Below, one piece after another: positions 1 through 64,000 of a stretch of 64,000 nt of DNA. The translations under genes were made by a program, and so were the position numbers. The DNA is taken from assembly GCA_015075425.1 (NCBI GenBank), contig JABTUL010000002.1, positions 496,001 to 560,000 on the forward strand. The letters are read 5' to 3'. The notes beneath the pieces were generated by a model. It had not been told where the DNA came from. It saw nothing but the letters and a program-made list of their open reading frames with translations, and ran no database searches. The stretch is from Spirochaetales bacterium. Its GTDB lineage: Bacteria > Spirochaetota > Leptospiria > Leptospirales > Leptonemataceae. Positions within the stretch are counted from its first letter, which is position 1. Each line of letters opens with the position of its first letter.

Positions 1-23
1 ACCCACCACCTGGAACTTCTGGT

Positions 24-563
24 ATGCTTACAAAGAAAAAGGTAGTAACGCTTCTCATCTGCCTGAGTTGCGTGCTTTTTTTTTCCTGTCAGACTTCCGC
101 TCATCTGCGCAGCGAATACGTGGACTATGAGTTTACAAAAGAGGGTTTTCTGGCTCCCGATCTTTTGCAAGTAGTGGGCCGGACACCGTATCGCCAGGCC
201 CGCAGCCTTTTGAATGCTCAGACTCTCTGCATCAATGATGCGCAACGCGCCGCACGGAAGAGAATGCTACGAATTTTTCTGAACACTGCCCTGGGTGTGG
301 AAGAAGGGCCCTCTCTGACCGGAGCAGGAACTCTGGAAACGGATTATCCTGCCGATTTTTCTGCTGGCGAGTACATTGAAGCTGAAGTCGTTTTTGATGA
401 ACTCTTGAACCGCTCATACATTGCTTTACAGGATTTGCGCAGTCCCGAAGAGTGCATGCTGGTATTCAGGCTAAAGGGGCGGGCGCTCGCAGAAGAAATT
501 CGGGGCTACCGGTCCAGCCTGGAGAGCATGAAAAAACCACAGAAAAAGTATGAAAAACCTTAG
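24..563 (+). CDS. Putative lipoprotein, unknown function
   Basis: The 179-residue product starts with three lysines, a hydrophobic run and a Cys at residue 22 in the context LFFSC, which fits a loose spirochaetal lipobox. The mature part has no domain I recognise; it contains several Tyr/Arg-rich stretches and ends in a basic Lys/Pro tail. The gene overlaps the next one by 14 bases, so the two are probably co-transcribed and translated together ahead of gltX. Lipid anchoring is an inference from the signal; the function is unknown. Confidence 0.7.
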   Translation: MLTKKKVVTLLICLSCVLFFSCQTSAHLRSEYVDYEFTKEGFLAPDLLQVVGRTPYRQARSLLNAQTLCINDAQRAARKRMLRIFLNTALGVEEGPSLTGAGTLETDYPADFSAGEYIEAEVVFDELLNRSYIALQDLRSPEECMLVFRLKGRALAEEIRGYRSSLESMKKPQKKYEKP

Positions 564-948
564 AATAGGCGGGTCCTGTGTGCTGGTATTCAGTCTGCAC
601 TTTTGCAGAAGCGGCGGCCTTTTTTATCCGGGACTGCCCGAACATTACCAGAAGAGCGGCCTTATTTCCAGTTCAACCTATCAGGTTACTTTCAGCGTCC
701 TGGCGGATTCAGAGGAAGAGGCACGCTCTCGCGGCGAAACAGAAGGGCGCATCCGGGCATTTGAAATGATGGTGAAGGAACCCTTTATTGGTCGCTTCAA
801 TTACGATCGCAAACGCAATGAGCTACAGCGTCTGGTTTCATCTTACGGCCGGGTTGTTTATGTGGCCAGGGAATCGCCCGGCTCCTTTGGTGTGGTTTAC
901 CAGGTAACGCAGCAGGGCAATCTTAAAAAAACTTTATTGGATTTGTAA
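550..948 (+). CDS. Small secreted or lipid-anchored protein, unknown function
   Basis: A 132-residue protein with a short hydrophobic N-terminus and a Cys at residue 19 (SLHFC) that could be a weak lipobox. The mature part carries an acidic stretch rich in Glu and Arg (around residues 55-75) and ends in a hydrophobic tail. It starts inside the end of the preceding lipoprotein gene, and its stop codon shares a base with the gltX start (TAATG), so the three genes form a translationally coupled unit. No family recognised. Confidence 0.6.
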   Translation: MKNLRIGGSCVLVFSLHFCRSGGLFYPGLPEHYQKSGLISSSTYQVTFSVLADSEEEARSRGETEGRIRAFEMMVKEPFIGRFNYDRKRNELQRLVSSYGRVVYVARESPGSFGVVYQVTQQGNLKKTLLDL

Positions 949-2522
949 TGAAAAAAGTCAGAACTCGCTTTGCTCCGTCACCCAGCGGCTTTTTACACGT
1001 AGGGGGGGCACGCACAGCCCTGTTCAATTTTCTGTATGCACGCGCCACGGGTGGTAGCTTCATCATTCGTGTTGAGGATACGGATCAAGAGCGTTCCAGC
1101 AAAAGTTCAGAGGATACGATTCTGGATTCACTGGCCTGGCTTGGCATCCACGCAGATGAAGGTGTTCGCGAAGGCGGCCCCTTTGTCCCTTACAGACAGA
1201 GTGAACGACTCGATCGCTACCGGAAGTACACCAACCAGCTGCTGGAGAAAGGGGCAGCATTTGCTTGCTTTTGCAGCGGGGAAGAAATCGAGTCCAAACA
1301 AAAGCAGGCCCGCGCCATGGGGCTGCCCTACGTGTATGACGGCAAGTGTCGCGGGCTTTCGTCCGCAGACGTGCAGAGTCGTATTAAGGCCGGTGAACCT
1401 TTTGCCGTTCGCTTCAGAGTAGATCAGGGAGATATTCTTGTCGAAGACCTGGTGCAGGGCCGGGTGAAGTTTGATGCCCGCCTCATTGGAGACTTTATCA
1501 TTGTCAAATCCGACGGTTTTCCATCCTACAACTATGCAGTTGTGGTGGATGATCATGAAATGGAAATTTCTCATGTAATTCGCGGAGTGGGCCACCTCTC
1601 CAACACACCCCGGCAGATTCTCATCCACCAGGCTCTGGGCTTTCCGTTGCCGGTGTACGCGCATATTTCAGAGATCGTGGGCACGGATCGCAAAAAATTA
1701 AGCAAGCGTCGTGGCGCTACATCGGTCCTGTTCTTCCGCGAGCTGGGATATTTGCCTCAGGCATTTGTGAACTACATGGCCCTTCTGGGCTGGTATCCCG
1801 ATGATGCCGTGGAATTCATGCCCTCAGGTGAGCTGGGAGCAAAGTTTGATGTGCATCGCTGTAGCAAGAGTCCGGCCATGTTTGATTTTTTCCTGGTGGA
1901 AAAAAATAGCACGCCTGACGATGAAGGCGGTATAGCTGATGGAGACGAGGGAGTCGAAACAGCCGGTACCCTGACCGCAGAAGAATTGCGGCGACAGATC
2001 AATCAGAAGTCGAAGCTGAATTGGTTGAACAATAAATACATTCGCTATCTTCCAGCGGAGGAAACGTGGCCCCAGGCTCGCTCTTTCATTGAAGCAAATC
2101 CACAGGGAGCGGCTCTAATGCAAAAGCAGGCCGCCAAAATTGAAGAGGCTTACGGGGCTATTCGTGTTTACTTGAATCGGCTGGAGGAAGTGAGCGACTA
2201 CATTCTGGAAATATTTCAGGAAAAATTGCATGTTGAGGAAGATGGTCGTGCCTTCATGCAGGACGGTCGCTACCGCAAGTTAACACAGGTCTTTCTGGAT
2301 AAGCTGGGTATAGAGAAACCTGAAGATCCGGAGGCCTTCAGCGCTCTCTTTCAATCGCTGGGAAAGGAATTGAACGTAAAAGGTAAGGATCTGTATATGC
2401 CCATTCGGGTGGTGACGACGGGAAAAATGCATGGCCTTGAATTGCCGGCACTCTTTTCTCTTTTGGGTCCGGTAGCTCTGGCCAGGCGTGTTCAGGAATT
2501 GCAGGCTCTGATCTATTCATAG
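948..2522 (+). CDS. gltX: Glutamyl-tRNA synthetase
   Basis: Charges tRNA-Glu (possibly also tRNA-Gln) with glutamate in the cytoplasm. The class I synthetase signatures are clear: the HIGH-type motif at residues 10-20 (PSPSGFLHVGG) and the KMSKS-type motif KLSKR at about residues 250-254. At 524 residues it is slightly long for the family. The extra length includes an acidic, Gly/Asp/Glu-rich insertion around residues 320-340, at the junction with the anticodon-binding half. The start is fixed by the TAATG overlap with the upstream gene. metZ follows after only two bases. Confidence 0.97.
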   Translation: MKKVRTRFAPSPSGFLHVGGARTALFNFLYARATGGSFIIRVEDTDQERSSKSSEDTILDSLAWLGIHADEGVREGGPFVPYRQSERLDRYRKYTNQLLEKGAAFACFCSGEEIESKQKQARAMGLPYVYDGKCRGLSSADVQSRIKAGEPFAVRFRVDQGDILVEDLVQGRVKFDARLIGDFIIVKSDGFPSYNYAVVVDDHEMEISHVIRGVGHLSNTPRQILIHQALGFPLPVYAHISEIVGTDRKKLSKRRGATSVLFFRELGYLPQAFVNYMALLGWYPDDAVEFMPSGELGAKFDVHRCSKSPAMFDFFLVEKNSTPDDEGGIADGDEGVETAGTLTAEELRRQINQKSKLNWLNNKYIRYLPAEETWPQARSFIEANPQGAALMQKQAAKIEEAYGAIRVYLNRLEEVSDYILEIFQEKLHVEEDGRAFMQDGRYRKLTQVFLDKLGIEKPEDPEAFSALFQSLGKELNVKGKDLYMPIRVVTTGKMHGLELPALFSLLGPVALARRVQELQALIYS

Positions 2523-2524
2523 AT

Positions 2525-3733
2525 ATGGAATCTTTTGAAAAATACAAGAAGGATATCAAAAATAAAGGGTTTGCTACCCGTGCAATCCGCTGGCAATTGC
2601 CGCGCACGGAACATCAGGAGCATTCCGTTCCTCTGTACCTGACATCCAGTTTTGTTTTCGAAGATGCAGAAGAAGCCCGCTCTCTATTTGCTGATGAAAA
2701 GCAGGGTAGTATCTATTCACGTTTCTCCAATCCTTCCGTGGATGAATTTATTCAGAAAATGTGCCTTCTGGAAGAAGCGGACGATGGTGTGGCTTTTGCT
2801 TCTGGAATGGCCGCAGTATTTGGCTCGCTCATTCCATTTCTTTCAGCCGGAGACCATGTGCTGGCCTGCCGGGCCATCTTTGGTTCCACCCATCAGATTC
2901 TGAACCGGATCCTGCCGCGCTGGCAGATCAGCCACACCTATCTGGATGCCCGGGCCCGTCCGGAGGAATGGGAGGCAGCCCGGCGGCCACAAACGCGTCT
3001 GATCATTGTTGAAACGCCATCCAATCCCGGCCTTGATGTTCTGGATCTGGAATGGCTGGGCCGATTCGCCCGGGAACACGGCATTCTGCTTCTGGTCGAT
3101 AATTGCTTTGCCACCCCCTATTTGCAACAGCCTGTGCGTTCTGGTGCCCATCTGGTTTTGCATTCGGCCACAAAATTCATTGATGGTCAGGGGCGGGCCG
3201 TTGGTGGCATCGTTGTGGGCGATCGCGACCTCATCAAGGAAGTGCGGTTCTTTGCCCGACACAGTGGACCATCGCTATCACCTTTCCATGCCTGGCTATT
3301 CAGCAAAAGTCTGGAAACGCTGGCTTTGCGGATGGAAAGGCATTCGACCAGCGCGCTTGAGCTGGCCCGATTTTTAGAGACGCAGCCGGCCGTTGAAAGA
3401 GTCATCTATCCCTTTCTTGATTCTCATCCGGATTTTGCGCTGGCAAAGAAGCAAATGAAGATGGGCGGGGGCGTCCTTTCCTTTATACTCAGGGGCGGCC
3501 TGGAAAGCGGAAAGAGGTTTCTTGGCGCTCAGGAGATGCTTTCGCATACAGCCAACCTGGGCGATACCCGGACCATTGTAACCCATCCAGCTTCCACCAC
3601 CCATTCCAGACTTACGGAAGAAGAACGATTGGCTGTGGGCATACTGCCAGGGTTGATTCGTGTTTCCGTGGGGCTTGAAGATTTGCCCGATTTAATCGAG
3701 GATCTGACCCGCTGCATTGCTGCTGCTGGCTGA
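2525..3733 (+). CDS. metZ: O-succinylhomoserine sulfhydrylase (Cys/Met PLP enzyme)
   Basis: A 402-residue fold-type I PLP enzyme of the Cys/Met metabolism family. The Schiff-base lysine is K217 in HSATKFIDGQGR; the DGQGR continuation is typical of MetZ rather than cystathionine gamma-synthase or methionine gamma-lyase. Expected reaction: O-succinylhomoserine plus sulfide to homocysteine, the direct sulfhydrylation route to methionine. It follows gltX by two bases. Its last 42 bases overlap the end of the convergent flippase-like gene. An O-acetylhomoserine substrate cannot be excluded from sequence alone. Confidence 0.88.
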   Translation: MESFEKYKKDIKNKGFATRAIRWQLPRTEHQEHSVPLYLTSSFVFEDAEEARSLFADEKQGSIYSRFSNPSVDEFIQKMCLLEEADDGVAFASGMAAVFGSLIPFLSAGDHVLACRAIFGSTHQILNRILPRWQISHTYLDARARPEEWEAARRPQTRLIIVETPSNPGLDVLDLEWLGRFAREHGILLLVDNCFATPYLQQPVRSGAHLVLHSATKFIDGQGRAVGGIVVGDRDLIKEVRFFARHSGPSLSPFHAWLFSKSLETLALRMERHSTSALELARFLETQPAVERVIYPFLDSHPDFALAKKQMKMGGGVLSFILRGGLESGKRFLGAQEMLSHTANLGDTRTIVTHPASTTHSRLTEEERLAVGILPGLIRVSVGLEDLPDLIEDLTRCIAAAG

Positions 3734-4753
3734 CCCGGGATTCCCGGGGCCGCTGGAGAACAGATAGGCGGGCAGGCCAAGCAGCGCAGTTACGACCATG
3801 AAAAGATGGAGGGCCAGAACAATTTCACTGCCGCCTCCAGGACCGATTTCCCGGTAAAGGATTTCTCCGGAGAGTTCACCAATGCCGAGTCCCGCCGGTG
3901 TCAGCGGTGCCATGTGTACGAGCGTGATGCCTGGAATGGTCAAAGCATGTTTGAGGAAACCTTCTTCGTAGGAAAAGAATCCGGCGGCGAAAACAAGAGC
4001 ATAAGTATAAAAAATGTAAGAAATCAGACCCAGAAGAATCATGGTCAAAAATCCGCTCCAGGTTATCCGATCAATGAGTTCGAGAGGCATGTGATTCTCG
4101 AGGCGTCGGAGCAAGGGTCGCAGAAATCCGATCGACTGCAGACGCGAGCCGGCTAAAAGCAACAGGCTTGCTCCCAGAAATAGAAAGCAGTATATAAGAA
4201 ATAGTATTTTCATCAGGCGGGAATCCTTGATCCAGTTCTGCCCGGCCAGCATGATGAGAATAGCAAAAATGGTCATGGAATAGAAACCAAAAAAACGATC
4301 CAGGACAATGCTTCCGATGATTTCCTTCCAGTGGATGTTCTGGCTATTTTTACGAATGTAATATCCCTTGACTACGTCTGCGGAAAGTCCTCCCGGAAGA
4401 AGCAAACCCAGAAACTGACCGATCAAATGGGCTCGCAACAGGCCGAGCAGTGGCAGTCCCAGGAGAATCTGTAAACGTGCCACGTTGATGTTGTAGCAGA
4501 TGAAGGTAAAGGCAGTTCCGCCGGCGAAATGCCAGGGTTTTTCCTGAAAGCCTTTCTCTATGCGCGCCGGATCAATCCAGTCCAGGGCCAGGAGAAAGTA
4601 GAGCAGGGCAGCACTGATCAAGCTGCGCAGCAGAAAATAGCCACCACGTTTGAGCGTTTGCTTTTTACGCGCTCGAGAATCCAGCTGTGGGGGTTCCGCC
4701 ATCCATGCAAGTTTTTCACTGGACGAAAACGGTCCATCCATTTGTGTGGACAT
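3692..4753 (-). CDS. Flippase-like LPG-synthase TM-domain membrane protein
   Basis: A polytopic inner-membrane protein of about 353 residues with roughly seven to eight helices, resembling the lysylphosphatidylglycerol-synthase transmembrane family (UPF0104/AglD-like). The segments around LIGQFLGLLLPGGLSADVVKG and the later LTPAGLGIGELSG are typical. The family includes lipid flippases or glycolipid-related proteins, but the substrate here is unknown. The start is uncertain: ATG at 4753 has GGAG only two bases upstream; 4741 and 4705 are alternatives. Any of these lies within or next to the region antisense to the cobalamin riboswitch. The 3' end overlaps metZ convergently. Confidence 0.75.
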   Translation of the reverse strand: MSTQMDGPFSSSEKLAWMAEPPQLDSRARKKQTLKRGGYFLLRSLISAALLYFLLALDWIDPARIEKGFQEKPWHFAGGTAFTFICYNINVARLQILLGLPLLGLLRAHLIGQFLGLLLPGGLSADVVKGYYIRKNSQNIHWKEIIGSIVLDRFFGFYSMTIFAILIMLAGQNWIKDSRLMKILFLIYCFLFLGASLLLLAGSRLQSIGFLRPLLRRLENHMPLELIDRITWSGFLTMILLGLISYIFYTYALVFAAGFFSYEEGFLKHALTIPGITLVHMAPLTPAGLGIGELSGEILYREIGPGGGSEIVLALHLFMVVTALLGLPAYLFSSGPGNPGSASSSNAAGQILD

Positions 4754-4838
4754 CTCTCCAGGGAGGAAGTCGGGTGCAAATCCCGCGCTGACGCGCAACT
4801 GTGAAATCGGCTGAAAGCTGATAAGCCAGATCTTCCCC
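4728..4838 (+). ncRNA. Cobalamin riboswitch aptamer
   Basis: The conserved cobalamin-riboswitch blocks appear in order: an AGGGAGGAAGTC-GGGTGCAAATCCC segment (about 4768-4793), the GCGCAACTGTGAAATCGG segment (about 4793-4810), and a B12-box-like AGCTGATAAGCCAGATC (about 4816-4832). A short stem GTCCA/TGGAC (4732-4736 with 4747-4751) precedes them. The element points toward the two lipoprotein genes that begin at 4977. The exact P1 limits are approximate because I judged pairing by eye. Confidence 0.88.
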
Positions 4839-4976
4839 GGTATGAGGCGCCGCGTATGCGTTCTCATACATAGCAATCGTTTCGGCAGGCCCGGAACGGC
4901 AGCAGGGGTCCCGGAGAATGGGACCCGCTATCCACTCTCGGTTTGCCGGTCCCGCACATTAAAACTGGAGGACCAG
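4839..4976 (+). promoter_or_regulatory. Riboswitch expression platform with alternating complementary segments
   Basis: Between the aptamer and the first ATG lie a hairpin GTATGAG/CTCATAC (4840-4846 with 4863-4869) and four mutually complementary GC segments: GGGTCCC at 4906-4912, GGGACCC at 4920-4926, GGTCCC at 4948-4953 and GGACC at 4970-4974. The last overlaps the Shine-Dalgarno GGAGG. The segments can pair 1-2 and 3-4 (ribosome site hidden) or 2-3 (ribosome site free). No U-tract follows, so translational control is more likely than termination. The pairing is seen; the regulatory logic is inference. Confidence 0.6.
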
Positions 4977-5558
4977 ATGAAACTCAAAATGAGAATTTTC
5001 CTGATGACGCTTGCATTGACCCGCTGCCTTGAGGTAGCTATACCCGCTACCGGGGAAAGCAAAGAAGAATTCGATCGCACAACTCACACATTGCTTCTTG
5101 GAGTTGAGGGTCTCAAACGGCAAAAAGACAACGATGTAGCGGCTGTATACGGCAGTCTCTTTGAATTACGCGGGGCCTGGAATAGCTATACCGGTAACGG
5201 TACGACACAGGATACGGTTGTGCGCTATCCCTCAGGCCTTGATGAAACCGTTCATACAGACTCTTCCGCTTTTGGAGGCTATGCCAGTTGTGAAGTTCTT
5301 AAATACTTTAACAATGCGGGCCTGCTCATCACACAGAATCCAGAGAATTACGGCGCCTGCTTTTCCGGTGACACCAACAAAGGGAAATACAATAAATCCG
5401 TTTATTTTCGTGATGGTGGACGGGTATGGATTTGCAGTGTAGCCTTTGGCAAGGCGACCTTTGAAGACGCTTTGAACTCTGCGGACAATGCTAATAGATC
5501 GTCTCCGGGCACTGCTGGTTGCGGGTCCAGTGCCTGGAGCCGGATCGAAAAGCGATGA
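4977..5558 (+). CDS. B12-riboswitch-controlled putative lipoprotein, first gene
   Basis: A 193-residue protein beginning at an ATG with GGAGGA seven bases upstream, directly after a cobalamin riboswitch. Residues 1-17 form a signal with a possible lipobox ending in Cys17 (LALTRC). The body is rich in Gly, Ser, Thr, Asn and Tyr and has three further Cys, like small surface proteins of Leptospirales; no domain was recognised. The stop overlaps the next start (ATGA), so the pair is coupled. A role in capturing or sensing cobalamin is inferred from the riboswitch only. An in-frame start at 4842 lies inside the riboswitch and is unlikely. Confidence 0.7.
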   Translation: MKLKMRIFLMTLALTRCLEVAIPATGESKEEFDRTTHTLLLGVEGLKRQKDNDVAAVYGSLFELRGAWNSYTGNGTTQDTVVRYPSGLDETVHTDSSAFGGYASCEVLKYFNNAGLLITQNPENYGACFSGDTNKGKYNKSVYFRDGGRVWICSVAFGKATFEDALNSADNANRSSPGTAGCGSSAWSRIEKR

Positions 5559-6442
5559 GTCCAGGCCGCAGCCTGGTGGGGCTTTTTGCCCTGCTTCTCA
5601 CTGTGCGGTGCGCTTTACTGGATCTGCCTTTTCTGCCGGCGGAAAAAACCGGACCCGGGGCAGAACTGGCGCTCCTCCTTCTGGTTGGAAGCGGGGCCCT
5701 GGGTGGAAGCGGAAGTGCGACGGCAAGCTGCTCCGGTGGCCTGCCGCAGGCACCGGCCTATCTTGCGGATACAGTGACTTCCGCTCCCGGTTCCTTGTCC
5801 GGCGGCAGTTTCGACGATCCTTCCCGGGCGACCAACGGTATCTGTGGAGCTGGAAATGACTCCGGTTCTTTAGATGTGTACTCCCTGGAGCAGACGGGAG
5901 CACGTTCGGTTTTGACTCTGGAGTGGGCAGGCAAGAAGGTTAGCAATGGAGTGGGTGTGGATTTTGTTGTTTTTGAAAATGCGTTTCGTATTAGCGGCAG
6001 CTCAACGGCGCTCTTCATGGATCCACTTATCGTTGAAGTAAGTCGAGACAACAGCAAATACTGTGGCTTTGCGCCGGATTACACGGCCAGCCCGGAAAGC
6101 AGCTACAGTAACAATCCGGCGCACTGGCAGCGGTTTGCCGGCCGCACTCCCGTTCTGTACAACGTGCTCACCAATCCTCTTTCCGCCGATGCGATCTTTG
6201 ATTCCACTCAGGCTGGCGGTGACGGATTTGACCTTTCTGACCTGAGTGATTCAAATGCTTTCAGCACGGGTTGCGATACGGCGGAGAGGAATGCGATCCA
6301 GAGTAGTGGATTTATTTACCTGCGACTCACCGCGGCAACGGCAAGACAGAATCCAGACACGGCCGCAGCTTTTCTTGCCGAATCTGTAGCCACCGGTCCT
6401 GATATTGATGGCGTTGTTGCCCGTCACCTGCTGCAGCGTTAG
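5555..6442 (+). CDS. Putative surface lipoprotein with FENAF motif, B12-regulated
   Basis: A 295-residue product starting at the ATG of an ATGA overlap. Residues 1-19 are a signal with possible lipobox LTVRC. The central stretch GVGVDFVVFENAF (about residues 130-142), with later ranges rich in Asp/Ser/Asn, resembles the 'DFVVFENxF' proteins I associate with cobalamin-regulated surface-protein loci in other phyla; that association is from memory and not checked. It probably sits on the cell surface or outer-membrane inner face and acts with the preceding lipoprotein. No TonB-dependent receptor is visible next to it. Confidence 0.65.
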   Translation: MSPGRSLVGLFALLLTVRCALLDLPFLPAEKTGPGAELALLLLVGSGALGGSGSATASCSGGLPQAPAYLADTVTSAPGSLSGGSFDDPSRATNGICGAGNDSGSLDVYSLEQTGARSVLTLEWAGKKVSNGVGVDFVVFENAFRISGSSTALFMDPLIVEVSRDNSKYCGFAPDYTASPESSYSNNPAHWQRFAGRTPVLYNVLTNPLSADAIFDSTQAGGDGFDLSDLSDSNAFSTGCDTAERNAIQSSGFIYLRLTAATARQNPDTAAAFLAESVATGPDIDGVVARHLLQR

Positions 6443-6486
6443 CAAGAACGCTTGACATTCTCTGGCTTCAGCAGAGCCTCCTGAAT

Positions 6487-7350
6487 ATGGACCTGCTGGC
6501 TCAGGAAATCTATCCCTCCATTCTGGCCAGCATGAAGTCCCGTCTTCCGGGAATTCTAACCACAACGGTGACTCTGGTCGTCCTTTTTTTTCTGCGCAGC
6601 CTGATTCTGCGCTTCATCTACCGTCGCGTCCCCAATCAGGCGTTGCGTCTCACCTGGAAGCGTAACACCATGTATGCGACAATGATAACGGCTGCCATGC
6701 TGATCCTTCCAGCCTGGCTCACTAGCCTCAAGGAGCTGGCTGCCTTTCTTGCTCTTTTTGGCGCGGGAATACTTATTGTCATGAAAGAAGTGATTCTGAA
6801 TATTTCTGGATGGTTTTATATTATTTTTCGTAAACCATTTGAAATCGGTAATCGAATCAGCGTGAAAGGTGTTACCGGGGATGTTCTGGATATTCGTCTG
6901 GCCAGCTTCTCCATTCTGGAAATCAACGGAAATGTCCGCGGCGGTCAGAGCACAGGACGCATTGTCAGCGTCCCCAATTCGCTGCTTTTTGTGGAACCGG
7001 TTGCCAATGCCAGTAAGGAGTTTTTGTTCAGCTGGGATGAGCTGACTCTTACTCTGGCTCGATTTGCCGATCTTGAGAAAGCAGAAGCCATTTTAAGTAA
7101 TATTTCTGCCAGTTTTATCGAATCTATAACGGAGCAGGACAGTCGTATCCGTCAGGCGCAGGATGAATACGCGATCCGTTTTCGCAGTTTGACTCCGGGT
7201 GTCTTTGTCGAAGTGATCCAGGGGCAGGTCCAGCTGACCTTGCGTTACCTGGCTGAGCCCCGCCAGATCAGGCAGAACCGGCATCTGTTATGGAAGCATA
7301 TCATCATGGAGTTCAATCGCGAGGGAATTCGGTTTGGCCGCCATGCTTGA
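6487..7350 (+). CDS. MscS-family mechanosensitive channel
   Basis: A 287-residue protein with about three N-terminal helices, the Gly/Ala-rich pore-lining helix (AFLALFGAGILIVMKEVI, about residues 90-107), and the MscS beta-domain opening RKPFEIGNRISVKGVTGDV. The VPNSLLF motif marks the end of the beta domain. It is expected to form a homoheptameric channel in the inner membrane that releases solutes on osmotic down-shock. Length matches the minimal MscS type. It stands alone between the B12-regulated pair and a convergent SDR gene, whose stop is three bases away. Confidence 0.9.
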   Translation: MDLLAQEIYPSILASMKSRLPGILTTTVTLVVLFFLRSLILRFIYRRVPNQALRLTWKRNTMYATMITAAMLILPAWLTSLKELAAFLALFGAGILIVMKEVILNISGWFYIIFRKPFEIGNRISVKGVTGDVLDIRLASFSILEINGNVRGGQSTGRIVSVPNSLLFVEPVANASKEFLFSWDELTLTLARFADLEKAEAILSNISASFIESITEQDSRIRQAQDEYAIRFRSLTPGVFVEVIQGQVQLTLRYLAEPRQIRQNRHLLWKHIIMEFNREGIRFGRHA

Positions 7351-7353
7351 TGA

Positions 7354-8196
7354 TTAGCCGCCGGGCTTTCCTGTGTAGCTACGGATGAGTAAGTCGAGAA
7401 ACCTGTCGGGCAAAATCTGGCGGAGTAGATAGTAAAAGTGAGCATCATACCCGACACGATAGCGGGTGGCCGGCTTGCTGCGCAAAATCACTTTTGCGAT
7501 TCGGCGGGCGCAGGCTTCCGGGCTGGTGGCCACGCGATCATAATTACGGCCAACGAGCTTGTGTAGAAATGCGTAAGCCGGTTCGATCGCTCTGGCGATA
7601 ACCATATTTTTTTTGAACTGTGTGCGGATCAGTCCTGGCTCAATCAGGGTTACACTGACGCCAAAAGGTGCGACTTCGTAGCGCAGGGCTTCACTCCAGG
7701 CTTCCATTGCCCACTTGCTGGCCGTATAGGCCGATCCCGTGGGTATGGCCAGCTGACCCAGAATAGAACTGACATTGATCAGTTTGCCGTGTCCTTCCTT
7801 GCGCATTCCGGGAAGAACCGCCCGCGCCACTCGCAGCGCACCAAAGAAATTGGTTTCAAACTGCGAACGAAATTCCTGGTCTGTGAGTTCCTCAAAAGGG
7901 CCATACACGCCCAGGCCGGCATTGTTGATGACAATGTCAGGTACGCCATATTCTTTCACCAACCGGGCAATAGTCTTCTCACAACTATCTGTAGTTACAT
8001 CCAGTTTGCAGAGGCGTAAATTGTCCTTGAAAAGTGGATAGGACGGATGGGCTTCAAAAGAAGCCTGGGCCCGGTCCGGTTTGCGCATAGAAGCCAGCAC
8101 CAGGTGGTTGCGTTTGAGAAGCTCAAAAACCAGAGCAAAACCGATTCCGGAGCTGGCACCGGTGATGAGGGTGACCTGTTTGTAACCGATAGCCAT
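7354..8196 (-). CDS. Short-chain dehydrogenase/reductase
   Basis: A 280-residue classical SDR. The nucleotide-binding glycine motif TGASSGIG is near residue 14, NNAG near residue 90, and the catalytic Ser-Tyr-Lys set is visible (SSILG, then YTASK). The C-terminal helices are typical of lipid- or retinol-type SDRs with a short membrane-associating tail. The start codon shares one base with the stop of the upstream tocopherol-cyclase-like gene (TAATG), so the two are translationally coupled and may act on the same lipophilic substrate. Substrate unknown. Confidence 0.88.
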   Translation of the reverse strand: MAIGYKQVTLITGASSGIGFALVFELLKRNHLVLASMRKPDRAQASFEAHPSYPLFKDNLRLCKLDVTTDSCEKTIARLVKEYGVPDIVINNAGLGVYGPFEELTDQEFRSQFETNFFGALRVARAVLPGMRKEGHGKLINVSSILGQLAIPTGSAYTASKWAMEAWSEALRYEVAPFGVSVTLIEPGLIRTQFKKNMVIARAIEPAYAFLHKLVGRNYDRVATSPEACARRIAKVILRSKPATRYRVGYDAHFYYLLRQILPDRFLDLLIRSYTGKPGG

Positions 8197-9191
8197 TATT
8201 TCTGATCGCTCAGGATGAGCCCCAGCTCACCCCCGGTCTCCATGGCTACACAGTTGCCACGGGACCGTACCAGCATTTCTCCGGCCATGGTGCGCAGCTC
8301 AAGCTCCATAGTCCCGTTCATCCCCTGCGCTGCGCGCTGACCCATGCTCTTCCCGTCGGGGGCCCGTAAATCGCTCTGGCGCGAAGAAGTGGCCTCCAGT
8401 CTGAGGATGTGGGTTTTATCGCGCAAAGAAATCTGGAAGGAGTCTGCGCTGAGTTTCAAGGACTCTACCCGGGCTCCTGAATAGGTTGTGAACTTATAGA
8501 ATCGATTCTGCCAGAGAAGGCCCGCCAGGAGTCCCCGAAATGTTCCGGTGACCCAGGGGATGCGCGCAATGGAGCAGCTAACAGAGACAGAAGCATCCTG
8601 GAAATGATTGCACTGCAACCAGACATATCCTTCCGGGAAGGAAGTGCCCCAGTCCTTTTCCGTATAGCCCCTGCCATCACTGAAAGAGATTCGCTCCTGA
8701 TCCAGAATCAAGTCTCCCTGAATTTCATGATTCATGCTCAGGATTCCGTGGTAGCATTGCATCAGGGGAACAAGACCGTACCAGCCCATCGCACCCGGGG
8801 ATAACAGAGAGACGGGCCAGGGGAAGCGATTGATCAGGTACAATTCGCCTTTGAGAGAAATATCCGGGGACTGGATGGCCAGACGGAAAGAGTGATCCTG
8901 AAATTCGCTGTCGCCTATACGCACAACAAAACGGTCGGGTTCGGCATGAAAGTCATGAACGGGGTAACGTATGTAATGGGCCCGGCGGGCAGTATCGTCC
9001 AGAATCTGAATGAAAGCATGACTGTCTTCTTCCTGAAAGGAAATTCCGGGAATAATGGCCATCCTTCTTTGTTGAGATTTGTCTATTATTTTATAGTACC
9101 AACCTTCAAAGTAGGGAGCACTTCCGTTGCCGTGGTAGCATTCCGGTTTCCACGTCTTCCGGAAATGCGTCCATAAAGATGCCTTGCTCAT
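8196..9191 (-). CDS. Tocopherol-cyclase-like / carotenoid-hydratase-like protein
   Basis: About 331 residues from an ATG at 9191 preceded by a good AGGAAG ribosome site; a TTG at 9224 also reads in frame but lacks one. The opening FEGWYYKIID (about residues 25-35) followed by a beta-rich body is the hallmark of the tocopherol cyclase-like family, a lipocalin-like (CrtC-type) fold. In plants and cyanobacteria relatives cyclise the chromanol ring; in heterotrophic bacteria the reaction is unknown. It lies between the phosphohexomutase and the SDR, all on the same strand, so a lipid-related role is plausible. Confidence 0.75.
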   Translation of the reverse strand: MSKASLWTHFRKTWKPECYHGNGSAPYFEGWYYKIIDKSQQRRMAIIPGISFQEEDSHAFIQILDDTARRAHYIRYPVHDFHAEPDRFVVRIGDSEFQDHSFRLAIQSPDISLKGELYLINRFPWPVSLLSPGAMGWYGLVPLMQCYHGILSMNHEIQGDLILDQERISFSDGRGYTEKDWGTSFPEGYVWLQCNHFQDASVSVSCSIARIPWVTGTFRGLLAGLLWQNRFYKFTTYSGARVESLKLSADSFQISLRDKTHILRLEATSSRQSDLRAPDGKSMGQRAAQGMNGTMELELRTMAGEMLVRSRGNCVAMETGGELGLILSDQK

Positions 9192-9216
9192 TGTTTTCTT
9201 CCTGATCGAATTTCCA

Positions 9217-10998
9217 TCATGCAAGTCCTGCGTGCGCCAGAAAAAGACCCGCTATGCTGGCCAGCTCATCGCCCAGCTCTTTGCGAGCTGCTTCCAGATC
9301 CCTTGCGTCGCGCAGAAGCGCGGTGTGCCGTAGACTTGAGTAAAGCTTGACTTTAGGCTCTGTTCCCGAGGGCCGAATGGTCAGTTTGCCTTCAGGTTCG
9401 AGAAGGAGCTGGATCACATTGGATCGCGGGAGATCAGCAAGGCCGGGGAAGCTGGCTTTCCCCAGCGTTTCATGGGTGTCATAGTCAATGATGCCCGTGA
9501 CCGTCCGCTTGCCCAACTGCAAACCCATAGGCCGGTTGCGGCGCAAAGAATCGATGATGGCCTGAATCTGCGCCTGGCCGCTGGCTCCTTTCATCGTTAC
9601 TGACTTCAGATCTTCCAGGTAGAGACCATATTCCAGATAGATGTCGTCCAGGTAGGCGATCAGGTCTTTCTTTTCCGCAGCGATTTCCACAAGAAGCAGA
9701 GCGGAGGCCAGGGCATCCTTATCGCGGACAAAGTCCACTGGCAAATATCCGTAAGATTCCTCACCGCCAAAAAGATAGGTAAGTCCGCTGCCTTCAAGGC
9801 TCTTGATTTTTTCTGCTATATATTTGAAGCCGGTGAGGACTTCCTCTATACGGACTCCGTTTTTTTCAGCGATAGACTTTTGTAAGTCGGAAGTAACGAT
9901 AGTTTTATATATTATATAGTTTGAAAGATTTGCTGAATGCTTTTTGAGGCGCTCGATAAGAAAGGCACACATTACGCTTCCCAGCTGATTCCCGTTGAAA
10001 AGAACATAATCGCCCTGGCTGCGCCGAAATCCGGCACCCAGGCGATCCGAATCGGGGTCCGTGGCAAGGAAGAGATCCGCATTAACAGCCGTTGCCCGGG
10101 CAAGAGAAAGAGCCAGGGCTTCGCGCTCTTCAGGGTTTGGATAACTCACTGTGGGAAATTCTCCATCTGGCTCTGCCTGTTCACTGACCAGAGTTACCGA
10201 AAATTCCATCGCTTTCAGCAGGCGCTCCATCCAGTAGCCGCCGGTACCATGCAGAGGGGAATAAACCAGCTGGATATCGGGATATTTGCGTTCCGACCTT
10301 CCCGAAACAAACGGTAATTCTTTCAATTTTTTATGATAGGCTTTTTCAATGTCCGGGCCGATGAGATGCACGCGGTCCCGGTATGTTTGTGAGTCTTCCC
10401 CGGCAAAAGGGATTGCAGACCAATCATGAATGGATTCAATCTCCGCTTCAACGAGTTGCTGTGCGGGTCCGGTGAGCTGTCCGCCATCATCCAGGTACAC
10501 TTTGTAGCCATTGTATTCTGGAGGATTGTGGCTGGCTGTAATAACCACGCCGCCGGTGGTTTTGAGTTCGCGTACCGCAAAAGAAAGAAGCGGCGTGGGA
10601 GTTTCGCGCTCAAAGAGGTACACTTCAAAACCCAGGGAAGCAGCAATTCCGGCCGTGGTTCGAGCAAAGGTAAGGCTCATGCGCCGGGAATCGTAGGCAA
10701 TGGCCAGTGATTTACCGGATGTAACTCCATGTTTTAACAAATAGTTACAAAAACCGAGTGTGGCCCGCCCCACGGTCCAGACATTCATTCGTCCCGGTCC
10801 GTTGCCGATAACCCCGCGCAGCCCCCCCGTCCCGAATTTCAGATCGCTTAGATACGCTTCGATGGCGTCGTTCTGCTGTCCGTTCAGGAATTCGGCAAAA
10901 CGCAGAGCAGCATCCCGGCGCACCTCAAGGGGGAAACCGCTGGCAGTCCAGGTCAGAATTTTTTCCTGTAAAGCCGCATCCTCGGGAGGAAAGTTCAT
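9217..10998 (-). CDS. Phosphoglucomutase/phosphomannomutase family
   Basis: About 593 residues. All four hexomutase signatures are present: the phosphoserine loop TASHNPPEYNGYK, the metal-binding TDPDSDRLG, the sugar-specificity loop GGEESYG, and the phosphate-binding RPSGTEPKVK near the C-terminus. It should interconvert hexose 1- and 6-phosphates in the cytoplasm to supply nucleotide sugars. The length (nearly 600) fits the bacterial PgcA-type enzymes. I chose the ATG at 10998; a TTG at 11037 would add 13 residues. Divergent from the STAS gene at 11089. Confidence 0.93.
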   Translation of the reverse strand: MNFPPEDAALQEKILTWTASGFPLEVRRDAALRFAEFLNGQQNDAIEAYLSDLKFGTGGLRGVIGNGPGRMNVWTVGRATLGFCNYLLKHGVTSGKSLAIAYDSRRMSLTFARTTAGIAASLGFEVYLFERETPTPLLSFAVRELKTTGGVVITASHNPPEYNGYKVYLDDGGQLTGPAQQLVEAEIESIHDWSAIPFAGEDSQTYRDRVHLIGPDIEKAYHKKLKELPFVSGRSERKYPDIQLVYSPLHGTGGYWMERLLKAMEFSVTLVSEQAEPDGEFPTVSYPNPEEREALALSLARATAVNADLFLATDPDSDRLGAGFRRSQGDYVLFNGNQLGSVMCAFLIERLKKHSANLSNYIIYKTIVTSDLQKSIAEKNGVRIEEVLTGFKYIAEKIKSLEGSGLTYLFGGEESYGYLPVDFVRDKDALASALLLVEIAAEKKDLIAYLDDIYLEYGLYLEDLKSVTMKGASGQAQIQAIIDSLRRNRPMGLQLGKRTVTGIIDYDTHETLGKASFPGLADLPRSNVIQLLLEPEGKLTIRPSGTEPKVKLYSSLRHTALLRDARDLEAARKELGDELASIAGLFLAHAGLA

Positions 10999-11088
10999 GC
11001 GTTCTATTTTTCCGCAGGCCGGGCGGGGGCAAACCAAAAATTGTATTGACCCGTTTCTCTTGCTCCAAAACCTTAGAGTCAGTCGGCT

Positions 11089-11415
11089 ATGATCAGCTCG
11101 GAGTCCAGGAACAGCACTCTTATCCTCAGAATCAACGAACCTCGCGTTGATATGGTCGTGGCCCGCAAGTTTCGGGAGGGCCTCACCGGCTTCCTGAAAG
11201 ACAAGCCCCAGCGTATAGTCCTTGATCTGAAGCAGACGGAGTATTTTGATAGCTCGGCTCTCGGGGCCCTGGTAGCCTTTATGAAGGATGTGAAGGCCTA
11301 TGGTGGGGAGCTGGTTCTATGCAATCTTTCTCGTTCTCTGCTCACCCTGCTCAAACTGTCCAAACTGGACATGCTTTTTACCATCTCTGACGATCTTGAG
11401 AAGTCGATAAAGTAA
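11089..11415 (+). CDS. STAS-domain anti-sigma factor antagonist
   Basis: A 108-residue single STAS domain. The phosphorylatable serine lies in YFDSSALGALVAF (about residues 61-73), in the position used by SpoIIAA/RsbV. It would be bound and phosphorylated by an HATPase-type kinase and released by a PP2C phosphatase. No such partner is next to it; the only one visible is the protein encoded at 48580-51318. It precedes the PilZ/DUF1577-like gene on the same strand, separated by about 56 bases. Confidence 0.88.
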   Translation: MISSESRNSTLILRINEPRVDMVVARKFREGLTGFLKDKPQRIVLDLKQTEYFDSSALGALVAFMKDVKAYGGELVLCNLSRSLLTLLKLSKLDMLFTISDDLEKSIK

Positions 11416-11471
11416 TCGTCCATAAGCACCGGCTGCTTGATTTAGCCCGGATCTCCCGTCGATCATAAAGC

Positions 11472-12752
11472 ATGCCCGCCGCCCTTGAGGTCCCGGAAGA
11501 AAGCCTGATTGAGGCCATGCAACGCATCTACAGCGCAGAAGATGAGGACTACACAGAGCTTACGATTCTTGGTTCGGATATCAATCAAATCCGACATATG
11601 TTTTACTATCTGCTCACAGAAGAAGTGCCTGTCCAGGTTTACTACCAGACGGAAACCTATCGAGGCCGGATCACCCAGGCTGAGGGTAGCGAGGCCTCTC
11701 TCTATGTGCCCCGCTTTGATGCCGGGAGTGCCCGCCGCTGTCGAATCAAATTCGAACACTTAAGTCAAATGTATCAGTTTGAAGTGCCCATACTTGAACT
11801 GCAGGGAGAAACACTGCGCATCCGTATCCCTTCTTTTTTGCAAGCCGCACAGAAGCGCAAACACAGACGCATTTTTGTCGATGATCTCTTCTTGCGCTTC
11901 AATGTTCTGTATTCACCGCTCTTTGGGCGCAGAGGTGACGGGCAGATGATCGAAAGCCGTTATCCAGCCATGGTTACAGAGCTGCGCCGCGATTTTCCAG
12001 ACCTCTATTTATTGACCCGGATTCTTACAGAAGAGATTTTGAAAGTTTCCCCTGATTTTGAATTTCGGTTTTATAAAAAAGGAGAGAAGCTCAGTTTGCG
12101 TGAATCTACCCTGGTGGAAGAACAGAAGACGATCTTCATTCAGGATTCACTGAAGCTGGAGAGCTATTTTGAGAGGCAAACGCTACTGGGCTTGATCAAT
12201 TACAATAAAGAATACACACGAATGCTGAAGTATAATTCGGAAGAAGAAGTTCGTGCATTTTTTGAAAAGATCCGCCAGGCAGACACTCAAAATTTTGTCC
12301 GCAATTACGTGTGTTTGCCACTCATTGTGTTTGATTCTGTCATTGGTCATATTCTGGTCTACAGCTCGATCCTGGATAAGGGAGTTGTTTCCGCGGATCA
12401 GGCTTATTTGCTGGATTTACTGGTGAAAATGCTGAACTATGCCATGAGCAAGACCGCTATAGCGCGGACCTATTACACGCATACTTTAACCCGGGTGGTC
12501 AATATTAGTATGAGCGGGCTTTTGTTCGAAGTTCAGAACAAGGTTCTCTTTGATTTTTTGACCAACAATGATCTTTTAAAGATGTTGATCCAGATCCGCT
12601 ACCACATGCTGGAACTCAAGGGAGAGATCATGCGCTTTTTTCCCACGCGCAATGGCTTTAATATTGGTGTAAACTTCTTTGATTCCAGTCCAGACGACTT
12701 CAAAGTGCTGGAAAACTATATTTTCGCGAACGGTCGCATGGCCATGCGCTGA
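11472..12752 (+). CDS. DUF1577-like protein with PilZ-like C-terminal region
   Basis: A 426-residue cytoplasmic protein. The N-terminal 100 residues look like a beta-rich YcgR/PilZ-type region. The middle resembles a GAF-like module (CLPLIVFDSVIGHILVYSS). The C-terminus holds NISMSGLLFEV (about residues 342-352), matching the second PilZ signature (N/D-x-S-x-x-G). It resembles the Leptospira-specific DUF1577 proteins, which I recall as PilZ-linked. The usual RxxxR half of the PilZ motif may be KHRRIFVDD at about residue 134. Cyclic di-GMP binding is therefore plausible but unproven. Confidence 0.6.
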   Translation: MPAALEVPEESLIEAMQRIYSAEDEDYTELTILGSDINQIRHMFYYLLTEEVPVQVYYQTETYRGRITQAEGSEASLYVPRFDAGSARRCRIKFEHLSQMYQFEVPILELQGETLRIRIPSFLQAAQKRKHRRIFVDDLFLRFNVLYSPLFGRRGDGQMIESRYPAMVTELRRDFPDLYLLTRILTEEILKVSPDFEFRFYKKGEKLSLRESTLVEEQKTIFIQDSLKLESYFERQTLLGLINYNKEYTRMLKYNSEEEVRAFFEKIRQADTQNFVRNYVCLPLIVFDSVIGHILVYSSILDKGVVSADQAYLLDLLVKMLNYAMSKTAIARTYYTHTLTRVVNISMSGLLFEVQNKVLFDFLTNNDLLKMLIQIRYHMLELKGEIMRFFPTRNGFNIGVNFFDSSPDDFKVLENYIFANGRMAMR

Positions 12753-12770
12753 AAGGTTCCCGCATTGCAG

Positions 12771-12794
12771 AAAAAAAAGGCCCCCGAAGGGGCC
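12771..12794. terminator. GC-rich hairpin with adjacent A8/T8 tract
   Basis: GGCCCC-CGAA-GGGGCC forms a perfect six-pair stem with a tetraloop at 12779-12794, directly preceded by eight A residues. On the minus strand this is a textbook hairpin plus T8. On the plus strand, the direction of both flanking genes, there is no U-tract after the stem. It may still end plus-strand transcripts weakly, or block antisense transcription. The remaining spacer from 12795 to 12971 holds nothing else I can identify. Confidence 0.5.
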
Positions 12795-12971
12795 GGAGTT
12801 ACACGAATGACATTTTTATTCTCGGAGGAATTCAGAAAACGGATCCGATTTTTTTTATGATTAGCCCGGTTAATATTCAGTGGCGGCCGGGCTCACTCTG
12901 CCAAATCTTGTCAGGATATAAACCGTAGCACACAATGGCCCGGGGCCCTTCCCGGAAACCAAGAGGTGAAA

Positions 12972-13475
12972 GTGCGCAGCTTTGAAGAAATCGGGACAGG
13001 ACAAATCCAGGAATTCTTAAACACAGGTTGGATCAGTCACGATGCAGCCTGGTTGACGCTCTGTGCTGAGGCCATAGGCATGGAAAAAACCAATGCCATC
13101 AACAGGGCATCAGCCCGGCAGATGGCCAGGAATGAGGGAAGACGACTTCTGCGTCTTTTGGGAATGAAATCCATCCAGAATTATCAAGAATTGGAGCATT
13201 TTATCCGGACAGCCTTCCAGATCATCAAGGGTTCTTTCATGAAATTTGAACTGGAATTCCCCGGAGAGAATCGCATGGTATGGAAAGTGCCCCGGTGTTT
13301 CGCTTACGAAGGGATGAAAAGAATGAATTTGATCGCTGCATATGAATGCGGAATTGTGGAGCGTCTGGTGGGCTGGATGGAAGCGTTGCAGATTCCCGTG
13401 CGGATCCAGCCCCATCCCGTCGCCTGCCTGATGCACGGAAGAGGGTCGTGCCAGATGGAGATTGTATTCTGGTAA
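12972..13475 (+). CDS. DUF6125-like cysteine-containing protein
   Basis: About 167 residues, from a GTG at 12972 with AGAGGTGA just upstream; a GTG at 12966 is the alternative. The protein is helical at the N-terminus and carries spaced cysteines in CFAYEGMKRM, AAYECG and the C-terminal MHGRGSCQMEI. This pattern recalls the DUF6125/L-2-amino-thiazoline-hydrolase-like family. The role is unknown; the conserved Cys/His suggest metal or cofactor binding. It is a single gene, with about 210 bases of apparently non-coding sequence before rtcB. Confidence 0.55.
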   Translation: MRSFEEIGTGQIQEFLNTGWISHDAAWLTLCAEAIGMEKTNAINRASARQMARNEGRRLLRLLGMKSIQNYQELEHFIRTAFQIIKGSFMKFELEFPGENRMVWKVPRCFAYEGMKRMNLIAAYECGIVERLVGWMEALQIPVRIQPHPVACLMHGRGSCQMEIVFW

Positions 13476-13687
13476 AGTCCTCCTGAGTGCCGGCTTTATA
13501 GCGGGGCCAGGACATTCGCTAAAAGTTTTATAGTATTTGCCTGCAGTGGGCTTTTAGACATTTTCTGGACAATATCTCCCTCAATCAATTCCGTATCTTC
13601 ATCAGGGGCAATCAGATGGTATTCCTCAGGAGAAATGCTGCGTACAAGTTGCCGCACCGGCCATCCGCTGGAAAGGATTGAGGAAGA

Positions 13688-14884
13688 ATGGCTCTCGCAG
13701 AATTTACAAAGGGCGGCGTTCCCGTTAAACTCTGGACGCCACTCGACGAGGTCGAGTCATCGGCCCGGGCGCAACTCGAAAATGTGGCCCGCCTGCCCTG
13801 GGTATTCAAGCATGTGGCCGCCATGCCTGATGTTCACTACGGAATCGGGGCCACTGTGGGCAGTGTGATTGCTATGGAATCGGCTGTTGCGCCGGCTGCT
13901 GTGGGCGTGGACATTGGTTGCGGAATGGCCGCCGTGCGAACCAATTTAGACGCCGGTGATCTTCCCGATTCAATGCGCGCCGTTCGCGAATCTCTGGAAA
14001 ATGCCGTACCTCTGGGCTTTCATATGCATCGCGAGGCGCAGCCAGCGCGCCTTTTCGATCGCAACTCAGAGGCCGGCAAACTCTATCTTGATTTGCGCCG
14101 CGAATTTCGAGCACTCTCGGAACGGGCAGCAAAACTTAAAGAAAAATCAGAAAAACAACTGGGAAGCCTGGGTGGCGGCAATCACTTTATCGAGCTATGC
14201 CTGGATACGCAGGGCCGACTCTGGATCCTGCTTCATTCCGGGTCGCGCAACATTGGCAAAGAACTGGCCGAATTCCACATAAGTCGGGCCCGTCGTCTGG
14301 CTCACAATCTGGATCTGCCGGATCCTGATCTGGCTGTGTTTCTATCGGGAAGCCGGGAGATGGATGAGTACCGTCGCGACCTCTACTGGTGCCAGCGCTA
14401 TGCCTATCTTAACCGATTGACCATGCTTGAGCTTATTCGTGGCTGTTTGCTTTCTTTTTTTCCGGGACTGCAGGAAGAGGAGCGAATCGTCTGCCATCAT
14501 AACTATGTGGCGGAAGAATGGCATTATGGTAAAAAAGTTTTTATAACGCGCAAAGGAGCGATTCGAGCTGGCGCAGGAGAGATGGGAATCATACCAGGAT
14601 CCATGGGCGCACAGAGTTTCATTGTACGCGGCCTGGGCAATCCCGAGTCTTTTTCCAGTGCCTCTCATGGTGCCGGCAGGCGAATGAGTCGTAACGCGGC
14701 AAAAAAAAGCTTTAGCACCGCCGATCTACAGGAGCAGACCCGTGGAGTGGAATGCCGCAAGGACGGTGGCGTAATCGATGAAATTCCGGCTGCCTATAAG
14801 GACATCGGTCAGGTCATGGCCAATCAGAAGGATCTTGTAGAAATAGTCTATGAACTAAAGCAAATCGTTTGCGTGAAAGGTTAA
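13688..14884 (+). CDS. rtcB: RNA ligase RtcB
   Basis: A 398-residue RtcB, the GTP- and Mn-dependent ligase that joins 2',3'-cyclic phosphate to 5'-OH RNA ends. The core motifs are intact: MPDVHYG, VGVDIGCGM with the metal-binding Cys, GGGNHFIEL, HSGSRNIG, HHNYVAEE, and the C-terminal RGVECRKDGG where relatives carry the guanylylated His region. It is shorter than E. coli or archaeal RtcB, fitting the compact bacterial subgroup. No archease or RtcA lies nearby. Its last four bases overlap the convergent symporter gene. Confidence 0.92.
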   Translation: MALAEFTKGGVPVKLWTPLDEVESSARAQLENVARLPWVFKHVAAMPDVHYGIGATVGSVIAMESAVAPAAVGVDIGCGMAAVRTNLDAGDLPDSMRAVRESLENAVPLGFHMHREAQPARLFDRNSEAGKLYLDLRREFRALSERAAKLKEKSEKQLGSLGGGNHFIELCLDTQGRLWILLHSGSRNIGKELAEFHISRARRLAHNLDLPDPDLAVFLSGSREMDEYRRDLYWCQRYAYLNRLTMLELIRGCLLSFFPGLQEEERIVCHHNYVAEEWHYGKKVFITRKGAIRAGAGEMGIIPGSMGAQSFIVRGLGNPESFSSASHGAGRRMSRNAAKKSFSTADLQEQTRGVECRKDGGVIDEIPAAYKDIGQVMANQKDLVEIVYELKQIVCVKG

Positions 14885-16137
14885 GCGCCCATTTTGTACC
14901 GTCTGTCCATAATCACGGTGCAAGTCAGATCCCCCACAATGTTGATGGTGGTGCGAAACATGTCGAGCAGCCGGTCTATTCCAAAAATGAGTGCAATACC
15001 GGCCAGGGGAATTCCCGCTGATTGAAGCACCACAGCGAGGGTAATCATGCCGGCGCCGGGAACGCCGGCAGCCCCGATGCTGGCCAGCGTGGCCGTGAGG
15101 ACCATGAGGAGCTTCTGGATCAGCGTCAGTTCAATCCCGAAAACCTGGGCGATGAACATGGCGGCAACTCCCTGGTAAAGTGCCGTTCCATCCATATTGA
15201 TTGTGGCCCCCAGAGGCAAAACAAAGCTGCTTACTTCTGGACTGACCTTCAGTTCTTCCTGAGCTACTTTCATGGATACAGGCAGCGTTGCTGATGAAGA
15301 AGATGTACTGAAACCAAGGAGCAGGGCAGGTCTGATCTTTTTTAAGAAAAGGACGGGATTTTGCCGCGCCAGGGAAAAAATAAAAAATCCATAAGTAATC
15401 AACAAATGCAGGGTCAGGCCGGCCAGAACCACAAGACCGTAGAATCCCAGCGGAACCAGGATTCCTATACCCAGTGTGGCAACAGCGTCAGCGATGATGG
15501 CAAAGACGCCAAAGGGAGCCGTGTGCATGATGAGGGTGATCATCTTCAGAATCGTATCATTGAAGGCATCAATGACACTCCGGAAGGTGTCGGCTTTTTC
15601 GCGGTCAATGAGAGTCAGGCACAGACCAAAAAATACTGCAAAGAAAATGATACCAAGCATATCTCCCTGGCTCATGGCCTCGATGGGATTGGTGGGGACA
15701 ATGCGCACGAGCAAATCCAGGATGCGTTGCAATTCGGAACGCCCGGCCTGAGTATTTGCTGCGCTGGTTTTTTCCGTTACGGCGTCCGCATAGCTCTGCA
15801 TGAGGGTGTTACGATCCGATTCTGCAAGGGCAAGACCCGGCCGGGTTACTTCCGTGAGAGTTACACCGATGCCGATAGCGATAGCCGTCGTGCTGAGAAA
15901 AAAAAGGATGGTCCACAGTCCGAGGCTCCCCAGCTTTCGCGTGTCGCGCATCCCTGATGCACCCAGGATGATTGAGGAGAGAATCATGGGTACGACGACC
16001 AGTTTTATGAGCCGCAAAAATATCTGACCAACTGGATCCAGGTAGACGGTGATCCAGCGTGCATCCAGAACATGGATGAGCCATCCGGCCAGGATGCCCA
16101 GCAAGAGACCGAGGAGGATTTTTGTATACAGCTGCAT
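14881..16137 (-). CDS. Dicarboxylate/amino acid:cation symporter (DAACS family)
   Basis: A 418-residue inner-membrane transporter with about eight helices and two re-entrant loops. Family signatures are the serine-rich loop GFSTSSSSATLPVSM (about residues 275-289), NMDGTALYQG, and the late GVPGAGMI segment. It should take up glutamate, aspartate or C4-dicarboxylates with protons or sodium; the exact substrate cannot be told. Its start shares one base region with the stop of the DUF2339 gene at 16137, so it is the second gene of that operon. Confidence 0.92.
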   Translation of the reverse strand: MQLYTKILLGLLLGILAGWLIHVLDARWITVYLDPVGQIFLRLIKLVVVPMILSSIILGASGMRDTRKLGSLGLWTILFFLSTTAIAIGIGVTLTEVTRPGLALAESDRNTLMQSYADAVTEKTSAANTQAGRSELQRILDLLVRIVPTNPIEAMSQGDMLGIIFFAVFFGLCLTLIDREKADTFRSVIDAFNDTILKMITLIMHTAPFGVFAIIADAVATLGIGILVPLGFYGLVVLAGLTLHLLITYGFFIFSLARQNPVLFLKKIRPALLLGFSTSSSSATLPVSMKVAQEELKVSPEVSSFVLPLGATINMDGTALYQGVAAMFIAQVFGIELTLIQKLLMVLTATLASIGAAGVPGAGMITLAVVLQSAGIPLAGIALIFGIDRLLDMFRTTINIVGDLTCTVIMDRRYKMGA

Positions 16138-18959
16138 CAGGGCTTATTTTGCCCGGCAAATGCGCGATAGCCCACAAGAACGGTCACGCTAAAGAGAAGT
16201 CCAAAGAGAGCCCGTAGCAGCCAGATGGAAACGGGTGGTTCCAATAATGAATAGGCAAAGGCCGTATTGTCCTGGTGCTCGCCTACGGTCACTTCCTTCC
16301 AGCTCTGGCAATTCTCCGGATCAAAGTCATACTGCGGCCAGGCAAGGTAACGATTGCCATAGTAGAGCCGGGCCTCTCCAGGCTCTGATGCGAGCGGAAA
16401 GAGCATTTCCTTCTGGGGCACAAAAAGTCGCAGCTCGCTAATGGTGAGTGGCTCATCGCTGCCGTTGAAGATCTGAAGTTTCAGGTCGCCTCGCGCGGCT
16501 TCTGGCAAAAGTATAGAATGGTTACCTTCATTTGTATTGCTGCGACGCAAAGGGGATCGCGAAAGAAATTCAAACTGCCTTTCCTCCGGGTCATAGGCCG
16601 ATACTTCCAGGGTTCGATCGTAGCGGGCTTCCTCGAAATTGAGTTCCAGTCGTTCTACGGGGAGTTCTCCAGAAACACGGACTACTGTGGCAGCAAGGTC
16701 ACTATCTTCAGTCCGGGTATAGTCCACATTTTCAATGCTGTATTCCGGCGGCGCACTGGCCTCATAGAAAGCCTGGCGCAAAATCAGCGGTGCGCCGCTG
16801 ATTTCCAGACGAACAAATCTTGCCGCCCCGGCATTGCGTACATGCAAAGTGCGCGGCGCCTGCGTACCGTATACATAAAGAGAGTGATGTCCGGCCGCTG
16901 TCCAGGATTCCCCATCTTCGGAAATTTCGAGCGTGATGGAGGCTTCAAAATTTTCATTGTCGGGGTGCGCCATGGAGAGAAGGGTAAGTGTTTTTCCAGG
17001 TGGCGACTGTGGCAGGGCATAAACCCTGATGGTTGAATTTCTGGTAGTCTTTGTGAACATCTGACGCACCGGCAAACGATCCATTTCCTCCGATGGTTTT
17101 ACACTCCGTATGGAGTAAGGAAGGGCCGCTTCTGTGCCCAGAAGCCGCAGCTCTTTTAGTGAGCTGTAGCGATAGATATCGAGCGGTAAAAGGAGCTGTC
17201 CGCATTCCGCGCCGGCCGGCAGGGTTGCCGGGCGCAGGAAACGGAAACCTTCCATGCGAATGCGCTCGGCAAAAAGGTCACCCGGCAGGAAAAGCAGCAG
17301 AAGAAAAATGAGAGCCGCCTGCTTTTGCAGACGCTGGTAGTAAAGTCCTGCGATGATCAATCCGGTGCCCACAGCAATGCCGGCCACGATACGGACCCCG
17401 GTGCCCAGAGTCAATATATCGTAGCTGAAGAATTTCAGCGCCGTCAGACTGGCAAGGATGAGTCCGGCCTGACGCATGCCTGTGCGCTTGCGCGTAAAGC
17501 CCCAGGCAAGCAAAAGGGCGGAGGCCGTGAGCAGAATGAGCGTGTAGCCCAGATTTCTGCGCTGAGGATCGTAAACATGGTCCTGGTTTTCTTTGAAAAA
17601 GGCAAAGAGCAGCAGTCCCAGTGCCAGATAGGCAAAAGTTCGTTTTACATACAAATCCTTTTCAAAATGGTACAGGGCGAGTGCGAGAAGTGCTGCCAGG
17701 ATAAACGCCGCAAATCGGCTATTCCAGAGCAGGCGATTGTCTCCAGCTTCCAGAAAAAAGAAGAGAGCGATGAGGACTCCTGGCCAGAGCAGATACCCCA
17801 GCACCCGAACCAGGGGGCTATCCGGGCCCAGCAATCTGCCAGACAGGGAGAGACTGCCGGCAAGACCAATCAGTATATAAACCCATAGCGGCCCTTCTGC
17901 GAATATCACGAGAGCCGCGAGAGTGATCGTCGCCGCCAGGGCAAAGACAGGCCCGGCAATGCGCGTGCGGTAGTACACAAGCAGGGCAAACAGGAGACCT
18001 CCGGAAAGAACAGCCTGGTGTTCCACAAAGGAAGGGTAAAAGCGTTCTACCAGGGTAGTGGCAAAGAACTGGAACGCCCCGAGATTCAAGAGCGTAAGAA
18101 TGGCCGGTGCGTGCAGGGATCTTTCCGGGTGTTTGTGCAGGGAGTCGATCTGATGGAGGAGCAAGGTAGCGGCCAGGGTGGTGAGATAGATGAAAGGAAT
18201 CAAAAAAGACGATTCATCCAGGCGATTGGCAGCCCAGATCCCGAACAGAGTATAGCCGCACACCAGTACCAGATATCCGCTGTGATACAGCGTGGTCTTA
18301 CGGCTAACAAAATAGAAAAGGAACTGGACGGCAGTTAAATAACTGAATAAAAACTGGTAAGAATTTTCGCCACGGGAAAGAATCAAGGGAGCGGCAAAAG
18401 CTCCGGCGTAGCTAAAAAGGTAAAGGATTTCACTGCCGGCGCGGATGCTGAGCAGTGCTGCCCCGCCGGAAATCAAGGCCAGAGCGATAAAAGTTTCCGT
18501 GAGCCCTGTAAGGTTATAGAAATAATGAGCTGAACTGACACTGATGTAAAAGGCGCCAAAAGCCGCACCGGCCAGGGCCTGTGCCAGAAGGCCTGCCCTG
18601 GCCCGGTTCAGGTAAAGGGCCCAGAGGGCAAATCCTGTGGCCACAGCAAATCCAATGGCAATGCGCATCGATTCGTTGATCCACTGGCGATCGATGGCCA
18701 GCTTGATAAACCAGGCAAGGGCCATCAGTAGAGCCAGGATACCGGCCCGGCCCAGAATGTTGGCTCCCATATAGGTTTCAATAGAGAACCAGTCGCGCCC
18801 CCCTGAGGTCGCAGCAGCCGGTTTTACGCTAACCGATGGAATGCCCGGCCGCGGCCCCGGCTGTGATCTCTGCCAGGCCTCTTTCTGCCAGGCATCTTTG
18901 AGAAGAGCGACTTCTTCTTCCAGTCGAGCGATGCGATTTTCCAGATTCTGTTCGGCCAT
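16137..18959 (-). CDS. DUF2339-DUF3999 fusion membrane protein
   Basis: A 940-residue protein. Residues 1-30 are a coiled coil (NRIARLEEEVALLKDAW). Residues about 60-560 are a dense array of some 20 helices typical of DUF2339. Then follows a Leu-rich signal-like helix, a beta-rich extracytoplasmic part to about residue 900 that resembles DUF3999, and a last helix near 905-928. In other bacteria I recall DUF2339 and DUF3999 proteins as adjacent separate genes; here they are one reading frame. The function of both families is unknown; a cell-envelope role is inferred from topology. Confidence 0.75.
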   Translation of the reverse strand: MAEQNLENRIARLEEEVALLKDAWQKEAWQRSQPGPRPGIPSVSVKPAAATSGGRDWFSIETYMGANILGRAGILALLMALAWFIKLAIDRQWINESMRIAIGFAVATGFALWALYLNRARAGLLAQALAGAAFGAFYISVSSAHYFYNLTGLTETFIALALISGGAALLSIRAGSEILYLFSYAGAFAAPLILSRGENSYQFLFSYLTAVQFLFYFVSRKTTLYHSGYLVLVCGYTLFGIWAANRLDESSFLIPFIYLTTLAATLLLHQIDSLHKHPERSLHAPAILTLLNLGAFQFFATTLVERFYPSFVEHQAVLSGGLLFALLVYYRTRIAGPVFALAATITLAALVIFAEGPLWVYILIGLAGSLSLSGRLLGPDSPLVRVLGYLLWPGVLIALFFFLEAGDNRLLWNSRFAAFILAALLALALYHFEKDLYVKRTFAYLALGLLLFAFFKENQDHVYDPQRRNLGYTLILLTASALLLAWGFTRKRTGMRQAGLILASLTALKFFSYDILTLGTGVRIVAGIAVGTGLIIAGLYYQRLQKQAALIFLLLLFLPGDLFAERIRMEGFRFLRPATLPAGAECGQLLLPLDIYRYSSLKELRLLGTEAALPYSIRSVKPSEEMDRLPVRQMFTKTTRNSTIRVYALPQSPPGKTLTLLSMAHPDNENFEASITLEISEDGESWTAAGHHSLYVYGTQAPRTLHVRNAGAARFVRLEISGAPLILRQAFYEASAPPEYSIENVDYTRTEDSDLAATVVRVSGELPVERLELNFEEARYDRTLEVSAYDPEERQFEFLSRSPLRRSNTNEGNHSILLPEAARGDLKLQIFNGSDEPLTISELRLFVPQKEMLFPLASEPGEARLYYGNRYLAWPQYDFDPENCQSWKEVTVGEHQDNTAFAYSLLEPPVSIWLLRALFGLLFSVTVLVGYRAFAGQNKP

Positions 18960-19019
18960 GTCCGTTACCCAATTTTATTTCTACTTGCACGCAATCCTTA
19001 TTCCAGAATTTATCCGATC

Positions 19020-19724
19020 ATGCCCCAGCCCATGGGTGAATTGACACCGGACAGTCTTCTGCAAACCTTTGCTATCGATCAGGCCACCCTGCGCCGTCTG
19101 GCCCGCCCTTTGCTATCTGCTTTATACAATCCCGAAGTAAGTGGTGCGGACACCGTGGGGGAGCGGACACTGCTTTTGATTCGAACTGGCTCCACGCTGG
19201 ACTGGCTCTTCCTGGCTGCCTACGGTCCGGAAAATTTTGCCTATTTAACGGGCCGGGAGTACTTCAGAATGCGATCGATTCTGGAGGGGCTCTATGACCA
19301 CCTGGGGACCATCTCCGGGCTTTCCGCGTTCTGGCGCATGGGCCGTCCCTTTGCCGACTTTGCTTCCTACGTTATTGGTGATGGTTTGAAAACGCAGCTT
19401 CTGGAATGGAATGCGCGTCCGGTGCAGCCACTGACGGAAGAAGACTGGAAGCAGCTCTTTGCCGATGCCCGGACTGTGGCCGTATTTCTTTCTGCTGAGG
19501 AAGAAGAACTCCGTGAGACGGTGTGCCGCCAGGCCCTGATTCATGAGGTCAATCTGCAACCTGTTTCCATGGTGGACATTCCGTCCGGGCTCGGTCTCTT
19601 GCCTTTTTCGGGAAGTCGCAGGCCGCGCATAGAGTTCAAAGAAGTGATTCTTGCCCGTGATTTTCCGCGCATTGGAACGATGAACAGTCGCCTGCGCCGG
19701 ATTTTACAACTACTGAACGATTGA
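19020..19724 (+). CDS. Conserved-looking cytoplasmic protein, unknown
   Basis: A 234-residue soluble protein without signal or membrane helices and with no family I recognise. It is rich in Leu and Arg with mixed helical segments. Its stop overlaps the start of the HD-GYP gene (TGATG), so the two are made together and may function together, for example as a partner or adaptor of the phosphodiesterase. That link is inference from coupling only. The start lies 60 bases from the divergent DUF2339 gene. Confidence 0.6.
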   Translation: MPQPMGELTPDSLLQTFAIDQATLRRLARPLLSALYNPEVSGADTVGERTLLLIRTGSTLDWLFLAAYGPENFAYLTGREYFRMRSILEGLYDHLGTISGLSAFWRMGRPFADFASYVIGDGLKTQLLEWNARPVQPLTEEDWKQLFADARTVAVFLSAEEEELRETVCRQALIHEVNLQPVSMVDIPSGLGLLPFSGSRRPRIEFKEVILARDFPRIGTMNSRLRRILQLLND

Positions 19725-20686
19725 TGAGCAGAATCCAGGAGGCGTTGCGGCTTGGCTTTCTGACGGCCAAAAAGATTTACAGAGAGCTGGGAGCCGGTCG
19801 CAATCTATCTGATCAGCATCTGCTGAAGGTAGAAGAATTTTTGCGAGAACTCTGGGGATGCACGGCTTCTTTAGCACCGGATGTTCGCCACCTTCATTCA
19901 CAGCAAATTGAAACGCAGGCCTGGCTTTACAATCACTGGGTGAATGTGGCCGCCCTGGTTTGCTGGTACACGCAGCGAAAAGGGATGTCCTGGGAGGAAG
20001 CGTATCCTCTGCTGCTGGGTGCCTACCTTCATGACATAGGTTACGCCCGGATCGATGAGGGTGTCTTGAATTCCCGCCATAAGCTGGATGAAAATTCGAT
20101 GCTGCAGATACAAATGCATCCACAGATCGGTTATAATCTTGTTAAAGACATGAAGGATATTGATGATGCTGTCAAGCAGGCAATTCTCTTTCATCATGAG
20201 CGCTTTGACGGAGAAGGCTATCCCACCACACTGCCCTACGGTAGACTGCCCTTTTCTTTAAAGATTGTAGGCATGGCCGATGTCCTGGAAGCGCTGATCC
20301 ATGAGCGCACCTACCGCAAGGCCTATCCTTTAGCGGAGGCGTTGCGATTGTTTTTCAACATGGGCGGCCACGAGTTTGATCGTGAGCTTATGCATGATTT
20401 TCTGGATACGGTAGGCCGCCCGCTGGCCCTGAATCTGCCCTTTTACCGTAGCGGCCAGCTGGGCCGGCTGGCCAGCGGCACGGTGGTCTCCATTGAGGAA
20501 GCTCATTCGGCAAACTGGCTCCATCCGACAGTAAGCGTGCTCATCAACAACAAAAGGGAAATCGTGCCACGGTCGGAGCCATCGGTTCTGTCTGATGAAC
20601 TTATTTTTATTTATTCTCACGCAGAATCGGAAAAGATTCTGCGCCACATTGCAGAGAAGCGCGCTTCTATGAAGAAAAGTAGTTGA
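19724..20686 (+). CDS. HD-GYP domain phosphodiesterase
   Basis: A 320-residue protein with an unrecognised N-terminal segment of about 70 residues and a C-terminal HD-GYP domain. The HD pair is in AYLHDIGYARI (about residue 105), followed by HP, the HHERFDGEGYP signature (about residues 165-175) and MADVLEALIHERTYRKA. The full metal-binding set suggests an active enzyme hydrolysing cyclic di-GMP, or another cyclic dinucleotide. It is coupled to the preceding gene by a one-base overlap. ATG at 19724 is preferred to the TTG one codon earlier. Confidence 0.88.
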   Translation: MSRIQEALRLGFLTAKKIYRELGAGRNLSDQHLLKVEEFLRELWGCTASLAPDVRHLHSQQIETQAWLYNHWVNVAALVCWYTQRKGMSWEEAYPLLLGAYLHDIGYARIDEGVLNSRHKLDENSMLQIQMHPQIGYNLVKDMKDIDDAVKQAILFHHERFDGEGYPTTLPYGRLPFSLKIVGMADVLEALIHERTYRKAYPLAEALRLFFNMGGHEFDRELMHDFLDTVGRPLALNLPFYRSGQLGRLASGTVVSIEEAHSANWLHPTVSVLINNKREIVPRSEPSVLSDELIFIYSHAESEKILRHIAEKRASMKKSS

Positions 20687-20740
20687 AGTGTTGCCCAGGC
20701 CGCATAGCCCGGCCACAATCTTCTTAGCTTGAGGTATTTC

Positions 20741-21441
20741 ATGACTCTGCGTTTGTGCACAATCGTTCTTTTTGCTCTCCCCCTTATGGCCCAGACCATT
20801 ACATTCTCCGGCACCGTGAATGATCAGAAGACCAATGCCTACATTCTTTCCGAAAGCCACACCCGTAAGTTCAACGGCGGCAAGCCCGTCAGTGGTTCCG
20901 TTGTCTATCGCGATAAAGCCGGAAAGGTTCTGGGTCGCAAGACCTTCTCCTTCCCTGCCGGTCCCTACTGCCCGGCCTTCCATTTCAAAGATGAAAGAGA
21001 CGGCTGGGAAGAGGGAATCAGTATCAGTGGCAGCACAGCCACCATGTTCCTCAAGAAATCGGCTAAAGACGCTATGGAGCGCAAAACCATTACTCTGACT
21101 CCGGCCACTGCCTGCGACGATGGCATTGATCTGTTGCTCCGCGATCGTCGTAATGAGATTGCTTCAGGGAAGCAGGTGGATCTGCGACTCATCGTCCCCA
21201 ATAAATTCGACAGCTTTGGCTTTGTTGCCCGTAAAGGTGCAGAAGGCAATGTAAAAGGCCGCAAGACCATGACCATCAATCTGGTAACTCAGAGCGCTAT
21301 ACTCCGGCCACTGATGCCGGCACTGTATTTTACGTATTATATGGATACCGGTGAACTATTGAACAGTGCCGGCCTGCACATCATGAACGATGCGGCTAAA
21401 AAAAGCTATCGTGTGAAAGCTTTCTGGTCGGCTGAGAAGAA

Positions 21442-21448
<7 letters not shown>
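20741..21448 (+). CDS. Secreted protein, unknown function
   Basis: About 235 residues from an ATG with GAGG six bases upstream. Residues 1-18 form a typical signal peptide with likely cleavage after ALPLMAQ. The mature protein is basic, beta-rich and has a single Cys pair-like spacing (CPAF, ACDDG). No domain was identified. It is likely periplasmic. Its stop codon lies within a palindrome shared with the end of convergent ligA. Confidence 0.65.
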
Positions 21449-23988
<2,540 letters not shown>

Positions 23989-24050
23989 CCGGCTGTGATT
24001 GTGCAATATTTTTTCATTGCCGTCTAAAGCTTCCGGACAAGATAGAAACC

Positions 24051-24386
24051 ATGAGCGATGCTGATCGCAGAAAATTTCCACGTGCCGATCTTGTCTTCAA
24101 GCTGGTCTACTCTGTTGAGGACGAACAAAACGTGGGTCATTCACGGGATCTGTCCGGTGGCGGCATTTGTTTTGAATCCGATCGTCACTTTGACGCCGGT
24201 TGTGCCATGCGCGTTTCCTTTACTCTGGCCGGTCTGCCCGGCACCATCGAAGCTCGGGGCCGAGTTGTCCGTTCCTGGGATGAAAAGGGCCAGACCCTGA
24301 CGGCGCTCGAATTCACGGAAGTCGATGAACAGGATATGGTGATCATCACAGACTACAGTCTGATGCACAGCGGCGAGGCGACTTAA
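24051..24386 (+). CDS. Stand-alone PilZ domain protein
   Basis: A 111-residue single PilZ domain. Both cyclic di-GMP motifs are visible: RRKFPR (RxxxR, residues 5-10) and DLSGGG (D/NxSxxG, about residues 32-37). It probably binds cyclic di-GMP as an adaptor. The start at 24051 is preferred to the earlier in-frame alternatives, because the N-terminus then begins just ahead of the RxxxR motif as usual. It is divergent from fur. Confidence 0.88.
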   Translation: MSDADRRKFPRADLVFKLVYSVEDEQNVGHSRDLSGGGICFESDRHFDAGCAMRVSFTLAGLPGTIEARGRVVRSWDEKGQTLTALEFTEVDEQDMVIITDYSLMHSGEAT

Positions 24387-24425
24387 CCCGGATTATTCCT
24401 GAAACCGGAGGCGCTGTAACTACCC

Positions 24426-25340
24426 TTACCGGGAAAAATGCTCAAATGGCCGTTCTTTCAGTTCATAGGGCCCCCCGCCTTTTAAGAGCAAAAGGCCAGC
24501 CGTCCCCGGGAAGGCGCGGCCGATTTGCGCGGCCGGGAAGGGAAAGGAAAGCCCTGGCTCTCCTAAAAAAATCAATTCAAGTTCTTCGCCACTGGTAAGC
24601 ACCCAATGGCCGAGTTGCCAGGGATCCGGAATCGAGTCCACCTCAAGCTGGATGGAGAGGCCGCTGGCCCGGGCCAGCCGATTAACGTCGCTGAGCAGGC
24701 CATCGCTTACGTCCATAGCCGCATGAACCCGCTCCTCTGTGCATAGCAGGGTTCCCCATTCGCGCCGGGCCCGGGGGTAAAGATGCCGCTCGCGGGCCTG
24801 CTCGGAGAGGAGGGCCTGGTCTGCTTCATTGAGATTTTTCCCGGGCAAGAGGTCACTTAAGCGGCCACCTTTCCATAAGGACAGACCGAGCTCGGAAAGT
24901 CCGGTCTGACCCGTCAGGTAGAGCGCATCGCCAGCCTTTCCAGCCCAGCGCGGGAGAGCACGCTGCACCGGTCCGCCCATCGTCAGTGAGAGAAAAAGGG
25001 CGGGTGCGCGAAAGCTATCGCCGCCAATGAGATCTATTTGTTCTTCCTTCAGGGCGCTGCAAAATTCCCGGGCGAAGTCACGCACAAATGTTTCCGCAAG
25101 ATCCAGGCGCAATCCCAGGTTCAGAGTACACCAGTGCGCGGTTGCGCCACTGCTCACCAGATCGGATAGATTCACCTGTAGGAGTTTGTGCGCCAGAGCC
25201 CGTGCGGAGAAGTAGTCGAGATCAAAGTGGACGCCCTCCACCAGGGCATCGGTGGTGATGGCCCCATCGTGCTTGAGGAAGGCACAGTCATCGAGGGCCG
25301 GCGAGTTCTGAAAAAGAGAGATGATTTCCTCTTCAGTCAT
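24426..25340 (-). CDS. thiL: Thiamine-monophosphate kinase
   Basis: A 304-residue ThiL of the AIR-synthase/PurM fold, which phosphorylates thiamine monophosphate to thiamine diphosphate with ATP. Signatures are the Asp-rich segment LDDCAFLKHDGAITTD, VNLSDLVSSGA (about residues 54-64), IGGDSFRAP and MDVSDGLLSDVNRLA. The start overlaps the stop of the upstream gene (ATGA at 25337-25340). No other thiamine genes are present in the window, so it may serve a salvage or scattered pathway. Confidence 0.93.
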   Translation of the reverse strand: MTEEEIISLFQNSPALDDCAFLKHDGAITTDALVEGVHFDLDYFSARALAHKLLQVNLSDLVSSGATAHWCTLNLGLRLDLAETFVRDFAREFCSALKEEQIDLIGGDSFRAPALFLSLTMGGPVQRALPRWAGKAGDALYLTGQTGLSELGLSLWKGGRLSDLLPGKNLNEADQALLSEQARERHLYPRARREWGTLLCTEERVHAAMDVSDGLLSDVNRLARASGLSIQLEVDSIPDPWQLGHWVLTSGEELELIFLGEPGLSFPFPAAQIGRAFPGTAGLLLLKGGGPYELKERPFEHFSR

Positions 25341-26176
25341 TGGATAATCACTCCCTGCTCTCTGGCAAGCAGCGGATAAAGCCAGGCAAAAGGCAGGCCG
25401 CGCCGGGCCGCCAGAGGGTTGACGGAGTATTGTGGTGGCTCTTTGAGCAGGTGGATCTTTTCCGCAAAGAGAAGAGAGCGCAGGTTGTTGAAGGCGGCGC
25501 TTTCTGCTTCGTGATAGATGAGAGCTTCCATGAGAACGTAAAAAGCTTCGGTAAAGCTAAATACCCGGCGGGCAATTTTTCGTAAGTAGTACATATCCTG
25601 TAAGCTGGGTGCGGAGGCACTGAAGTCGCGCATGAGCAGCACAAGAGGTCTCTCCTGTTGTTCCAGCAGCCATGTTTCAAGGTCTGCCAACCGCAGGCCA
25701 TCAATCTTGATGATCAGAAGATGAGCAGGATTCTCCCCCGCGAGCAGTTCCGGCAAATTGCGAAAATCGGACCTGGCTTCAAGCCCGGAAAGGGCACACA
25801 ACTGCCGGAGCCGATTGCGCTCCGCTGGGACAGGACTCAGGATATGCACCCGCAGATCCCGCCGGGGCGGGAAATCCGGAAAGATCAGCGGCTCCCCCGG
25901 TGGGGGCAGGGGAAAACAGGCAATCATTCCCGCCTCAAGCAGGGGAGACAGTGCAGTGGCGTCCGGGGTCACAACCAGTACCGGCAGATGAAAGGACAAT
26001 AGGTCTTTTAGCTCTTCCAGGCTGATCTGTGGTAAAAAAAGTGGACCATCCTGCTGCAATAGCTCTGCGGTCTTATCTACCGTCCGGTAACGGGCCACGC
26101 GCAGCCAGTAGGAGATGACAGCTATTTCTGTTTCATCCAGCTGGAAACCGGATACTATCGGTGTTGCTTTTCTCAT
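25337..26176 (-). CDS. Unknown protein coupled to thiL
   Basis: A 279-residue soluble protein that I do not recognise. Residues 60-190 have alternating hydrophobic strands and helices (VLVVTPDAT, VHILSPVP, LLIIKIDG, LVLLMRDF) reminiscent of two receiver-like or Rossmann-like halves, but no phosphoacceptor motif is clear. The C-terminal third is helical. It is translated with thiL through a four-base overlap and is divergent from namZ. Confidence 0.55.
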   Translation of the reverse strand: MRKATPIVSGFQLDETEIAVISYWLRVARYRTVDKTAELLQQDGPLFLPQISLEELKDLLSFHLPVLVVTPDATALSPLLEAGMIACFPLPPPGEPLIFPDFPPRRDLRVHILSPVPAERNRLRQLCALSGLEARSDFRNLPELLAGENPAHLLIIKIDGLRLADLETWLLEQQERPLVLLMRDFSASAPSLQDMYYLRKIARRVFSFTEAFYVLMEALIYHEAESAAFNNLRSLLFAEKIHLLKEPPQYSVNPLAARRGLPFAWLYPLLAREQGVIIQ

Positions 26177-26220
26177 GCGCGATCCGTTCAGGTTGCCCGA
26201 TATTAAGAGAGCACCTTTCT

Positions 26221-27585
26221 ATGAAATGCTTTTTCCAGTTCAGCCTTCTGACTTTTTTGGGTCCAGTTCTTGTTAGCACCGCTCTGTGCAACGAACGCTC
26301 TGGAGAAAGCAGACGGTTCAGCGTAAAGACACGGTTAACCTGGGAAAAAAAATCCGATGGCCGCATCGTGGTCTACAGTCTGCCGCGTTCAGCCTGGCCC
26401 CGGCGCAGTCTGCAAAGCCAGGTATTGCCCAATCGCTCCGAACAGAGTGCTTACTCCGGTCTGGACTCTCTTTCCATTGATGAATTTGCTCTCTTGCGCA
26501 ATCGCAAATACGCCTTACTTACAAATGCTACGGGCCTTGATCGCAATATGCAGACGGGCCTCGCGCTCATGCGTCAGGCCGGGGTGCCGCCGGCGTTAGT
26601 GTTTGAGCCGGAGCATGGACTTTACTCGCACAAAGATGAAATTCTACCCGATGGCATTCGCTTTGATAAAAAAATGGGCGTGAAGGTCCTGAGTCTTTAT
26701 GGAAAGCATAAGAAACCGGCTCCCTATCAATTGCGTGATATTGATCTCATCGTGGTGGACATCCAGAATCTTCCGGTGCGCTGCTATACCTACATTACCA
26801 CTCTGACCTACATAATGGAGGCTGCCAACCGGATGCAGATTGAGGTTATGGTTCTGGATCGGCCCAACCCTTTTGGTTTCTGGAAGGCTCAGGGTTCTCA
26901 ACTCAGTCCAGCGTATGTTACCTTTGTTTCCACAGCTCCGGTTCCTTTTTTGTATTCGCTGACTCCAGGAGAATATGCCATTTACATGGCGGCCACGCGC
27001 TTCTTTCAGCTGCCGCTCTCTGTTGTCCGCGTGGCCGGCTATTCTCGCGATCAGGTTGACGGGGCTCTGCGTCAGGCCTGGATCAATCCTTCGCCCAATA
27101 TTCCGTCACTTGAATCGGCACTGGTGTATGCCGGTGTGGTATTCCTTGAAGGAACGAACATGTCAGCGGGACGGGGAACCAGTCGGCCTTTTGTCTACAG
27201 CGGTGCTCCCTGGCTCAAGTCTGATCTGGTAGTTGCGGAGCTCAGTCGCTTGAATCTGCCCGGAGTCCAGTTTGCCGAAGTTTTCTTTGAACCCACAGCG
27301 TCTGTGTACAAAGGACAGACGGTCAGGGGTGTGCAGATCTTACCGGTTTCCGTGGACTTTGATCCGGTGCGGACGGCTTACGAATATCTGCGAATCGTGC
27401 GCCGTTTTCATCACGAGTTTGAAATGCGCAACCACCGGGGGACCTACTTCATGGACCATATCTGGGGCGGGCCACAGCTGCGTCGTTCGATCCTGGAGGA
27501 CCGCCCTTACGCTGAGTTCAAGGCCCGCTGGGCTCAAGAAGCCCGGGAATTCGAAGACCTGGTCCAGCCCTTCCGCCTCTATTAG
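26221..27585 (+). CDS. Exo-beta-N-acetylmuramidase NamZ family (DUF1343)
   Basis: About 454 residues with an N-terminal signal peptide (residues 1-22), so exported. The DUF1343 signatures are clear: FEPEHGLYS, DIQNLPVRCYTYITTL, LDRPNPFG, and LEGTNMSAGRGTSRPF. Characterised relatives remove terminal MurNAc from muropeptides during peptidoglycan recycling. It is expected in the periplasm and probably feeds MurNAc scavenging. No murQ-like or nagZ gene lies nearby. The start ATG 26221 gives a proper signal; an in-frame codon at 26161 does not. Confidence 0.88.
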   Translation: MKCFFQFSLLTFLGPVLVSTALCNERSGESRRFSVKTRLTWEKKSDGRIVVYSLPRSAWPRRSLQSQVLPNRSEQSAYSGLDSLSIDEFALLRNRKYALLTNATGLDRNMQTGLALMRQAGVPPALVFEPEHGLYSHKDEILPDGIRFDKKMGVKVLSLYGKHKKPAPYQLRDIDLIVVDIQNLPVRCYTYITTLTYIMEAANRMQIEVMVLDRPNPFGFWKAQGSQLSPAYVTFVSTAPVPFLYSLTPGEYAIYMAATRFFQLPLSVVRVAGYSRDQVDGALRQAWINPSPNIPSLESALVYAGVVFLEGTNMSAGRGTSRPFVYSGAPWLKSDLVVAELSRLNLPGVQFAEVFFEPTASVYKGQTVRGVQILPVSVDFDPVRTAYEYLRIVRRFHHEFEMRNHRGTYFMDHIWGGPQLRRSILEDRPYAEFKARWAQEAREFEDLVQPFRLY

Positions 27586-27655
27586 TGTTTATCTCTCACC
27601 GCCGGATTTGTTTTACACTTTACAGCGGGTTCGCCTCTGTTCGTCTGTCCTGGCA

Positions 27656-27817
27656 ATGGCAGAAGAATCAGAAAAAGCAAAGAACAAAAAGGTCAATAAG
27701 ATGAGCCTGGCAGAAGTGGATGCAGCGCTCAAGAAAACTGAGGAACACATGAAAGGTCTGGGTTCAGCATATGCCCATGCTCTTCTGGAACGCAAGGCCG
27801 AGCTCCAGAAAAAATAA
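27656..27817 (+). CDS. Small 53-residue helical protein
   Basis: A short basic and acidic helical protein: charged N-terminus, then MSLAEVDAALKKTEEHMKG and a Lys-ending helix. The lack of frame-breaking composition, the pairing of charged and hydrophobic positions every three to four residues, and a resemblance to small hypothetical proteins I associate with Leptospira suggest it is real. The ribosome site is weak. It follows namZ after about 70 bases. No function assigned. Confidence 0.5.
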   Translation: MAEESEKAKNKKVNKMSLAEVDAALKKTEEHMKGLGSAYAHALLERKAELQKK

Positions 27818-27990
27818 CCAGCCAGAGATGCAACGGGGAAACGGGGCGTTGTTGCCTGGTGCCCCACAGTACTGAAGAGTGGTGTGATTCTTTTGCGCGT
27901 TCGCCGCGCTGCTTTGAACAAGGAATCCGAGATTTCCAATGTCGTTTTCATACGGCAAGCAATACAGGCAGTGGCCGTTTTTCGTGCAGG

Positions 27991-28546
27991 TTACAAAAAA
28001 GTATCGAGATCGAGGCCGACTTGATTCCAGAGTGCGTTATCTGTTTTTCCCAAAACTTGCCGCTGGCTGTACCGACCGCTCGCCGGGTCAGAGTACTGTT
28101 CCAGCTGGTGCTGATCCAGATCGACGATCCAGTATTCTGGAATACCGGCCCGTGCATAGATTTCAGCCTTACTCCGATCCAGCTTGAGTGAGCTCAGAGC
28201 AATTTCTACAACCAGCAAAGCCCGATCCGGGTGCGCTGTTGTATGGTCCTGCCAGTGCCCGGGAACGATGGCAATGTCCGGCTCCGGCTCAGAAGCCAGC
28301 AGAGTCAGGGGTTGTTCCGAACGAAGGTAGTGCCCGATTGGCAGAGCTCTCTGGAAGAATTCCACAAAGTGCGAGGAGTACACCGGTATGGCGCGGACTT
28401 TTGGGGATTTTTTGTATGATTACCCCTTCGATGAGTTCGACCTGCTCTTCAACAATACCTGCTTCGTAGAGCTTATGGTATTGCTCAACAGTAATGGGCA
28501 GGGCGGCCTGACGAATGGCCTCGTTCTCGAGTACGGCTACGGCCAT
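27991..28546 (-). pseudogene. Uma2 family nuclease (DUF820), frameshifted
   Basis: Two overlapping frames together encode one Uma2 protein. Codons from ATG 28546 give VEQYHKLYEAGIVEEQVELIEG and run to KIPKSPRHT at about 28384. The next frame (27991-28383) continues with SSHFVEFFQRAL, EPEPDIAIV, the catalytic-type LVVEIALSS and IPEYWIVDL. A single extra base (or two missing) near 28380-28390 breaks the frame. Uma2 proteins have a PD-(D/E)xK nuclease fold and unknown physiological roles. An intact relative lies at 61537-62094. The shift is either decay or a sequencing error. Confidence 0.78.
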
Positions 28547-28604
28547 GCTGCCACCAGGAGGCGGCCAAAAAGGACTGTCAACGGCGATTTAAGTTTCATT
28601 ATGT

Positions 28605-29129
28605 CTATACCGATCCCCTGTGGTGCCCCAGCTGCAGACCGCGGTGACCCTGGGTGAATCGCTCCAGAGCAAATCGAATAGAGGTGAAGGCCAGTTCTTC
28701 CCAGGGCAGCTCTTCCGGCAAAAAAAGGTCCACTTCCAGACTTTCAAGGCCCGGTGCGTAATCCAGGTCCAAAAGCCGCGCCAGAAAAATCATATAGACC
28801 TGAGCCACATGCGGGATACTGTAGACACTGTAGAGTTCTGTAATGGCGATGCGTCCGCCGGCCTCTTCCATCGTTTCGCGGATGGCTCCTTGCTCGAGCG
28901 TCTCCCCGTTTTCTAAAAATCCGGCCGGCAGCGTCCACTTTCCGATGCGCGGCTCAATTGCTCGTCGGCAGAGCAGGATCCGGTCTTGCCACAAAGGGAG
29001 ACTGCCCACGATGATGCGCGGGTTCTGGTAGTGAATCTGACCGCAGGCATCGCAGACGTAGCGTGCGATACTGTCCCCTGGCGGGATTCGCAAAACAACA
29101 GTGCGCGAACAATGGCTGCAGTAGTTCAA
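28605..29129 (-). CDS. NUDIX hydrolase with zinc-ribbon N-terminus
   Basis: A 174-residue protein. Residues 1-35 hold a zinc ribbon (YCSHCS and VCDACG). The full Nudix box GFLENGETLEQGAIRETMEE continues with AGG at about residues 70-93. The arrangement resembles NudC-like or ADP-ribose/NADH pyrophosphatases. It hydrolyses a nucleoside diphosphate linked to another group; the substrate is not determined. Its start overlaps the stop of the upstream membrane-protein gene by four bases. Confidence 0.9.
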   Translation of the reverse strand: MNYCSHCSRTVVLRIPPGDSIARYVCDACGQIHYQNPRIIVGSLPLWQDRILLCRRAIEPRIGKWTLPAGFLENGETLEQGAIRETMEEAGGRIAITELYSVYSIPHVAQVYMIFLARLLDLDYAPGLESLEVDLFLPEELPWEELAFTSIRFALERFTQGHRGLQLGHHRGSV

Positions 29130-30622
29130 TCCGGGTTCCTTTTTTCCGTGCGTTCGATGGCAGCTTCTACCTGTTCCAGTTCTTTTCTGTACTTGGCATG
29201 AAAATCGCGCAAGCCTTCATTTTCCAGGAGTTTTTGCAGTCGCTCGCGCCGTTCCGCGCGTCTTGCCGATTGGTTGCCACTGCCGCTCTGCACGGGTAGC
29301 GGCCGCCGGTAGATGTGGTTCCAGATGTTTGTATAGTTACCCATGTCGTAGAGATCTTCCCAGTAGCCAAAGACCACAGACTGGTTTCGGGGTTTGATCG
29401 TGCTCTGGAAATTCCAGGATGCCATGCTCAAAACAAAGAAAAGTAGCAGTGGAAGAACTGGCCAGAGCAACCTTCCCCAGAAGCGCAGGCACAGGGACAG
29501 GAGGGCCACGCTGGCCATAAAAGCAGCGAACCAGTGCTCATAATGCTCGGGCTCCCACCAGCTGGCGAGTGTGGATGCACTGACCAGCCAGAGCAAAGTT
29601 CCGGCCAGCGGGGCAAAGGCTTCCCGTCCCCGGAGCAGCAGAAAAACGATGGAAAAGAGCAGTGATCCAAGATAAAGCAGAACCAGCAGGCTACCCAAAT
29701 CGGGAACTTCTTGCAGCCAGGTACTCAAGGGTTTTGCGGTCAGCGCCGGGAAAGAACTTCTGGAAAGAAGCATGCCGGCGGCCCCGCTGGCAATTCGAAA
29801 GGTGATATCATAACGCTCAAACGTTCCCCAGCCCACAGAACGATCCCAGTGTCCGTAGACCAGCACCCATTCAAAAAAATTAAGGCCTGCCGGGATCCCG
29901 GGGAATGGAGTTCTTTTTTCAAAGTCGAGACCGGACAACAGACCACTGCCGGCATAGAGAATCGATACCATAAAAAAAGTAAATAGAATGTAACTTCCAG
30001 GTAAAAGAAGGCGATGGCCCCTGTTTCTATTCTGTCCGGGTGGTGGAAAGTAAAGAATCAGGACCAAGCCGGGCAAAAGGAGCAGCATGGTCTGGTGAAA
30101 TCCAACAGCCAGTGTATGCAAAGTAGCGATTGCGAGGCCGGAGCGAATGTTCCCGCCAGCGGTCCTGCGCTGAGCGGTATTTGCGTTATTCAGGCCAAAG
30201 AGAAGTGTCAGGAGAGCAAGCAGTGCCGGAATCAGGGGCGTATCGTTTAAGGTAGCATAAGACCAGACCCCGTGAGAGAAGAAAACCAGAGCCGTCAGCA
30301 GAAATGCCGGAAGCAACCGCTGGCACAGACGGAAGAAACCCAGAAAAATCAGAGCGACCAGTACGCTGCTCCAGATCAAAACCACCATCTGTAACACGAA
30401 CATGGCATGTCCTGTGTAACCAAGCAACCGTGCCAATTCTACAGCCAGGTAGCCCTGCAAGCTGAACAGCAGGTGATGCGGATGAAGCAGTCGCCCGGCG
30501 GCCTGGTCGTGGTAGTATTTCACGATGTCCAGATCCAGATAGTGGCTTAAATAGAGTAAATTTATTAAAAACCAGCCGCAGGCACAAAGGAGCGCCAGAA
30601 GCAGCGGGCCGGAACGCTTCAC
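29126..30622 (-). CDS. Polytopic membrane protein, unknown (glycosyltransferase-like topology)
   Basis: A 498-residue protein with about eleven hydrophobic helices and a charged C-terminal tail of about 70 residues. The first helix is followed by YLDLDIVKYYHDQAAGRLLHPHHLLF, an acidic/histidine loop placed as in GT-C type membrane glycosyltransferases (the DxD-like first loop). No named family is certain. It overlaps the genes on both sides by four bases, giving a coupled three-gene set with the NUDIX hydrolase and the next membrane protein. Confidence 0.6.
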   Translation of the reverse strand: MKRSGPLLLALLCACGWFLINLLYLSHYLDLDIVKYYHDQAAGRLLHPHHLLFSLQGYLAVELARLLGYTGHAMFVLQMVVLIWSSVLVALIFLGFFRLCQRLLPAFLLTALVFFSHGVWSYATLNDTPLIPALLALLTLLFGLNNANTAQRRTAGGNIRSGLAIATLHTLAVGFHQTMLLLLPGLVLILYFPPPGQNRNRGHRLLLPGSYILFTFFMVSILYAGSGLLSGLDFEKRTPFPGIPAGLNFFEWVLVYGHWDRSVGWGTFERYDITFRIASGAAGMLLSRSSFPALTAKPLSTWLQEVPDLGSLLVLLYLGSLLFSIVFLLLRGREAFAPLAGTLLWLVSASTLASWWEPEHYEHWFAAFMASVALLSLCLRFWGRLLWPVLPLLLFFVLSMASWNFQSTIKPRNQSVVFGYWEDLYDMGNYTNIWNHIYRRPLPVQSGSGNQSARRAERRERLQKLLENEGLRDFHAKYRKELEQVEAAIERTEKRNPD

Positions 30623-31230
30623 TGTGGCAATTCAGCGGTGATGAGACGCACCTTTTCCTCAACAAAAGGCACCATGGGCACGACGATGGCCTCATGATCA
30701 GAGAACACAATGCGTATCTGCCCTGTGGTGAACAGCCGTTCCCCCGGCCATTGCTCCATGGCAATGAGCCGGATTTTCCCCAGGGGAATGTGGACGCTGC
30801 GGGCAAAGAGCGGCAGGCGAACCAGAAGGATCAGGGCACGGGCGGTCAAATAGAGTTCGGTTCCCCAGATAAGCAGCAGTCGAAAGGCTGCGTAAAGTAG
30901 CAAAATCCAGGTCAGCCCCAGTCGCATCCGGGCAGCCAGCCAGGCAAAGTTTTCCTGAGTAAGGAAACCCACTTTGAATACTTTTGATAATTTAAATAAA
31001 TCGATTAGCTGAATAAGGTAAACCGTCAGAGCGTATTCTAAGAGCAAGATCAAGGCATAGTAAAATGCAAGGACGGTTAATTCCGGGAGGATGCGAATGA
31101 AATACGAAGGAAAACCGCCCACGAGCTTACGCCCGGGCTCATCCGGCAGGAGGTGCTCAGCTGCCGGGTAAAAGAGATGCCGCAATCGATGGAGCACAAT
31201 GCAACAATTCCCGTGCGGGCAGGTTCGCAA
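30619..31230 (-). CDS. Small membrane protein, unknown
   Basis: Up to 203 residues with three hydrophobic segments (about residues 50-75, 105-125 and 130-145) and a beta-rich basic C-terminus (QIRIVFSDHEAIVVPMV). The C-terminal part resembles a bacterial-PH-like or EbsA-like cytoplasmic domain, but not clearly. The start is unsettled: TTG at 31230 opens the frame, and GTG at 31197 is an alternative. The stop overlaps the downstream 498-residue membrane protein's start (ATGA). Confidence 0.5.
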   Translation of the reverse strand: MRTCPHGNCCIVLHRLRHLFYPAAEHLLPDEPGRKLVGGFPSYFIRILPELTVLAFYYALILLLEYALTVYLIQLIDLFKLSKVFKVGFLTQENFAWLAARMRLGLTWILLLYAAFRLLLIWGTELYLTARALILLVRLPLFARSVHIPLGKIRLIAMEQWPGERLFTTGQIRIVFSDHEAIVVPMVPFVEEKVRLITAELPQ

Positions 31231-31246
31231 CCCTTATTAAATGCCG

Positions 31247-31858
31247 CTACGATTCAGCGGGCGCCGCCGGATGTCTGATGAGCTTGAGCGCCAGCGGTCC
31301 CTGTTCTGTTTGTAGATTCTCCAGCAACTCCTGTAGATTTTCCAGGAGTCCCGCCCGGTCCAGAGTTCCCACGAAAACCGGGTCAAAGGCACACAGTTCG
31401 AGGAGTTGTTCAAGCCTTGGCCGCCCAAAAGGACGATCACAGCAGTAAAGCTGCGAGATGCGCAGTCCATAGGAAAGGGGATTCTCCAGCAGCTCTGCGG
31501 GCAAATGCTGGAAGGCACGAGCCAGGCATGCAGTCGTTGCCGCCCGGAGTTCCGCGAGCGGCGGTACGGTGCGGCCACAGAGGATGGCCAGGGTATCCCC
31601 GGAAAGTCCCGCCAGGGCGGCCGGGGTTTCATGGGGCGGCAGACAAACAAATACGATGCTGGCGCCTGCGCTGGCCGCTCCGGGATCTGTAAACAGAAGG
31701 TTCTCCTGTGGCTCCATGCCCCTGATGGTATTCTGGATACTTTCCGGGAAGCTGCCGCCGCCCACGACAATCTGGATCCCATATCCTAAGTAAATGTCAA
31801 TGAGTCGGGCGGCGGGATCCTCCGTTCCCAGAAACGTAATTCGTTCAGGCAGTTTCAT
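31247..31858 (-). CDS. Rossmann-like (NAD(P)-binding/ProC-like) protein
   Basis: About 203 residues from ATG 31858. The beginning ERITFLGTEDPAARLIDIYLGYG has the beta-loop-alpha form of an NAD(P)-binding fold, and the following strands (ASIVFVCLPPHET, LAILCGRTVPPLAEL) match the layout of F420-dependent-reductase or pyrroline-5-carboxylate-reductase N-domains. The usual GxGxxG is not intact. The start overlaps the stop of the upstream gene by 14 bases. The catalytic role is uncertain. Confidence 0.5.
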   Translation of the reverse strand: MKLPERITFLGTEDPAARLIDIYLGYGIQIVVGGGSFPESIQNTIRGMEPQENLLFTDPGAASAGASIVFVCLPPHETPAALAGLSGDTLAILCGRTVPPLAELRAATTACLARAFQHLPAELLENPLSYGLRISQLYCCDRPFGRPRLEQLLELCAFDPVFVGTLDRAGLLENLQELLENLQTEQGPLALKLIRHPAAPAES

Positions 31859-32675
31859 TATGTTCGGATTGAAACCCCTGCAGACTGCTGGCAGTGCCTG
31901 GTTCAATGAGCTCGCGCCGCTCCAGCAGATCCAGAGCCAGATTGTGTGAGGAGGCAGGCAGACTGTCCAGAAAACCAACCAGTTGCTTGAGACTCATTTT
32001 CTCTCCGGGGTTGAGTTTGCGGCTGTGTTCCTCCGCCAGCGTACTGATGATGCGCAGCTCGACCACCATGGAAGTGAATTCATCCAGAAAATTTAGGTAT
32101 TCTGTATCTTTCATTTGCCTGGCCAGGCCGTAGATGTAGTCGTAGAGGTCCAGATTGGTCCGAATGTATTCCAGTAGATTGCGTCCCTGGGACTTAAAAA
32201 AGTCCAGCAGAGCCCCGGACGGGAACCGTTCGCTATTTTTCAGGAAATCGAGTTGATCCATCTGCTGTAAAAGGAACACGGCAGAGAAAATGCTCTCTTT
32301 GCTCATGGTCAGCCGCAGAATTTGTAAAAATCGGTCTTTCTCCACCAGTTTCCAGTAGCTGTGAACAAGGGAGCTGTAATCGGATTTTTCCTCGCTCAGT
32401 AAAGAGCGATAGTAACGGATCAGCTGGCAATTGAAGAGCTCGGCGGCGCAGGGCAGATCAAATTCGGCATCGTTGATAAAACGGGCGCCAATCTCCGGCT
32501 CAAAGAGTCTGAAGTAGTAGTCCAGCAGATACACGCATTCCGGTTCTTCGGAAAGAAGCAGAGAGCACTCCCGGGCATTCCAATCACGCAAAGCGTCATG
32601 GATCCGATGTACTGCCGGAGGGTTTGCATTCAGCAACTGGTAGAAATCGGCAGCCCGATAATCGGAAGCAGGCAT
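31845..32675 (-). CDS. Helical cytoplasmic protein, unknown
   Basis: About 276 residues, almost entirely predicted helices with many Leu, Glu and Arg and no signal or membrane segment. No domain recognised. It is the first gene of a pair with the Rossmann-like protein, overlapping it by 14 bases, and is divergent from cysM. The ATG at 32675 was chosen; TTG at 32711 also opens the frame. Confidence 0.5.
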   Translation of the reverse strand: MPASDYRAADFYQLLNANPPAVHRIHDALRDWNARECSLLLSEEPECVYLLDYYFRLFEPEIGARFINDAEFDLPCAAELFNCQLIRYYRSLLSEEKSDYSSLVHSYWKLVEKDRFLQILRLTMSKESIFSAVFLLQQMDQLDFLKNSERFPSGALLDFFKSQGRNLLEYIRTNLDLYDYIYGLARQMKDTEYLNFLDEFTSMVVELRIISTLAEEHSRKLNPGEKMSLKQLVGFLDSLPASSHNLALDLLERRELIEPGTASSLQGFQSEHNETA

Positions 32676-32756
32676 ACAAACCGAAGAGTCCTGCCCGCAA
32701 AGAGAGGGCAAACGGAAAAAAAGTGGCAGAAATAGAATTGTTGGAAAGGTTGCCCT

Positions 32757-33665
32757 GTGCAGCCGCGCCCCGGAAGCCCCGTCCTCTATCCCGGCATTCT
32801 GGAAAGAATAGGGGGAACTCCCCTTGTCCGTCTTGATTTTTTAAGCGATGATCGCGTGCAAATTCTGGCCAAGCTGGAAGGAGACAACCCGGCCGGGAGC
32901 GTAAAAGACCGTCCTGCGCTTTCTATGATTGAAGAGGCACAGAAACGCGGCAGCATTGGTCCGGGCATCAAACTGATCGAACCGACCAGCGGCAATACGG
33001 GCATTGCTCTGGCCTTGATTGCCGCGCTAAAAGGATATGAGCTGGAGCTTGTCCTGCCTGAGAATTCCAGTCGCGAGAGGGCTTTGACCATGAAGGCTTA
33101 CGGAGCCAGGGTTGTGCTGACGCCTGCGGAGCGCAGTATGGAAGGTGCCATCGACTACGTTCGCGAAAAGGTGGCAGGCGGAGGGTACGTATTTTTAAAT
33201 CAGTTTGCCAATCCGGATAATCCTCTATCGCACTATCGAACAACCGGCCCGGAAATCTATCGCGATACAGCCGGTCAGGTCACCCATTTTGTTTCGGCGA
33301 TGGGCACTACCGGAACGATCATGGGAGTCTCGCGCTACCTCAAGGAAAGAAATCCCGACGTGCAGATCATTGGTGCCCAGCCGTCAGATGGGTCGTGCAT
33401 TCCCGGAATCCGGCGCTGGTCCGCTGAGTATCTACCAGAAATTTATGAAAGCAAACGGGTAGACCGATTGATTGATGTCAGTGAAGAGGATGCCCGTAAG
33501 ATGACGTATCGTCTGGCGCGGGAAGCTGGTATTCTGTCCGGTATGAGTTCCGGGGGTGCCGTGCATATTGCCGCTCAGGTAGCCAGGGAATTATCCGCCG
33601 GTTTGATTGTGGTCATCATCTGTGATCGTGGCGATCGCTATCTTTCCACGAACCTTTTTTCTTAA
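32757..33665 (+). CDS. cysM: Cysteine synthase (CysM-like)
   Basis: A 302-residue fold-type II PLP enzyme. The Schiff-base Lys is in NPAGSVKDRPA (about residue 47), the substrate loop in EPTSGNTGIAL and the phosphate-binding loop in GTTGTIMGVSRYL. It joins O-acetylserine (or O-phosphoserine) and sulfide or thiosulfate to make cysteine. The sequence AQPSDGSCIPGIRRW favours CysM over CysK. GTG start with GGAAAGG about eight bases before it. Convergent with the oxidoreductase gene, overlapping by four bases. Confidence 0.9.
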   Translation: MQPRPGSPVLYPGILERIGGTPLVRLDFLSDDRVQILAKLEGDNPAGSVKDRPALSMIEEAQKRGSIGPGIKLIEPTSGNTGIALALIAALKGYELELVLPENSSRERALTMKAYGARVVLTPAERSMEGAIDYVREKVAGGGYVFLNQFANPDNPLSHYRTTGPEIYRDTAGQVTHFVSAMGTTGTIMGVSRYLKERNPDVQIIGAQPSDGSCIPGIRRWSAEYLPEIYESKRVDRLIDVSEEDARKMTYRLAREAGILSGMSSGGAVHIAAQVARELSAGLIVVIICDRGDRYLSTNLFS

Positions 33666-34336
33666 GCCGATGCTTCTTCCGCCATTCGGGCAATAATATC
33701 AGATCGATAGATGGTTGGCGACGTGGAGCTGCCCCTGGATGCCGCGACCAGCATGGCCCGGGCAACGGACCTTGCCTGGATGGGCTTGTATTTCTTTAGT
33801 GGTCCCTGGAATACAAGGGAAAGCTCGCTGAGCAAAGATCCGGCCAGTCGTTCTCCCAGGCGGAATTCCTGACGCTGCCCCAGAAGGAGAGAAGGACGGA
33901 AAATATGCAACTCTTGAAAGTTAAGTTTGGATAATTCTTCCTCCAGTTCCCCTTTGGTTCGATTGTAAAAGATACTTGAGTTTTTATCTGCACCCATGGC
34001 AGTCACAATGAAGAATCTCCGGCCGCCGAGTCTCTGAGCTGCACGGGCAAATTCCAGCGGTAGATTTAGATCTACCTGGGCAAAACGTTCGCGACTTCCT
34101 GCGGTTTTGATTGTAGTCCCCAGGCAGCAAAAGGCGTCGGCAAATGGACCCGTTTCTTCCGCAAGGGTTTCCTCGTAGGTTTTTTGCAAGCGCAGTTCGA
34201 TAAGCTTTTCGCGCTGGTAGGGGAGCTTTTTGCGAACTGGCGCCACCACGCGATGGTAGTCTGCCTCGAGCAGGAAGCGTAGCAGCTCAAATCCGACAAG
34301 GCCGGTGGCCCCGGCGATAAGAGCTTGCCCGGCCAT
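33662..34336 (-). CDS. NAD(P)-binding oxidoreductase (HTATIP2/atypical SDR type)
   Basis: A 224-residue atypical SDR. GATGLVGFELLRFL at residues 9-22 is the nucleotide-binding loop, with CCLGTTIKTAGSRE at about 70-83 and the typical IVTAMGADKNSSIFYNRTKGELEE segment, where the YNRxKGE replaces the classical YxxxK. The family resembles HTATIP2/TIP30 and YwnB proteins; the substrate is unknown. It ends two bases before the BLUF-cyclase stop region, and the genes share a strand, so they may be co-transcribed. Confidence 0.8.
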   Translation of the reverse strand: MAGQALIAGATGLVGFELLRFLLEADYHRVVAPVRKKLPYQREKLIELRLQKTYEETLAEETGPFADAFCCLGTTIKTAGSRERFAQVDLNLPLEFARAAQRLGGRRFFIVTAMGADKNSSIFYNRTKGELEEELSKLNFQELHIFRPSLLLGQRQEFRLGERLAGSLLSELSLVFQGPLKKYKPIQARSVARAMLVAASRGSSTSPTIYRSDIIARMAEEASA

Positions 34337-34338
34337 CC

Positions 34339-35388
34339 TTAGCGCGCCATGATCTTTTCTTTCAGCTGGCTGGCCAGCTCCGGCAGGATCACATCCGGCC
34401 GGTCGGGAGCATACAGGTCGATGGGCTGGCTTTTTCCTTTTACCATTACCCGGCCCAGCTTGCGCGTGGGGAATTCCTGAATTTTTTGTTGAAAATTTTG
34501 ATCAAATACTACCGCGTACTGTTTGCCACCGATCATGCGGCGGGTAAGTCCCTCCAGGCGGGCAGCAGAATTCACCGCATCCCCGAGCAGAGTATAATCC
34601 AGGCGGCTGATGGTTCCGATGTTTCCAACCAGCACTTTACCGGCGGTAATGCCAAAACCGGCAAAAAGAAAGCGCAGGATGTCCGCGTGCGCAGCCATCT
34701 CTCTTTCTTCTTTTAGCCTTTTTATGGTGTGAAGGACTGCTTCCAGCGCCCTGTCTGCCAGAGATGCCGGGAAGTAGGCCATGAGTCCATCTCCCGTGAG
34801 TTTGCTGACCGTCCCCCCCATGCCCAGAATGGAGTCGATGGAAGCGCCGTAATAGATATCCAGCAGCCGGTTGACTTCTGCAGCGGGAAATACTTCCGTT
34901 AGAGTTGTAGAAGAAAAAAGATCAGAAAATAGAATAATCTTCTCTTCTGGACGGACAGTCAGCGCACGAGGATCTTTTCCTGCCTGGATGGCATCAAGGA
35001 TGGGCGTGGGAGTATAGGCCTTGAGAATCTGGTGATTGCGCAGCAACGCATCCAGGATTCGTTTCACCGGGTCGATGGTTGATCCGCTATCCAGGTCCAG
35101 GTTTACCGTTTTCATGGACCATTCAGGGTAGAGTCTTTCACTGATATTTTCTTCAATGCCAAGGCAGAAAATATCTTTATGGCGCGGATCGCCCAGGATG
35201 CGCGCATAGCATTTATCCAGTTTCTCCTCATCACCCTCAAGGATCTGGTAGAAAACCTGGCGAAAGCAAAAGAGCATCCCGGTCAGGCCATCACGTTGAT
35301 TGTTTGTTATACTGGTAGCGGCGATTTCATCAATTTCTGCCGCAGATAATTCGCGTCCAAAACGGCTGATGTAGGTCAGTCTTTTCAA
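34339..35388 (-). CDS. BLUF photoreceptor-adenylate cyclase (photoactivated cyclase)
   Basis: A 349-residue protein starting at a TTG with AAGGAG seven bases upstream. Residues 1-95 form a BLUF domain with the flavin-network residues Tyr6, Asn30, Gln48, Trp90 and Met92. Residues about 145-335 form a class III cyclase with metal Asp156 and Asp200, and Lys196 and Thr266 for adenine, the same positions (minus one) as in Beggiatoa bPAC. It should make cAMP in blue light. Homologues in Leptonema illini and Turneriella parva have been studied, as I recall. An upstream in-frame extension to 35475 is unlikely. Confidence 0.94.
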   Translation of the reverse strand: MKRLTYISRFGRELSAAEIDEIAATSITNNQRDGLTGMLFCFRQVFYQILEGDEEKLDKCYARILGDPRHKDIFCLGIEENISERLYPEWSMKTVNLDLDSGSTIDPVKRILDALLRNHQILKAYTPTPILDAIQAGKDPRALTVRPEEKIILFSDLFSSTTLTEVFPAAEVNRLLDIYYGASIDSILGMGGTVSKLTGDGLMAYFPASLADRALEAVLHTIKRLKEEREMAAHADILRFLFAGFGITAGKVLVGNIGTISRLDYTLLGDAVNSAARLEGLTRRMIGGKQYAVVFDQNFQQKIQEFPTRKLGRVMVKGKSQPIDLYAPDRPDVILPELASQLKEKIMAR

Positions 35389-35518
35389 AGATCTCTCCTT
35401 CTGTCCTGTCTTGATATCCCGCAGTATACTGAAAAGGAGGCCGACTGGCAACCAGGATCCACAATGGCTAACCAAGACCTTGAATGCGCTCTGTCAGGCA
35501 AGCGCTATTCTCCTTCAA

Positions 35519-35785
35519 TCAGAAGTCACTGTAAGCCGGCTCAAGCATCGCCTGGTACACGTTGCCATAGAGCTGATCCTCGTAGCGGAGATTTTCCCAG
35601 AAAAAAAGACCCGTACTGAGAACCAAAAGAAGAACGGCGGCCGAGAGCAGCTGAATGTTACGCTCTCTCTTTCTGGCCTTTTTCTGGATAGTCTGCACCA
35701 TCTGCTTTTCCCAGATTTCATCGCGAAGCCTGGACTGTAGTTCGCGCTCTCTCTGGATTTCCTGTAATAACGGATTAGCTTTCAT
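35519..35785 (-). CDS. One-helix membrane protein, candidate anti-sigma factor
   Basis: An 88-residue protein: a charged cytoplasmic part of about 45 residues, one helix (LLSAAVLLLVLSTGLFFW) and a short outer tail. It overlaps the ECF sigma gene by 11 bases and is last in the operon sensor-sigma-this gene. That size and topology fit CnrY, the small anti-sigma that holds CnrH at the membrane. I see no sequence similarity strong enough to prove it, so the role is by position. Confidence 0.55.
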   Translation of the reverse strand: MKANPLLQEIQRERELQSRLRDEIWEKQMVQTIQKKARKRERNIQLLSAAVLLLVLSTGLFFWENLRYEDQLYGNVYQAMLEPAYSDF

Positions 35786-36281
35786 TGGACCTTCCCTCCC
35801 AGATTTTCTGTAAGTATTTCTTCCCGCGTGATTTTCGCGATTTTACCGTTCCACTGGAGACACCCAGTTCATGGGCGATTTCTTGTTCGCTTTTTCCCGC
35901 AGCAAACAAGGAAAGTACGGCCCGGAATGGTTCGGGAACCAGCTGGATTTTAGCAACGAGCTCCTGCTCGCTGATGCCGTGATGGGGATCTTTTGTGTCT
36001 GGCTCTGGTTGATTTTTTAGTATTTCTTTTTTTTGTTTTTCCCGGCTGTGGCGGGCATTCCAGCGGTGGCATTCGTTGGCTGCAATTCGGTAGATATAGG
36101 TTGATATTCGCGCATCTCCGCGAAACTGGTTCTTCTTTAATGCATTGTAAGCGCGGATGTAAGTTTCCTGAATTATGTCATCCACTGCATCAATTTCTGC
36201 AAAAAGGTGGCGGCGGATGGCAGCCAGGACGTACTGCCTTGTCTGGCGAAACAGTTCGGTAAATTCCGAATCGCTTAACAT
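35775..36281 (-). CDS. ECF-type RNA polymerase sigma factor
   Basis: A 168-residue ECF sigma factor. Region 2 is visible at about residues 25-75 (DDIIQETYIRAYNALKK, then STYIYRIAANECHRW) and region 4 at about 120-160 (SEQEIAHELGVSSGTVKSRKSRG), the latter with a helix-turn-helix. Its start overlaps the stop of the sensor lipoprotein gene by one base (TGATG), and its end overlaps the one-helix membrane protein. It is expected to be held inactive until the periplasmic sensor signals, then to drive its own operon or envelope stress genes. Confidence 0.93.
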   Translation of the reverse strand: MLSDSEFTELFRQTRQYVLAAIRRHLFAEIDAVDDIIQETYIRAYNALKKNQFRGDARISTYIYRIAANECHRWNARHSREKQKKEILKNQPEPDTKDPHHGISEQELVAKIQLVPEPFRAVLSLFAAGKSEQEIAHELGVSSGTVKSRKSRGKKYLQKIWEGRSNES

Positions 36282-36748
36282 CAGTGTATTTTATGATCGA
36301 TCGCTGCCGGATCAAAGGGCGGTGGCGGCGGATGAGATTTGAGACGCCGTTCATGCTCTGCCAGAAGGCGATCAGCCAGTTTATTTTTTTGTTCCGGTGT
36401 CATCAGGCCGTGCAACCGTACAAACTCTTCTATCATAACCTCACGTGATCGTCTGTGCAGAGCATCCATGCGCCCATCCAGCGACAGAGCTTCTTCCAGA
36501 GTAATCCGGTCGCGGCGCAGTGTAGCGATCATGTCCTCCATATGCCCGGGACGCGCTTCATGGATGTGTCTGTCTGTCTCCTGCATGCGGCGGATGGACC
36601 TTTCCACTTCTCTCATTTGTTCTGGGTTGAAAGAGAGATCCAGCGCTATCTTGCGCATCATTTCATAGCGCGAAGGGGGTTTCTTCTTACAGAAAACTAA
36701 AGTAAAGCAAAAGAGCAGCAGGGTAATCCATGATAAATAGCGCAGCAT
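36281..36748 (-). CDS. Periplasmic metal/stress-sensor lipoprotein (CnrX/Spy-like)
   Basis: A 155-residue protein from ATG 36748, with GAGGAAAG just upstream. Residues 1-20 are a signal with lipobox ending at Cys20 (LVFC). The mature part is a helical hairpin like Spy, CpxP and CnrX. It has histidine-rich DRHIHEARPGHMED at about residues 55-68, a GLMTPEQKNKL element (the LTxxQ motif) and a Pro-rich tail ending HKIH. Those His residues are candidate metal ligands. Its gene is coupled to the sigma-factor gene. Confidence 0.75.
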   Translation of the reverse strand: MLRYLSWITLLLFCFTLVFCKKKPPSRYEMMRKIALDLSFNPEQMREVERSIRRMQETDRHIHEARPGHMEDMIATLRRDRITLEEALSLDGRMDALHRRSREVMIEEFVRLHGLMTPEQKNKLADRLLAEHERRLKSHPPPPPFDPAAIDHKIH

Positions 36749-36875
36749 AAACTTTCCTCTAAGACCTTTTTTTGAAACTATTAGTTCCCGCAAAATAGAA
36801 AAAGACGGCGAACGGGGCGGGAACGTAAACCGGTTGCCGCGGGTCAGACAGGCAAATGCTCGAGGAGGCATGACT

Positions 36876-38138
36876 ATGAACCTACAAACAACCTGGCTGA
36901 TCGCCTGTGGCGGTCTGCTGGCCTGTCTGGCCAGCGCAGAGACCCAGGAGAAGCCTTTACCTTTTCCGCCGCAAGGCCTGGGCGGCCTGGGGCCGGTCCA
37001 GATTCTGGACGTGCACGGTGCTGGATCCCAGCGCAGTGATCCTAAGTCGGGTGATCCCGCTGCCTTTCCGGCCGGTCACGGGCCGCAGGGCGATGTGGTT
37101 CGCATCTACCACGCCGCTCGCTGTGTCCGCCGCCTGAGCACAGGCACGTTCGCCGTGCGCGGAACCAATCAATCAAGCTGTTATGATGAAGGAGGAGCAG
37201 TCATTGCCTGTTTGAACGATGGATCGCCATTATCCGGTCAGGATGGTAGCTACACAAATGCAGATCCGGCCTTTATCGATCATGGCGATGGGACGGTCAG
37301 TGATCCGCTCACGGGTCTGATGTGGCAGAAAAGCTACGGCCGGGTCGCTTTTGCGGATCGTGCTCTTTATGCAGCGGAGGACCGCACCGGCGGCTATAGC
37401 GATTGGCGCGTACCAACCATTAAAGAACTTTACTCTCTGATGGATTTCAGCGGCCGGACAGGATCGGCTACCCCGGAAAGTAGTTCCCTTCCGGGTGACG
37501 CCAGACCCTACCTTGATACAACTGTCTTTGATTTTGAGTACCCGGAAAGCGGTCGGTATATTGACGCGCAGTATATCAGTGATACAGAATATGTCAGCAC
37601 GGTGATGCACGGTCAGCAGGCCTTCTTTGGCGTCAATTTTGCCGACGGTCGCATCAAAGGCTATCCTCAAGCGGGCAAACCGGGAGACCCCAACTGGTAT
37701 GTTCGTCTGGTACGCGGCAACACAGACTATGGCCGCAATACCTTTGTTGATCAGGGCAATGAGACGGTTCTGGACACAGCCACGAATCTCCAGTGGCTCA
37801 AGAGCGATTCGGCCGGTGGGAATGGACTTCTCAACTGGTCGCAGGCCCTGGCTTTTTGCGAAAATCTGGACCACGCTGGTTTTACAGATTGGAGGCTGCC
37901 GGATGCTAAAGAGTTACAGAGTATTGTAGATTATACACGGTCCCCGGATACTACAGATTCGCCGGCGCTGGACGCACTTTTCCAGAGCACTGCTCTGGAG
38001 AACGAGCGGGGCCAGCGTGATTATCCCTCGTACTGGTCCAGCACGACCCACCTGGACGGAAAGAGTCCCGGCGAGTATGCCGTTTATCTTGCCTTTGGTC
38101 GGGCGATGGGTTTTATGCGACCGCCACCGCGACACTAA
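36876..38138 (+). CDS. Lcl (DUF1566) two-domain lipoprotein
   Basis: A 420-residue lipoprotein from ATG 36876, with GAGGAGG seven bases upstream. The lipobox LLAC places Cys17 as the modified residue. Two Lcl domains follow. The first, about residues 135-280, has DHGDGTVSDPLTGLMWQKS and DWRVPTIKELYSLMDFSG; the second, about 290-415, has TNLQWLKSD, DWRLPDAKELQSIVDYTRSP and YWSSTTH. Lcl domains are common in surface proteins of Leptospirales and are thought to resemble a collagen-binding fold. The exact partner is unknown. Convergent with the CHAT gene, overlapping by four bases. Confidence 0.85.
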   Translation: MNLQTTWLIACGGLLACLASAETQEKPLPFPPQGLGGLGPVQILDVHGAGSQRSDPKSGDPAAFPAGHGPQGDVVRIYHAARCVRRLSTGTFAVRGTNQSSCYDEGGAVIACLNDGSPLSGQDGSYTNADPAFIDHGDGTVSDPLTGLMWQKSYGRVAFADRALYAAEDRTGGYSDWRVPTIKELYSLMDFSGRTGSATPESSSLPGDARPYLDTTVFDFEYPESGRYIDAQYISDTEYVSTVMHGQQAFFGVNFADGRIKGYPQAGKPGDPNWYVRLVRGNTDYGRNTFVDQGNETVLDTATNLQWLKSDSAGGNGLLNWSQALAFCENLDHAGFTDWRLPDAKELQSIVDYTRSPDTTDSPALDALFQSTALENERGQRDYPSYWSSTTHLDGKSPGEYAVYLAFGRAMGFMRPPPRH

Positions 38139-39073
38139 CTACCGGGAAATTCGTAGATACGGAAAGGGAAGGCCTTATTGAGGACGACAACTTCACTGAG
38201 GCCTTTCTTTTCATAATGCGCGGTCAAACTGTTTCGAGTTTCAAAGAGAGCCTGGAGCGGATGGCCCGATTCCTTCAGGGCAGAAAAAAACCATGTCACG
38301 GTCAAGGTGGAAGAATCTCCGGCATCATTGCTGGTTATGGGAGCCAGGTAATAGCTACTGGCTTCTTCCTGGCTACAGGCTTCGATCACATCAAAGGCCA
38401 CACCCATCTGGCAGGAATCCAGATAGATAATATCACAATCCAGGCTCTGGATACTGTCAGAGTCGAACTCTTCTTTGTTGATACTCAGGCTGCCGGAATT
38501 TTCCGCATCGACTTCACCGTGGGCACTGATGATCAGAGCTGTGGTATCGGAGCCGCCATCGAGTACTTCGCCAAGGTTTGTTTCTTCCATTTCTACATAA
38601 TCGCTTTCTTTGAACAGTCCCGCAGCCTGCTTCAATCCTTTCTCTGGATCGCAACTCAGGTCCGCCATGCAGAAGGCATAGTCCATTTCAAGGGCTGGAT
38701 CCGCATTCGATTCTGATTCATCAAGAAGATAGACTACGGGAAATTTCTGGTAAAGGGGCGTTCCGTCCAGACGCAAGAGATCCAGAGCAAACCGGACAGA
38801 TTCGTTTTCGACAATAAAGGCGACCTGGTCGGCAGCGCGAAAATGCTTTGCGACCGGTTCTATCAGAGCCTCGCTCAGGGCAACGATAGCGGACCTGGCG
38901 TTCCTCCATAAATCTTCACTTTTTTCTTCCAGTGCCTGGTAGATCGTATGAAACCCTTCCGTTATGGAGCTGCCCGGGGAATTCGGGGTGAAGGATTCCT
39001 CCATCTCCTGTGTCCAAACACAGGCGGTGAAATCTTTTCCTTCTTTACAAAGCTGATAGTACAGTGTAGTCAT
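38135..39073 (-). CDS. CHAT/caspase-like peptidase
   Basis: About 312 residues. The C-terminal half has the CHAT/caspase arrangement: strand plus His in ALIISAHGEVD (His185), then DIIYLDSCQMGV (Cys221), the likely catalytic pair, followed by the usual helices (about residues 225-290). The N-terminal half holds strands and helices without a known domain. CHAT peptidases act in proteolytic signalling and defence, but no target is visible. Last gene of a five-gene operon. The start is uncertain (ATG 39073 or 39112, neither with a good ribosome site). Confidence 0.72.
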   Translation of the reverse strand: MTTLYYQLCKEGKDFTACVWTQEMEESFTPNSPGSSITEGFHTIYQALEEKSEDLWRNARSAIVALSEALIEPVAKHFRAADQVAFIVENESVRFALDLLRLDGTPLYQKFPVVYLLDESESNADPALEMDYAFCMADLSCDPEKGLKQAAGLFKESDYVEMEETNLGEVLDGGSDTTALIISAHGEVDAENSGSLSINKEEFDSDSIQSLDCDIIYLDSCQMGVAFDVIEACSQEEASSYYLAPITSNDAGDSSTLTVTWFFSALKESGHPLQALFETRNSLTAHYEKKGLSEVVVLNKAFPFRIYEFPGS

Positions 39074-39126
39074 GGCCGGCAGTCCGTTACGGCATGCGGC
39101 TGTCAAACCCATTCGATGGGTCTGGA

Positions 39127-39708
39127 TTAATAGTCGCCTTCAGCGCCGGGTGGGTTGAATTGATTGAGTCGATATCCGCCGTACGCCAGACATACAAGCA
39201 TATTCGTAAAGCAATAGAGAAAGCTCATCTCATGGTAAACGCCCCAGATCGAAATACTCATGGCTGCCAGAGTGGAACACAACCCCAGAAAAAAAGGAAC
39301 TTCAGCGGCAAGGATCTGATCAAGCAGTTCAATGCTTTTCTCACGAGCGATTTCGACCATAGAAGGCCAGGTGACATGCAGGATTCCGATAAACAGGAAA
39401 GATTGAAAAAAATAGTTGGTCACTTCCGGGGTAGCATAGTCCGGCATACGTGGCGAACCGGGCGATACCAGTCCACCAAACAGGGTGAGGCACCAGCCGG
39501 TCAAAGCCCCCAGGCCCAGAGCCATGTAACCGGCCGGCTGGCCATTGACGATATAAAGCATCCGCTCGCGGATGATCGTGGGAAAGTCGATCAATTCTTC
39601 CCGGCGGTATTCATCGCGCTCGCGAAAGAGCCGCACCCAGTATTCCACGACGAGTAAAACTCCGCAAAAAAATAAAAAGAAAACCAACCACACAAACATC
39701 TGCATCAC
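39127..39708 (-). CDS. Four-helix membrane protein, unknown
   Basis: A 193-residue protein with about four hydrophobic helices (residues about 3-25, 55-80, 100-120, 135-175) separated by charged loops; the first loop is highly charged (RLFRERDEYRREELIDF). No family recognised. It starts with an ATGA overlap with the upstream single-helix protein and lies 14 bases ahead of the CHAT peptidase frame. It could anchor or regulate the peptidase; that is by position only. Confidence 0.6.
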   Translation of the reverse strand: MMQMFVWLVFFLFFCGVLLVVEYWVRLFRERDEYRREELIDFPTIIRERMLYIVNGQPAGYMALGLGALTGWCLTLFGGLVSPGSPRMPDYATPEVTNYFFQSFLFIGILHVTWPSMVEIAREKSIELLDQILAAEVPFFLGLCSTLAAMSISIWGVYHEMSFLYCFTNMLVCLAYGGYRLNQFNPPGAEGDY

Positions 39709-40448
39709 AGAAAAAGCTCCTTGAAACGATCCTCTGCCGGCGGCCCGGGGTAGGTTTTGATATCACTGACAATGACTTCCCCAAAAGGAGAGCGATGCTT
39801 CCGGGCAAAATAGGTGCCTTCAAGCTCCTGCCAGTCTTCAAAACTAAAGGCAAGTCCTTTGAGCGGCAGTGTGCTCACCCACATCCGCACGGACATGGGC
39901 AACCCGGCGTTGTCCGTTTCAATCAGATAAGAATCTCCGGGCGTTACTCCACCGCTGGTGAACGTGACAAGCAGTTGCCTTTCGTTAACAAAATATCTTT
40001 CCGCTCCCGGAGATCGCAGGGCATAGAAAGGATTGAGCCAGAAAAAATCATTCGTATGGTACTGATAGGCGAGCTTGAATGCATCCTGGGCCGCCGGTCC
40101 CTCAAGGAGCGTGCCATGGCGATACGCTTTGAAGCGACCTGTGTTCAGATCCATCAGGATACGCAGATCATCGTAGGTAACTTCAGCCAGATGGCGTTTT
40201 AGATCGCGGAAATGCGAGCGGGAGGCGCGAAAGGTGAAAGACACGCCCTGCAATTCTTTGAATCTTTCCAGACGAACGGCGGCTTCAATACGGCCCGTGA
40301 GCGCTTCTGCATCGGCTCCGGTTTTCCCGGCCGGCAGCGGATGGCTGTAATAGAAATAGATGCCCACACCGGCCAGTACCAGAAGTCCCACGGCGCCAGC
40401 TAAAATACCGACGAATCGGTTTAAAACAGGATAGGATTTTTCAGCCAT
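39705..40448 (-). CDS. Single-helix anchored protein with outer-membrane-assembly-like domain
   Basis: About 247 residues from ATG 40448: a short cytoplasmic end, one helix (residues about 12-35), then a beta-rich extracytoplasmic body with segments such as DLRILMDLNTGRFKAYRHGT and LLVTFTSGGVTPGDSYLIETDN that recall LolA/LolB- or DUF-type lipoprotein-binding folds. That resemblance is only in general form. It is coupled to the next gene (ATGA) and overlaps the upstream 93-residue gene by eight bases. Confidence 0.5.
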   Translation of the reverse strand: MAEKSYPVLNRFVGILAGAVGLLVLAGVGIYFYYSHPLPAGKTGADAEALTGRIEAAVRLERFKELQGVSFTFRASRSHFRDLKRHLAEVTYDDLRILMDLNTGRFKAYRHGTLLEGPAAQDAFKLAYQYHTNDFFWLNPFYALRSPGAERYFVNERQLLVTFTSGGVTPGDSYLIETDNAGLPMSVRMWVSTLPLKGLAFSFEDWQELEGTYFARKHRSPFGEVIVSDIKTYPGPPAEDRFKELFL

Positions 40449-40722
40449 GGTCTTCTTCCGATTGAAATTCATTCCAGATGATGCGCAGGGCTTCCGCCGC
40501 TGCATCCAGACTCATGGCAACTGTTTCTTCTGTGGCTGGATTGGTGAGTGCGACCTTTTCGTTTTTTAAAGAAAGTTGCAGGCCGGGCAGGGTCTTCAGA
40601 GCCTCCACAATCATCAGGCGCGCTTCCAGGTCAGAAATTTCCTGATCCTTTTTGCCCAGTTCCTGGGCCAGGCCGTGGTACAGAATGAGCGCCGCAGCCC
40701 GGCGATCAAAGGGCAGTGTCAT
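40441..40722 (-). CDS. Small soluble protein, unknown
   Basis: A 93-residue protein with helical segments (RAAALILYHGLAQEL, SDLEARLMIVEALKTL) and an acidic C-terminus. No signal peptide and no recognised domain. It is sandwiched in the Lcl-to-CHAT operon: its start overlaps the Lcl lipoprotein stop by four bases, and its end overlaps the next gene. It may be an adaptor in that system. Confidence 0.5.
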   Translation of the reverse strand: MTLPFDRRAAALILYHGLAQELGKKDQEISDLEARLMIVEALKTLPGLQLSLKNEKVALTNPATEETVAMSLDAAAEALRIIWNEFQSEEDHG

Positions 40723-41315
40723 TTAGGTTTGATACAGCGCACATACGATTTACCGGTCACTTTATTGGCTGTTCCCACCTGGCTCATCGTGGATTCCGCA
40801 AAGCTCACCGTATAAGCCGATTCCGATCCGGCACTGTTTTCATCGCGCCCCCAGAAGGGTTTGTCATCCGGTGTCTGAGGAAAAAAATACAAAAAGCTGC
40901 TGCGAGTCTGTCCGCCAATGAGAGCGACAAGTTCTGCCTGAGCGGGCAGTCGCCAGCCGCTGATGCCGGCAAGGGACAGGTTGTTGCACTCATCATAAGC
41001 CGGGCCGGAATTGGCCAGAGCCGCATCCGTGCAACCGTTGGCAATGGTGCAATAGGAAACGGACCGAGCACCGTAGACGGTGGGAGTGCCCGTGCCAGTG
41101 CAATCGTCCTGTTTGCTGTTGTAGCTCTGGCCCACCGTGCATTTCATCCAGGTATTGCCATTGACATCTGTTACGGTTCCGTTGTAAGCATTTGTATAGG
41201 CTCCGGCCTGGGCCAGGGCAACGGCCGCAGTGAGTCCGTTGTCCTCTTTTTTGCTGGCACAATTTACGATCAGGCCAAAAGACAGGATGAAACCGGAAAA
41301 AAACATGACTCTCAT
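40719..41315 (-). CDS. Lcl (DUF1566) lipoprotein
   Basis: A 198-residue lipoprotein from ATG 41315 (GGGGAG six bases upstream). The signal ends in a loose lipobox at Cys19 (LIVNC). The mature protein is one Lcl domain: NGNTWMKCTVGQSYN, ISGWRLPAQAELVALIGG and SYVRCIKPK at the end. It is rich in Cys (five or more), as in other members. Likely surface-exposed. First gene of the five-gene operon that ends in the CHAT peptidase. Divergent from the Calx-beta lipoprotein gene. Confidence 0.85.
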   Translation of the reverse strand: MRVMFFSGFILSFGLIVNCASKKEDNGLTAAVALAQAGAYTNAYNGTVTDVNGNTWMKCTVGQSYNSKQDDCTGTGTPTVYGARSVSYCTIANGCTDAALANSGPAYDECNNLSLAGISGWRLPAQAELVALIGGQTRSSFLYFFPQTPDDKPFWGRDENSAGSESAYTVSFAESTMSQVGTANKVTGKSYVRCIKPK

Positions 41316-41429
41316 AAATGCTCCCCGCAAAACACGCGTCTAATCGATGAGACGGTTGATTTGCACTTCTTGTAAAGGAAAAAATCAGCCTTGATTTGCC
41401 GATCTCTATGTTATAGTACTGCCAAGCCG

Positions 41430-43631
41430 ATGAAAAAGCTCCCTGTCACGGTCCTTATTTTGCTGGTCAGCTGTGCCCAGTTTACTGCCCAGGGGAGCTA
41501 TTCTGGCCTGTTTCTATTGCAATCGCTGGGGGCACCCGGCAGTGCCGGTGCTTCTGCCTCAGGGGGTAGCGGCGGCTCGGGCGTGGTGACCGTTACCCAG
41601 ACCGGAGGTGGCACAGCGGTGACAGAGGGGACGGGAAGTGATTCCTACCAGATAGTGCTCGCAAGTCAGCCCTCGGCCTCCGTGGCTATTCAAATCACCT
41701 TTGATACAGCACAGCTAAGGCTCAATGGGCAGGGGACAACTCCTCTTTCTCTGACCTTTTCTACGACTAACTGGAATGTAGCGCAGAATATCGTGATCAC
41801 GGCTTATGATGACACCACGGTAGAAGGGAATCACTCGTCCGTGTTGAGCCATGCTGTAACCAGCAATGATTCGGCCTACCAGGGGGCATCTGTCGCTAAC
41901 ATTACGGTCAGCATAACGGACAACGATGGCCCGGGAATTTCCGTTATAGAAACGGGAGGCGATACCGTGGTTACAGAGGGCGGTGCCACGGACTCCTACG
42001 GACTGGTTCTGACGTCAGTTCCCGTAAGCAATGTTGTCCTTTCCTTAACTTTCGATGATGCCCAGATTCGGCTCAATGGATCCACTTCTCCGGTCACGGT
42101 AACTTTTACCACAGCTAACTGGTACATTCCGCAAACGATTACGGTCTCCGCCGTAGACGATGGACTATCAGAAGGCAATCATCAGCTTACAATCAGTCAG
42201 GGCTACCAGAGTGGCGATGCTACTTTCAATGTTAGCATCGCTTCGGTTGTTGTGACGGTGATCGATAATGACGGCCCTGGTGTTTCCATCACTCAATCGG
42301 GTGGCTGGACGGATGTGATGGAAAATGGATTTACGGATTCTTTTGATGTCGTCCTGACCAGCGCACCATCGGCCGCAGTCCAACTGAGCCTGTCCTTTGA
42401 TACAACGCAAATCCGGTTGAATGGATCCGGAACCTCTCCTTTGAACCTCACCTTCGCACCGGGGAACTGGAGTACACCGCAGACCATAACAGTCAGCGCT
42501 GTCGATGATACGACCATTGAGGGAAATCATCAGGCAACGATTAGTTTTACGGCAAGCAGCGGCGATGGGAACTACAATGGCATTACTGTTCCTGGAGTTC
42601 TTGTCCGTATTACGGACAACGACATCAGCCCGATAACCGGAAATGTGCAGAGCGGTACTCAAGCCATGGGCGGGTCGGCGTCCGTTGATGTTGCCATTAC
42701 GGCTGTGAATCTGTCGCGATCCTTTGCGCTCTGCTATTTCATGACCGGTTCTTCCAACCCCCAGACCGTTCCTACGTGTCAGCTAACATCGACTACAAAT
42801 CTCCAGATCCGCACCGGAGCGGCATTAAGCGCAACAACTGTGTCCTGGTATGTGGTGCAGTTTGCCAGCGGTGCAGCCGTTCAGCGCAACAGTTTGAATA
42901 TGGCCAGTGGAGATTCAACGTCCAATGTGACCATAACGAGTGTGGATACAACAAAGGCTTTTGTGATTGTATACGCTCGCATGAATGACAGCAGTGTGGG
43001 TAATGATGAGCGGCGTACGGTGAAGGCAAGGCTTACCAGCAGTACCAATCTGGAGATTTCGCGCCGGGAAAGCGGAAGTGCGATTGATATTGAGTGGCAG
43101 GTGGTTGAGCTGGATGGAGCCAGTGTTAAAGCGGGTCAGGCCACCATTGGCAGTGGCGCCAGTTCGGTCATTGCTCCTGTGGCCCCGGTTAACGCCGGAT
43201 CTTCCTTCCTGATTTTTAATCTGGCGGCAGACAGTGCCACAAACGGAGTGGAAGAAGAATACCAGGTGCGCGGCCAGATCAATGATTCGACTTCCATCAC
43301 TTTTGCCCGTGAATCTTCTGTGGCGCGAACAGTGGAAATATCTTACTTCCTTGTTGAAATGCTCAACGGGACCAGCATTCAACGCGGGTCGGTGGCTGCG
43401 GTGAGCAGTACGGCAACGCAGTTTGATTCGGCCATTCCCGTGCCGGTTACGGTCAATAGAACTGTGCCCTTTGTCTCCGTATCGGCTACGGGATCCGGAA
43501 GTTCCGATCTGGATTCGGGGAGTTTCATGGCCACTTTGACTTCTTCCACCAACATCCGCCTGACCCGCGCTTCCAGTGAAAACCGGACCGCGCATATGGA
43601 GTGGTACACCATGGAGTTTACCGCAGAGTAA
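41430..43631 (+). CDS. Large repeat lipoprotein with Calx-beta-like repeats
   Basis: A 733-residue lipoprotein with lipobox LLVSC (Cys15). After a Gly/Ser-rich linker come three repeats of about 115 residues (near 55-165, 170-280 and 285-395). Each has DSYxxVLxSxPS, LNG, a TxxNW core, and TVSAxDDxxxEGNH then ITDND, typical of Calx-beta/surface modules. Four further repeats of about 80 residues follow (to the C-terminus), built around LTSSTNLxIxRxxS and IxWxxVE. It is likely an elongated surface or periplasmic protein. ATG 41430 fits the signal. No ligand known. Confidence 0.8.
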   Translation: MKKLPVTVLILLVSCAQFTAQGSYSGLFLLQSLGAPGSAGASASGGSGGSGVVTVTQTGGGTAVTEGTGSDSYQIVLASQPSASVAIQITFDTAQLRLNGQGTTPLSLTFSTTNWNVAQNIVITAYDDTTVEGNHSSVLSHAVTSNDSAYQGASVANITVSITDNDGPGISVIETGGDTVVTEGGATDSYGLVLTSVPVSNVVLSLTFDDAQIRLNGSTSPVTVTFTTANWYIPQTITVSAVDDGLSEGNHQLTISQGYQSGDATFNVSIASVVVTVIDNDGPGVSITQSGGWTDVMENGFTDSFDVVLTSAPSAAVQLSLSFDTTQIRLNGSGTSPLNLTFAPGNWSTPQTITVSAVDDTTIEGNHQATISFTASSGDGNYNGITVPGVLVRITDNDISPITGNVQSGTQAMGGSASVDVAITAVNLSRSFALCYFMTGSSNPQTVPTCQLTSTTNLQIRTGAALSATTVSWYVVQFASGAAVQRNSLNMASGDSTSNVTITSVDTTKAFVIVYARMNDSSVGNDERRTVKARLTSSTNLEISRRESGSAIDIEWQVVELDGASVKAGQATIGSGASSVIAPVAPVNAGSSFLIFNLAADSATNGVEEEYQVRGQINDSTSITFARESSVARTVEISYFLVEMLNGTSIQRGSVAAVSSTATQFDSAIPVPVTVNRTVPFVSVSATGSGSSDLDSGSFMATLTSSTNIRLTRASSENRTAHMEWYTMEFTAE

Positions 43632-43742
43632 GGGTACCGCTGTTGTTTCCGGGGCGTGCCCCTTCCGTCCGAGAACGGCCTCCATGCCGGGGGCGTTCGT
43701 TTTTTGCTTGCGACTTTCCTGCCCGCGACCTGAGGGTTGCTC

Positions 43743-45584
43743 ATGCTCGCTATTGGGTCGAGTCCTCTGGATCTGCAGGCTTTTCAGCGGATCTTTCCCC
43801 TGCCTCCATTTCTCAAAGAACGACCGGAAAGGCTGGTCGAATGGCTCTGGCACTATGACCTGGAAGTTTCCGCAAGCGAGCTGTGGCCGTATGTTACGGA
43901 TACATCCCGGATCAATGATCTTATCGGCTACCCGGAAATGACTTTTACCGAACGGGACGGCCAGCTCTACGGCAGTTCCCTCTGGGACGGCGTGGCCCAT
44001 GAATGGCTGGAAGTGCCCTGGGATTTCAGCTACCCCTATTCCATGGTTTGCACGCGAAAGTACACTCGAGGGGTGGTCTCTTACTATCATGCCGTCTATT
44101 TTGCTGAAGACTTTTTTGAAGAAGGAGCCTGCCGGGTCTACATCTATCTGGGCTGGGTGCTGCGCACGGAAAGAGTGCGTAAGAATTTCTGTGCTTATTT
44201 TGATCAAAAAGAAGCGGACTATGGCAGAGTTCTCCAGCAGTTGCAGCGCAACCTAAGTGCGCGCCTTCCCGATCCTCGCCTTAAAACTCCAGAGAGAATC
44301 GCTCTGACAGAAGATGCAAAGCTTCGTCTTGAGGTGATCCGGGCGCACTGGATACAAAAGGTGGGCGATGACAGACTGGAAACAGTCGATCGTATGTTGA
44401 CTTATATAGTAAGCGCAGATGATCTGGATCTCTACCGGATCAAGCTGATTCCGCTGGCCGCACGCTGGCAAATGCCTCCGCGGGATCTGCTCAAGGTTGC
44501 CCTTTTTGGTGTGCAGGCCGGTGCACTGACCATGAGCTGGGATGTCATCTGTCCCCATTGTCGCGGTGTGCGCGAAGAATTGTCCTCCCTTGCAGCGCTT
44601 CCCTCACGCGGATTTTGCGAGATCTGTTTGATCGATTTTGACACCAGCGGAGTGAATGGCCTGGAAATCGTTTTTCATGTTCATCCAGCCCTTCGGAAAG
44701 TGAAAAAGCGCTGGTTCTGCAGTGCCGAGCCAGCAACGCGTCCGCATATTAAAATCCAGCAAACAGTCGAACCCCGGGAAAGCCGCGATTTGCAAAGTGC
44801 TCTGGAAACGGGGCAGTACCGATTGCGACGCAAAGGAGAATCCTTTATGTCCTGGCTGGAAGTTCAGCCGGACGCTCAGACCAATCGATTGGAATGGCGC
44901 AGTTCAGACCAAAATCCCCTGAATGTGGTTGGTCCCCATCCTGCACTGATACTCCGCAACGAATCGTCGGCACCACAGACATTCATTATAGAAGATATCC
45001 ACTGGCCACTTCAGGCGCTGCGCCCGGCGGACCTGTTCAACCTGCAACAATTTCGGGAAATCTTTCCCGCAGAGTCGGTTTCTCCCGATCTGTTCCTGGA
45101 AGTGGGAGAGCAAACGATTCTTTTTACAGACGTTGTTAACTCTACCGGTTTTTATCTGAGTCGCGGTGACGGAGAGGCCTTTGGCGTGATTCGCGATCAT
45201 TTTCAAGTCCTCTACCAGATTGCCGATTTTTTCGATGGCGGGGTCATTAAAACCATAGGGGATAGCGCCATGATGGCTTTTGCCAGTCCCTCCCGGGCTT
45301 TTGCTGCTGCTTCCCGGATTGCCAGAGAGTTCGGGAATGCGTCAGCGAACATTCAACTTCGGCTGGCCATGAACACGGGCCCCTGCATCGCTGTTCGGCT
45401 CAACAGCGGCATCGATTACTTTGGACAGACGGTCAATTATGCAGCAAAACTCCTGCGGGCCGTTGAGGGCGGTCAGGTGGCTCTTTCGGAAGCAAGCTTC
45501 CAGGCGGTTGGCAGTAATGATGCGCACCGGAAGGTGCAGGTGGAGGTGGCGGGGAAACGAATGATGGCCTGTATCTACGGCTGA
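43743..45584 (+). CDS. Adenylate cyclase with DUF5939 and zinc ribbon
   Basis: A 613-residue protein from ATG 43743 (GAGGG six bases upstream). Residues 1-380 contain a START-like/DUF5939-type region with a zinc ribbon (CPHCRG and CEICLIDF), and residues about 440-605 a class III cyclase domain. The metal-binding Asp residues are in FTDVVNSTGF and TIGDSAM; Lys in GGVIKTIGD and the Asp of DYFGQTVN point to ATP as substrate. It should make cAMP in response to an unknown input. No membrane helices, so cytosolic. Convergent with lipA by 10 bases. Confidence 0.85.
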   Translation: MLAIGSSPLDLQAFQRIFPLPPFLKERPERLVEWLWHYDLEVSASELWPYVTDTSRINDLIGYPEMTFTERDGQLYGSSLWDGVAHEWLEVPWDFSYPYSMVCTRKYTRGVVSYYHAVYFAEDFFEEGACRVYIYLGWVLRTERVRKNFCAYFDQKEADYGRVLQQLQRNLSARLPDPRLKTPERIALTEDAKLRLEVIRAHWIQKVGDDRLETVDRMLTYIVSADDLDLYRIKLIPLAARWQMPPRDLLKVALFGVQAGALTMSWDVICPHCRGVREELSSLAALPSRGFCEICLIDFDTSGVNGLEIVFHVHPALRKVKKRWFCSAEPATRPHIKIQQTVEPRESRDLQSALETGQYRLRRKGESFMSWLEVQPDAQTNRLEWRSSDQNPLNVVGPHPALILRNESSAPQTFIIEDIHWPLQALRPADLFNLQQFREIFPAESVSPDLFLEVGEQTILFTDVVNSTGFYLSRGDGEAFGVIRDHFQVLYQIADFFDGGVIKTIGDSAMMAFASPSRAFAAASRIAREFGNASANIQLRLAMNTGPCIAVRLNSGIDYFGQTVNYAAKLLRAVEGGQVALSEASFQAVGSNDAHRKVQVEVAGKRMMACIYG

Positions 45585-46444
45585 TTGTGGGCAAAAGCAT
45601 CGCCCGCATGGTAAGAGCTGCGCACCAGTGGTCCCGCTTCCACGTGACCGAACCCCATAGAGAGCGCTTCCATTTTCAATTGCCTGAATGTTTCCGGAGC
45701 AATGTATTCTTTGAGCGGGGCATGCCGATCATCAGGCGGAAGATACTGTCCGATGGTGAGCATGGCCACTCCCGCAGATCGTAAATCCCTCAGGGCCTGA
45801 CGGATCTGTTCCACTGTTTCTCCAAGACCCATGATGAGACCACTTTTGGTCAGAAAACCCTTTTCACTGAAATACTTTAGAGTTTTTAGTGAAATTTCAT
45901 AGTTCGATTGGGGGCAGACGCTTGCGAACAATTCAGGCACAGTTTCCAGATTGTGATTTACGATATCCGGGCCCGCATCGGCTATGCGTTCCAAATTGTC
46001 CGGCCTCCCTTTGAAGTCAGGAATGAGAACTTCCAGGCGAACATCCGGGCAGAGCCGGCGCACGGCTGCAATGGTCCGGGCAAAATGCATGGAACCGCAA
46101 TCCTTGAGTTCATCGCGATCCACAGAAGTAATGACGGCGTGGCGCAATCCCATGGTCTGCACGGTTCTTGCGAGTCGTTCCGGTTCCAGTGGGTCAAGAG
46201 GCAGCGGGCGGCCGGTTGCTACATCGCAAAATCCGCAGCGGCGGGTGCAAATCGTGCCCATAATCATAAAGGTGGCTGTGCCCTGACTCCAGCAATGACC
46301 CAGGTTGGGGCACGATGCTTCCTCGCAAACAGTGGGAATTCTGTTACTTTTCAGTGCCTCACGAACGGACGCTGACTGGACAAGGGCTGCCGTGTCAAAT
46401 TTGAGACGAACTTTCAGCCAGTCCGGCATGGGTGGTTTTGCCAA
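45575..46444 (-). CDS. lipA: Lipoyl synthase
   Basis: A radical-SAM enzyme of about 289 residues that inserts two sulfurs into octanoyl chains. The radical-SAM cluster motif is CTRRCGFC (CxxxCxxC) and the auxiliary cluster cysteines are in CEEASCPNLGHC. The SAM-binding GLGETVEQI and the C-terminal RSSYHAG are also present. The start is best placed at TTG 46444 with CGGAGG six bases upstream; an in-frame extension to 46513 would run into def. It lies 16 bases downstream of def. Confidence 0.95.
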   Translation of the reverse strand: MAKPPMPDWLKVRLKFDTAALVQSASVREALKSNRIPTVCEEASCPNLGHCWSQGTATFMIMGTICTRRCGFCDVATGRPLPLDPLEPERLARTVQTMGLRHAVITSVDRDELKDCGSMHFARTIAAVRRLCPDVRLEVLIPDFKGRPDNLERIADAGPDIVNHNLETVPELFASVCPQSNYEISLKTLKYFSEKGFLTKSGLIMGLGETVEQIRQALRDLRSAGVAMLTIGQYLPPDDRHAPLKEYIAPETFRQLKMEALSMGFGHVEAGPLVRSSYHAGDAFAHNQP

Positions 46445-46460
46445 CTTTTTCCTCCGAAGG

Positions 46461-47003
46461 TTAAATGGCCACGCGTTCGCGGCCGGCAGCATCCAGTTCT
46501 GCGTTAAAACCAAAAAGCTCGGGACTTTTCAAACGATCTATATAAAGAATTCCCTGTAAGTGGTCGCATTCATGTTGATAGACAACTGCGTCAAAGCCTT
46601 CAATCACTTCATCATGAAAATTTTCTTTCTCATCATACCAGGTCATGCGAATTTTCCGGCTGCGTTCGACGTAGCCGCGCATATCAGGAACGGAGAGGCA
46701 GCCTTCCCAGTACCCTTCGCGGGGAGCATCCATAACCTCAATCAGGGGATTGATCAATACCTGTTTTTGAATGGGCCGTGCATCCGGGTAGCGCTCATTT
46801 TGTTCAAAACCAACGACAACAATCTGTTTGAGGATACCGATCTGTGGTGCCGCAAGTCCCAGACCGTCGGCTGCGAACATGGTTTCAAACATATCCTTGA
46901 TGAGTTTGCGATTTTCCTGGGAGCGAATTTCTTCGACCGGAACCGGTGCGGATTTCTGCCGCAGCAGCGGATTTCCGGCACGCAAGATCTTATGCACGGC
47001 CAT
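46461..47003 (-). CDS. def: Peptide deformylase
   Basis: A 180-residue Fe/Zn deformylase that removes the N-formyl group from new proteins. All three motifs are intact: [10 protein letters not shown] (GxGLAAxQ), EGCLSVPD (EGCLS) and QHECDHLQG (HExDH). It is the upstream gene of lipA on the minus strand and directly downstream (about 24 bases) of the tRNA-Ala gene on the same strand. The C-terminal extension after the last motif is short. Confidence 0.96.
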
Positions 47004-47026
47004 GGTTAAGCCTCAATCTGGTAATC

Positions 47027-47099
<73 letters not shown>

Positions 47100-47143
47100 G
47101 GCTGGAACAAAAGACGGATATCTGTGCCACGATACCCTGTCAA

Positions 47144-48583
47144 ATGTTATCTGCTTGTGTTTTTGCCCCGCAGATCGAAAAATGCCTTTGCTTTGCCTCT
47201 CTCTTTGCAAATCCCCCTATTGGTACGACGGTGAGTCTGACGCTGTACATCGGGATTTTTGTCGGGGTTTTCCTTCTGGGCGCTCTTGGCTATTATATCT
47301 ATGGTCTTTTGCGCGGCCCGGCCAGCCTGGAAGAACTGGAGTCGCTTTTCAAGCGTGGTCAGTATAAAGAGGTTATCACGGAATTGCAAAAGCTCCTGGA
47401 ACAGGATGAAACACACAAGCGGGCTCGCCTGCTCCTTGCCCAGGCCTACCAGAAGAAAGGCGATCATGCTCCTGCAGTGCTGGAATTTCGACAGGCCATC
47501 AAAGGCAGGGGTGCTCAGGAATTACGCCGCTCCGTGGTTCATCAAGGGCTTGCAGAAAGCCTGCTCGCGCTCGGCCGGGTGAATGAAGCTCGCGATGAAT
47601 ATCTACTCTGGACACAGGCCGAGCCGGAAAATGCCGAACCATTCTATCGTGTGGGCGAAATCTATTCGCGCAGCAACGACCTGAGTAAAGCGATTGGCTT
47701 TCTGACCCGGGCAATTCAACTCAATGCCCGTCACGTAGAAGCTCTCCAGCTCCTCGGGCAATGCCACTACCAGATGCAGGCCTACCAGGATGCTCGCGCG
47801 GCTCTCCTGCAGGCTGTGAAACTCAAGCCAGACCTTCCCGTAGCCAGCTATTTTCTGGGGCTGACTCTGCGCTATCTGGGAGATCATGAGTGGGCTTTGA
47901 AAGAGCTGGAGAAGGCAGAAAAAAGTGAGGATGTCCGGGTCAAAGCGATTCTTGCCAAAGGGATGGTTCTGATCGACGCGGGCAATTACGCCCGGGCCAT
48001 GATGGAACTGGATCGTGGGGTGAAATTTGCCCCGCCTGGAACCGAAGTATCTTTTAATATGCGTTACCTTCTGGCTCAGGCGGCGGAAAAAAACAGAGAT
48101 ATCAGCAAAGCCATCGAGAACTGGGAAATCATTGAGAATCTGAAGCCGGGCTTTCGGGATGTGCGCCAGAAGTTGAAAGAATATGGCGACTATCGTATAG
48201 ACGATAACATGAAAGATTTTATGATTGCCAGCAGGGAAAAATTCGAGGCTTCTGCGCGCAAGCTGGTTGAAGGAATGGGTTATACGATCTCCAGTATAAA
48301 CCTGGTGAATGACACACTGCTTGTGTGCGTTGCTCTGGAGCCGGAATCGGGTAAGCGGGTCCGGCGTCAAAATACCTACTTTCATATCTGTCGTGACCTG
48401 GATCCGCTCTCAGAAGCAACAGTACGCGATGTGCAGGAGAAAATGCGCGAAACCCATTCGGCGCGAGCCATCATTCTTACAGCCGGGGAGGTATCCAGCA
48501 TGGCCGCCGAGTACGTTTCCAGCCGGCCTATTGAAATCTATGAACGCTCGCGCATGACTGAGCTCTTTAAAGCGGTCCGATGA
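47144..48583 (+). CDS. TPR protein with degenerate Mrr-like C-terminal domain
   Basis: Up to 479 residues: an N-terminal helix (about residues 31-55), at least five TPR repeats (about 65-330), and a C-terminal domain of about 120 residues (from about 355) resembling the Mrr/restriction-endonuclease-like fold, with FEASARKLVEGMGY, then ARAIILTAGEVSSMAAEYV and YERSRMTELF. The usual D-(D/E)xK catalytic residues are not visible, so it is probably a non-catalytic adaptor. The stop overlaps the next start (ATGA). The start is uncertain: 47144 is the open-frame limit; GTG 47231 begins just before the helix. Confidence 0.65.
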   Translation: MLSACVFAPQIEKCLCFASLFANPPIGTTVSLTLYIGIFVGVFLLGALGYYIYGLLRGPASLEELESLFKRGQYKEVITELQKLLEQDETHKRARLLLAQAYQKKGDHAPAVLEFRQAIKGRGAQELRRSVVHQGLAESLLALGRVNEARDEYLLWTQAEPENAEPFYRVGEIYSRSNDLSKAIGFLTRAIQLNARHVEALQLLGQCHYQMQAYQDARAALLQAVKLKPDLPVASYFLGLTLRYLGDHEWALKELEKAEKSEDVRVKAILAKGMVLIDAGNYARAMMELDRGVKFAPPGTEVSFNMRYLLAQAAEKNRDISKAIENWEIIENLKPGFRDVRQKLKEYGDYRIDDNMKDFMIASREKFEASARKLVEGMGYTISSINLVNDTLLVCVALEPESGKRVRRQNTYFHICRDLDPLSEATVRDVQEKMRETHSARAIILTAGEVSSMAAEYVSSRPIEIYERSRMTELFKAVR

Positions 48584-51318
48584 TGGAAATGCTCCCCCTC
48601 CTGGAAGGGCCACACAGCGGCCGGTTTGCTTTGCATCCTTCTTTAGAGATGCAAAGCATTCTGGACCTTGCCCTGTCGGAAATCAAGCGCATGCTCAAAG
48701 CCAGACAGGCTTTCTTCTTTTTTTACGATAAGGATAGTCAGTTGCGGACACTGGGCCCGGAAGAGCCACCTGCCGGTCTTTTCACTTTTGCCCGGACCTG
48801 TGTGGATCGCTGGGATGATCTTATCTATAATCCTGATGGCAGCGCGGAGAGCATTTCCGGCCTCAATTTTGCAACCCTGGGAGTGCCCCTTACCTCGCAC
48901 AATGACATGATCGGGGTCATCGTCGTCAGTGATCCTTTATTCTTCTCGCATTTTTATGATTCCGATCTGAGCCTGCTCAAGCTTTTCTCTGCCACCTTTG
49001 CCATCCTTTTGCGCAACACGCTCCATGCACCTGGAGAAGAAGATGTTTTCCTGCGTTTCCGGACCAGTTTGCTTTTGCTTCTGGAAAACGTGAATTTGCA
49101 CCAGAAAATGCGCGAATCAGAGTATCAGCTTAAAACGGTACTTGAGGTCTCCAATCTGATCAACTCCTCGCGTGAGTTGACAGAAATGATTCAGACGATT
49201 CTGTATTCTGCACGTCGTGTCACCAATGCGGAAAGTGCCAGTCTTTTCCTGGTGGATGAGGAAACCGGAGATCTGTACTTTGATATCATTGCCAATAAAG
49301 AGGGCGAAGAATTGAAAGGAATGCGCATTCCTCGCGGGCAGGGCATTGCCGGCCTGTGCGCCATGGAGAAACGCTCCATCATTGTCAATGATGCGCAGAA
49401 AGATTCCCGGGTTTACAAACATGTCGATGAGGTTTCCAGTTTTGTAACTCGCAATATTCTGGCCACCCCTCTGCTGGTGGATGGCAGAATCGTCGGTGTG
49501 ATTGAAAGCATCAATACCATTGATCGCCCGGCCTTTTCCGATCATGATCGTGAAATTTTTGAAAGTTTTTCCGATTCGATTGCCATAGCCATTCAGCGGC
49601 GTCGCCTTCTTGACGATTTGCAGCGCACAAACCTCAAGCTGGAGAAGAATCTGCGCGAAGTGACCATTCTGCATGCTGTGGCCGGAGCCCTGGTGGAGGC
49701 GCGCAGTATCCATGAACTTTTTTCTCATGTGTTACGAATTATTCGGCGTGATCTAAACGTGGGCCGCATATCCATTTTGATGTACGATCGCAAAGAGGAG
49801 CTGGAAATCGTTGCCCTGGAATCGGAACAGCCCATTGTAAAATCAGATCAGAGCACCAGTTCTCTTTCCGAGCAGGTTTTGCAGCTACGTGAACCTGTTT
49901 TTATTGAGGATTTTCGCCGCGATGAACGTTTCAGCTCCTTCTTTCAACCGGGGCGCTACAGCAGCAGTTCCTGTATTCTGATCCCCCTGCGTTTGCCGCG
50001 CATAGAAAAACCTTTTGGCCTCCTCTGCGCTTCCGAGCCTTTACAGGGGAAGTTCGTTGAGGCTGACTATCGTTTATTAATCACTATTACTTCGCAGATG
50101 GTTCGGGGTTATGAGAATTTTATTCTCAGTGAACAAATTCTGGCCAACCGGGAAATAGAGAAGGAAGTGGAGATCACTTCCCGCATCCAGAAGAATATTT
50201 TACCGGACCGCCTGCCGCAGCATTTGCATGTTGACATCGCCGCCGATTCGATTATGGCCCGGACCACCGGCGGTGACTTTTACGATTACTATGTCCGCCA
50301 TCCCAATGGCGATGTGATCATGCTGGTTGCCGATGTTTCCGGAAAATCCTTACCCGCAGCGATTTTTATGGCCATCAGCAATTCGATTTTGCGCACGATC
50401 ATTCGTTCAGAGATGGAGCCGGAGGTCATTTTACAGATGGCCAATGAATTGATTTATGAAGAATCACAGTCCGGTATGTTTGTGACCGTTTTTCTGGCTC
50501 ATTATAATCCGGCCTCCGGTCTTTTGAAATACGCATCAGCGGGACAGAATGATATGCTTCTGGTCAATGATGACGGTAGCTACAGGCTCCTTTCCGGAAA
50601 AGGTTCTCCTCTGGGAGTCTTGCCGCGGCAACGTTATTCCGGTGGCCAGATTGAAGTGGATAAGAGCGACGTACTGATTCTGTACACGGATGGAGTGACA
50701 GAAGCCGTTGATCCGGAGAATGAAGAGTTTGGCCTGGACAGGCTGGTCGGCCTCATTCGGGAGAATCGCAGTCTGCCGCCACAGAAATTGATTGAGAAAA
50801 TTTATTCTGAAGTGGTATCTTTTAGCAATTCGCACGATCAGTATGATGATTTTACCATGCTTGTGGCGGACTTCAAAGGTATCATTAAAGGTCGACACGC
50901 CTATGCCAGTGAATTGCCGGCGGCCATCGAGAGCGTACCGCTTTTACGTGATTTCATTCTGGAAAAATGTCAGCGCCATGGAATGGCCGGTCGGGATCTG
51001 GAGGACATCCTTCTGGTTGCCGATGAAGCGGCCACCAATATTGTCATTCATGCCTACGCCGGTCTCTCTGTGGTGAACCCGGTTTTTTACTGTGATCTGG
51101 AAATTGAAACGGGCCAGAAGGTAAGACTGCAATTCCGGGACAATGGCCGGTCCTTCCGCATGGAGGATGTAAAGCACCCCGATCTATCAGAGAATTTGGC
51201 GGGGAAGCGCAAAGGCGGGTTCGGGGTGTATTTGATTCGGTCCTTGATGGATCTGGTTTCCTATTATCGTAAGGATGAACAAAATTATCTGGTCACGGAA
51301 AAGTTATTGAATCGTTAG
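48580..51318 (+). CDS. GAF-PP2C phosphatase with C-terminal HATPase kinase domain
   Basis: A 912-residue cytoplasmic regulator. Three GAF-like domains (about residues 20-155, 190-345, 365-515), a coiled-coil link, an SpoIIE/RsbU-type PP2C phosphatase (about 540-770; TTGGDFYDYY, VADVSGKSLPAAIFM, LYTDGVTEAVD and HDQYDDFTMLV carry the metal-binding Asp residues), and an RsbW-type HATPase (about 780-905; ADEAATNIVIHAYAG). It thus holds both the phosphatase and kinase sides of a partner switch in one polypeptide. The STAS gene at 51343 is the natural target. Coupled to the TPR gene by a four-base overlap. Confidence 0.88.
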   Translation: MMEMLPLLEGPHSGRFALHPSLEMQSILDLALSEIKRMLKARQAFFFFYDKDSQLRTLGPEEPPAGLFTFARTCVDRWDDLIYNPDGSAESISGLNFATLGVPLTSHNDMIGVIVVSDPLFFSHFYDSDLSLLKLFSATFAILLRNTLHAPGEEDVFLRFRTSLLLLLENVNLHQKMRESEYQLKTVLEVSNLINSSRELTEMIQTILYSARRVTNAESASLFLVDEETGDLYFDIIANKEGEELKGMRIPRGQGIAGLCAMEKRSIIVNDAQKDSRVYKHVDEVSSFVTRNILATPLLVDGRIVGVIESINTIDRPAFSDHDREIFESFSDSIAIAIQRRRLLDDLQRTNLKLEKNLREVTILHAVAGALVEARSIHELFSHVLRIIRRDLNVGRISILMYDRKEELEIVALESEQPIVKSDQSTSSLSEQVLQLREPVFIEDFRRDERFSSFFQPGRYSSSSCILIPLRLPRIEKPFGLLCASEPLQGKFVEADYRLLITITSQMVRGYENFILSEQILANREIEKEVEITSRIQKNILPDRLPQHLHVDIAADSIMARTTGGDFYDYYVRHPNGDVIMLVADVSGKSLPAAIFMAISNSILRTIIRSEMEPEVILQMANELIYEESQSGMFVTVFLAHYNPASGLLKYASAGQNDMLLVNDDGSYRLLSGKGSPLGVLPRQRYSGGQIEVDKSDVLILYTDGVTEAVDPENEEFGLDRLVGLIRENRSLPPQKLIEKIYSEVVSFSNSHDQYDDFTMLVADFKGIIKGRHAYASELPAAIESVPLLRDFILEKCQRHGMAGRDLEDILLVADEAATNIVIHAYAGLSVVNPVFYCDLEIETGQKVRLQFRDNGRSFRMEDVKHPDLSENLAGKRKGGFGVYLIRSLMDLVSYYRKDEQNYLVTEKLLNR

Positions 51319-51342
51319 GGCTACGCTGGAGGCTGTCTGACT

Positions 51343-51681
51343 ATGGATTTATCTCATGAGGTCCGGGGGAATCACCTGGTTGTATCCTTATCGGGCCGTA
51401 TGGATGTTCATCTGGCTTCAGAGGTGGAAAACCAACTGGGAGCTTTGATGAAAGCTCATCCGGATAAGCATATCCTGCTGGACTTAAGTGATGTAGAATA
51501 TATGTCTTCGTCAGGCTTGCGTGTTTTTGTCTCTTCCATGCGCACTTTGCGTGAGCGTAATTTGAATCTGATGCTCTGCAATCTCTCTCCGGCTGTCCGT
51601 AAAGTATTTGAAGTGGTTGAACTTATGGATATGTTTGACATCTATGAAAGTCAGGAAGAAGCCCTGGCTGCCTCTTCCTGA
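51343..51681 (+). CDS. STAS-domain anti-sigma factor antagonist
   Basis: A 112-residue STAS domain with the phosphoacceptor serine in VEYMSSSGLRVFVSS (about residues 50-64), the position used in SpoIIAA/RsbV. Its gene follows the GAF-PP2C-HATPase gene by 24 bases, making it the likely substrate of both of that protein's activities. A downstream anti-sigma or sigma target is not in the window. The hairpin GCCCGG/CCGGGC (51710-51715 with 51725-51730) downstream lacks a U-tract and was not scored as a terminator. Confidence 0.9.
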   Translation: MDLSHEVRGNHLVVSLSGRMDVHLASEVENQLGALMKAHPDKHILLDLSDVEYMSSSGLRVFVSSMRTLRERNLNLMLCNLSPAVRKVFEVVELMDMFDIYESQEEALAASS

Positions 51682-51743
51682 GCTACCGAACTGCTGATGC
51701 TGAGGCATAGCCCGGGTTCCTGGACCGGGCAGCAGCCCTTGCA

Positions 51744-52706
51744 TCAACCGGCTTGATAGGGATTTTTTTCTTCCGGGAAGCGCTGCTCTGCCCCGAACTC
51801 CAGCCCGCCCGGAGTTCCGCCCTGAGCCTGACTTCCGGCACTCTGTGGCAGGGGAACAAGCATCCGGTACGCTGTGGCGTTGACCAGTCCGTAAAAAAAT
51901 GTGAGTCCAAAGATGGCCAGAAACCCCACCCCGCAGGTCAGGATGCTGACCAGAAGCCAGGGAATGAGCAGGAGCAGGAAAAGACCCATGAAGGCTAAAG
52001 CCAGTCCCAGAAGAGCACCCACTTGATTTTCCGTCACAAGCCAGCTGCGGCGTATCCCTTCAAGCGCACCGGTCTGTTGATCCAGGACAAAATAAAAGGC
52101 AAAATAGATTCTGAGTATAAGATAGAAGAACACGCCCAGAGCGGGTATTCCGAGAGCGGCAGCCACAAGAATTTCGTTTAGCTCGGGCGTTCGTGCGAAC
52201 GTGGTCACAGCATAAAGGTATCCAGCAATCCCGGCACCGCCGATGATCAGGGGGAGCGCGGCTACCAGACCCATGAGCCAGTAGGCAGCAAAAATCGTCC
52301 AGAAGCGCTTGAACCCGATGAAGACCTGTTCGAAGGCTACCGTCACGCTACTGTTGTGCATGCTGTCCACTGCATTCAAAGCAATGTACAGCGGACCCAC
52401 GGCGATGGCCGGGCTTACAAATAGTGAAACCAACCCGGCAACACCGGCACCGGCAGCTCCGGCTTCTGGCTGGATCAGAGTTCCAGCTGCCTGAAAAATC
52501 TGCATGACTATGCTGATGCCAAAGGAGATGAATTGCACGGCAATGGTTGCCACACAGCCCAGGACCCAGTGTTTGCGAAACGCATCGCGAGCGGCAAGGA
52601 AGGCAGCTTTGATTTCTATGCGTCCGTTTCCGGGCGTAAAAACAAAAGACCCGGGTGCGGGAAGATCCACGCGCCCGGGCTGATACGGATTGTTTGGCTG
52701 TTGCAA
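51744..52706 (-). CDS. Multi-pass membrane protein, unknown
   Basis: A 320-residue protein with about six to seven helices in a layout like YciC or DUF975-type membrane proteins, and Pro/Gly-rich ends (NPYQPGRVD at the start, EEKNPYQAG at the end). The TTG at 52706 has AGGA about four bases upstream and follows the acyl-CoA synthetase stop by eight bases, so these two genes are probably one transcription unit. No function assigned. Confidence 0.6.
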   Translation of the reverse strand: MQQPNNPYQPGRVDLPAPGSFVFTPGNGRIEIKAAFLAARDAFRKHWVLGCVATIAVQFISFGISIVMQIFQAAGTLIQPEAGAAGAGVAGLVSLFVSPAIAVGPLYIALNAVDSMHNSSVTVAFEQVFIGFKRFWTIFAAYWLMGLVAALPLIIGGAGIAGYLYAVTTFARTPELNEILVAAALGIPALGVFFYLILRIYFAFYFVLDQQTGALEGIRRSWLVTENQVGALLGLALAFMGLFLLLLIPWLLVSILTCGVGFLAIFGLTFFYGLVNATAYRMLVPLPQSAGSQAQGGTPGGLEFGAEQRFPEEKNPYQAG

Positions 52707-52714
52707 AGTCCTGC

Positions 52715-54598
52715 CTATTTATACATGGATTCGATCAGATCCGCGTATTTTTCTGCAATGACATGCCGCTTTAGTTTGAAGAGGTTGGTGAGTTCATCGC
52801 CCACTTCAAATGGTTTGGGCAAGACGCGGCAATCTACAACCCGCTCGAAAACCTTAAAGCCTGTGCTGTCATTGACGCTGGCTTTGATTTCTTCCTGCAG
52901 CTTCTTCTGCACTTCCGGTTTATTGGCCAGTTCCTGCAACGTACTGCCGTACTGCGCAAAAGGCTCGAGAGCAGGCACCACAAGCGCACCCAGGAACTTT
53001 TTGTCCTGACCCACAACCATTACCTGGTCGATCAGCGGGGACTCAAGGATCTTGTTTTCGATTGGTACGGGTTCCACATTTTCTCCGCCAAGGAGTACGA
53101 CGGTCTCTTTGGAACGACCCATGATTTTCAGGGTGTTATTAAACGTAATCATACCCAGGTCACCTGTGTTCATCCAGCCGTCTTTTAAGACTTTGGCCGT
53201 AGCCTCAGGATTCTTGAAATATCCCTTCATGACCTGCGGCCCTTTTACGTGGATTTCGCCCTTGCGGCCGCGAATCTGGGTCTTGCCACCTGTTTCGTAG
53301 ATCACCTCATTTTTGGTAAGATCAATCAGACGCAGCTGCGTTTTGGGAAACACCGGTCCAACAGAGCCGATCACCAGTTTATCAAAGGTCCGCACGGCCA
53401 GAACAGGAGCTGTTTCTGTCATGCCATATCCTTCGAGGACGGGAATGCCAATGTTGTTGAAAAATTCATCCACATGGATGGGCAGGGCACCACCACCGGA
53501 AACCGATCCTTTGAGCTGACCGCCCGTAGCATCGCGAATCTTTTTGAGGACGATTACATCCAGGAGAAAGTTGGGAATGAGCAGCAGGATAGCAATGATC
53601 AGTTTCCACAGACCCATAGCCACAGACACCACAGGATTACGGCCATTGACATCAAGGTCATTGCCGCGAAGGAAGCGCAGTGCTGCTTTGAAGTGCCGTG
53701 AGCAAAAGTAGGCTGCTTTAAACAATGCGCGGGCAACGGCTGGCTTTTTCTCAAGGCCTGTGTAGATTTTGAGGTACACACTTTCCCACAGGCGCGGTGC
53801 AGAGGCCATGAAGGTCGGTTTAACCGACTTCATGTCATCTCCCAGGTTGCGTACGTTAGTGTAGTAGGTACAGGCACCAAAGGAAATGGCGATCATTTCA
53901 AAAACACGTTCAAAGATATGCCATACGGGCAGGATGGACAGGATGCGGTCTTCCGGGACGATCTGGATGGGCAGGTTGTTGATCTGAAAGAGCATGTTGG
54001 AATGCATGAGCTGCACACCTTTAGGAGCTCCCGTGGTTCCGGAGGTATAGATCAGGGTGAACAGGTCATCCGGTTTGATTCCGGCCATCCGTTCTTCTGC
54101 CCTTTTGTCACCACCAGCGCGCAGTTCCTTGCCCTTTTCCATAAGATCATAAAGATGCAAAACGTTTCCGGTAACGCGGGTGTCTTTATCCATCATAATG
54201 ATATGTTTTACGTTGGGAAGCTTGCTCTGATTCTTCTGAATTTTCTCAAGCATTGCCTGGTGTTCCACAAAAACGACCTGGGCGTCGCTGTGGTTCAGGA
54301 TGTATTCGATATCTTGATCGGTTACATCCGTGCCCCGGGGGACGTCAGCCGCACCGGCGATCAACACACCATAGTCTGCCACGATCCATTCCAGGCGATT
54401 GTCCGCCAGAAGACCCACATGATCCCGCGCTTTCACGCCTAAATCAATGAGACCGGTGGCCAGGTTCAGGCCCATCTCATAGAGATCTTTGTAATTCACT
54501 GCCTCGAATTCTTTGCTCTTGCCGCGAGTCGCGAAGGCGGGCTTGTCCCCACAGCGCTCTGCCGTTTCTTTATAAAGTTCTGCTAAGTTGGTCGCCAC
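52715..54598 (-). CDS. Long-chain acyl-CoA synthetase (AMP-binding)
   Basis: A 627-residue ANL-family enzyme that activates fatty acids with ATP and CoA. P-loop motif TLIYTSGTTGAPKG (about residues 185-198), GYGMTETAPVL (about 395-405), and the GWMNTGDLGMI hinge region are intact. The length and the membrane-associated hydrophobic stretch at about 330-350 (KLIIAILLLIPNFLLDV) match bacterial long-chain synthetases of the FadD type that act at the inner membrane. Leptospirales depend on fatty acids as carbon source, which gives this gene a central role. Confidence 0.92.
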   Translation of the reverse strand: MATNLAELYKETAERCGDKPAFATRGKSKEFEAVNYKDLYEMGLNLATGLIDLGVKARDHVGLLADNRLEWIVADYGVLIAGAADVPRGTDVTDQDIEYILNHSDAQVVFVEHQAMLEKIQKNQSKLPNVKHIIMMDKDTRVTGNVLHLYDLMEKGKELRAGGDKRAEERMAGIKPDDLFTLIYTSGTTGAPKGVQLMHSNMLFQINNLPIQIVPEDRILSILPVWHIFERVFEMIAISFGACTYYTNVRNLGDDMKSVKPTFMASAPRLWESVYLKIYTGLEKKPAVARALFKAAYFCSRHFKAALRFLRGNDLDVNGRNPVVSVAMGLWKLIIAILLLIPNFLLDVIVLKKIRDATGGQLKGSVSGGGALPIHVDEFFNNIGIPVLEGYGMTETAPVLAVRTFDKLVIGSVGPVFPKTQLRLIDLTKNEVIYETGGKTQIRGRKGEIHVKGPQVMKGYFKNPEATAKVLKDGWMNTGDLGMITFNNTLKIMGRSKETVVLLGGENVEPVPIENKILESPLIDQVMVVGQDKKFLGALVVPALEPFAQYGSTLQELANKPEVQKKLQEEIKASVNDSTGFKVFERVVDCRVLPKPFEVGDELTNLFKLKRHVIAEKYADLIESMYK

Positions 54599-54686
54599 GA
54601 TCTGGCCTCCTGAAAATTTGGACGTACTGTCCGGAAATTCGTTTTACTGTCAACAATCTTGTTTTTTTTTAGCCGGCCAACGCATT

Positions 54687-55451
54687 ATGGAAGGATTTAC
54701 CACCCGCTTTCGTTCTTTGCGCGCCAGGCGCGGCAACCTGCTCTGCGTGGGGCTTGATCCCGAGCCGGCAAGCCTTCCCGGACGCTACGCCGGGGATGTC
54801 TTTGCCTTTGTATCGGACATAATCCGCAGTACAAGGGACAAAGCTCTGGCCTATAAGTTGAATCTGGCCTTTTTTGAAATGCTGGACCTGGATCTGGCCC
54901 GATCAGTCGTGCGCTTGATTCGCTCCCGGAGCGATAGCCTGATTGTAGCGGACGCCAAGCGCGGCGATATTGGCAACAGTGCGGCAGCTTACGCGCGGGC
55001 CGTCTTTGAAAAGCTGGAGTGTGATGCCATTACGGTAAGTCCGTACATGGGTTTTGAAAGTCTGGAGCCATTTCTCTCCTATGATGACCGCGGGACCATT
55101 GTCCTGTGCCGTACTTCCAATCCTGGTGCGGCCGAGTTTCAGCTGTGTGGCGATCCACCGCTTTACGCGCAGGTAGCCCGCGAAGCCGCCGTCTGGGCGG
55201 AACGTTTCCCGGAGCGAATCTGGCTTGTCGTGGGCGCCACAGCAGCGCGACCGGAACTCGAGCGCATTGTGCAGGAAGCTCCTCACATTCCGTGGCTTGT
55301 CCCCGGCGTGGGTGCTCAGGGGGGCCAGACGGAGGACCTTTTTGCTGTTCGCGGAGCGGAATTTATGGTCAATGTCAGTCGCGCCATTCTCTACGCCGAT
55401 GATCCGGCCGCAGTCGCCGCAAGTTATGCAAGCCAGCTGGCGGTGCGCTAA
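54687..55451 (+). CDS. pyrF: Orotidine-5'-phosphate decarboxylase (type 2)
   Basis: About 254 residues from ATG 54687. The catalytic-site motif is VADAKRGDIGNSA (DxKxxDI), with CVGLDPEP at the start and GVGAQGGQ near the C-terminus, typical of the longer type 2 PyrF. It makes UMP in pyrimidine biosynthesis. It is divergent from the acyl-CoA synthetase gene. Its last 26 bases overlap the start of the SanA-like gene. Confidence 0.93.
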   Translation: MEGFTTRFRSLRARRGNLLCVGLDPEPASLPGRYAGDVFAFVSDIIRSTRDKALAYKLNLAFFEMLDLDLARSVVRLIRSRSDSLIVADAKRGDIGNSAAAYARAVFEKLECDAITVSPYMGFESLEPFLSYDDRGTIVLCRTSNPGAAEFQLCGDPPLYAQVAREAAVWAERFPERIWLVVGATAARPELERIVQEAPHIPWLVPGVGAQGGQTEDLFAVRGAEFMVNVSRAILYADDPAAVAASYASQLAVR

Positions 55452-56121
55452 AAAATTGAAGCGATTTGGGTCGTTCTGCCTGGCAGGGCTACCGACCCTT
55501 TTTCTTTTGGGTCTGCTTCTGCTTCGCTTACTCAACACGCGGGTTATGGAAAGCACTGCGGGACAGGTCATGACTCTCGATAGCGCTTTGCCGGCGCAGG
55601 CAGCGCTACTGCCCGGTGCCCGCGTCTATTCTGATGGTGACGTCTCTCCCATCGTTGCCGATCGAATTGCTATGACTTACAGACTTTATGCCAAGAATAA
55701 GGTCAAGAGGATCCTGATATCCGGTGACCATGGGCAGAAGCATTACGATGAAGTGAATACCATTCGCCAGAAGTTACTGGATCTGGGCATTCCGGCTCAA
55801 GATCTCTTCATGGATCATGCGGGTTTCAACACATACGATAGCATCTACAGGGCTCGTGATATCTTTCAGGTTCGTTCGCTCATCATTGTGACCCAGAAGT
55901 TTCATTTGAATCGTGCGCTCTACCTGGCGAACGTAATGGGTGTACCCGCCCAGGGAGTGGTTGCGGATCGGCGGAGGTACCGCTCACATCGCTACAATGA
56001 GTTTCGCGAATTCTTTGCCCGCCCGGCCAACCTGATTCGTTCCCGGCTCCTGAAACAAAAGCCGCGCTTCCTGGGTGCCGTGATTCCCATCAGCGGAGAC
56101 GGCCGGCAGACGGAAGATTAG
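55426..56121 (+). CDS. SanA/DUF218 family membrane-anchored protein
   Basis: About 231 residues: one N-terminal helix (residues about 10-30), then a DUF218/SanA domain with the typical phrases GARVYSDGDVSPIVADR, RILISGDHG, DHAGFNTYDSIYRA and IVTQKFHLNRALYLA. SanA/YdcF proteins are envelope proteins whose roles include barrier integrity; the precise function is not known. The start is uncertain (ATG 55426 overlaps pyrF; TTG 55456 follows it). The two genes form an operon. Confidence 0.82.
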   Translation: MQASWRCAKKLKRFGSFCLAGLPTLFLLGLLLLRLLNTRVMESTAGQVMTLDSALPAQAALLPGARVYSDGDVSPIVADRIAMTYRLYAKNKVKRILISGDHGQKHYDEVNTIRQKLLDLGIPAQDLFMDHAGFNTYDSIYRARDIFQVRSLIIVTQKFHLNRALYLANVMGVPAQGVVADRRRYRSHRYNEFREFFARPANLIRSRLLKQKPRFLGAVIPISGDGRQTED

Positions 56122-56201
56122 AACATGGCCGTCCAGGGCTATTTTTTGCCCGATTTTCTGGACGACAGTGGAGCCGCCTGACACTCTGACAGCAAAAAGC
56201 C

Positions 56202-58724
56202 ATGGAATTCTTTCTATTATCCTATCATTCTCTGCTCAATCTTTTAAACAGTGTGCTCTCCCTGGCCTTCTCCATTGCTCTGTTCTCTAAAAAGGACGGC
56301 CAGCCGGCCACGCGCTGGCTGGGAGCCATGTATGCCGGGTATTTTCTGCTCTTTTTTGGGTATTTTCTGAGTTTCTCCGTTTTCCATCCCCTGGCTGCTT
56401 ATCACCGTATCATCACCACAGCCATCATTTTTGGACTGCTGGCCTTTGTGGGCTTTGTGTATCGCTATCCGGAAAATGATGAGAGACGGGTGCCCCGGCG
56501 CTGGATTTGGCTGGCCGGGGCCGGAGCGGTGCTCGCTTGGTTGCATTTCGCGCACAGCCTGACTGCTCTTGCGCCCGTGTTTCGCTTTGAATCCCATATC
56601 TTCACTTTTGATGCCGGGCGTCTCATCGCTATTGTCATTCTTTCGCTCATGATCTGGTCTCTGGTGGTAATTGTGAACAAATGGAGAAGATACAGCCGCC
56701 TGGCGCGCACTGATCCTTCGCCCCAGATCACCAATTTCCATCGTGGTACGCGCGGTTTTGCTCTGGCTCTGGCCTTAATGGTTTTTGTCGGTCTACTCAA
56801 TTTTCTAGTGAACTGGAAGCTCATGTCCTTTGAGCTCTATTCCTTTATGTTTTCCAATGTGACCAGCATTGCCTTCTTTTATGTTTTCATGATTTATATT
56901 ACCTATTCTCCCGAGCCAACAACCTTCCTGGTGAAGATCGTAAGTATTTCCGGCATGTCCGTCATTCTTTTGTTTGGTCTGGTCAGCAACGTGGCCCTGC
57001 GTCAGGCAGAAGCGGCTTACGATCGCACGCGTTCTGTGGAAATGGATCTGGCAGAACAGGCCCTCAGTCGCGGCCGAACTGAACTTTTGCCAGCCAGTCT
57101 GGCATATGTACTGCAGAGTACGCCGCAGGGGCTCAAGGTCCTGAAAGGCGATCCCGGGGAGCAGCCTCAGCTACAAGGCCTTGAATTATTGGAACTTTTG
57201 CCGGGTCCGCGGGCTTATCGTCAGGTAGGAGAATCCTATTTCACTGTCTATACTCGCGAACAAGCCACAGGGTCACTGGAATTCGGCTTTGCTTACATAG
57301 ATTATCGCCGCGAAATGCATGCCATTGCCGTGCAATTTGCGCTTCTCATTTTGGTGGCTCTGGCTCTCCTTCTTGTCCTGTTGCCGCTTTTTTTCCGGCC
57401 CGGTCTGATCCGACCGCTGCGCCAGCTCATGGCCGGAGTGGAGCGCATTCAGGCCGGTGACCTGTCGCAAGAAGTTCCGGTTCAGGTAGAAGATGAAATC
57501 GGCTATTTGACAAGGTCTTTCAATCGCATGCAGAAGACGATTGGCGAGGCACGCGAAAATCTGGAGCAAAAAGTGGCCGCGCGTACCCAGGAGCTGGAAA
57601 AAGCCATGCAGAAATTGCAGGAAATGGATGAACTCAAGACCAATTTCTTTGCTAATATATCTCATGAATTGCGCACGCCTTTGACTCTTTTGCTTTCTCC
57701 CATGGAATCCTTCTTGCAAAAAGAATTTGGAGAACTGCAGCCGGAGCAATCCGGGCAAATTGCGGCCATGCATCGTAATGCTCAGAAATTGTTAAATCTC
57801 ATCAATAATTTACTCGACTTCAGTAAGCTGGAAGCGGGTCGCATGGAGGCGCGTTTTCAGCAGGTGGATCTGGTGGCCTATGTGCGAGAACTGGTATCGG
57901 CATTTGATTCAGCGGCGCGGTCGGCCGGGCTCGAACTTTCTGTGGAAGGTGCCGGCGCGATCCGGGCCGCCATCGATCCTGAAAAAATGGAAAAAATATT
58001 ACTCAATCTGCTTTCCAATGCTTTCAAATTCACGGAGCGGGGAGAGATTATCGTGCGCTTAAACCAGGATGGCGGTAGCATCCAGATCAGCGTGGAGGAC
58101 AGCGGCGCGGGCATTCCTCCCGATAAACTGGAGACGATTTTTGAGCGCTTCAGTCAGGTTGATGGTTCAGCCTCACGGCGCTACGAAGGCACGGGCATCG
58201 GTCTTGCTCTGGCTCGTGAACTGGCTCATCTGCATGGTGGCGATTTGCGGGCCCGGTCAGCCGGTCCGGGTCAGGGCAGTCGCTTTATTCTGACTTTTCC
58301 CGCCGAGCAAGCCACTGCTGAAGACGCGCCCGATTTTTCTGAGTTGCGTCGGTCCAGTGCCGGTGCTGCCATTCTGGCGGATCTACGTGACCGGAGCGAG
58401 GCTGACCCTGCTACGGATGGCGATATTCAGGTGGAGAGCGACGACTTGCCGCTGCCTTCACTGCCCCACGCACCTGTGGCAGTGAAGGGCCAGCGGGCTA
58501 CGGTTCTTATCGTCGAAGATACGCACGATATGCGCAAGTTTCTGGTCTTTCTGTTGCGCCCGCATTTTGAGCTGATCACGGCGCGCAACGGCAAAGAAGG
58601 TTTTGAGAAGGCCAGACGGCACAGGCCGGATCTCATTGTGTCCGATGTGATGATGCCGGAGTGGTCGGGCTATCAACTGCTGGCTGCCATACGGGAGAGG
58701 AAGGACTGCGCTCCACGCCGGTGA
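56202..58724 (+). CDS. Hybrid histidine kinase with receiver, N-terminal part of a frameshifted gene
   Basis: An 840-residue frame. About eight membrane helices at residues 1-260 and 370-395, a HAMP region (about 400-450), HisKA with phosphoacceptor His488 ([14 protein letters not shown]), HATPase (about 590-700; [35 protein letters not shown]), then a receiver with Asp815 ([12 protein letters not shown]). The frame stops in the middle of the receiver, and the rest continues in the next frame at 58661-59605. It may be one gene of about 1,130 residues broken by a frameshift near 58695-58705. Confidence 0.88.
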
Positions 58725-59605
58725 TTCTTCTGACCGCGAAAGCCGATGTAACCATGAAAATCGAAGGCCTGGATCTGGGAGCCGATGACTACATCGTCAA
58801 GCCTTTCAATTCGAAGGAACTTTTGTCAAGGATTCGCTCTCAACTGCGCATGCAATCCTTACAGAAAGAAGTGCGCAGCATGCGCGATCAACTGCTGGAG
58901 ATGAATGCTAAACTAACCGGCCAGGTAGAACTGCAAGTCAGCGAGATGATGCTTACGGGGAAATTTCGCAGTTACCTGCCTCCCGAACTGGTGCAGACGA
59001 TTCTGGCCCGCGAAATGGACGCGGTGGTCCGCTCGGAACGCAAAGAACTCACTATTTTTTTCTCCGACATCGTCTCCTTCACCCGCATTACAGAGGATGC
59101 AGACCCCGAGCGCCTGGCGCGTTTGCTCAACCACTATCTGTCAGAAATGACGCTCATCGCCCGCCAGTTTCAGGGAACGATCGACAAATTCATTGGCGAT
59201 GCCATTCTGATTCACTTTGGCCACCACGGCGCTGTGGATCCGGTAACAGATGCTCGCCGCGCCGTGGAGATGGCTGTGGCCATGCAAAAGCGCATGAAGG
59301 AACTTTCAGAGGAGTGGCTCTTCGCCGGCTTTAGCGAGCCCTTTCAGATTCGTTGTGGTATCCATACCGGTTTTGCCGCCGTAGGCAATTTTGGTTCTGC
59401 GGAGCGACTGGATTATACGGTAATCGGCTCAAATGTCAATCTGGCCAGTCGCATTCAGGCTCAGGCCGATCCCGGAGGCATTCTGGCCAGCCACACCACC
59501 TGGGCTTACACTCGCACTGACTTTGCCTGGGAAAGTCGGGGCCAGCTTGAAGCAAAAGGATTTTATAAAAAAGTACCCGTGTATGGGCTGCCTGCATCTC
59601 TATAA
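58661..59605 (+). CDS. Receiver remainder plus adenylate cyclase, C-terminal part of a frameshifted gene
   Basis: After the frame change the receiver resumes with [20 protein letters not shown] and [15 protein letters not shown], then a coiled coil and a class III cyclase ([14 protein letters not shown] with metal Asp, [28 protein letters not shown]). Lys and Thr at the substrate positions suggest ATP. The first 12 to 15 codons listed from the annotated start are out of the domain's frame and probably not translated this way. It overlaps the convergent MarR gene by 43 bases. Output: cAMP controlled by the kinase/receiver. Confidence 0.82.
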
Positions 59606-60168
59606 AGATGGTCAGGGCAGTCGCTCTGCAGTTCTGAGGGACTGAGCTTCTTACGCAGCAATCTGCACGCCGGTAGTTTTTGGCCGGGGCTCTGCGAAAA
59701 ATAGCTACAGGTCATACAGATGCGAGCGTGGTGCAGAAGCGACATTTCAAACATTCCTGCTACGAGCTGGTGGAGATCGGCGCTCAATCGGGGCAAAACC
59801 AGAGGGTCCAGTCTTTTAAGGGGCAGGCGTATAAGCCTTTTCATACGCCTGGCTGTGGCCCTGCCCGCAGGCCTGAGCTTTAAATATTTTACCCTGCGAT
59901 CGTTTGTGTCGGGTACTTTCTCAATCAGCTTTTTCGCGGCGAGAGCACGTAACGAGTCGCTGATGGTGGGCTCACTGACCTCCAGTTCGTCTGCCACAAA
60001 CCCTACTGTCGGAGGGTGCCGGGCAATGGCCAGAAACTGTAAAATACGCAACTGTAGCGGGTTCAGACCGGCTGCGACGGCAGCTTCGTTTTCGATGCGC
60101 CGAATTGCGCGTACTATACGTTCTAAATACGCGCCGATTTGTTTTTCATAGTTCGTCGTATTCACCAA
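59563..60168 (-). CDS. MarR-type regulator with four-Cys C-terminus
   Basis: A 201-residue protein: a winged-helix MarR domain (about residues 10-145; helix-turn-helix at [22 protein letters not shown]) and a C-terminal arm with Cys151, Cys154, Cys168 and Cys184 (CMTCSYF, ACRLL, SDCPDH). Similar four-Cys arms occur in some MarR proteins and may bind a metal or Fe-S cluster. TTG 60168 or GTG 60165 starts it, with AGGGG in the end of the upstream cyclase gene. The two genes form an operon (nine bases apart), and the product may read cyclase-linked redox or metal state. Confidence 0.82.
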
Positions 60169-60177
60169 GCAGAACCC

Positions 60178-61314
60178 CTATTTCGGCGCCAGATATACTG
60201 CTCTCACCGGTGTTTTGCGACCCCGAAGCCGGAGTTGTACGCGTCGGACGCAATCAGCGATACCAATGGCCGCGCCCTCCATGTTCTCGGCTGCCAGAAT
60301 GCCTCCCGGTTCGCATACCGCTTGCAGTCGCGCGGCAACATTGACCATGTCACCGATCAGGGTGTTATCGCTGCGCATCGCATTGCCAATATTGCCCCGA
60401 ACTACCGAACCAAAATTCAAACCCATGCGAAAGGCAAAAGCTGGTTGCTGTAAATTCTGCCTGCGAGCGGAAACGGAGTCGATAACATTTTTAGCGCTGA
60501 TGGCAGCCCGGATCGCGGCAGCTGAACTTTCGAAGATTGCGAAGATCTGGTCACCCACGAATTTATCGATATCTCCCCCCTGGGCGTGCAGGCTGGCCAC
60601 TACCGGGTCAAAATAATCGTTTAACGCCGCGATAACCAAATCGGGCGAATTCGATTCTGCATAGGGTGTAAACCCTACCGCATCCATAAAGAGGCAGGCG
60701 TATTGCTGCGTCTGATCACTCAGCGTTACCATCCCTTGAGAAGCCGAAAGGTCAGCTCGATGCCAGATGCTCCTGGAAGTGTATCGTTGTAAAATTGACT
60801 CTAACGCAAGCGCCTTGCGTTGCATGACTGTCAACTCGCGCAAACTCTTGCGCAGTTCAATCTGAGACATAACCTGGCGTCCCAGTACCCGTAGCGCTTC
60901 TTTCTGTTTCTCGCTCAAATGCCGCGGCACTGTATCCATCACACAGAGTGTTCCGATATTGTGCCCGCCATTTGCTGTCAGCTGCTGTCCCGCGTAAAAC
61001 CGGACACCGCCCTCAGGCCCGTTCAGCGGATAGTCCCTGAATCTTTCATCTGCCCTGAGATCGGGTACGATAAGCATTTCGTCCTGTGCGACAGTATGAG
61101 CACAATACGCGGTCGTTCGGTCGAGACTCGTGCCAGTTTCAAGACCAAAGCCTGACTTTACCCATACACGTGTCTCATCTACCAGGCTTACAAGACTTAT
61201 GGGCACATCAAGAATACCCGCAGCCAGGCGCGTCAGCTCATCGAATGTCGCTTCTGCCTGGGTGTCGAGTATCTCATAGCGGCGCAAAGCTGCCAAACGG
61301 GCGCTTTCGTTCAT
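60178..61314 (-). CDS. GAF-domain adenylate cyclase
   Basis: About 378 residues from ATG 61314 (AGGAG about nine bases upstream). Residues about 5-160 are a GAF domain (YEILDTQAEATFDELTRLAA, the usual opening; YCAHTV, GTLCVMDTVPR), then a short helical link and a class III cyclase (about 195-370). Metal Asp residues are in LFMDAVGFTPYA and DKFVGDQIF; Lys and Thr (TLIGDMVN) point to ATP. No membrane helices. The input may be a small molecule or redox signal, not known. Coupled in an operon with the MarR gene. Confidence 0.88.
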   Translation of the reverse strand: MNESARLAALRRYEILDTQAEATFDELTRLAAGILDVPISLVSLVDETRVWVKSGFGLETGTSLDRTTAYCAHTVAQDEMLIVPDLRADERFRDYPLNGPEGGVRFYAGQQLTANGGHNIGTLCVMDTVPRHLSEKQKEALRVLGRQVMSQIELRKSLRELTVMQRKALALESILQRYTSRSIWHRADLSASQGMVTLSDQTQQYACLFMDAVGFTPYAESNSPDLVIAALNDYFDPVVASLHAQGGDIDKFVGDQIFAIFESSAAAIRAAISAKNVIDSVSARRQNLQQPAFAFRMGLNFGSVVRGNIGNAMRSDNTLIGDMVNVAARLQAVCEPGGILAAENMEGAAIGIADCVRRVQLRLRGRKTPVRAVYLAPK

Positions 61315-61536
61315 TGGTACCGGCTCCTGGGCATGCAACCTACGGCTTTGTTCCATAGCACACAAATCTTTGAATGGCTCATATATTCCTCCAACAGCCT
61401 GAACTGGCCCGCCGTTTTAATTAGGACTCCTATGTAATGTGTCAACATTTTTTCCATGTGAGCCGTGGCCTTTTTTGAGAAAGACTCCCGTGATATTTCA
61501 TTGACAGAGTTTCCCATTCACAGCCAACTCCGAGTA

Positions 61537-62094
61537 ATGGCTACGGAGTCAAAAATCGCGTCACGGTATGCTGGCATGCGCGTGACCCGGGAGCAGTATC
61601 TGGACCTTGAAGAAGACGGCTTTGCCTACGAAGTCGTTGATGGAGTCATGCAATTGTCACCCAGTCCACTTTTTGAGCACAATGATCTTCTCAGTGGTTT
61701 CCTTTTTGCCATACGGAGCTTTTTGCGTGAAAAACCCATGGGGAGGGCGGTCGTGGAAACGGATGTCCTGCTTCCGGATGGCGGGGATCCTTTGCGCCCG
61801 GACCTGTCTTTCATTCTCAAAGAGAACATGTACATCGTCCAGTCACATATTCATGGTGCGCCGGACCTGGTTTGCGAGGTTATTTCCTTGTCCAGCCGGG
61901 ATCGGGATCTCGGAGAAAAGGCTGACCGCTACTTAAAATGTGGTGTAAAAGAGTACTGGATTTTAGATCCCAAAAATCGCCTTATCGCTCTCTGGATCAA
62001 TCGTCAGGATGGCTGGGAAAAGAAGTCGGGCGAATCGTTAGAGAGCGAACTCCTGCCGGGTTTTACGGTCACGCGGGAGGAACTTGATGAGTAA
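61537..62094 (+). CDS. Uma2 family nuclease-fold protein (intact)
   Basis: About 185 residues: MRVTREQYLDLEEDGFAYEV, EHNDLLSGFLF, RPDLSFILK, then LVCEVISLSSRDRDLGEKA and KEYWILDPKN carry the Uma2 core, including the catalytic-type Asp, Glu and Lys. Uma2 (DUF820) has a PD-(D/E)xK nuclease fold and is common in Cyanobacteria and Leptospirales, with unclear function. Unlike the copy at 27991-28546, it is unbroken. ATG 61537 was chosen; the frame is open to 61465. It lies just before the insertion sequence. Confidence 0.82.
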   Translation: MATESKIASRYAGMRVTREQYLDLEEDGFAYEVVDGVMQLSPSPLFEHNDLLSGFLFAIRSFLREKPMGRAVVETDVLLPDGGDPLRPDLSFILKENMYIVQSHIHGAPDLVCEVISLSSRDRDLGEKADRYLKCGVKEYWILDPKNRLIALWINRQDGWEKKSGESLESELLPGFTVTREELDE

Positions 62095-62175
62095 TGGCCG
62101 GCTCCAGAAGCCCAGAAGCACCAAGACATTTTAGCATCCAAATGTCAACAGGGAAAGACTTCAGTCCATTTTTTT

Positions 62176-62196
62176 GGGCGCACCCGCCAATCGTAG
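62176..62196 (+). repeat. Left terminal inverted repeat of the IS
   Basis: Begins GGGCGCACCCGCCAATCG and is matched by the complement of the right end with one mismatch (C against T at position 6). It marks the left boundary of the ISKra4-like element. Confidence 0.85.
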
Positions 62197-62258
62197 GAAA
62201 AAGTGCTGGTACCGGCGGCCGTCTGGCCCAAGCTTCCCTGTAATTGCAGGGGGTGCTG

Positions 62259-62471
62259 ATGTTTTTCACAGATGCGGAAATCGAGGAGTTGGGAGAGCGT
62301 TTCAAGGAAAGTCTCCGGAAGGGGGAGGAACACCCGGACCGGACGGCTCCAAACCTGGCGGAAATTCAGGATTGGATGATCCGTCACCATGTAGACCACC
62401 CTGAAGTTCTGCTGAAGATTCTGGGAAAAATAGGACCGGGCCTGAAGGCCGGCGAAAAAAAAATGTCCTGA
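62259..62471 (+). CDS. IS transposase, first frame (upstream part)
   Basis: A 70-residue frame from ATG 62259 with AGGGGG five bases upstream: MFFTDAEIEELGERFKES, then AEIQDWMIRHHVDHPEVLLKIL. It ends at TGA 62469-62471, just after an A9 tract at 62455-62463. Its last in-frame residues (KAGEKK) join naturally to CPECGSPQK in the next frame, as expected for the zinc-ribbon part of ISKra4 transposases. So this frame is probably the start of the full transposase, joined through slippage or separated by a mutation. Confidence 0.75.
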   Translation: MFFTDAEIEELGERFKESLRKGEEHPDRTAPNLAEIQDWMIRHHVDHPEVLLKILGKIGPGLKAGEKKMS

Positions 62472-63609
62472 ATGCGGAAGCCCGCAGAAATTCCAGGGAA
62501 CTCGAGAGCGCAAACTAAATCTGGGCCGAACTGGTGTTATTGGAATTCATCGTGCATATTATACGTGCACTAACAAATCCTGCCGCTGCACAGAATTCCC
62601 ACTGGAGAAAATCCTCGGACTGACACCTCATTCGGCGTCAGGAAAATTTGCTGAGCTATTGTGCTGGTTGGGCGCAGCCGTCCCCTTTGATCAGGCGCGT
62701 CATTATCTCGGACGCTTTGAAAAAGTCGATATCACAGAGACTATGCTGCGCGAAACGGCCGAGGCGTATGGAGCATCATTCTGTGCTGCAGATGAATACA
62801 GAAGCAAAGAGTTCGGTACGGTGTCTGCTGAGAAGACAGAAATTCTCTATGTTCAGGCAGACGGTGGCATGGTGCCGATTCGGGGAAAAACCCCTGAAAA
62901 TCGGCTCAAAACCGAGTACAAGGAGGTAAAAGTTGGAGTTGTTTTTCGTACAGAGGATATCATCAGGAGAAAGTCTGCAAAAGGAAAAGAAATATGCCGT
63001 ATTACAAAAAAACGCTTCGCAACATCAATCGGTAAGGGCGTAGAGCACTTCGCACAACTCCTGAAGCGAGTGGCTGCGGAAGCCGGCAGCATGCGCGCGC
63101 AAACGATCGTCTTCATAAGCGATGGCGCGGACTGGCTGGACCATATGCGCGAAAGACTTTTTCCCCGGTCAGTGCACATTCTGGATTGGTACCACGCAAG
63201 TGAACACCTCTGGAATTGCGGGAAAGCCATCTTCGGGGAGAATGAAACCGCAAGCGTCAGGGAATGGGTGGAGCCACTTCGAGAAATGTTATGGAACGGA
63301 ATGGCCGAAGCGGTCTGCGAACGTCTACTCTTCGAAGCCAAGCGCCGGCCCCGAGTCCAGACCCCAATCATTGAATTACACAACTATTACAAAAGTCGCC
63401 TGGATAAGATGCGCTATCCGCATTTCCGCCGCATGGGATTCTTCATTGGGAGCGGTGCGGTCGAGAGCGCTCATAAGTACCTCGTCCAATCCCGGCTCAA
63501 GCAGGCCGGAATGAAATGGACCATCGACGGCGCATCCGCTATTATCCGGCTCCGCCAGATGCTCTACGACGGATCTTGGGACCTGCAATGGGGCCGGTCG
63601 GCCGCCTGA
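62446..63609 (+). CDS. IS transposase, second frame (zinc ribbon and DDE domain)
   Basis: About 387 codons open from 62446. A zinc ribbon (CPECGSPQ, CTNKSCRC) comes first, then the DDE domain: Asp in YVQADGGMVP, Asp in FISDGADW, and Glu in GSGAVESAHKYL. It has no good start of its own (TTG 62659 is inside the domain). It needs a frame change at A9 (62455-62463) to be joined to the first frame; loss of one A during transcription would place the two in frame. Confidence 0.82.
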   Translation, partial: RPAKKKCPECGSPQKFQGTRERKLNLGRTGVIGIHRAYYTCTNKSCRCTEFPLEKILGLTPHSASGKFAELLCWLGAAVPFDQARHYLGRFEKVDITETMLRETAEAYGASFCAADEYRSKEFGTVSAEKTEILYVQADGGMVPIRGKTPENRLKTEYKEVKVGVVFRTEDIIRRKSAKGKEICRITKKRFATSIGKGVEHFAQLLKRVAAEAGSMRAQTIVFISDGADWLDHMRERLFPRSVHILDWYHASEHLWNCGKAIFGENETASVREWVEPLREMLWNGMAEAVCERLLFEAKRRPRVQTPIIELHNYYKSRLDKMRYPHFRRMGFFIGSGAVESAHKYLVQSRLKQAGMKWTIDGASAIIRLRQMLYDGSWDLQWGRSAA

Positions 63610-63618
63610 ACCCCGGCG

Positions 63619-63639
63619 CTACGATTGGCGGGTACGCCC
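63619..63639 (-). repeat. Right terminal inverted repeat of the IS
   Basis: Read on the minus strand it begins GGGCGTACCCGCCAATCG, pairing with the left repeat at 20 of 21 positions. It marks the right boundary. Confidence 0.85.
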
Positions 63640-63670
63640 CAAATCCGACATAATTCGCCTGCGGTGCCAT

Positions 63671-63796
63671 TGCGTATAAGTCCCAGCTATACGCACTTCG
63701 CAAAACCCGCAAGAAGTCCCCGCGCTTTGCAGCATTACTCTGCTCAACTATCCTTTCGCATACAATTTACGCATAAACAGCAACCCGGGTTATGCG
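63671..63796. repeat. Two short perfect dyads in the spacer after the IS
   Basis: TGCGTATA (63671-63678) pairs with TATACGCA (63688-63695) around a nine-base loop, and CGCATAA (63770-63776) pairs with TTATGCG (63790-63796) around a 13-base loop. No gene explains them. They recall recombination-site or small-hairpin structures, but neither has a recognisable integron attC core. The rest of the spacer from 63640 to about 63850 contains no gene I can support. Confidence 0.3.
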
Positions 63797-64000
63797 CCAT
63801 TCGCCTTCGGCCGATGTCGAAGAGCGGGACGACCCCTCGGAACATCCGTTCGCCGCGGTGGCACCAGCCAGATCTGGAACTATTGCAATAATCTCACTCA
63901 TGGGGGCAAAAGCGACTGGCGGGTCTGGACAAACGATGAAGCCGCAAACCTGAACCTTGCCGCGTCTATGAATGTAGCCACCCTGGGCTATTCAGGATGG
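63680..64000 (+). pseudogene. Lcl (DUF1566) domain gene fragment, runs off the window edge
   Basis: A frame open from just after a stop at 63677. The end (from about 63851) encodes an Lcl signature: GGTSQIWNYCNNLTHGGKSDW then RVWTNDEAANLNL and LGYSGW. The upstream 170 bases read as a nonsense-like sequence without a usable start codon (no ATG, GTG or TTG), so the N-terminus and signal peptide are missing. It may be a decayed remnant beside the IS. The gene continues beyond the window. Confidence 0.5.

Follow-up and report, generated by a model that had tools for sequence, protein, structure and literature searches.

A probable cobalamin riboswitch with translational output and a proposed strand-exchange relay upstream of two lipoprotein genes in a spirochaete of the order Leptospirales

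The analyzed stretch of 64,000 nucleotides (the window) contains a leader of about 250 nt, which lies between a divergent minus-strand gene and two lipoprotein genes (Table 1). The first lipoprotein has no Pfam or NCBIfam match. The second is a clear member of the LIC_13355 family, with a score of 274.8 bits (E 6.2e-82) against NF033170, for which the cut-off is 120, and its start overlaps the end of the first gene by four bases (ATGA). A sequence search of both lipoproteins against the PDB gave no match. In Foldseek, the best match of the model of the LIC_13355 family protein (5555-6439) was BtuG1 of B. theta (8blw_B, E 5.5e-3), which was too weak at a TM of 0.30 and was not used as evidence. 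The model of lipoprotein 1 (4977-5555) is a small beta barrel with a weak likeness to potempin E and lipocalins (E of at least 0.04).

Table 1. Features of the leader and the adjoining genes (positions in the window).
Feature	Position	Strand	Basis or remark
Lysylphosphatidylglycerol-synthase-like gene, divergent	3692-4702	-	
AdoCbl-type cobalamin riboswitch aptamer with P13	4740-4872	+	cmscan RF01482
Segment 0, UCUCC-A-GGGA, flank and P3 5' strand; alternative partner of segment 1	4755-4764	+	0-1 pairing conserved in position among homologues
P3 5' strand GGGAGGA, partner 4831-4837	4761-4767	+	Rfam alignment; MFE
L5 ACGCG, kissing partner of L13	4791-4795	+	sequence; L5/L13 co-change; swap test
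P3 3' strand UCUUCCC	4831-4837	+	Rfam alignment; MFE
P13 hairpin GUAUGAG/CUCAUAC	4840-4869	+	swap test; compensatory changes
L13 CGCGU, inside the P13 hairpin	4851-4855	+	pairs L5 ACGCG 4791-4795
Segment 1, GGGUCCC 4906-4912 (partner 2), overlapping UCCCGGAGA (partner 0)	4906-4917	+	swap tests
Segment 2, GGGACCC, partner 1 or 3	4920-4926	+	1-2 and 2-3 swap tests
Segment 3, GGUCCC, partner 2 or 4	4948-4953	+	swap tests
Segment 4, GGACC 4970-4974, together with the Shine-Dalgarno GGAGG 4967-4971 that it overlaps	4967-4974	+	sequence
Lipoprotein 1, 193 aa	4977-5558	+	in many genomes of the order, homologues also follow the riboswitch
LIC_13355-family lipoprotein (gene 2)	5555-6442	+	NCBIfam NF033170

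The original prediction of a cobalamin riboswitch in this leader was upheld by a covariance search. At default thresholds, the Rfam scan of the window gave no riboswitch match; the only match above the thresholds was a tRNA gene (47027-47099, minus strand). Permissive cmscan matched the region to RF01482 (AdoCbl) with 42.6 bits (E 1.5e-6), which is below the gathering score of 50 bits, and the match took in positions 1-149 of the 149 in the model, i.e. the whole aptamer. At the same place RF00174 scored 22.4 bits, and this was the sole RF00174 match in the 4.13-Mb genome. Judged by its sequence, the aptamer is of the cobalamin type and related to RF01482, below the threshold of a curated member. 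The L5-L13 kissing loop and P13, which are features of cobalamin riboswitches, are present in the window. L5 and L13 change together in homologous leaders (ACGCG/CGCGU, UCCCG/CGNGGA and ACGG/CCGU, as read from the leaders), and P13 covaries. L13 was also sought in the downstream GGUUUGCC (4940-4947), paired with GCAAAU of the loop after 4771; this candidate was rejected, since the L5-L13 co-change fits P13.

The four complementary segments described in the original prediction could be read directly downstream of the aptamer (Table 1), the last of them overlapping the Shine-Dalgarno sequence of the first lipoprotein gene, and no terminator-like site was found in 4640-5020, in line with the claim of a switch without a terminator. 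The window's leader folds at z = -3.0, i.e. beyond chance. In our reading, the four segments form the far end of a longer chain, which starts in the aptamer with segment 0, the pairing partner of 4909-4917 in segment 1. Translation of the first lipoprotein gene, with its ATG at 4977, was retained as the output, but the description of the four segments as a complete switch was too strong: on their own they give neither the link to the aptamer nor the sign of regulation, the L5-L13 contact with P13 and segment 0 were absent from it, and 3-4 is the weakest helix. In the window, 3-4 comprises 5 bp and competes with a local 4-bp hairpin (CUGG-AGGA-CCAG, CTGGAGGACCAG) at 4965-4976, which holds the Shine-Dalgarno sequence. 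The MFE structure of the window also contains a 9-bp outer stem (CGGCAGGCC 4883-4891 with GGUUUGCCG 4940-4948), which encloses hairpin 1-2 and ends at segment 3. In addition, the MFE offers segment 4 another partner, GGTCC at 4732-4736 on the 5' side of the aptamer, which is relevant only if transcription starts before 4732.

An RF01482-type element was found in 28 of the 30 genomes of the order. In the class, 41 of the 48 genomes had RF01482 matches and in one of the 48 a match exceeded the gathering score; nearly all of these riboswitches are missed at the Rfam threshold. Homologues of gene 1 and of gene 2, the latter detected also by phmmer in the fetched loci, repeatedly stand behind the riboswitch. 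The named matches closest to the window come from MAGs of Leptospiraceae and Leptospirales. Outside the window's family, LIC_13355 can come directly after the riboswitch (five loci). For comparison, we used 23 leaders from the window's own family, which are of two types. In the 14 long leaders, the distance from P3 to the start is 122-219 nt, and they precede gene 1 or its homologues. The nine short leaders (66-85 nt) precede other genes, namely TonB-dependent receptors (6/9), an aminotransferase/CbiA protein (1/9) and an unassigned protein (2/9), and in these leaders segment 2 is the Shine-Dalgarno sequence.

The pairings were assayed by a swap test, in which the duplex energy with the own partner was compared with that of partners swapped in from other genera (5000 swaps). 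For 0-1, with segment 0 taken as the flank plus the GGGA of P3 against the platform, the own partners gave -402 and the swapped ones -328 (sd 10), and for 1-2 the values were -399 and -309 (sd 20), both in the 23 leaders. The 2-3 pairing gave -253 and -175 (sd 11) in the 14 long leaders, and P13 gave -324 and -211 (sd 12). The result was 0/5000 in all four cases, and it did not change when each genus was represented by a single leader of each type. The L5-L13 test gave 10/5000. In the case of 3-4, the signal was weak (107-256/5000), which is expected of a short helix with a fixed Shine-Dalgarno sequence. Of the predicted alternation between 1-2/3-4 and 2-3, the pairings 1-2 and 2-3 are supported by covariation, but the 3-4 side of it may form less firmly. 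Compensatory changes were found in an alignment of four congeners, in 4 of the 8 pairs of P13 and in 4 of the 14 pairs of 0-1. Taken by itself, the window scores no better for 0-1 with its own partner (-16.1) than with foreign ones (-15.6), so the case for it is that homologues have 0-1 at the same place. The 0-1 test in the order's second family is suggestive only (189/5000).

In 21 of the 23 leaders, as read by eye, the best 0-1 duplex extends into the GGG of P3, and it therefore excludes P3. This bears on a pseudoknot reading of the bound state, with segment 0 paired to the 1-2 hairpin loop; 0-1 would then exist alongside 1-2, and switching would be driven by the kissing loop alone. The loop of 1-2 (4913-4919) is indeed the flank-pairing part in the window, and L5-L13 is the typical signalling route of cobalamin riboswitches (PMC10653944, PMC10907184). 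However, 0-1 shares its CCC with 1-2 as well as its GGG with P3, and nothing found here would be left to open 1-2 in the other state; we consider such an arrangement quite unlikely.

When the platform was folded apart, alternative structures with the Shine-Dalgarno sequence paired or free appeared. In this platform-only folding, the cost of opening the Shine-Dalgarno sequence fell upon occupation of segment 1 from 5.7 to 2.5 kcal/mol in the long leaders (lowered in 14/14) and from 8.4 to 1.2 kcal/mol in the short ones (9/9). The direction was the same in 23/23 leaders, with a change from 8.6 to 4.7 in the window itself. Blocking of segment 1 in the long leaders had a mean effect of -3.24 on the opening, and blocking of segments 1 and 2 together had an effect of -0.59, the controls being -0.38 for other blocked windows and -0.10 (sd 0.35) for dinucleotide shuffles. 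The effect of the first block is mostly lost with the second, and therefore the signal from segment 1 to the Shine-Dalgarno sequence goes via segment 2 in the long leaders.

Full-length folding showed no such shift. With 0-1 or P3 forced, the mean accessibility of the Shine-Dalgarno sequence in the long leaders was unchanged (0.35 vs. 0.35), and in the window its unpaired probability was 0.60 and 0.59 in the two states. Folding of the whole leader with and without constraints, which had been proposed as a check of the original prediction, was thus not decisive, and the relay is visible only in the platform-only folding and in the comparison of homologues. In the window, 0-1 lies 6.6 kcal/mol above the ensemble, so in this energy model the OFF state would be favoured even without ligand. 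Given the full-length folding, the relay would need a contribution from co-transcriptional kinetics or tertiary contacts. The unchanged Shine-Dalgarno sequence in the window would also agree with a real aptamer followed by a mere cluster of GC-rich hairpins, the output being a simple Shine-Dalgarno hairpin or transcript stability. The 3-4 helix of just 5 bp and the local hairpin that already covers the Shine-Dalgarno sequence fit this as well. It is nevertheless very unlikely, as the covariation of 1-2 and 2-3 and the epistasis between the single and the double block in the long leaders speak against it.

We propose, with a probability of about 70%, that the leader acts on translation as a cobalamin riboswitch, by means of a strand-exchange relay. 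In the cobalamin-bound state, P3 together with the L5-L13/P13 contact would keep segment 0 within the aptamer, 1-2 would form, segment 3 would be left for segment 4, and the Shine-Dalgarno sequence would be covered (OFF). When cobalamin is absent, segment 1 would invade from the flank, capture segment 0 and open P3, and 2-3 would then form and release the Shine-Dalgarno sequence (ON). The 0-1 duplex is placed here as the ligand-free competitor of the aptamer because it runs into the P3 strand in nearly all of the leaders. The short leaders of the TonB receptors and the cobalamin-synthesis gene would be the same device ending at segment 2, and since segment 2 is their Shine-Dalgarno sequence, both versions should share the sign. 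B12 normally represses genes for TonB receptors and for cobalamin synthesis. From this and from the shared sign of the two versions, the most likely sign is that B12 turns translation OFF. For corrinoid riboswitches, see PMC10653944.

Strand parity would suggest a B12-activated reading, which we rank second, as short leaders are located in front of TonB receptors. It would place 0-1 in the ligand-bound state, as a closing helix around the aptamer and P13, so that B12 frees segment 2 for segment 3 and translation is ON. A short P3 could be retained alongside the 5-11 bp of 0-1 that lie in the flank, and an activating corrinoid riboswitch is known, that of cobT in A. halodurans (PMC10653944). 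We regard this as unlikely, since 0-1 extends into the P3 strand in most leaders and the TonB receptors and the cobalamin-synthesis gene behind short leaders would become B12-induced.

The element, read as a repressing relay, resembles the RF01482/class II cobalamin riboswitches (env8) in the P3-P6 core, the conserved boxes, P13 directly after P3 and the L5-L13 kissing pair, and probably also in translational repression. Unlike them, it scores below the Rfam cut-off, and its ribosome site lies outside P13/L13, some 70 to 220 nt downstream of P3, where it would be reached via strand exchange from the P3 5' strand. In ermC-type translational attenuators, four segments are arranged so that 1-2/3-4 hides the Shine-Dalgarno sequence and 2-3 frees it, and segment 1 is taken by a ribosome stalled on the leader peptide. 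The leader would follow the same four-segment logic, the likeness being in the platform only, whereas here a strand of the ligand-binding aptamer would take segment 1. Among corrinoid riboswitches, those of P. megaterium metE and A. halodurans cobT also use P13 and alternative platform pairings to set the output; they differ in being transcriptional with terminators, in having P13 rather than the P3 flank as the switch strand, and in fewer exchanges (PMC10653944). The leader offers a testable example of a cobalamin aptamer that would, with no terminator involved, govern a ribosome site at a distance of about 140 nt. Its short and long natural versions, which occur side by side in some genomes, allow comparison, and the Rfam threshold hides such riboswitches in nearly the whole class.

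The lipoprotein operon is probably co-regulated with B12 uptake, and the conservation of riboswitch and genes together across the order suggests that these little-understood lipoproteins help in this uptake, a role that we infer from regulation and neighbourhood. In relatives, the operon runs from lipoprotein 1 through LIC_13355 to a third and a fourth gene (five loci); proteins with DUF4430 and DUF6580, Pfam-confirmed in several of these loci, continue it. In B12 binders of the transcobalamin type, a DUF4430 domain makes up the C-terminal region (PMC4350170). One genome has homologues of gene 1, DUF6580 and LIC_13355 that divergently adjoin a unit of riboswitch and TonB receptor. The window's genome has no DUF4430, and its DUF6580 protein is encoded at another place.

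LIC_13355 has been published as an adhesin that binds laminin, plasminogen and fibronectin, in a text with no mention of B12 or a riboswitch (PMC11891782), and LIC13354/LIC13355 were up about 3.7-fold in host-adapted L. interrogans (PMC3953431). The regulation proposed here provides these lipoproteins with a physiological hypothesis other than the published role, a surface step of B12 uptake. Taken together, the following wider picture is tentative, and we rate it slightly below even odds: a lineage-wide riboswitch would work by toehold-like invasion of its own P3, and two more exchanges would carry the signal on to a remote ribosome site, the longer form would have arisen from a shorter ancestor upon insertion of a new lipoprotein gene, and the LIC_13355 family, now seen as adhesins, would be part of a B12-uptake system.

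Relatives of LIC_13355 were also found elsewhere. Two contigs titled as a Klebsiella pneumoniae MAG carry one, and these are probably mislabelled MAGs. At six loci outside the phylum, from CSSED10-310, Deltaproteobacteria and Polyangiaceae, motifs resembling cobalamin riboswitches by pattern match only lie 0.6-4 kb upstream of such relatives.
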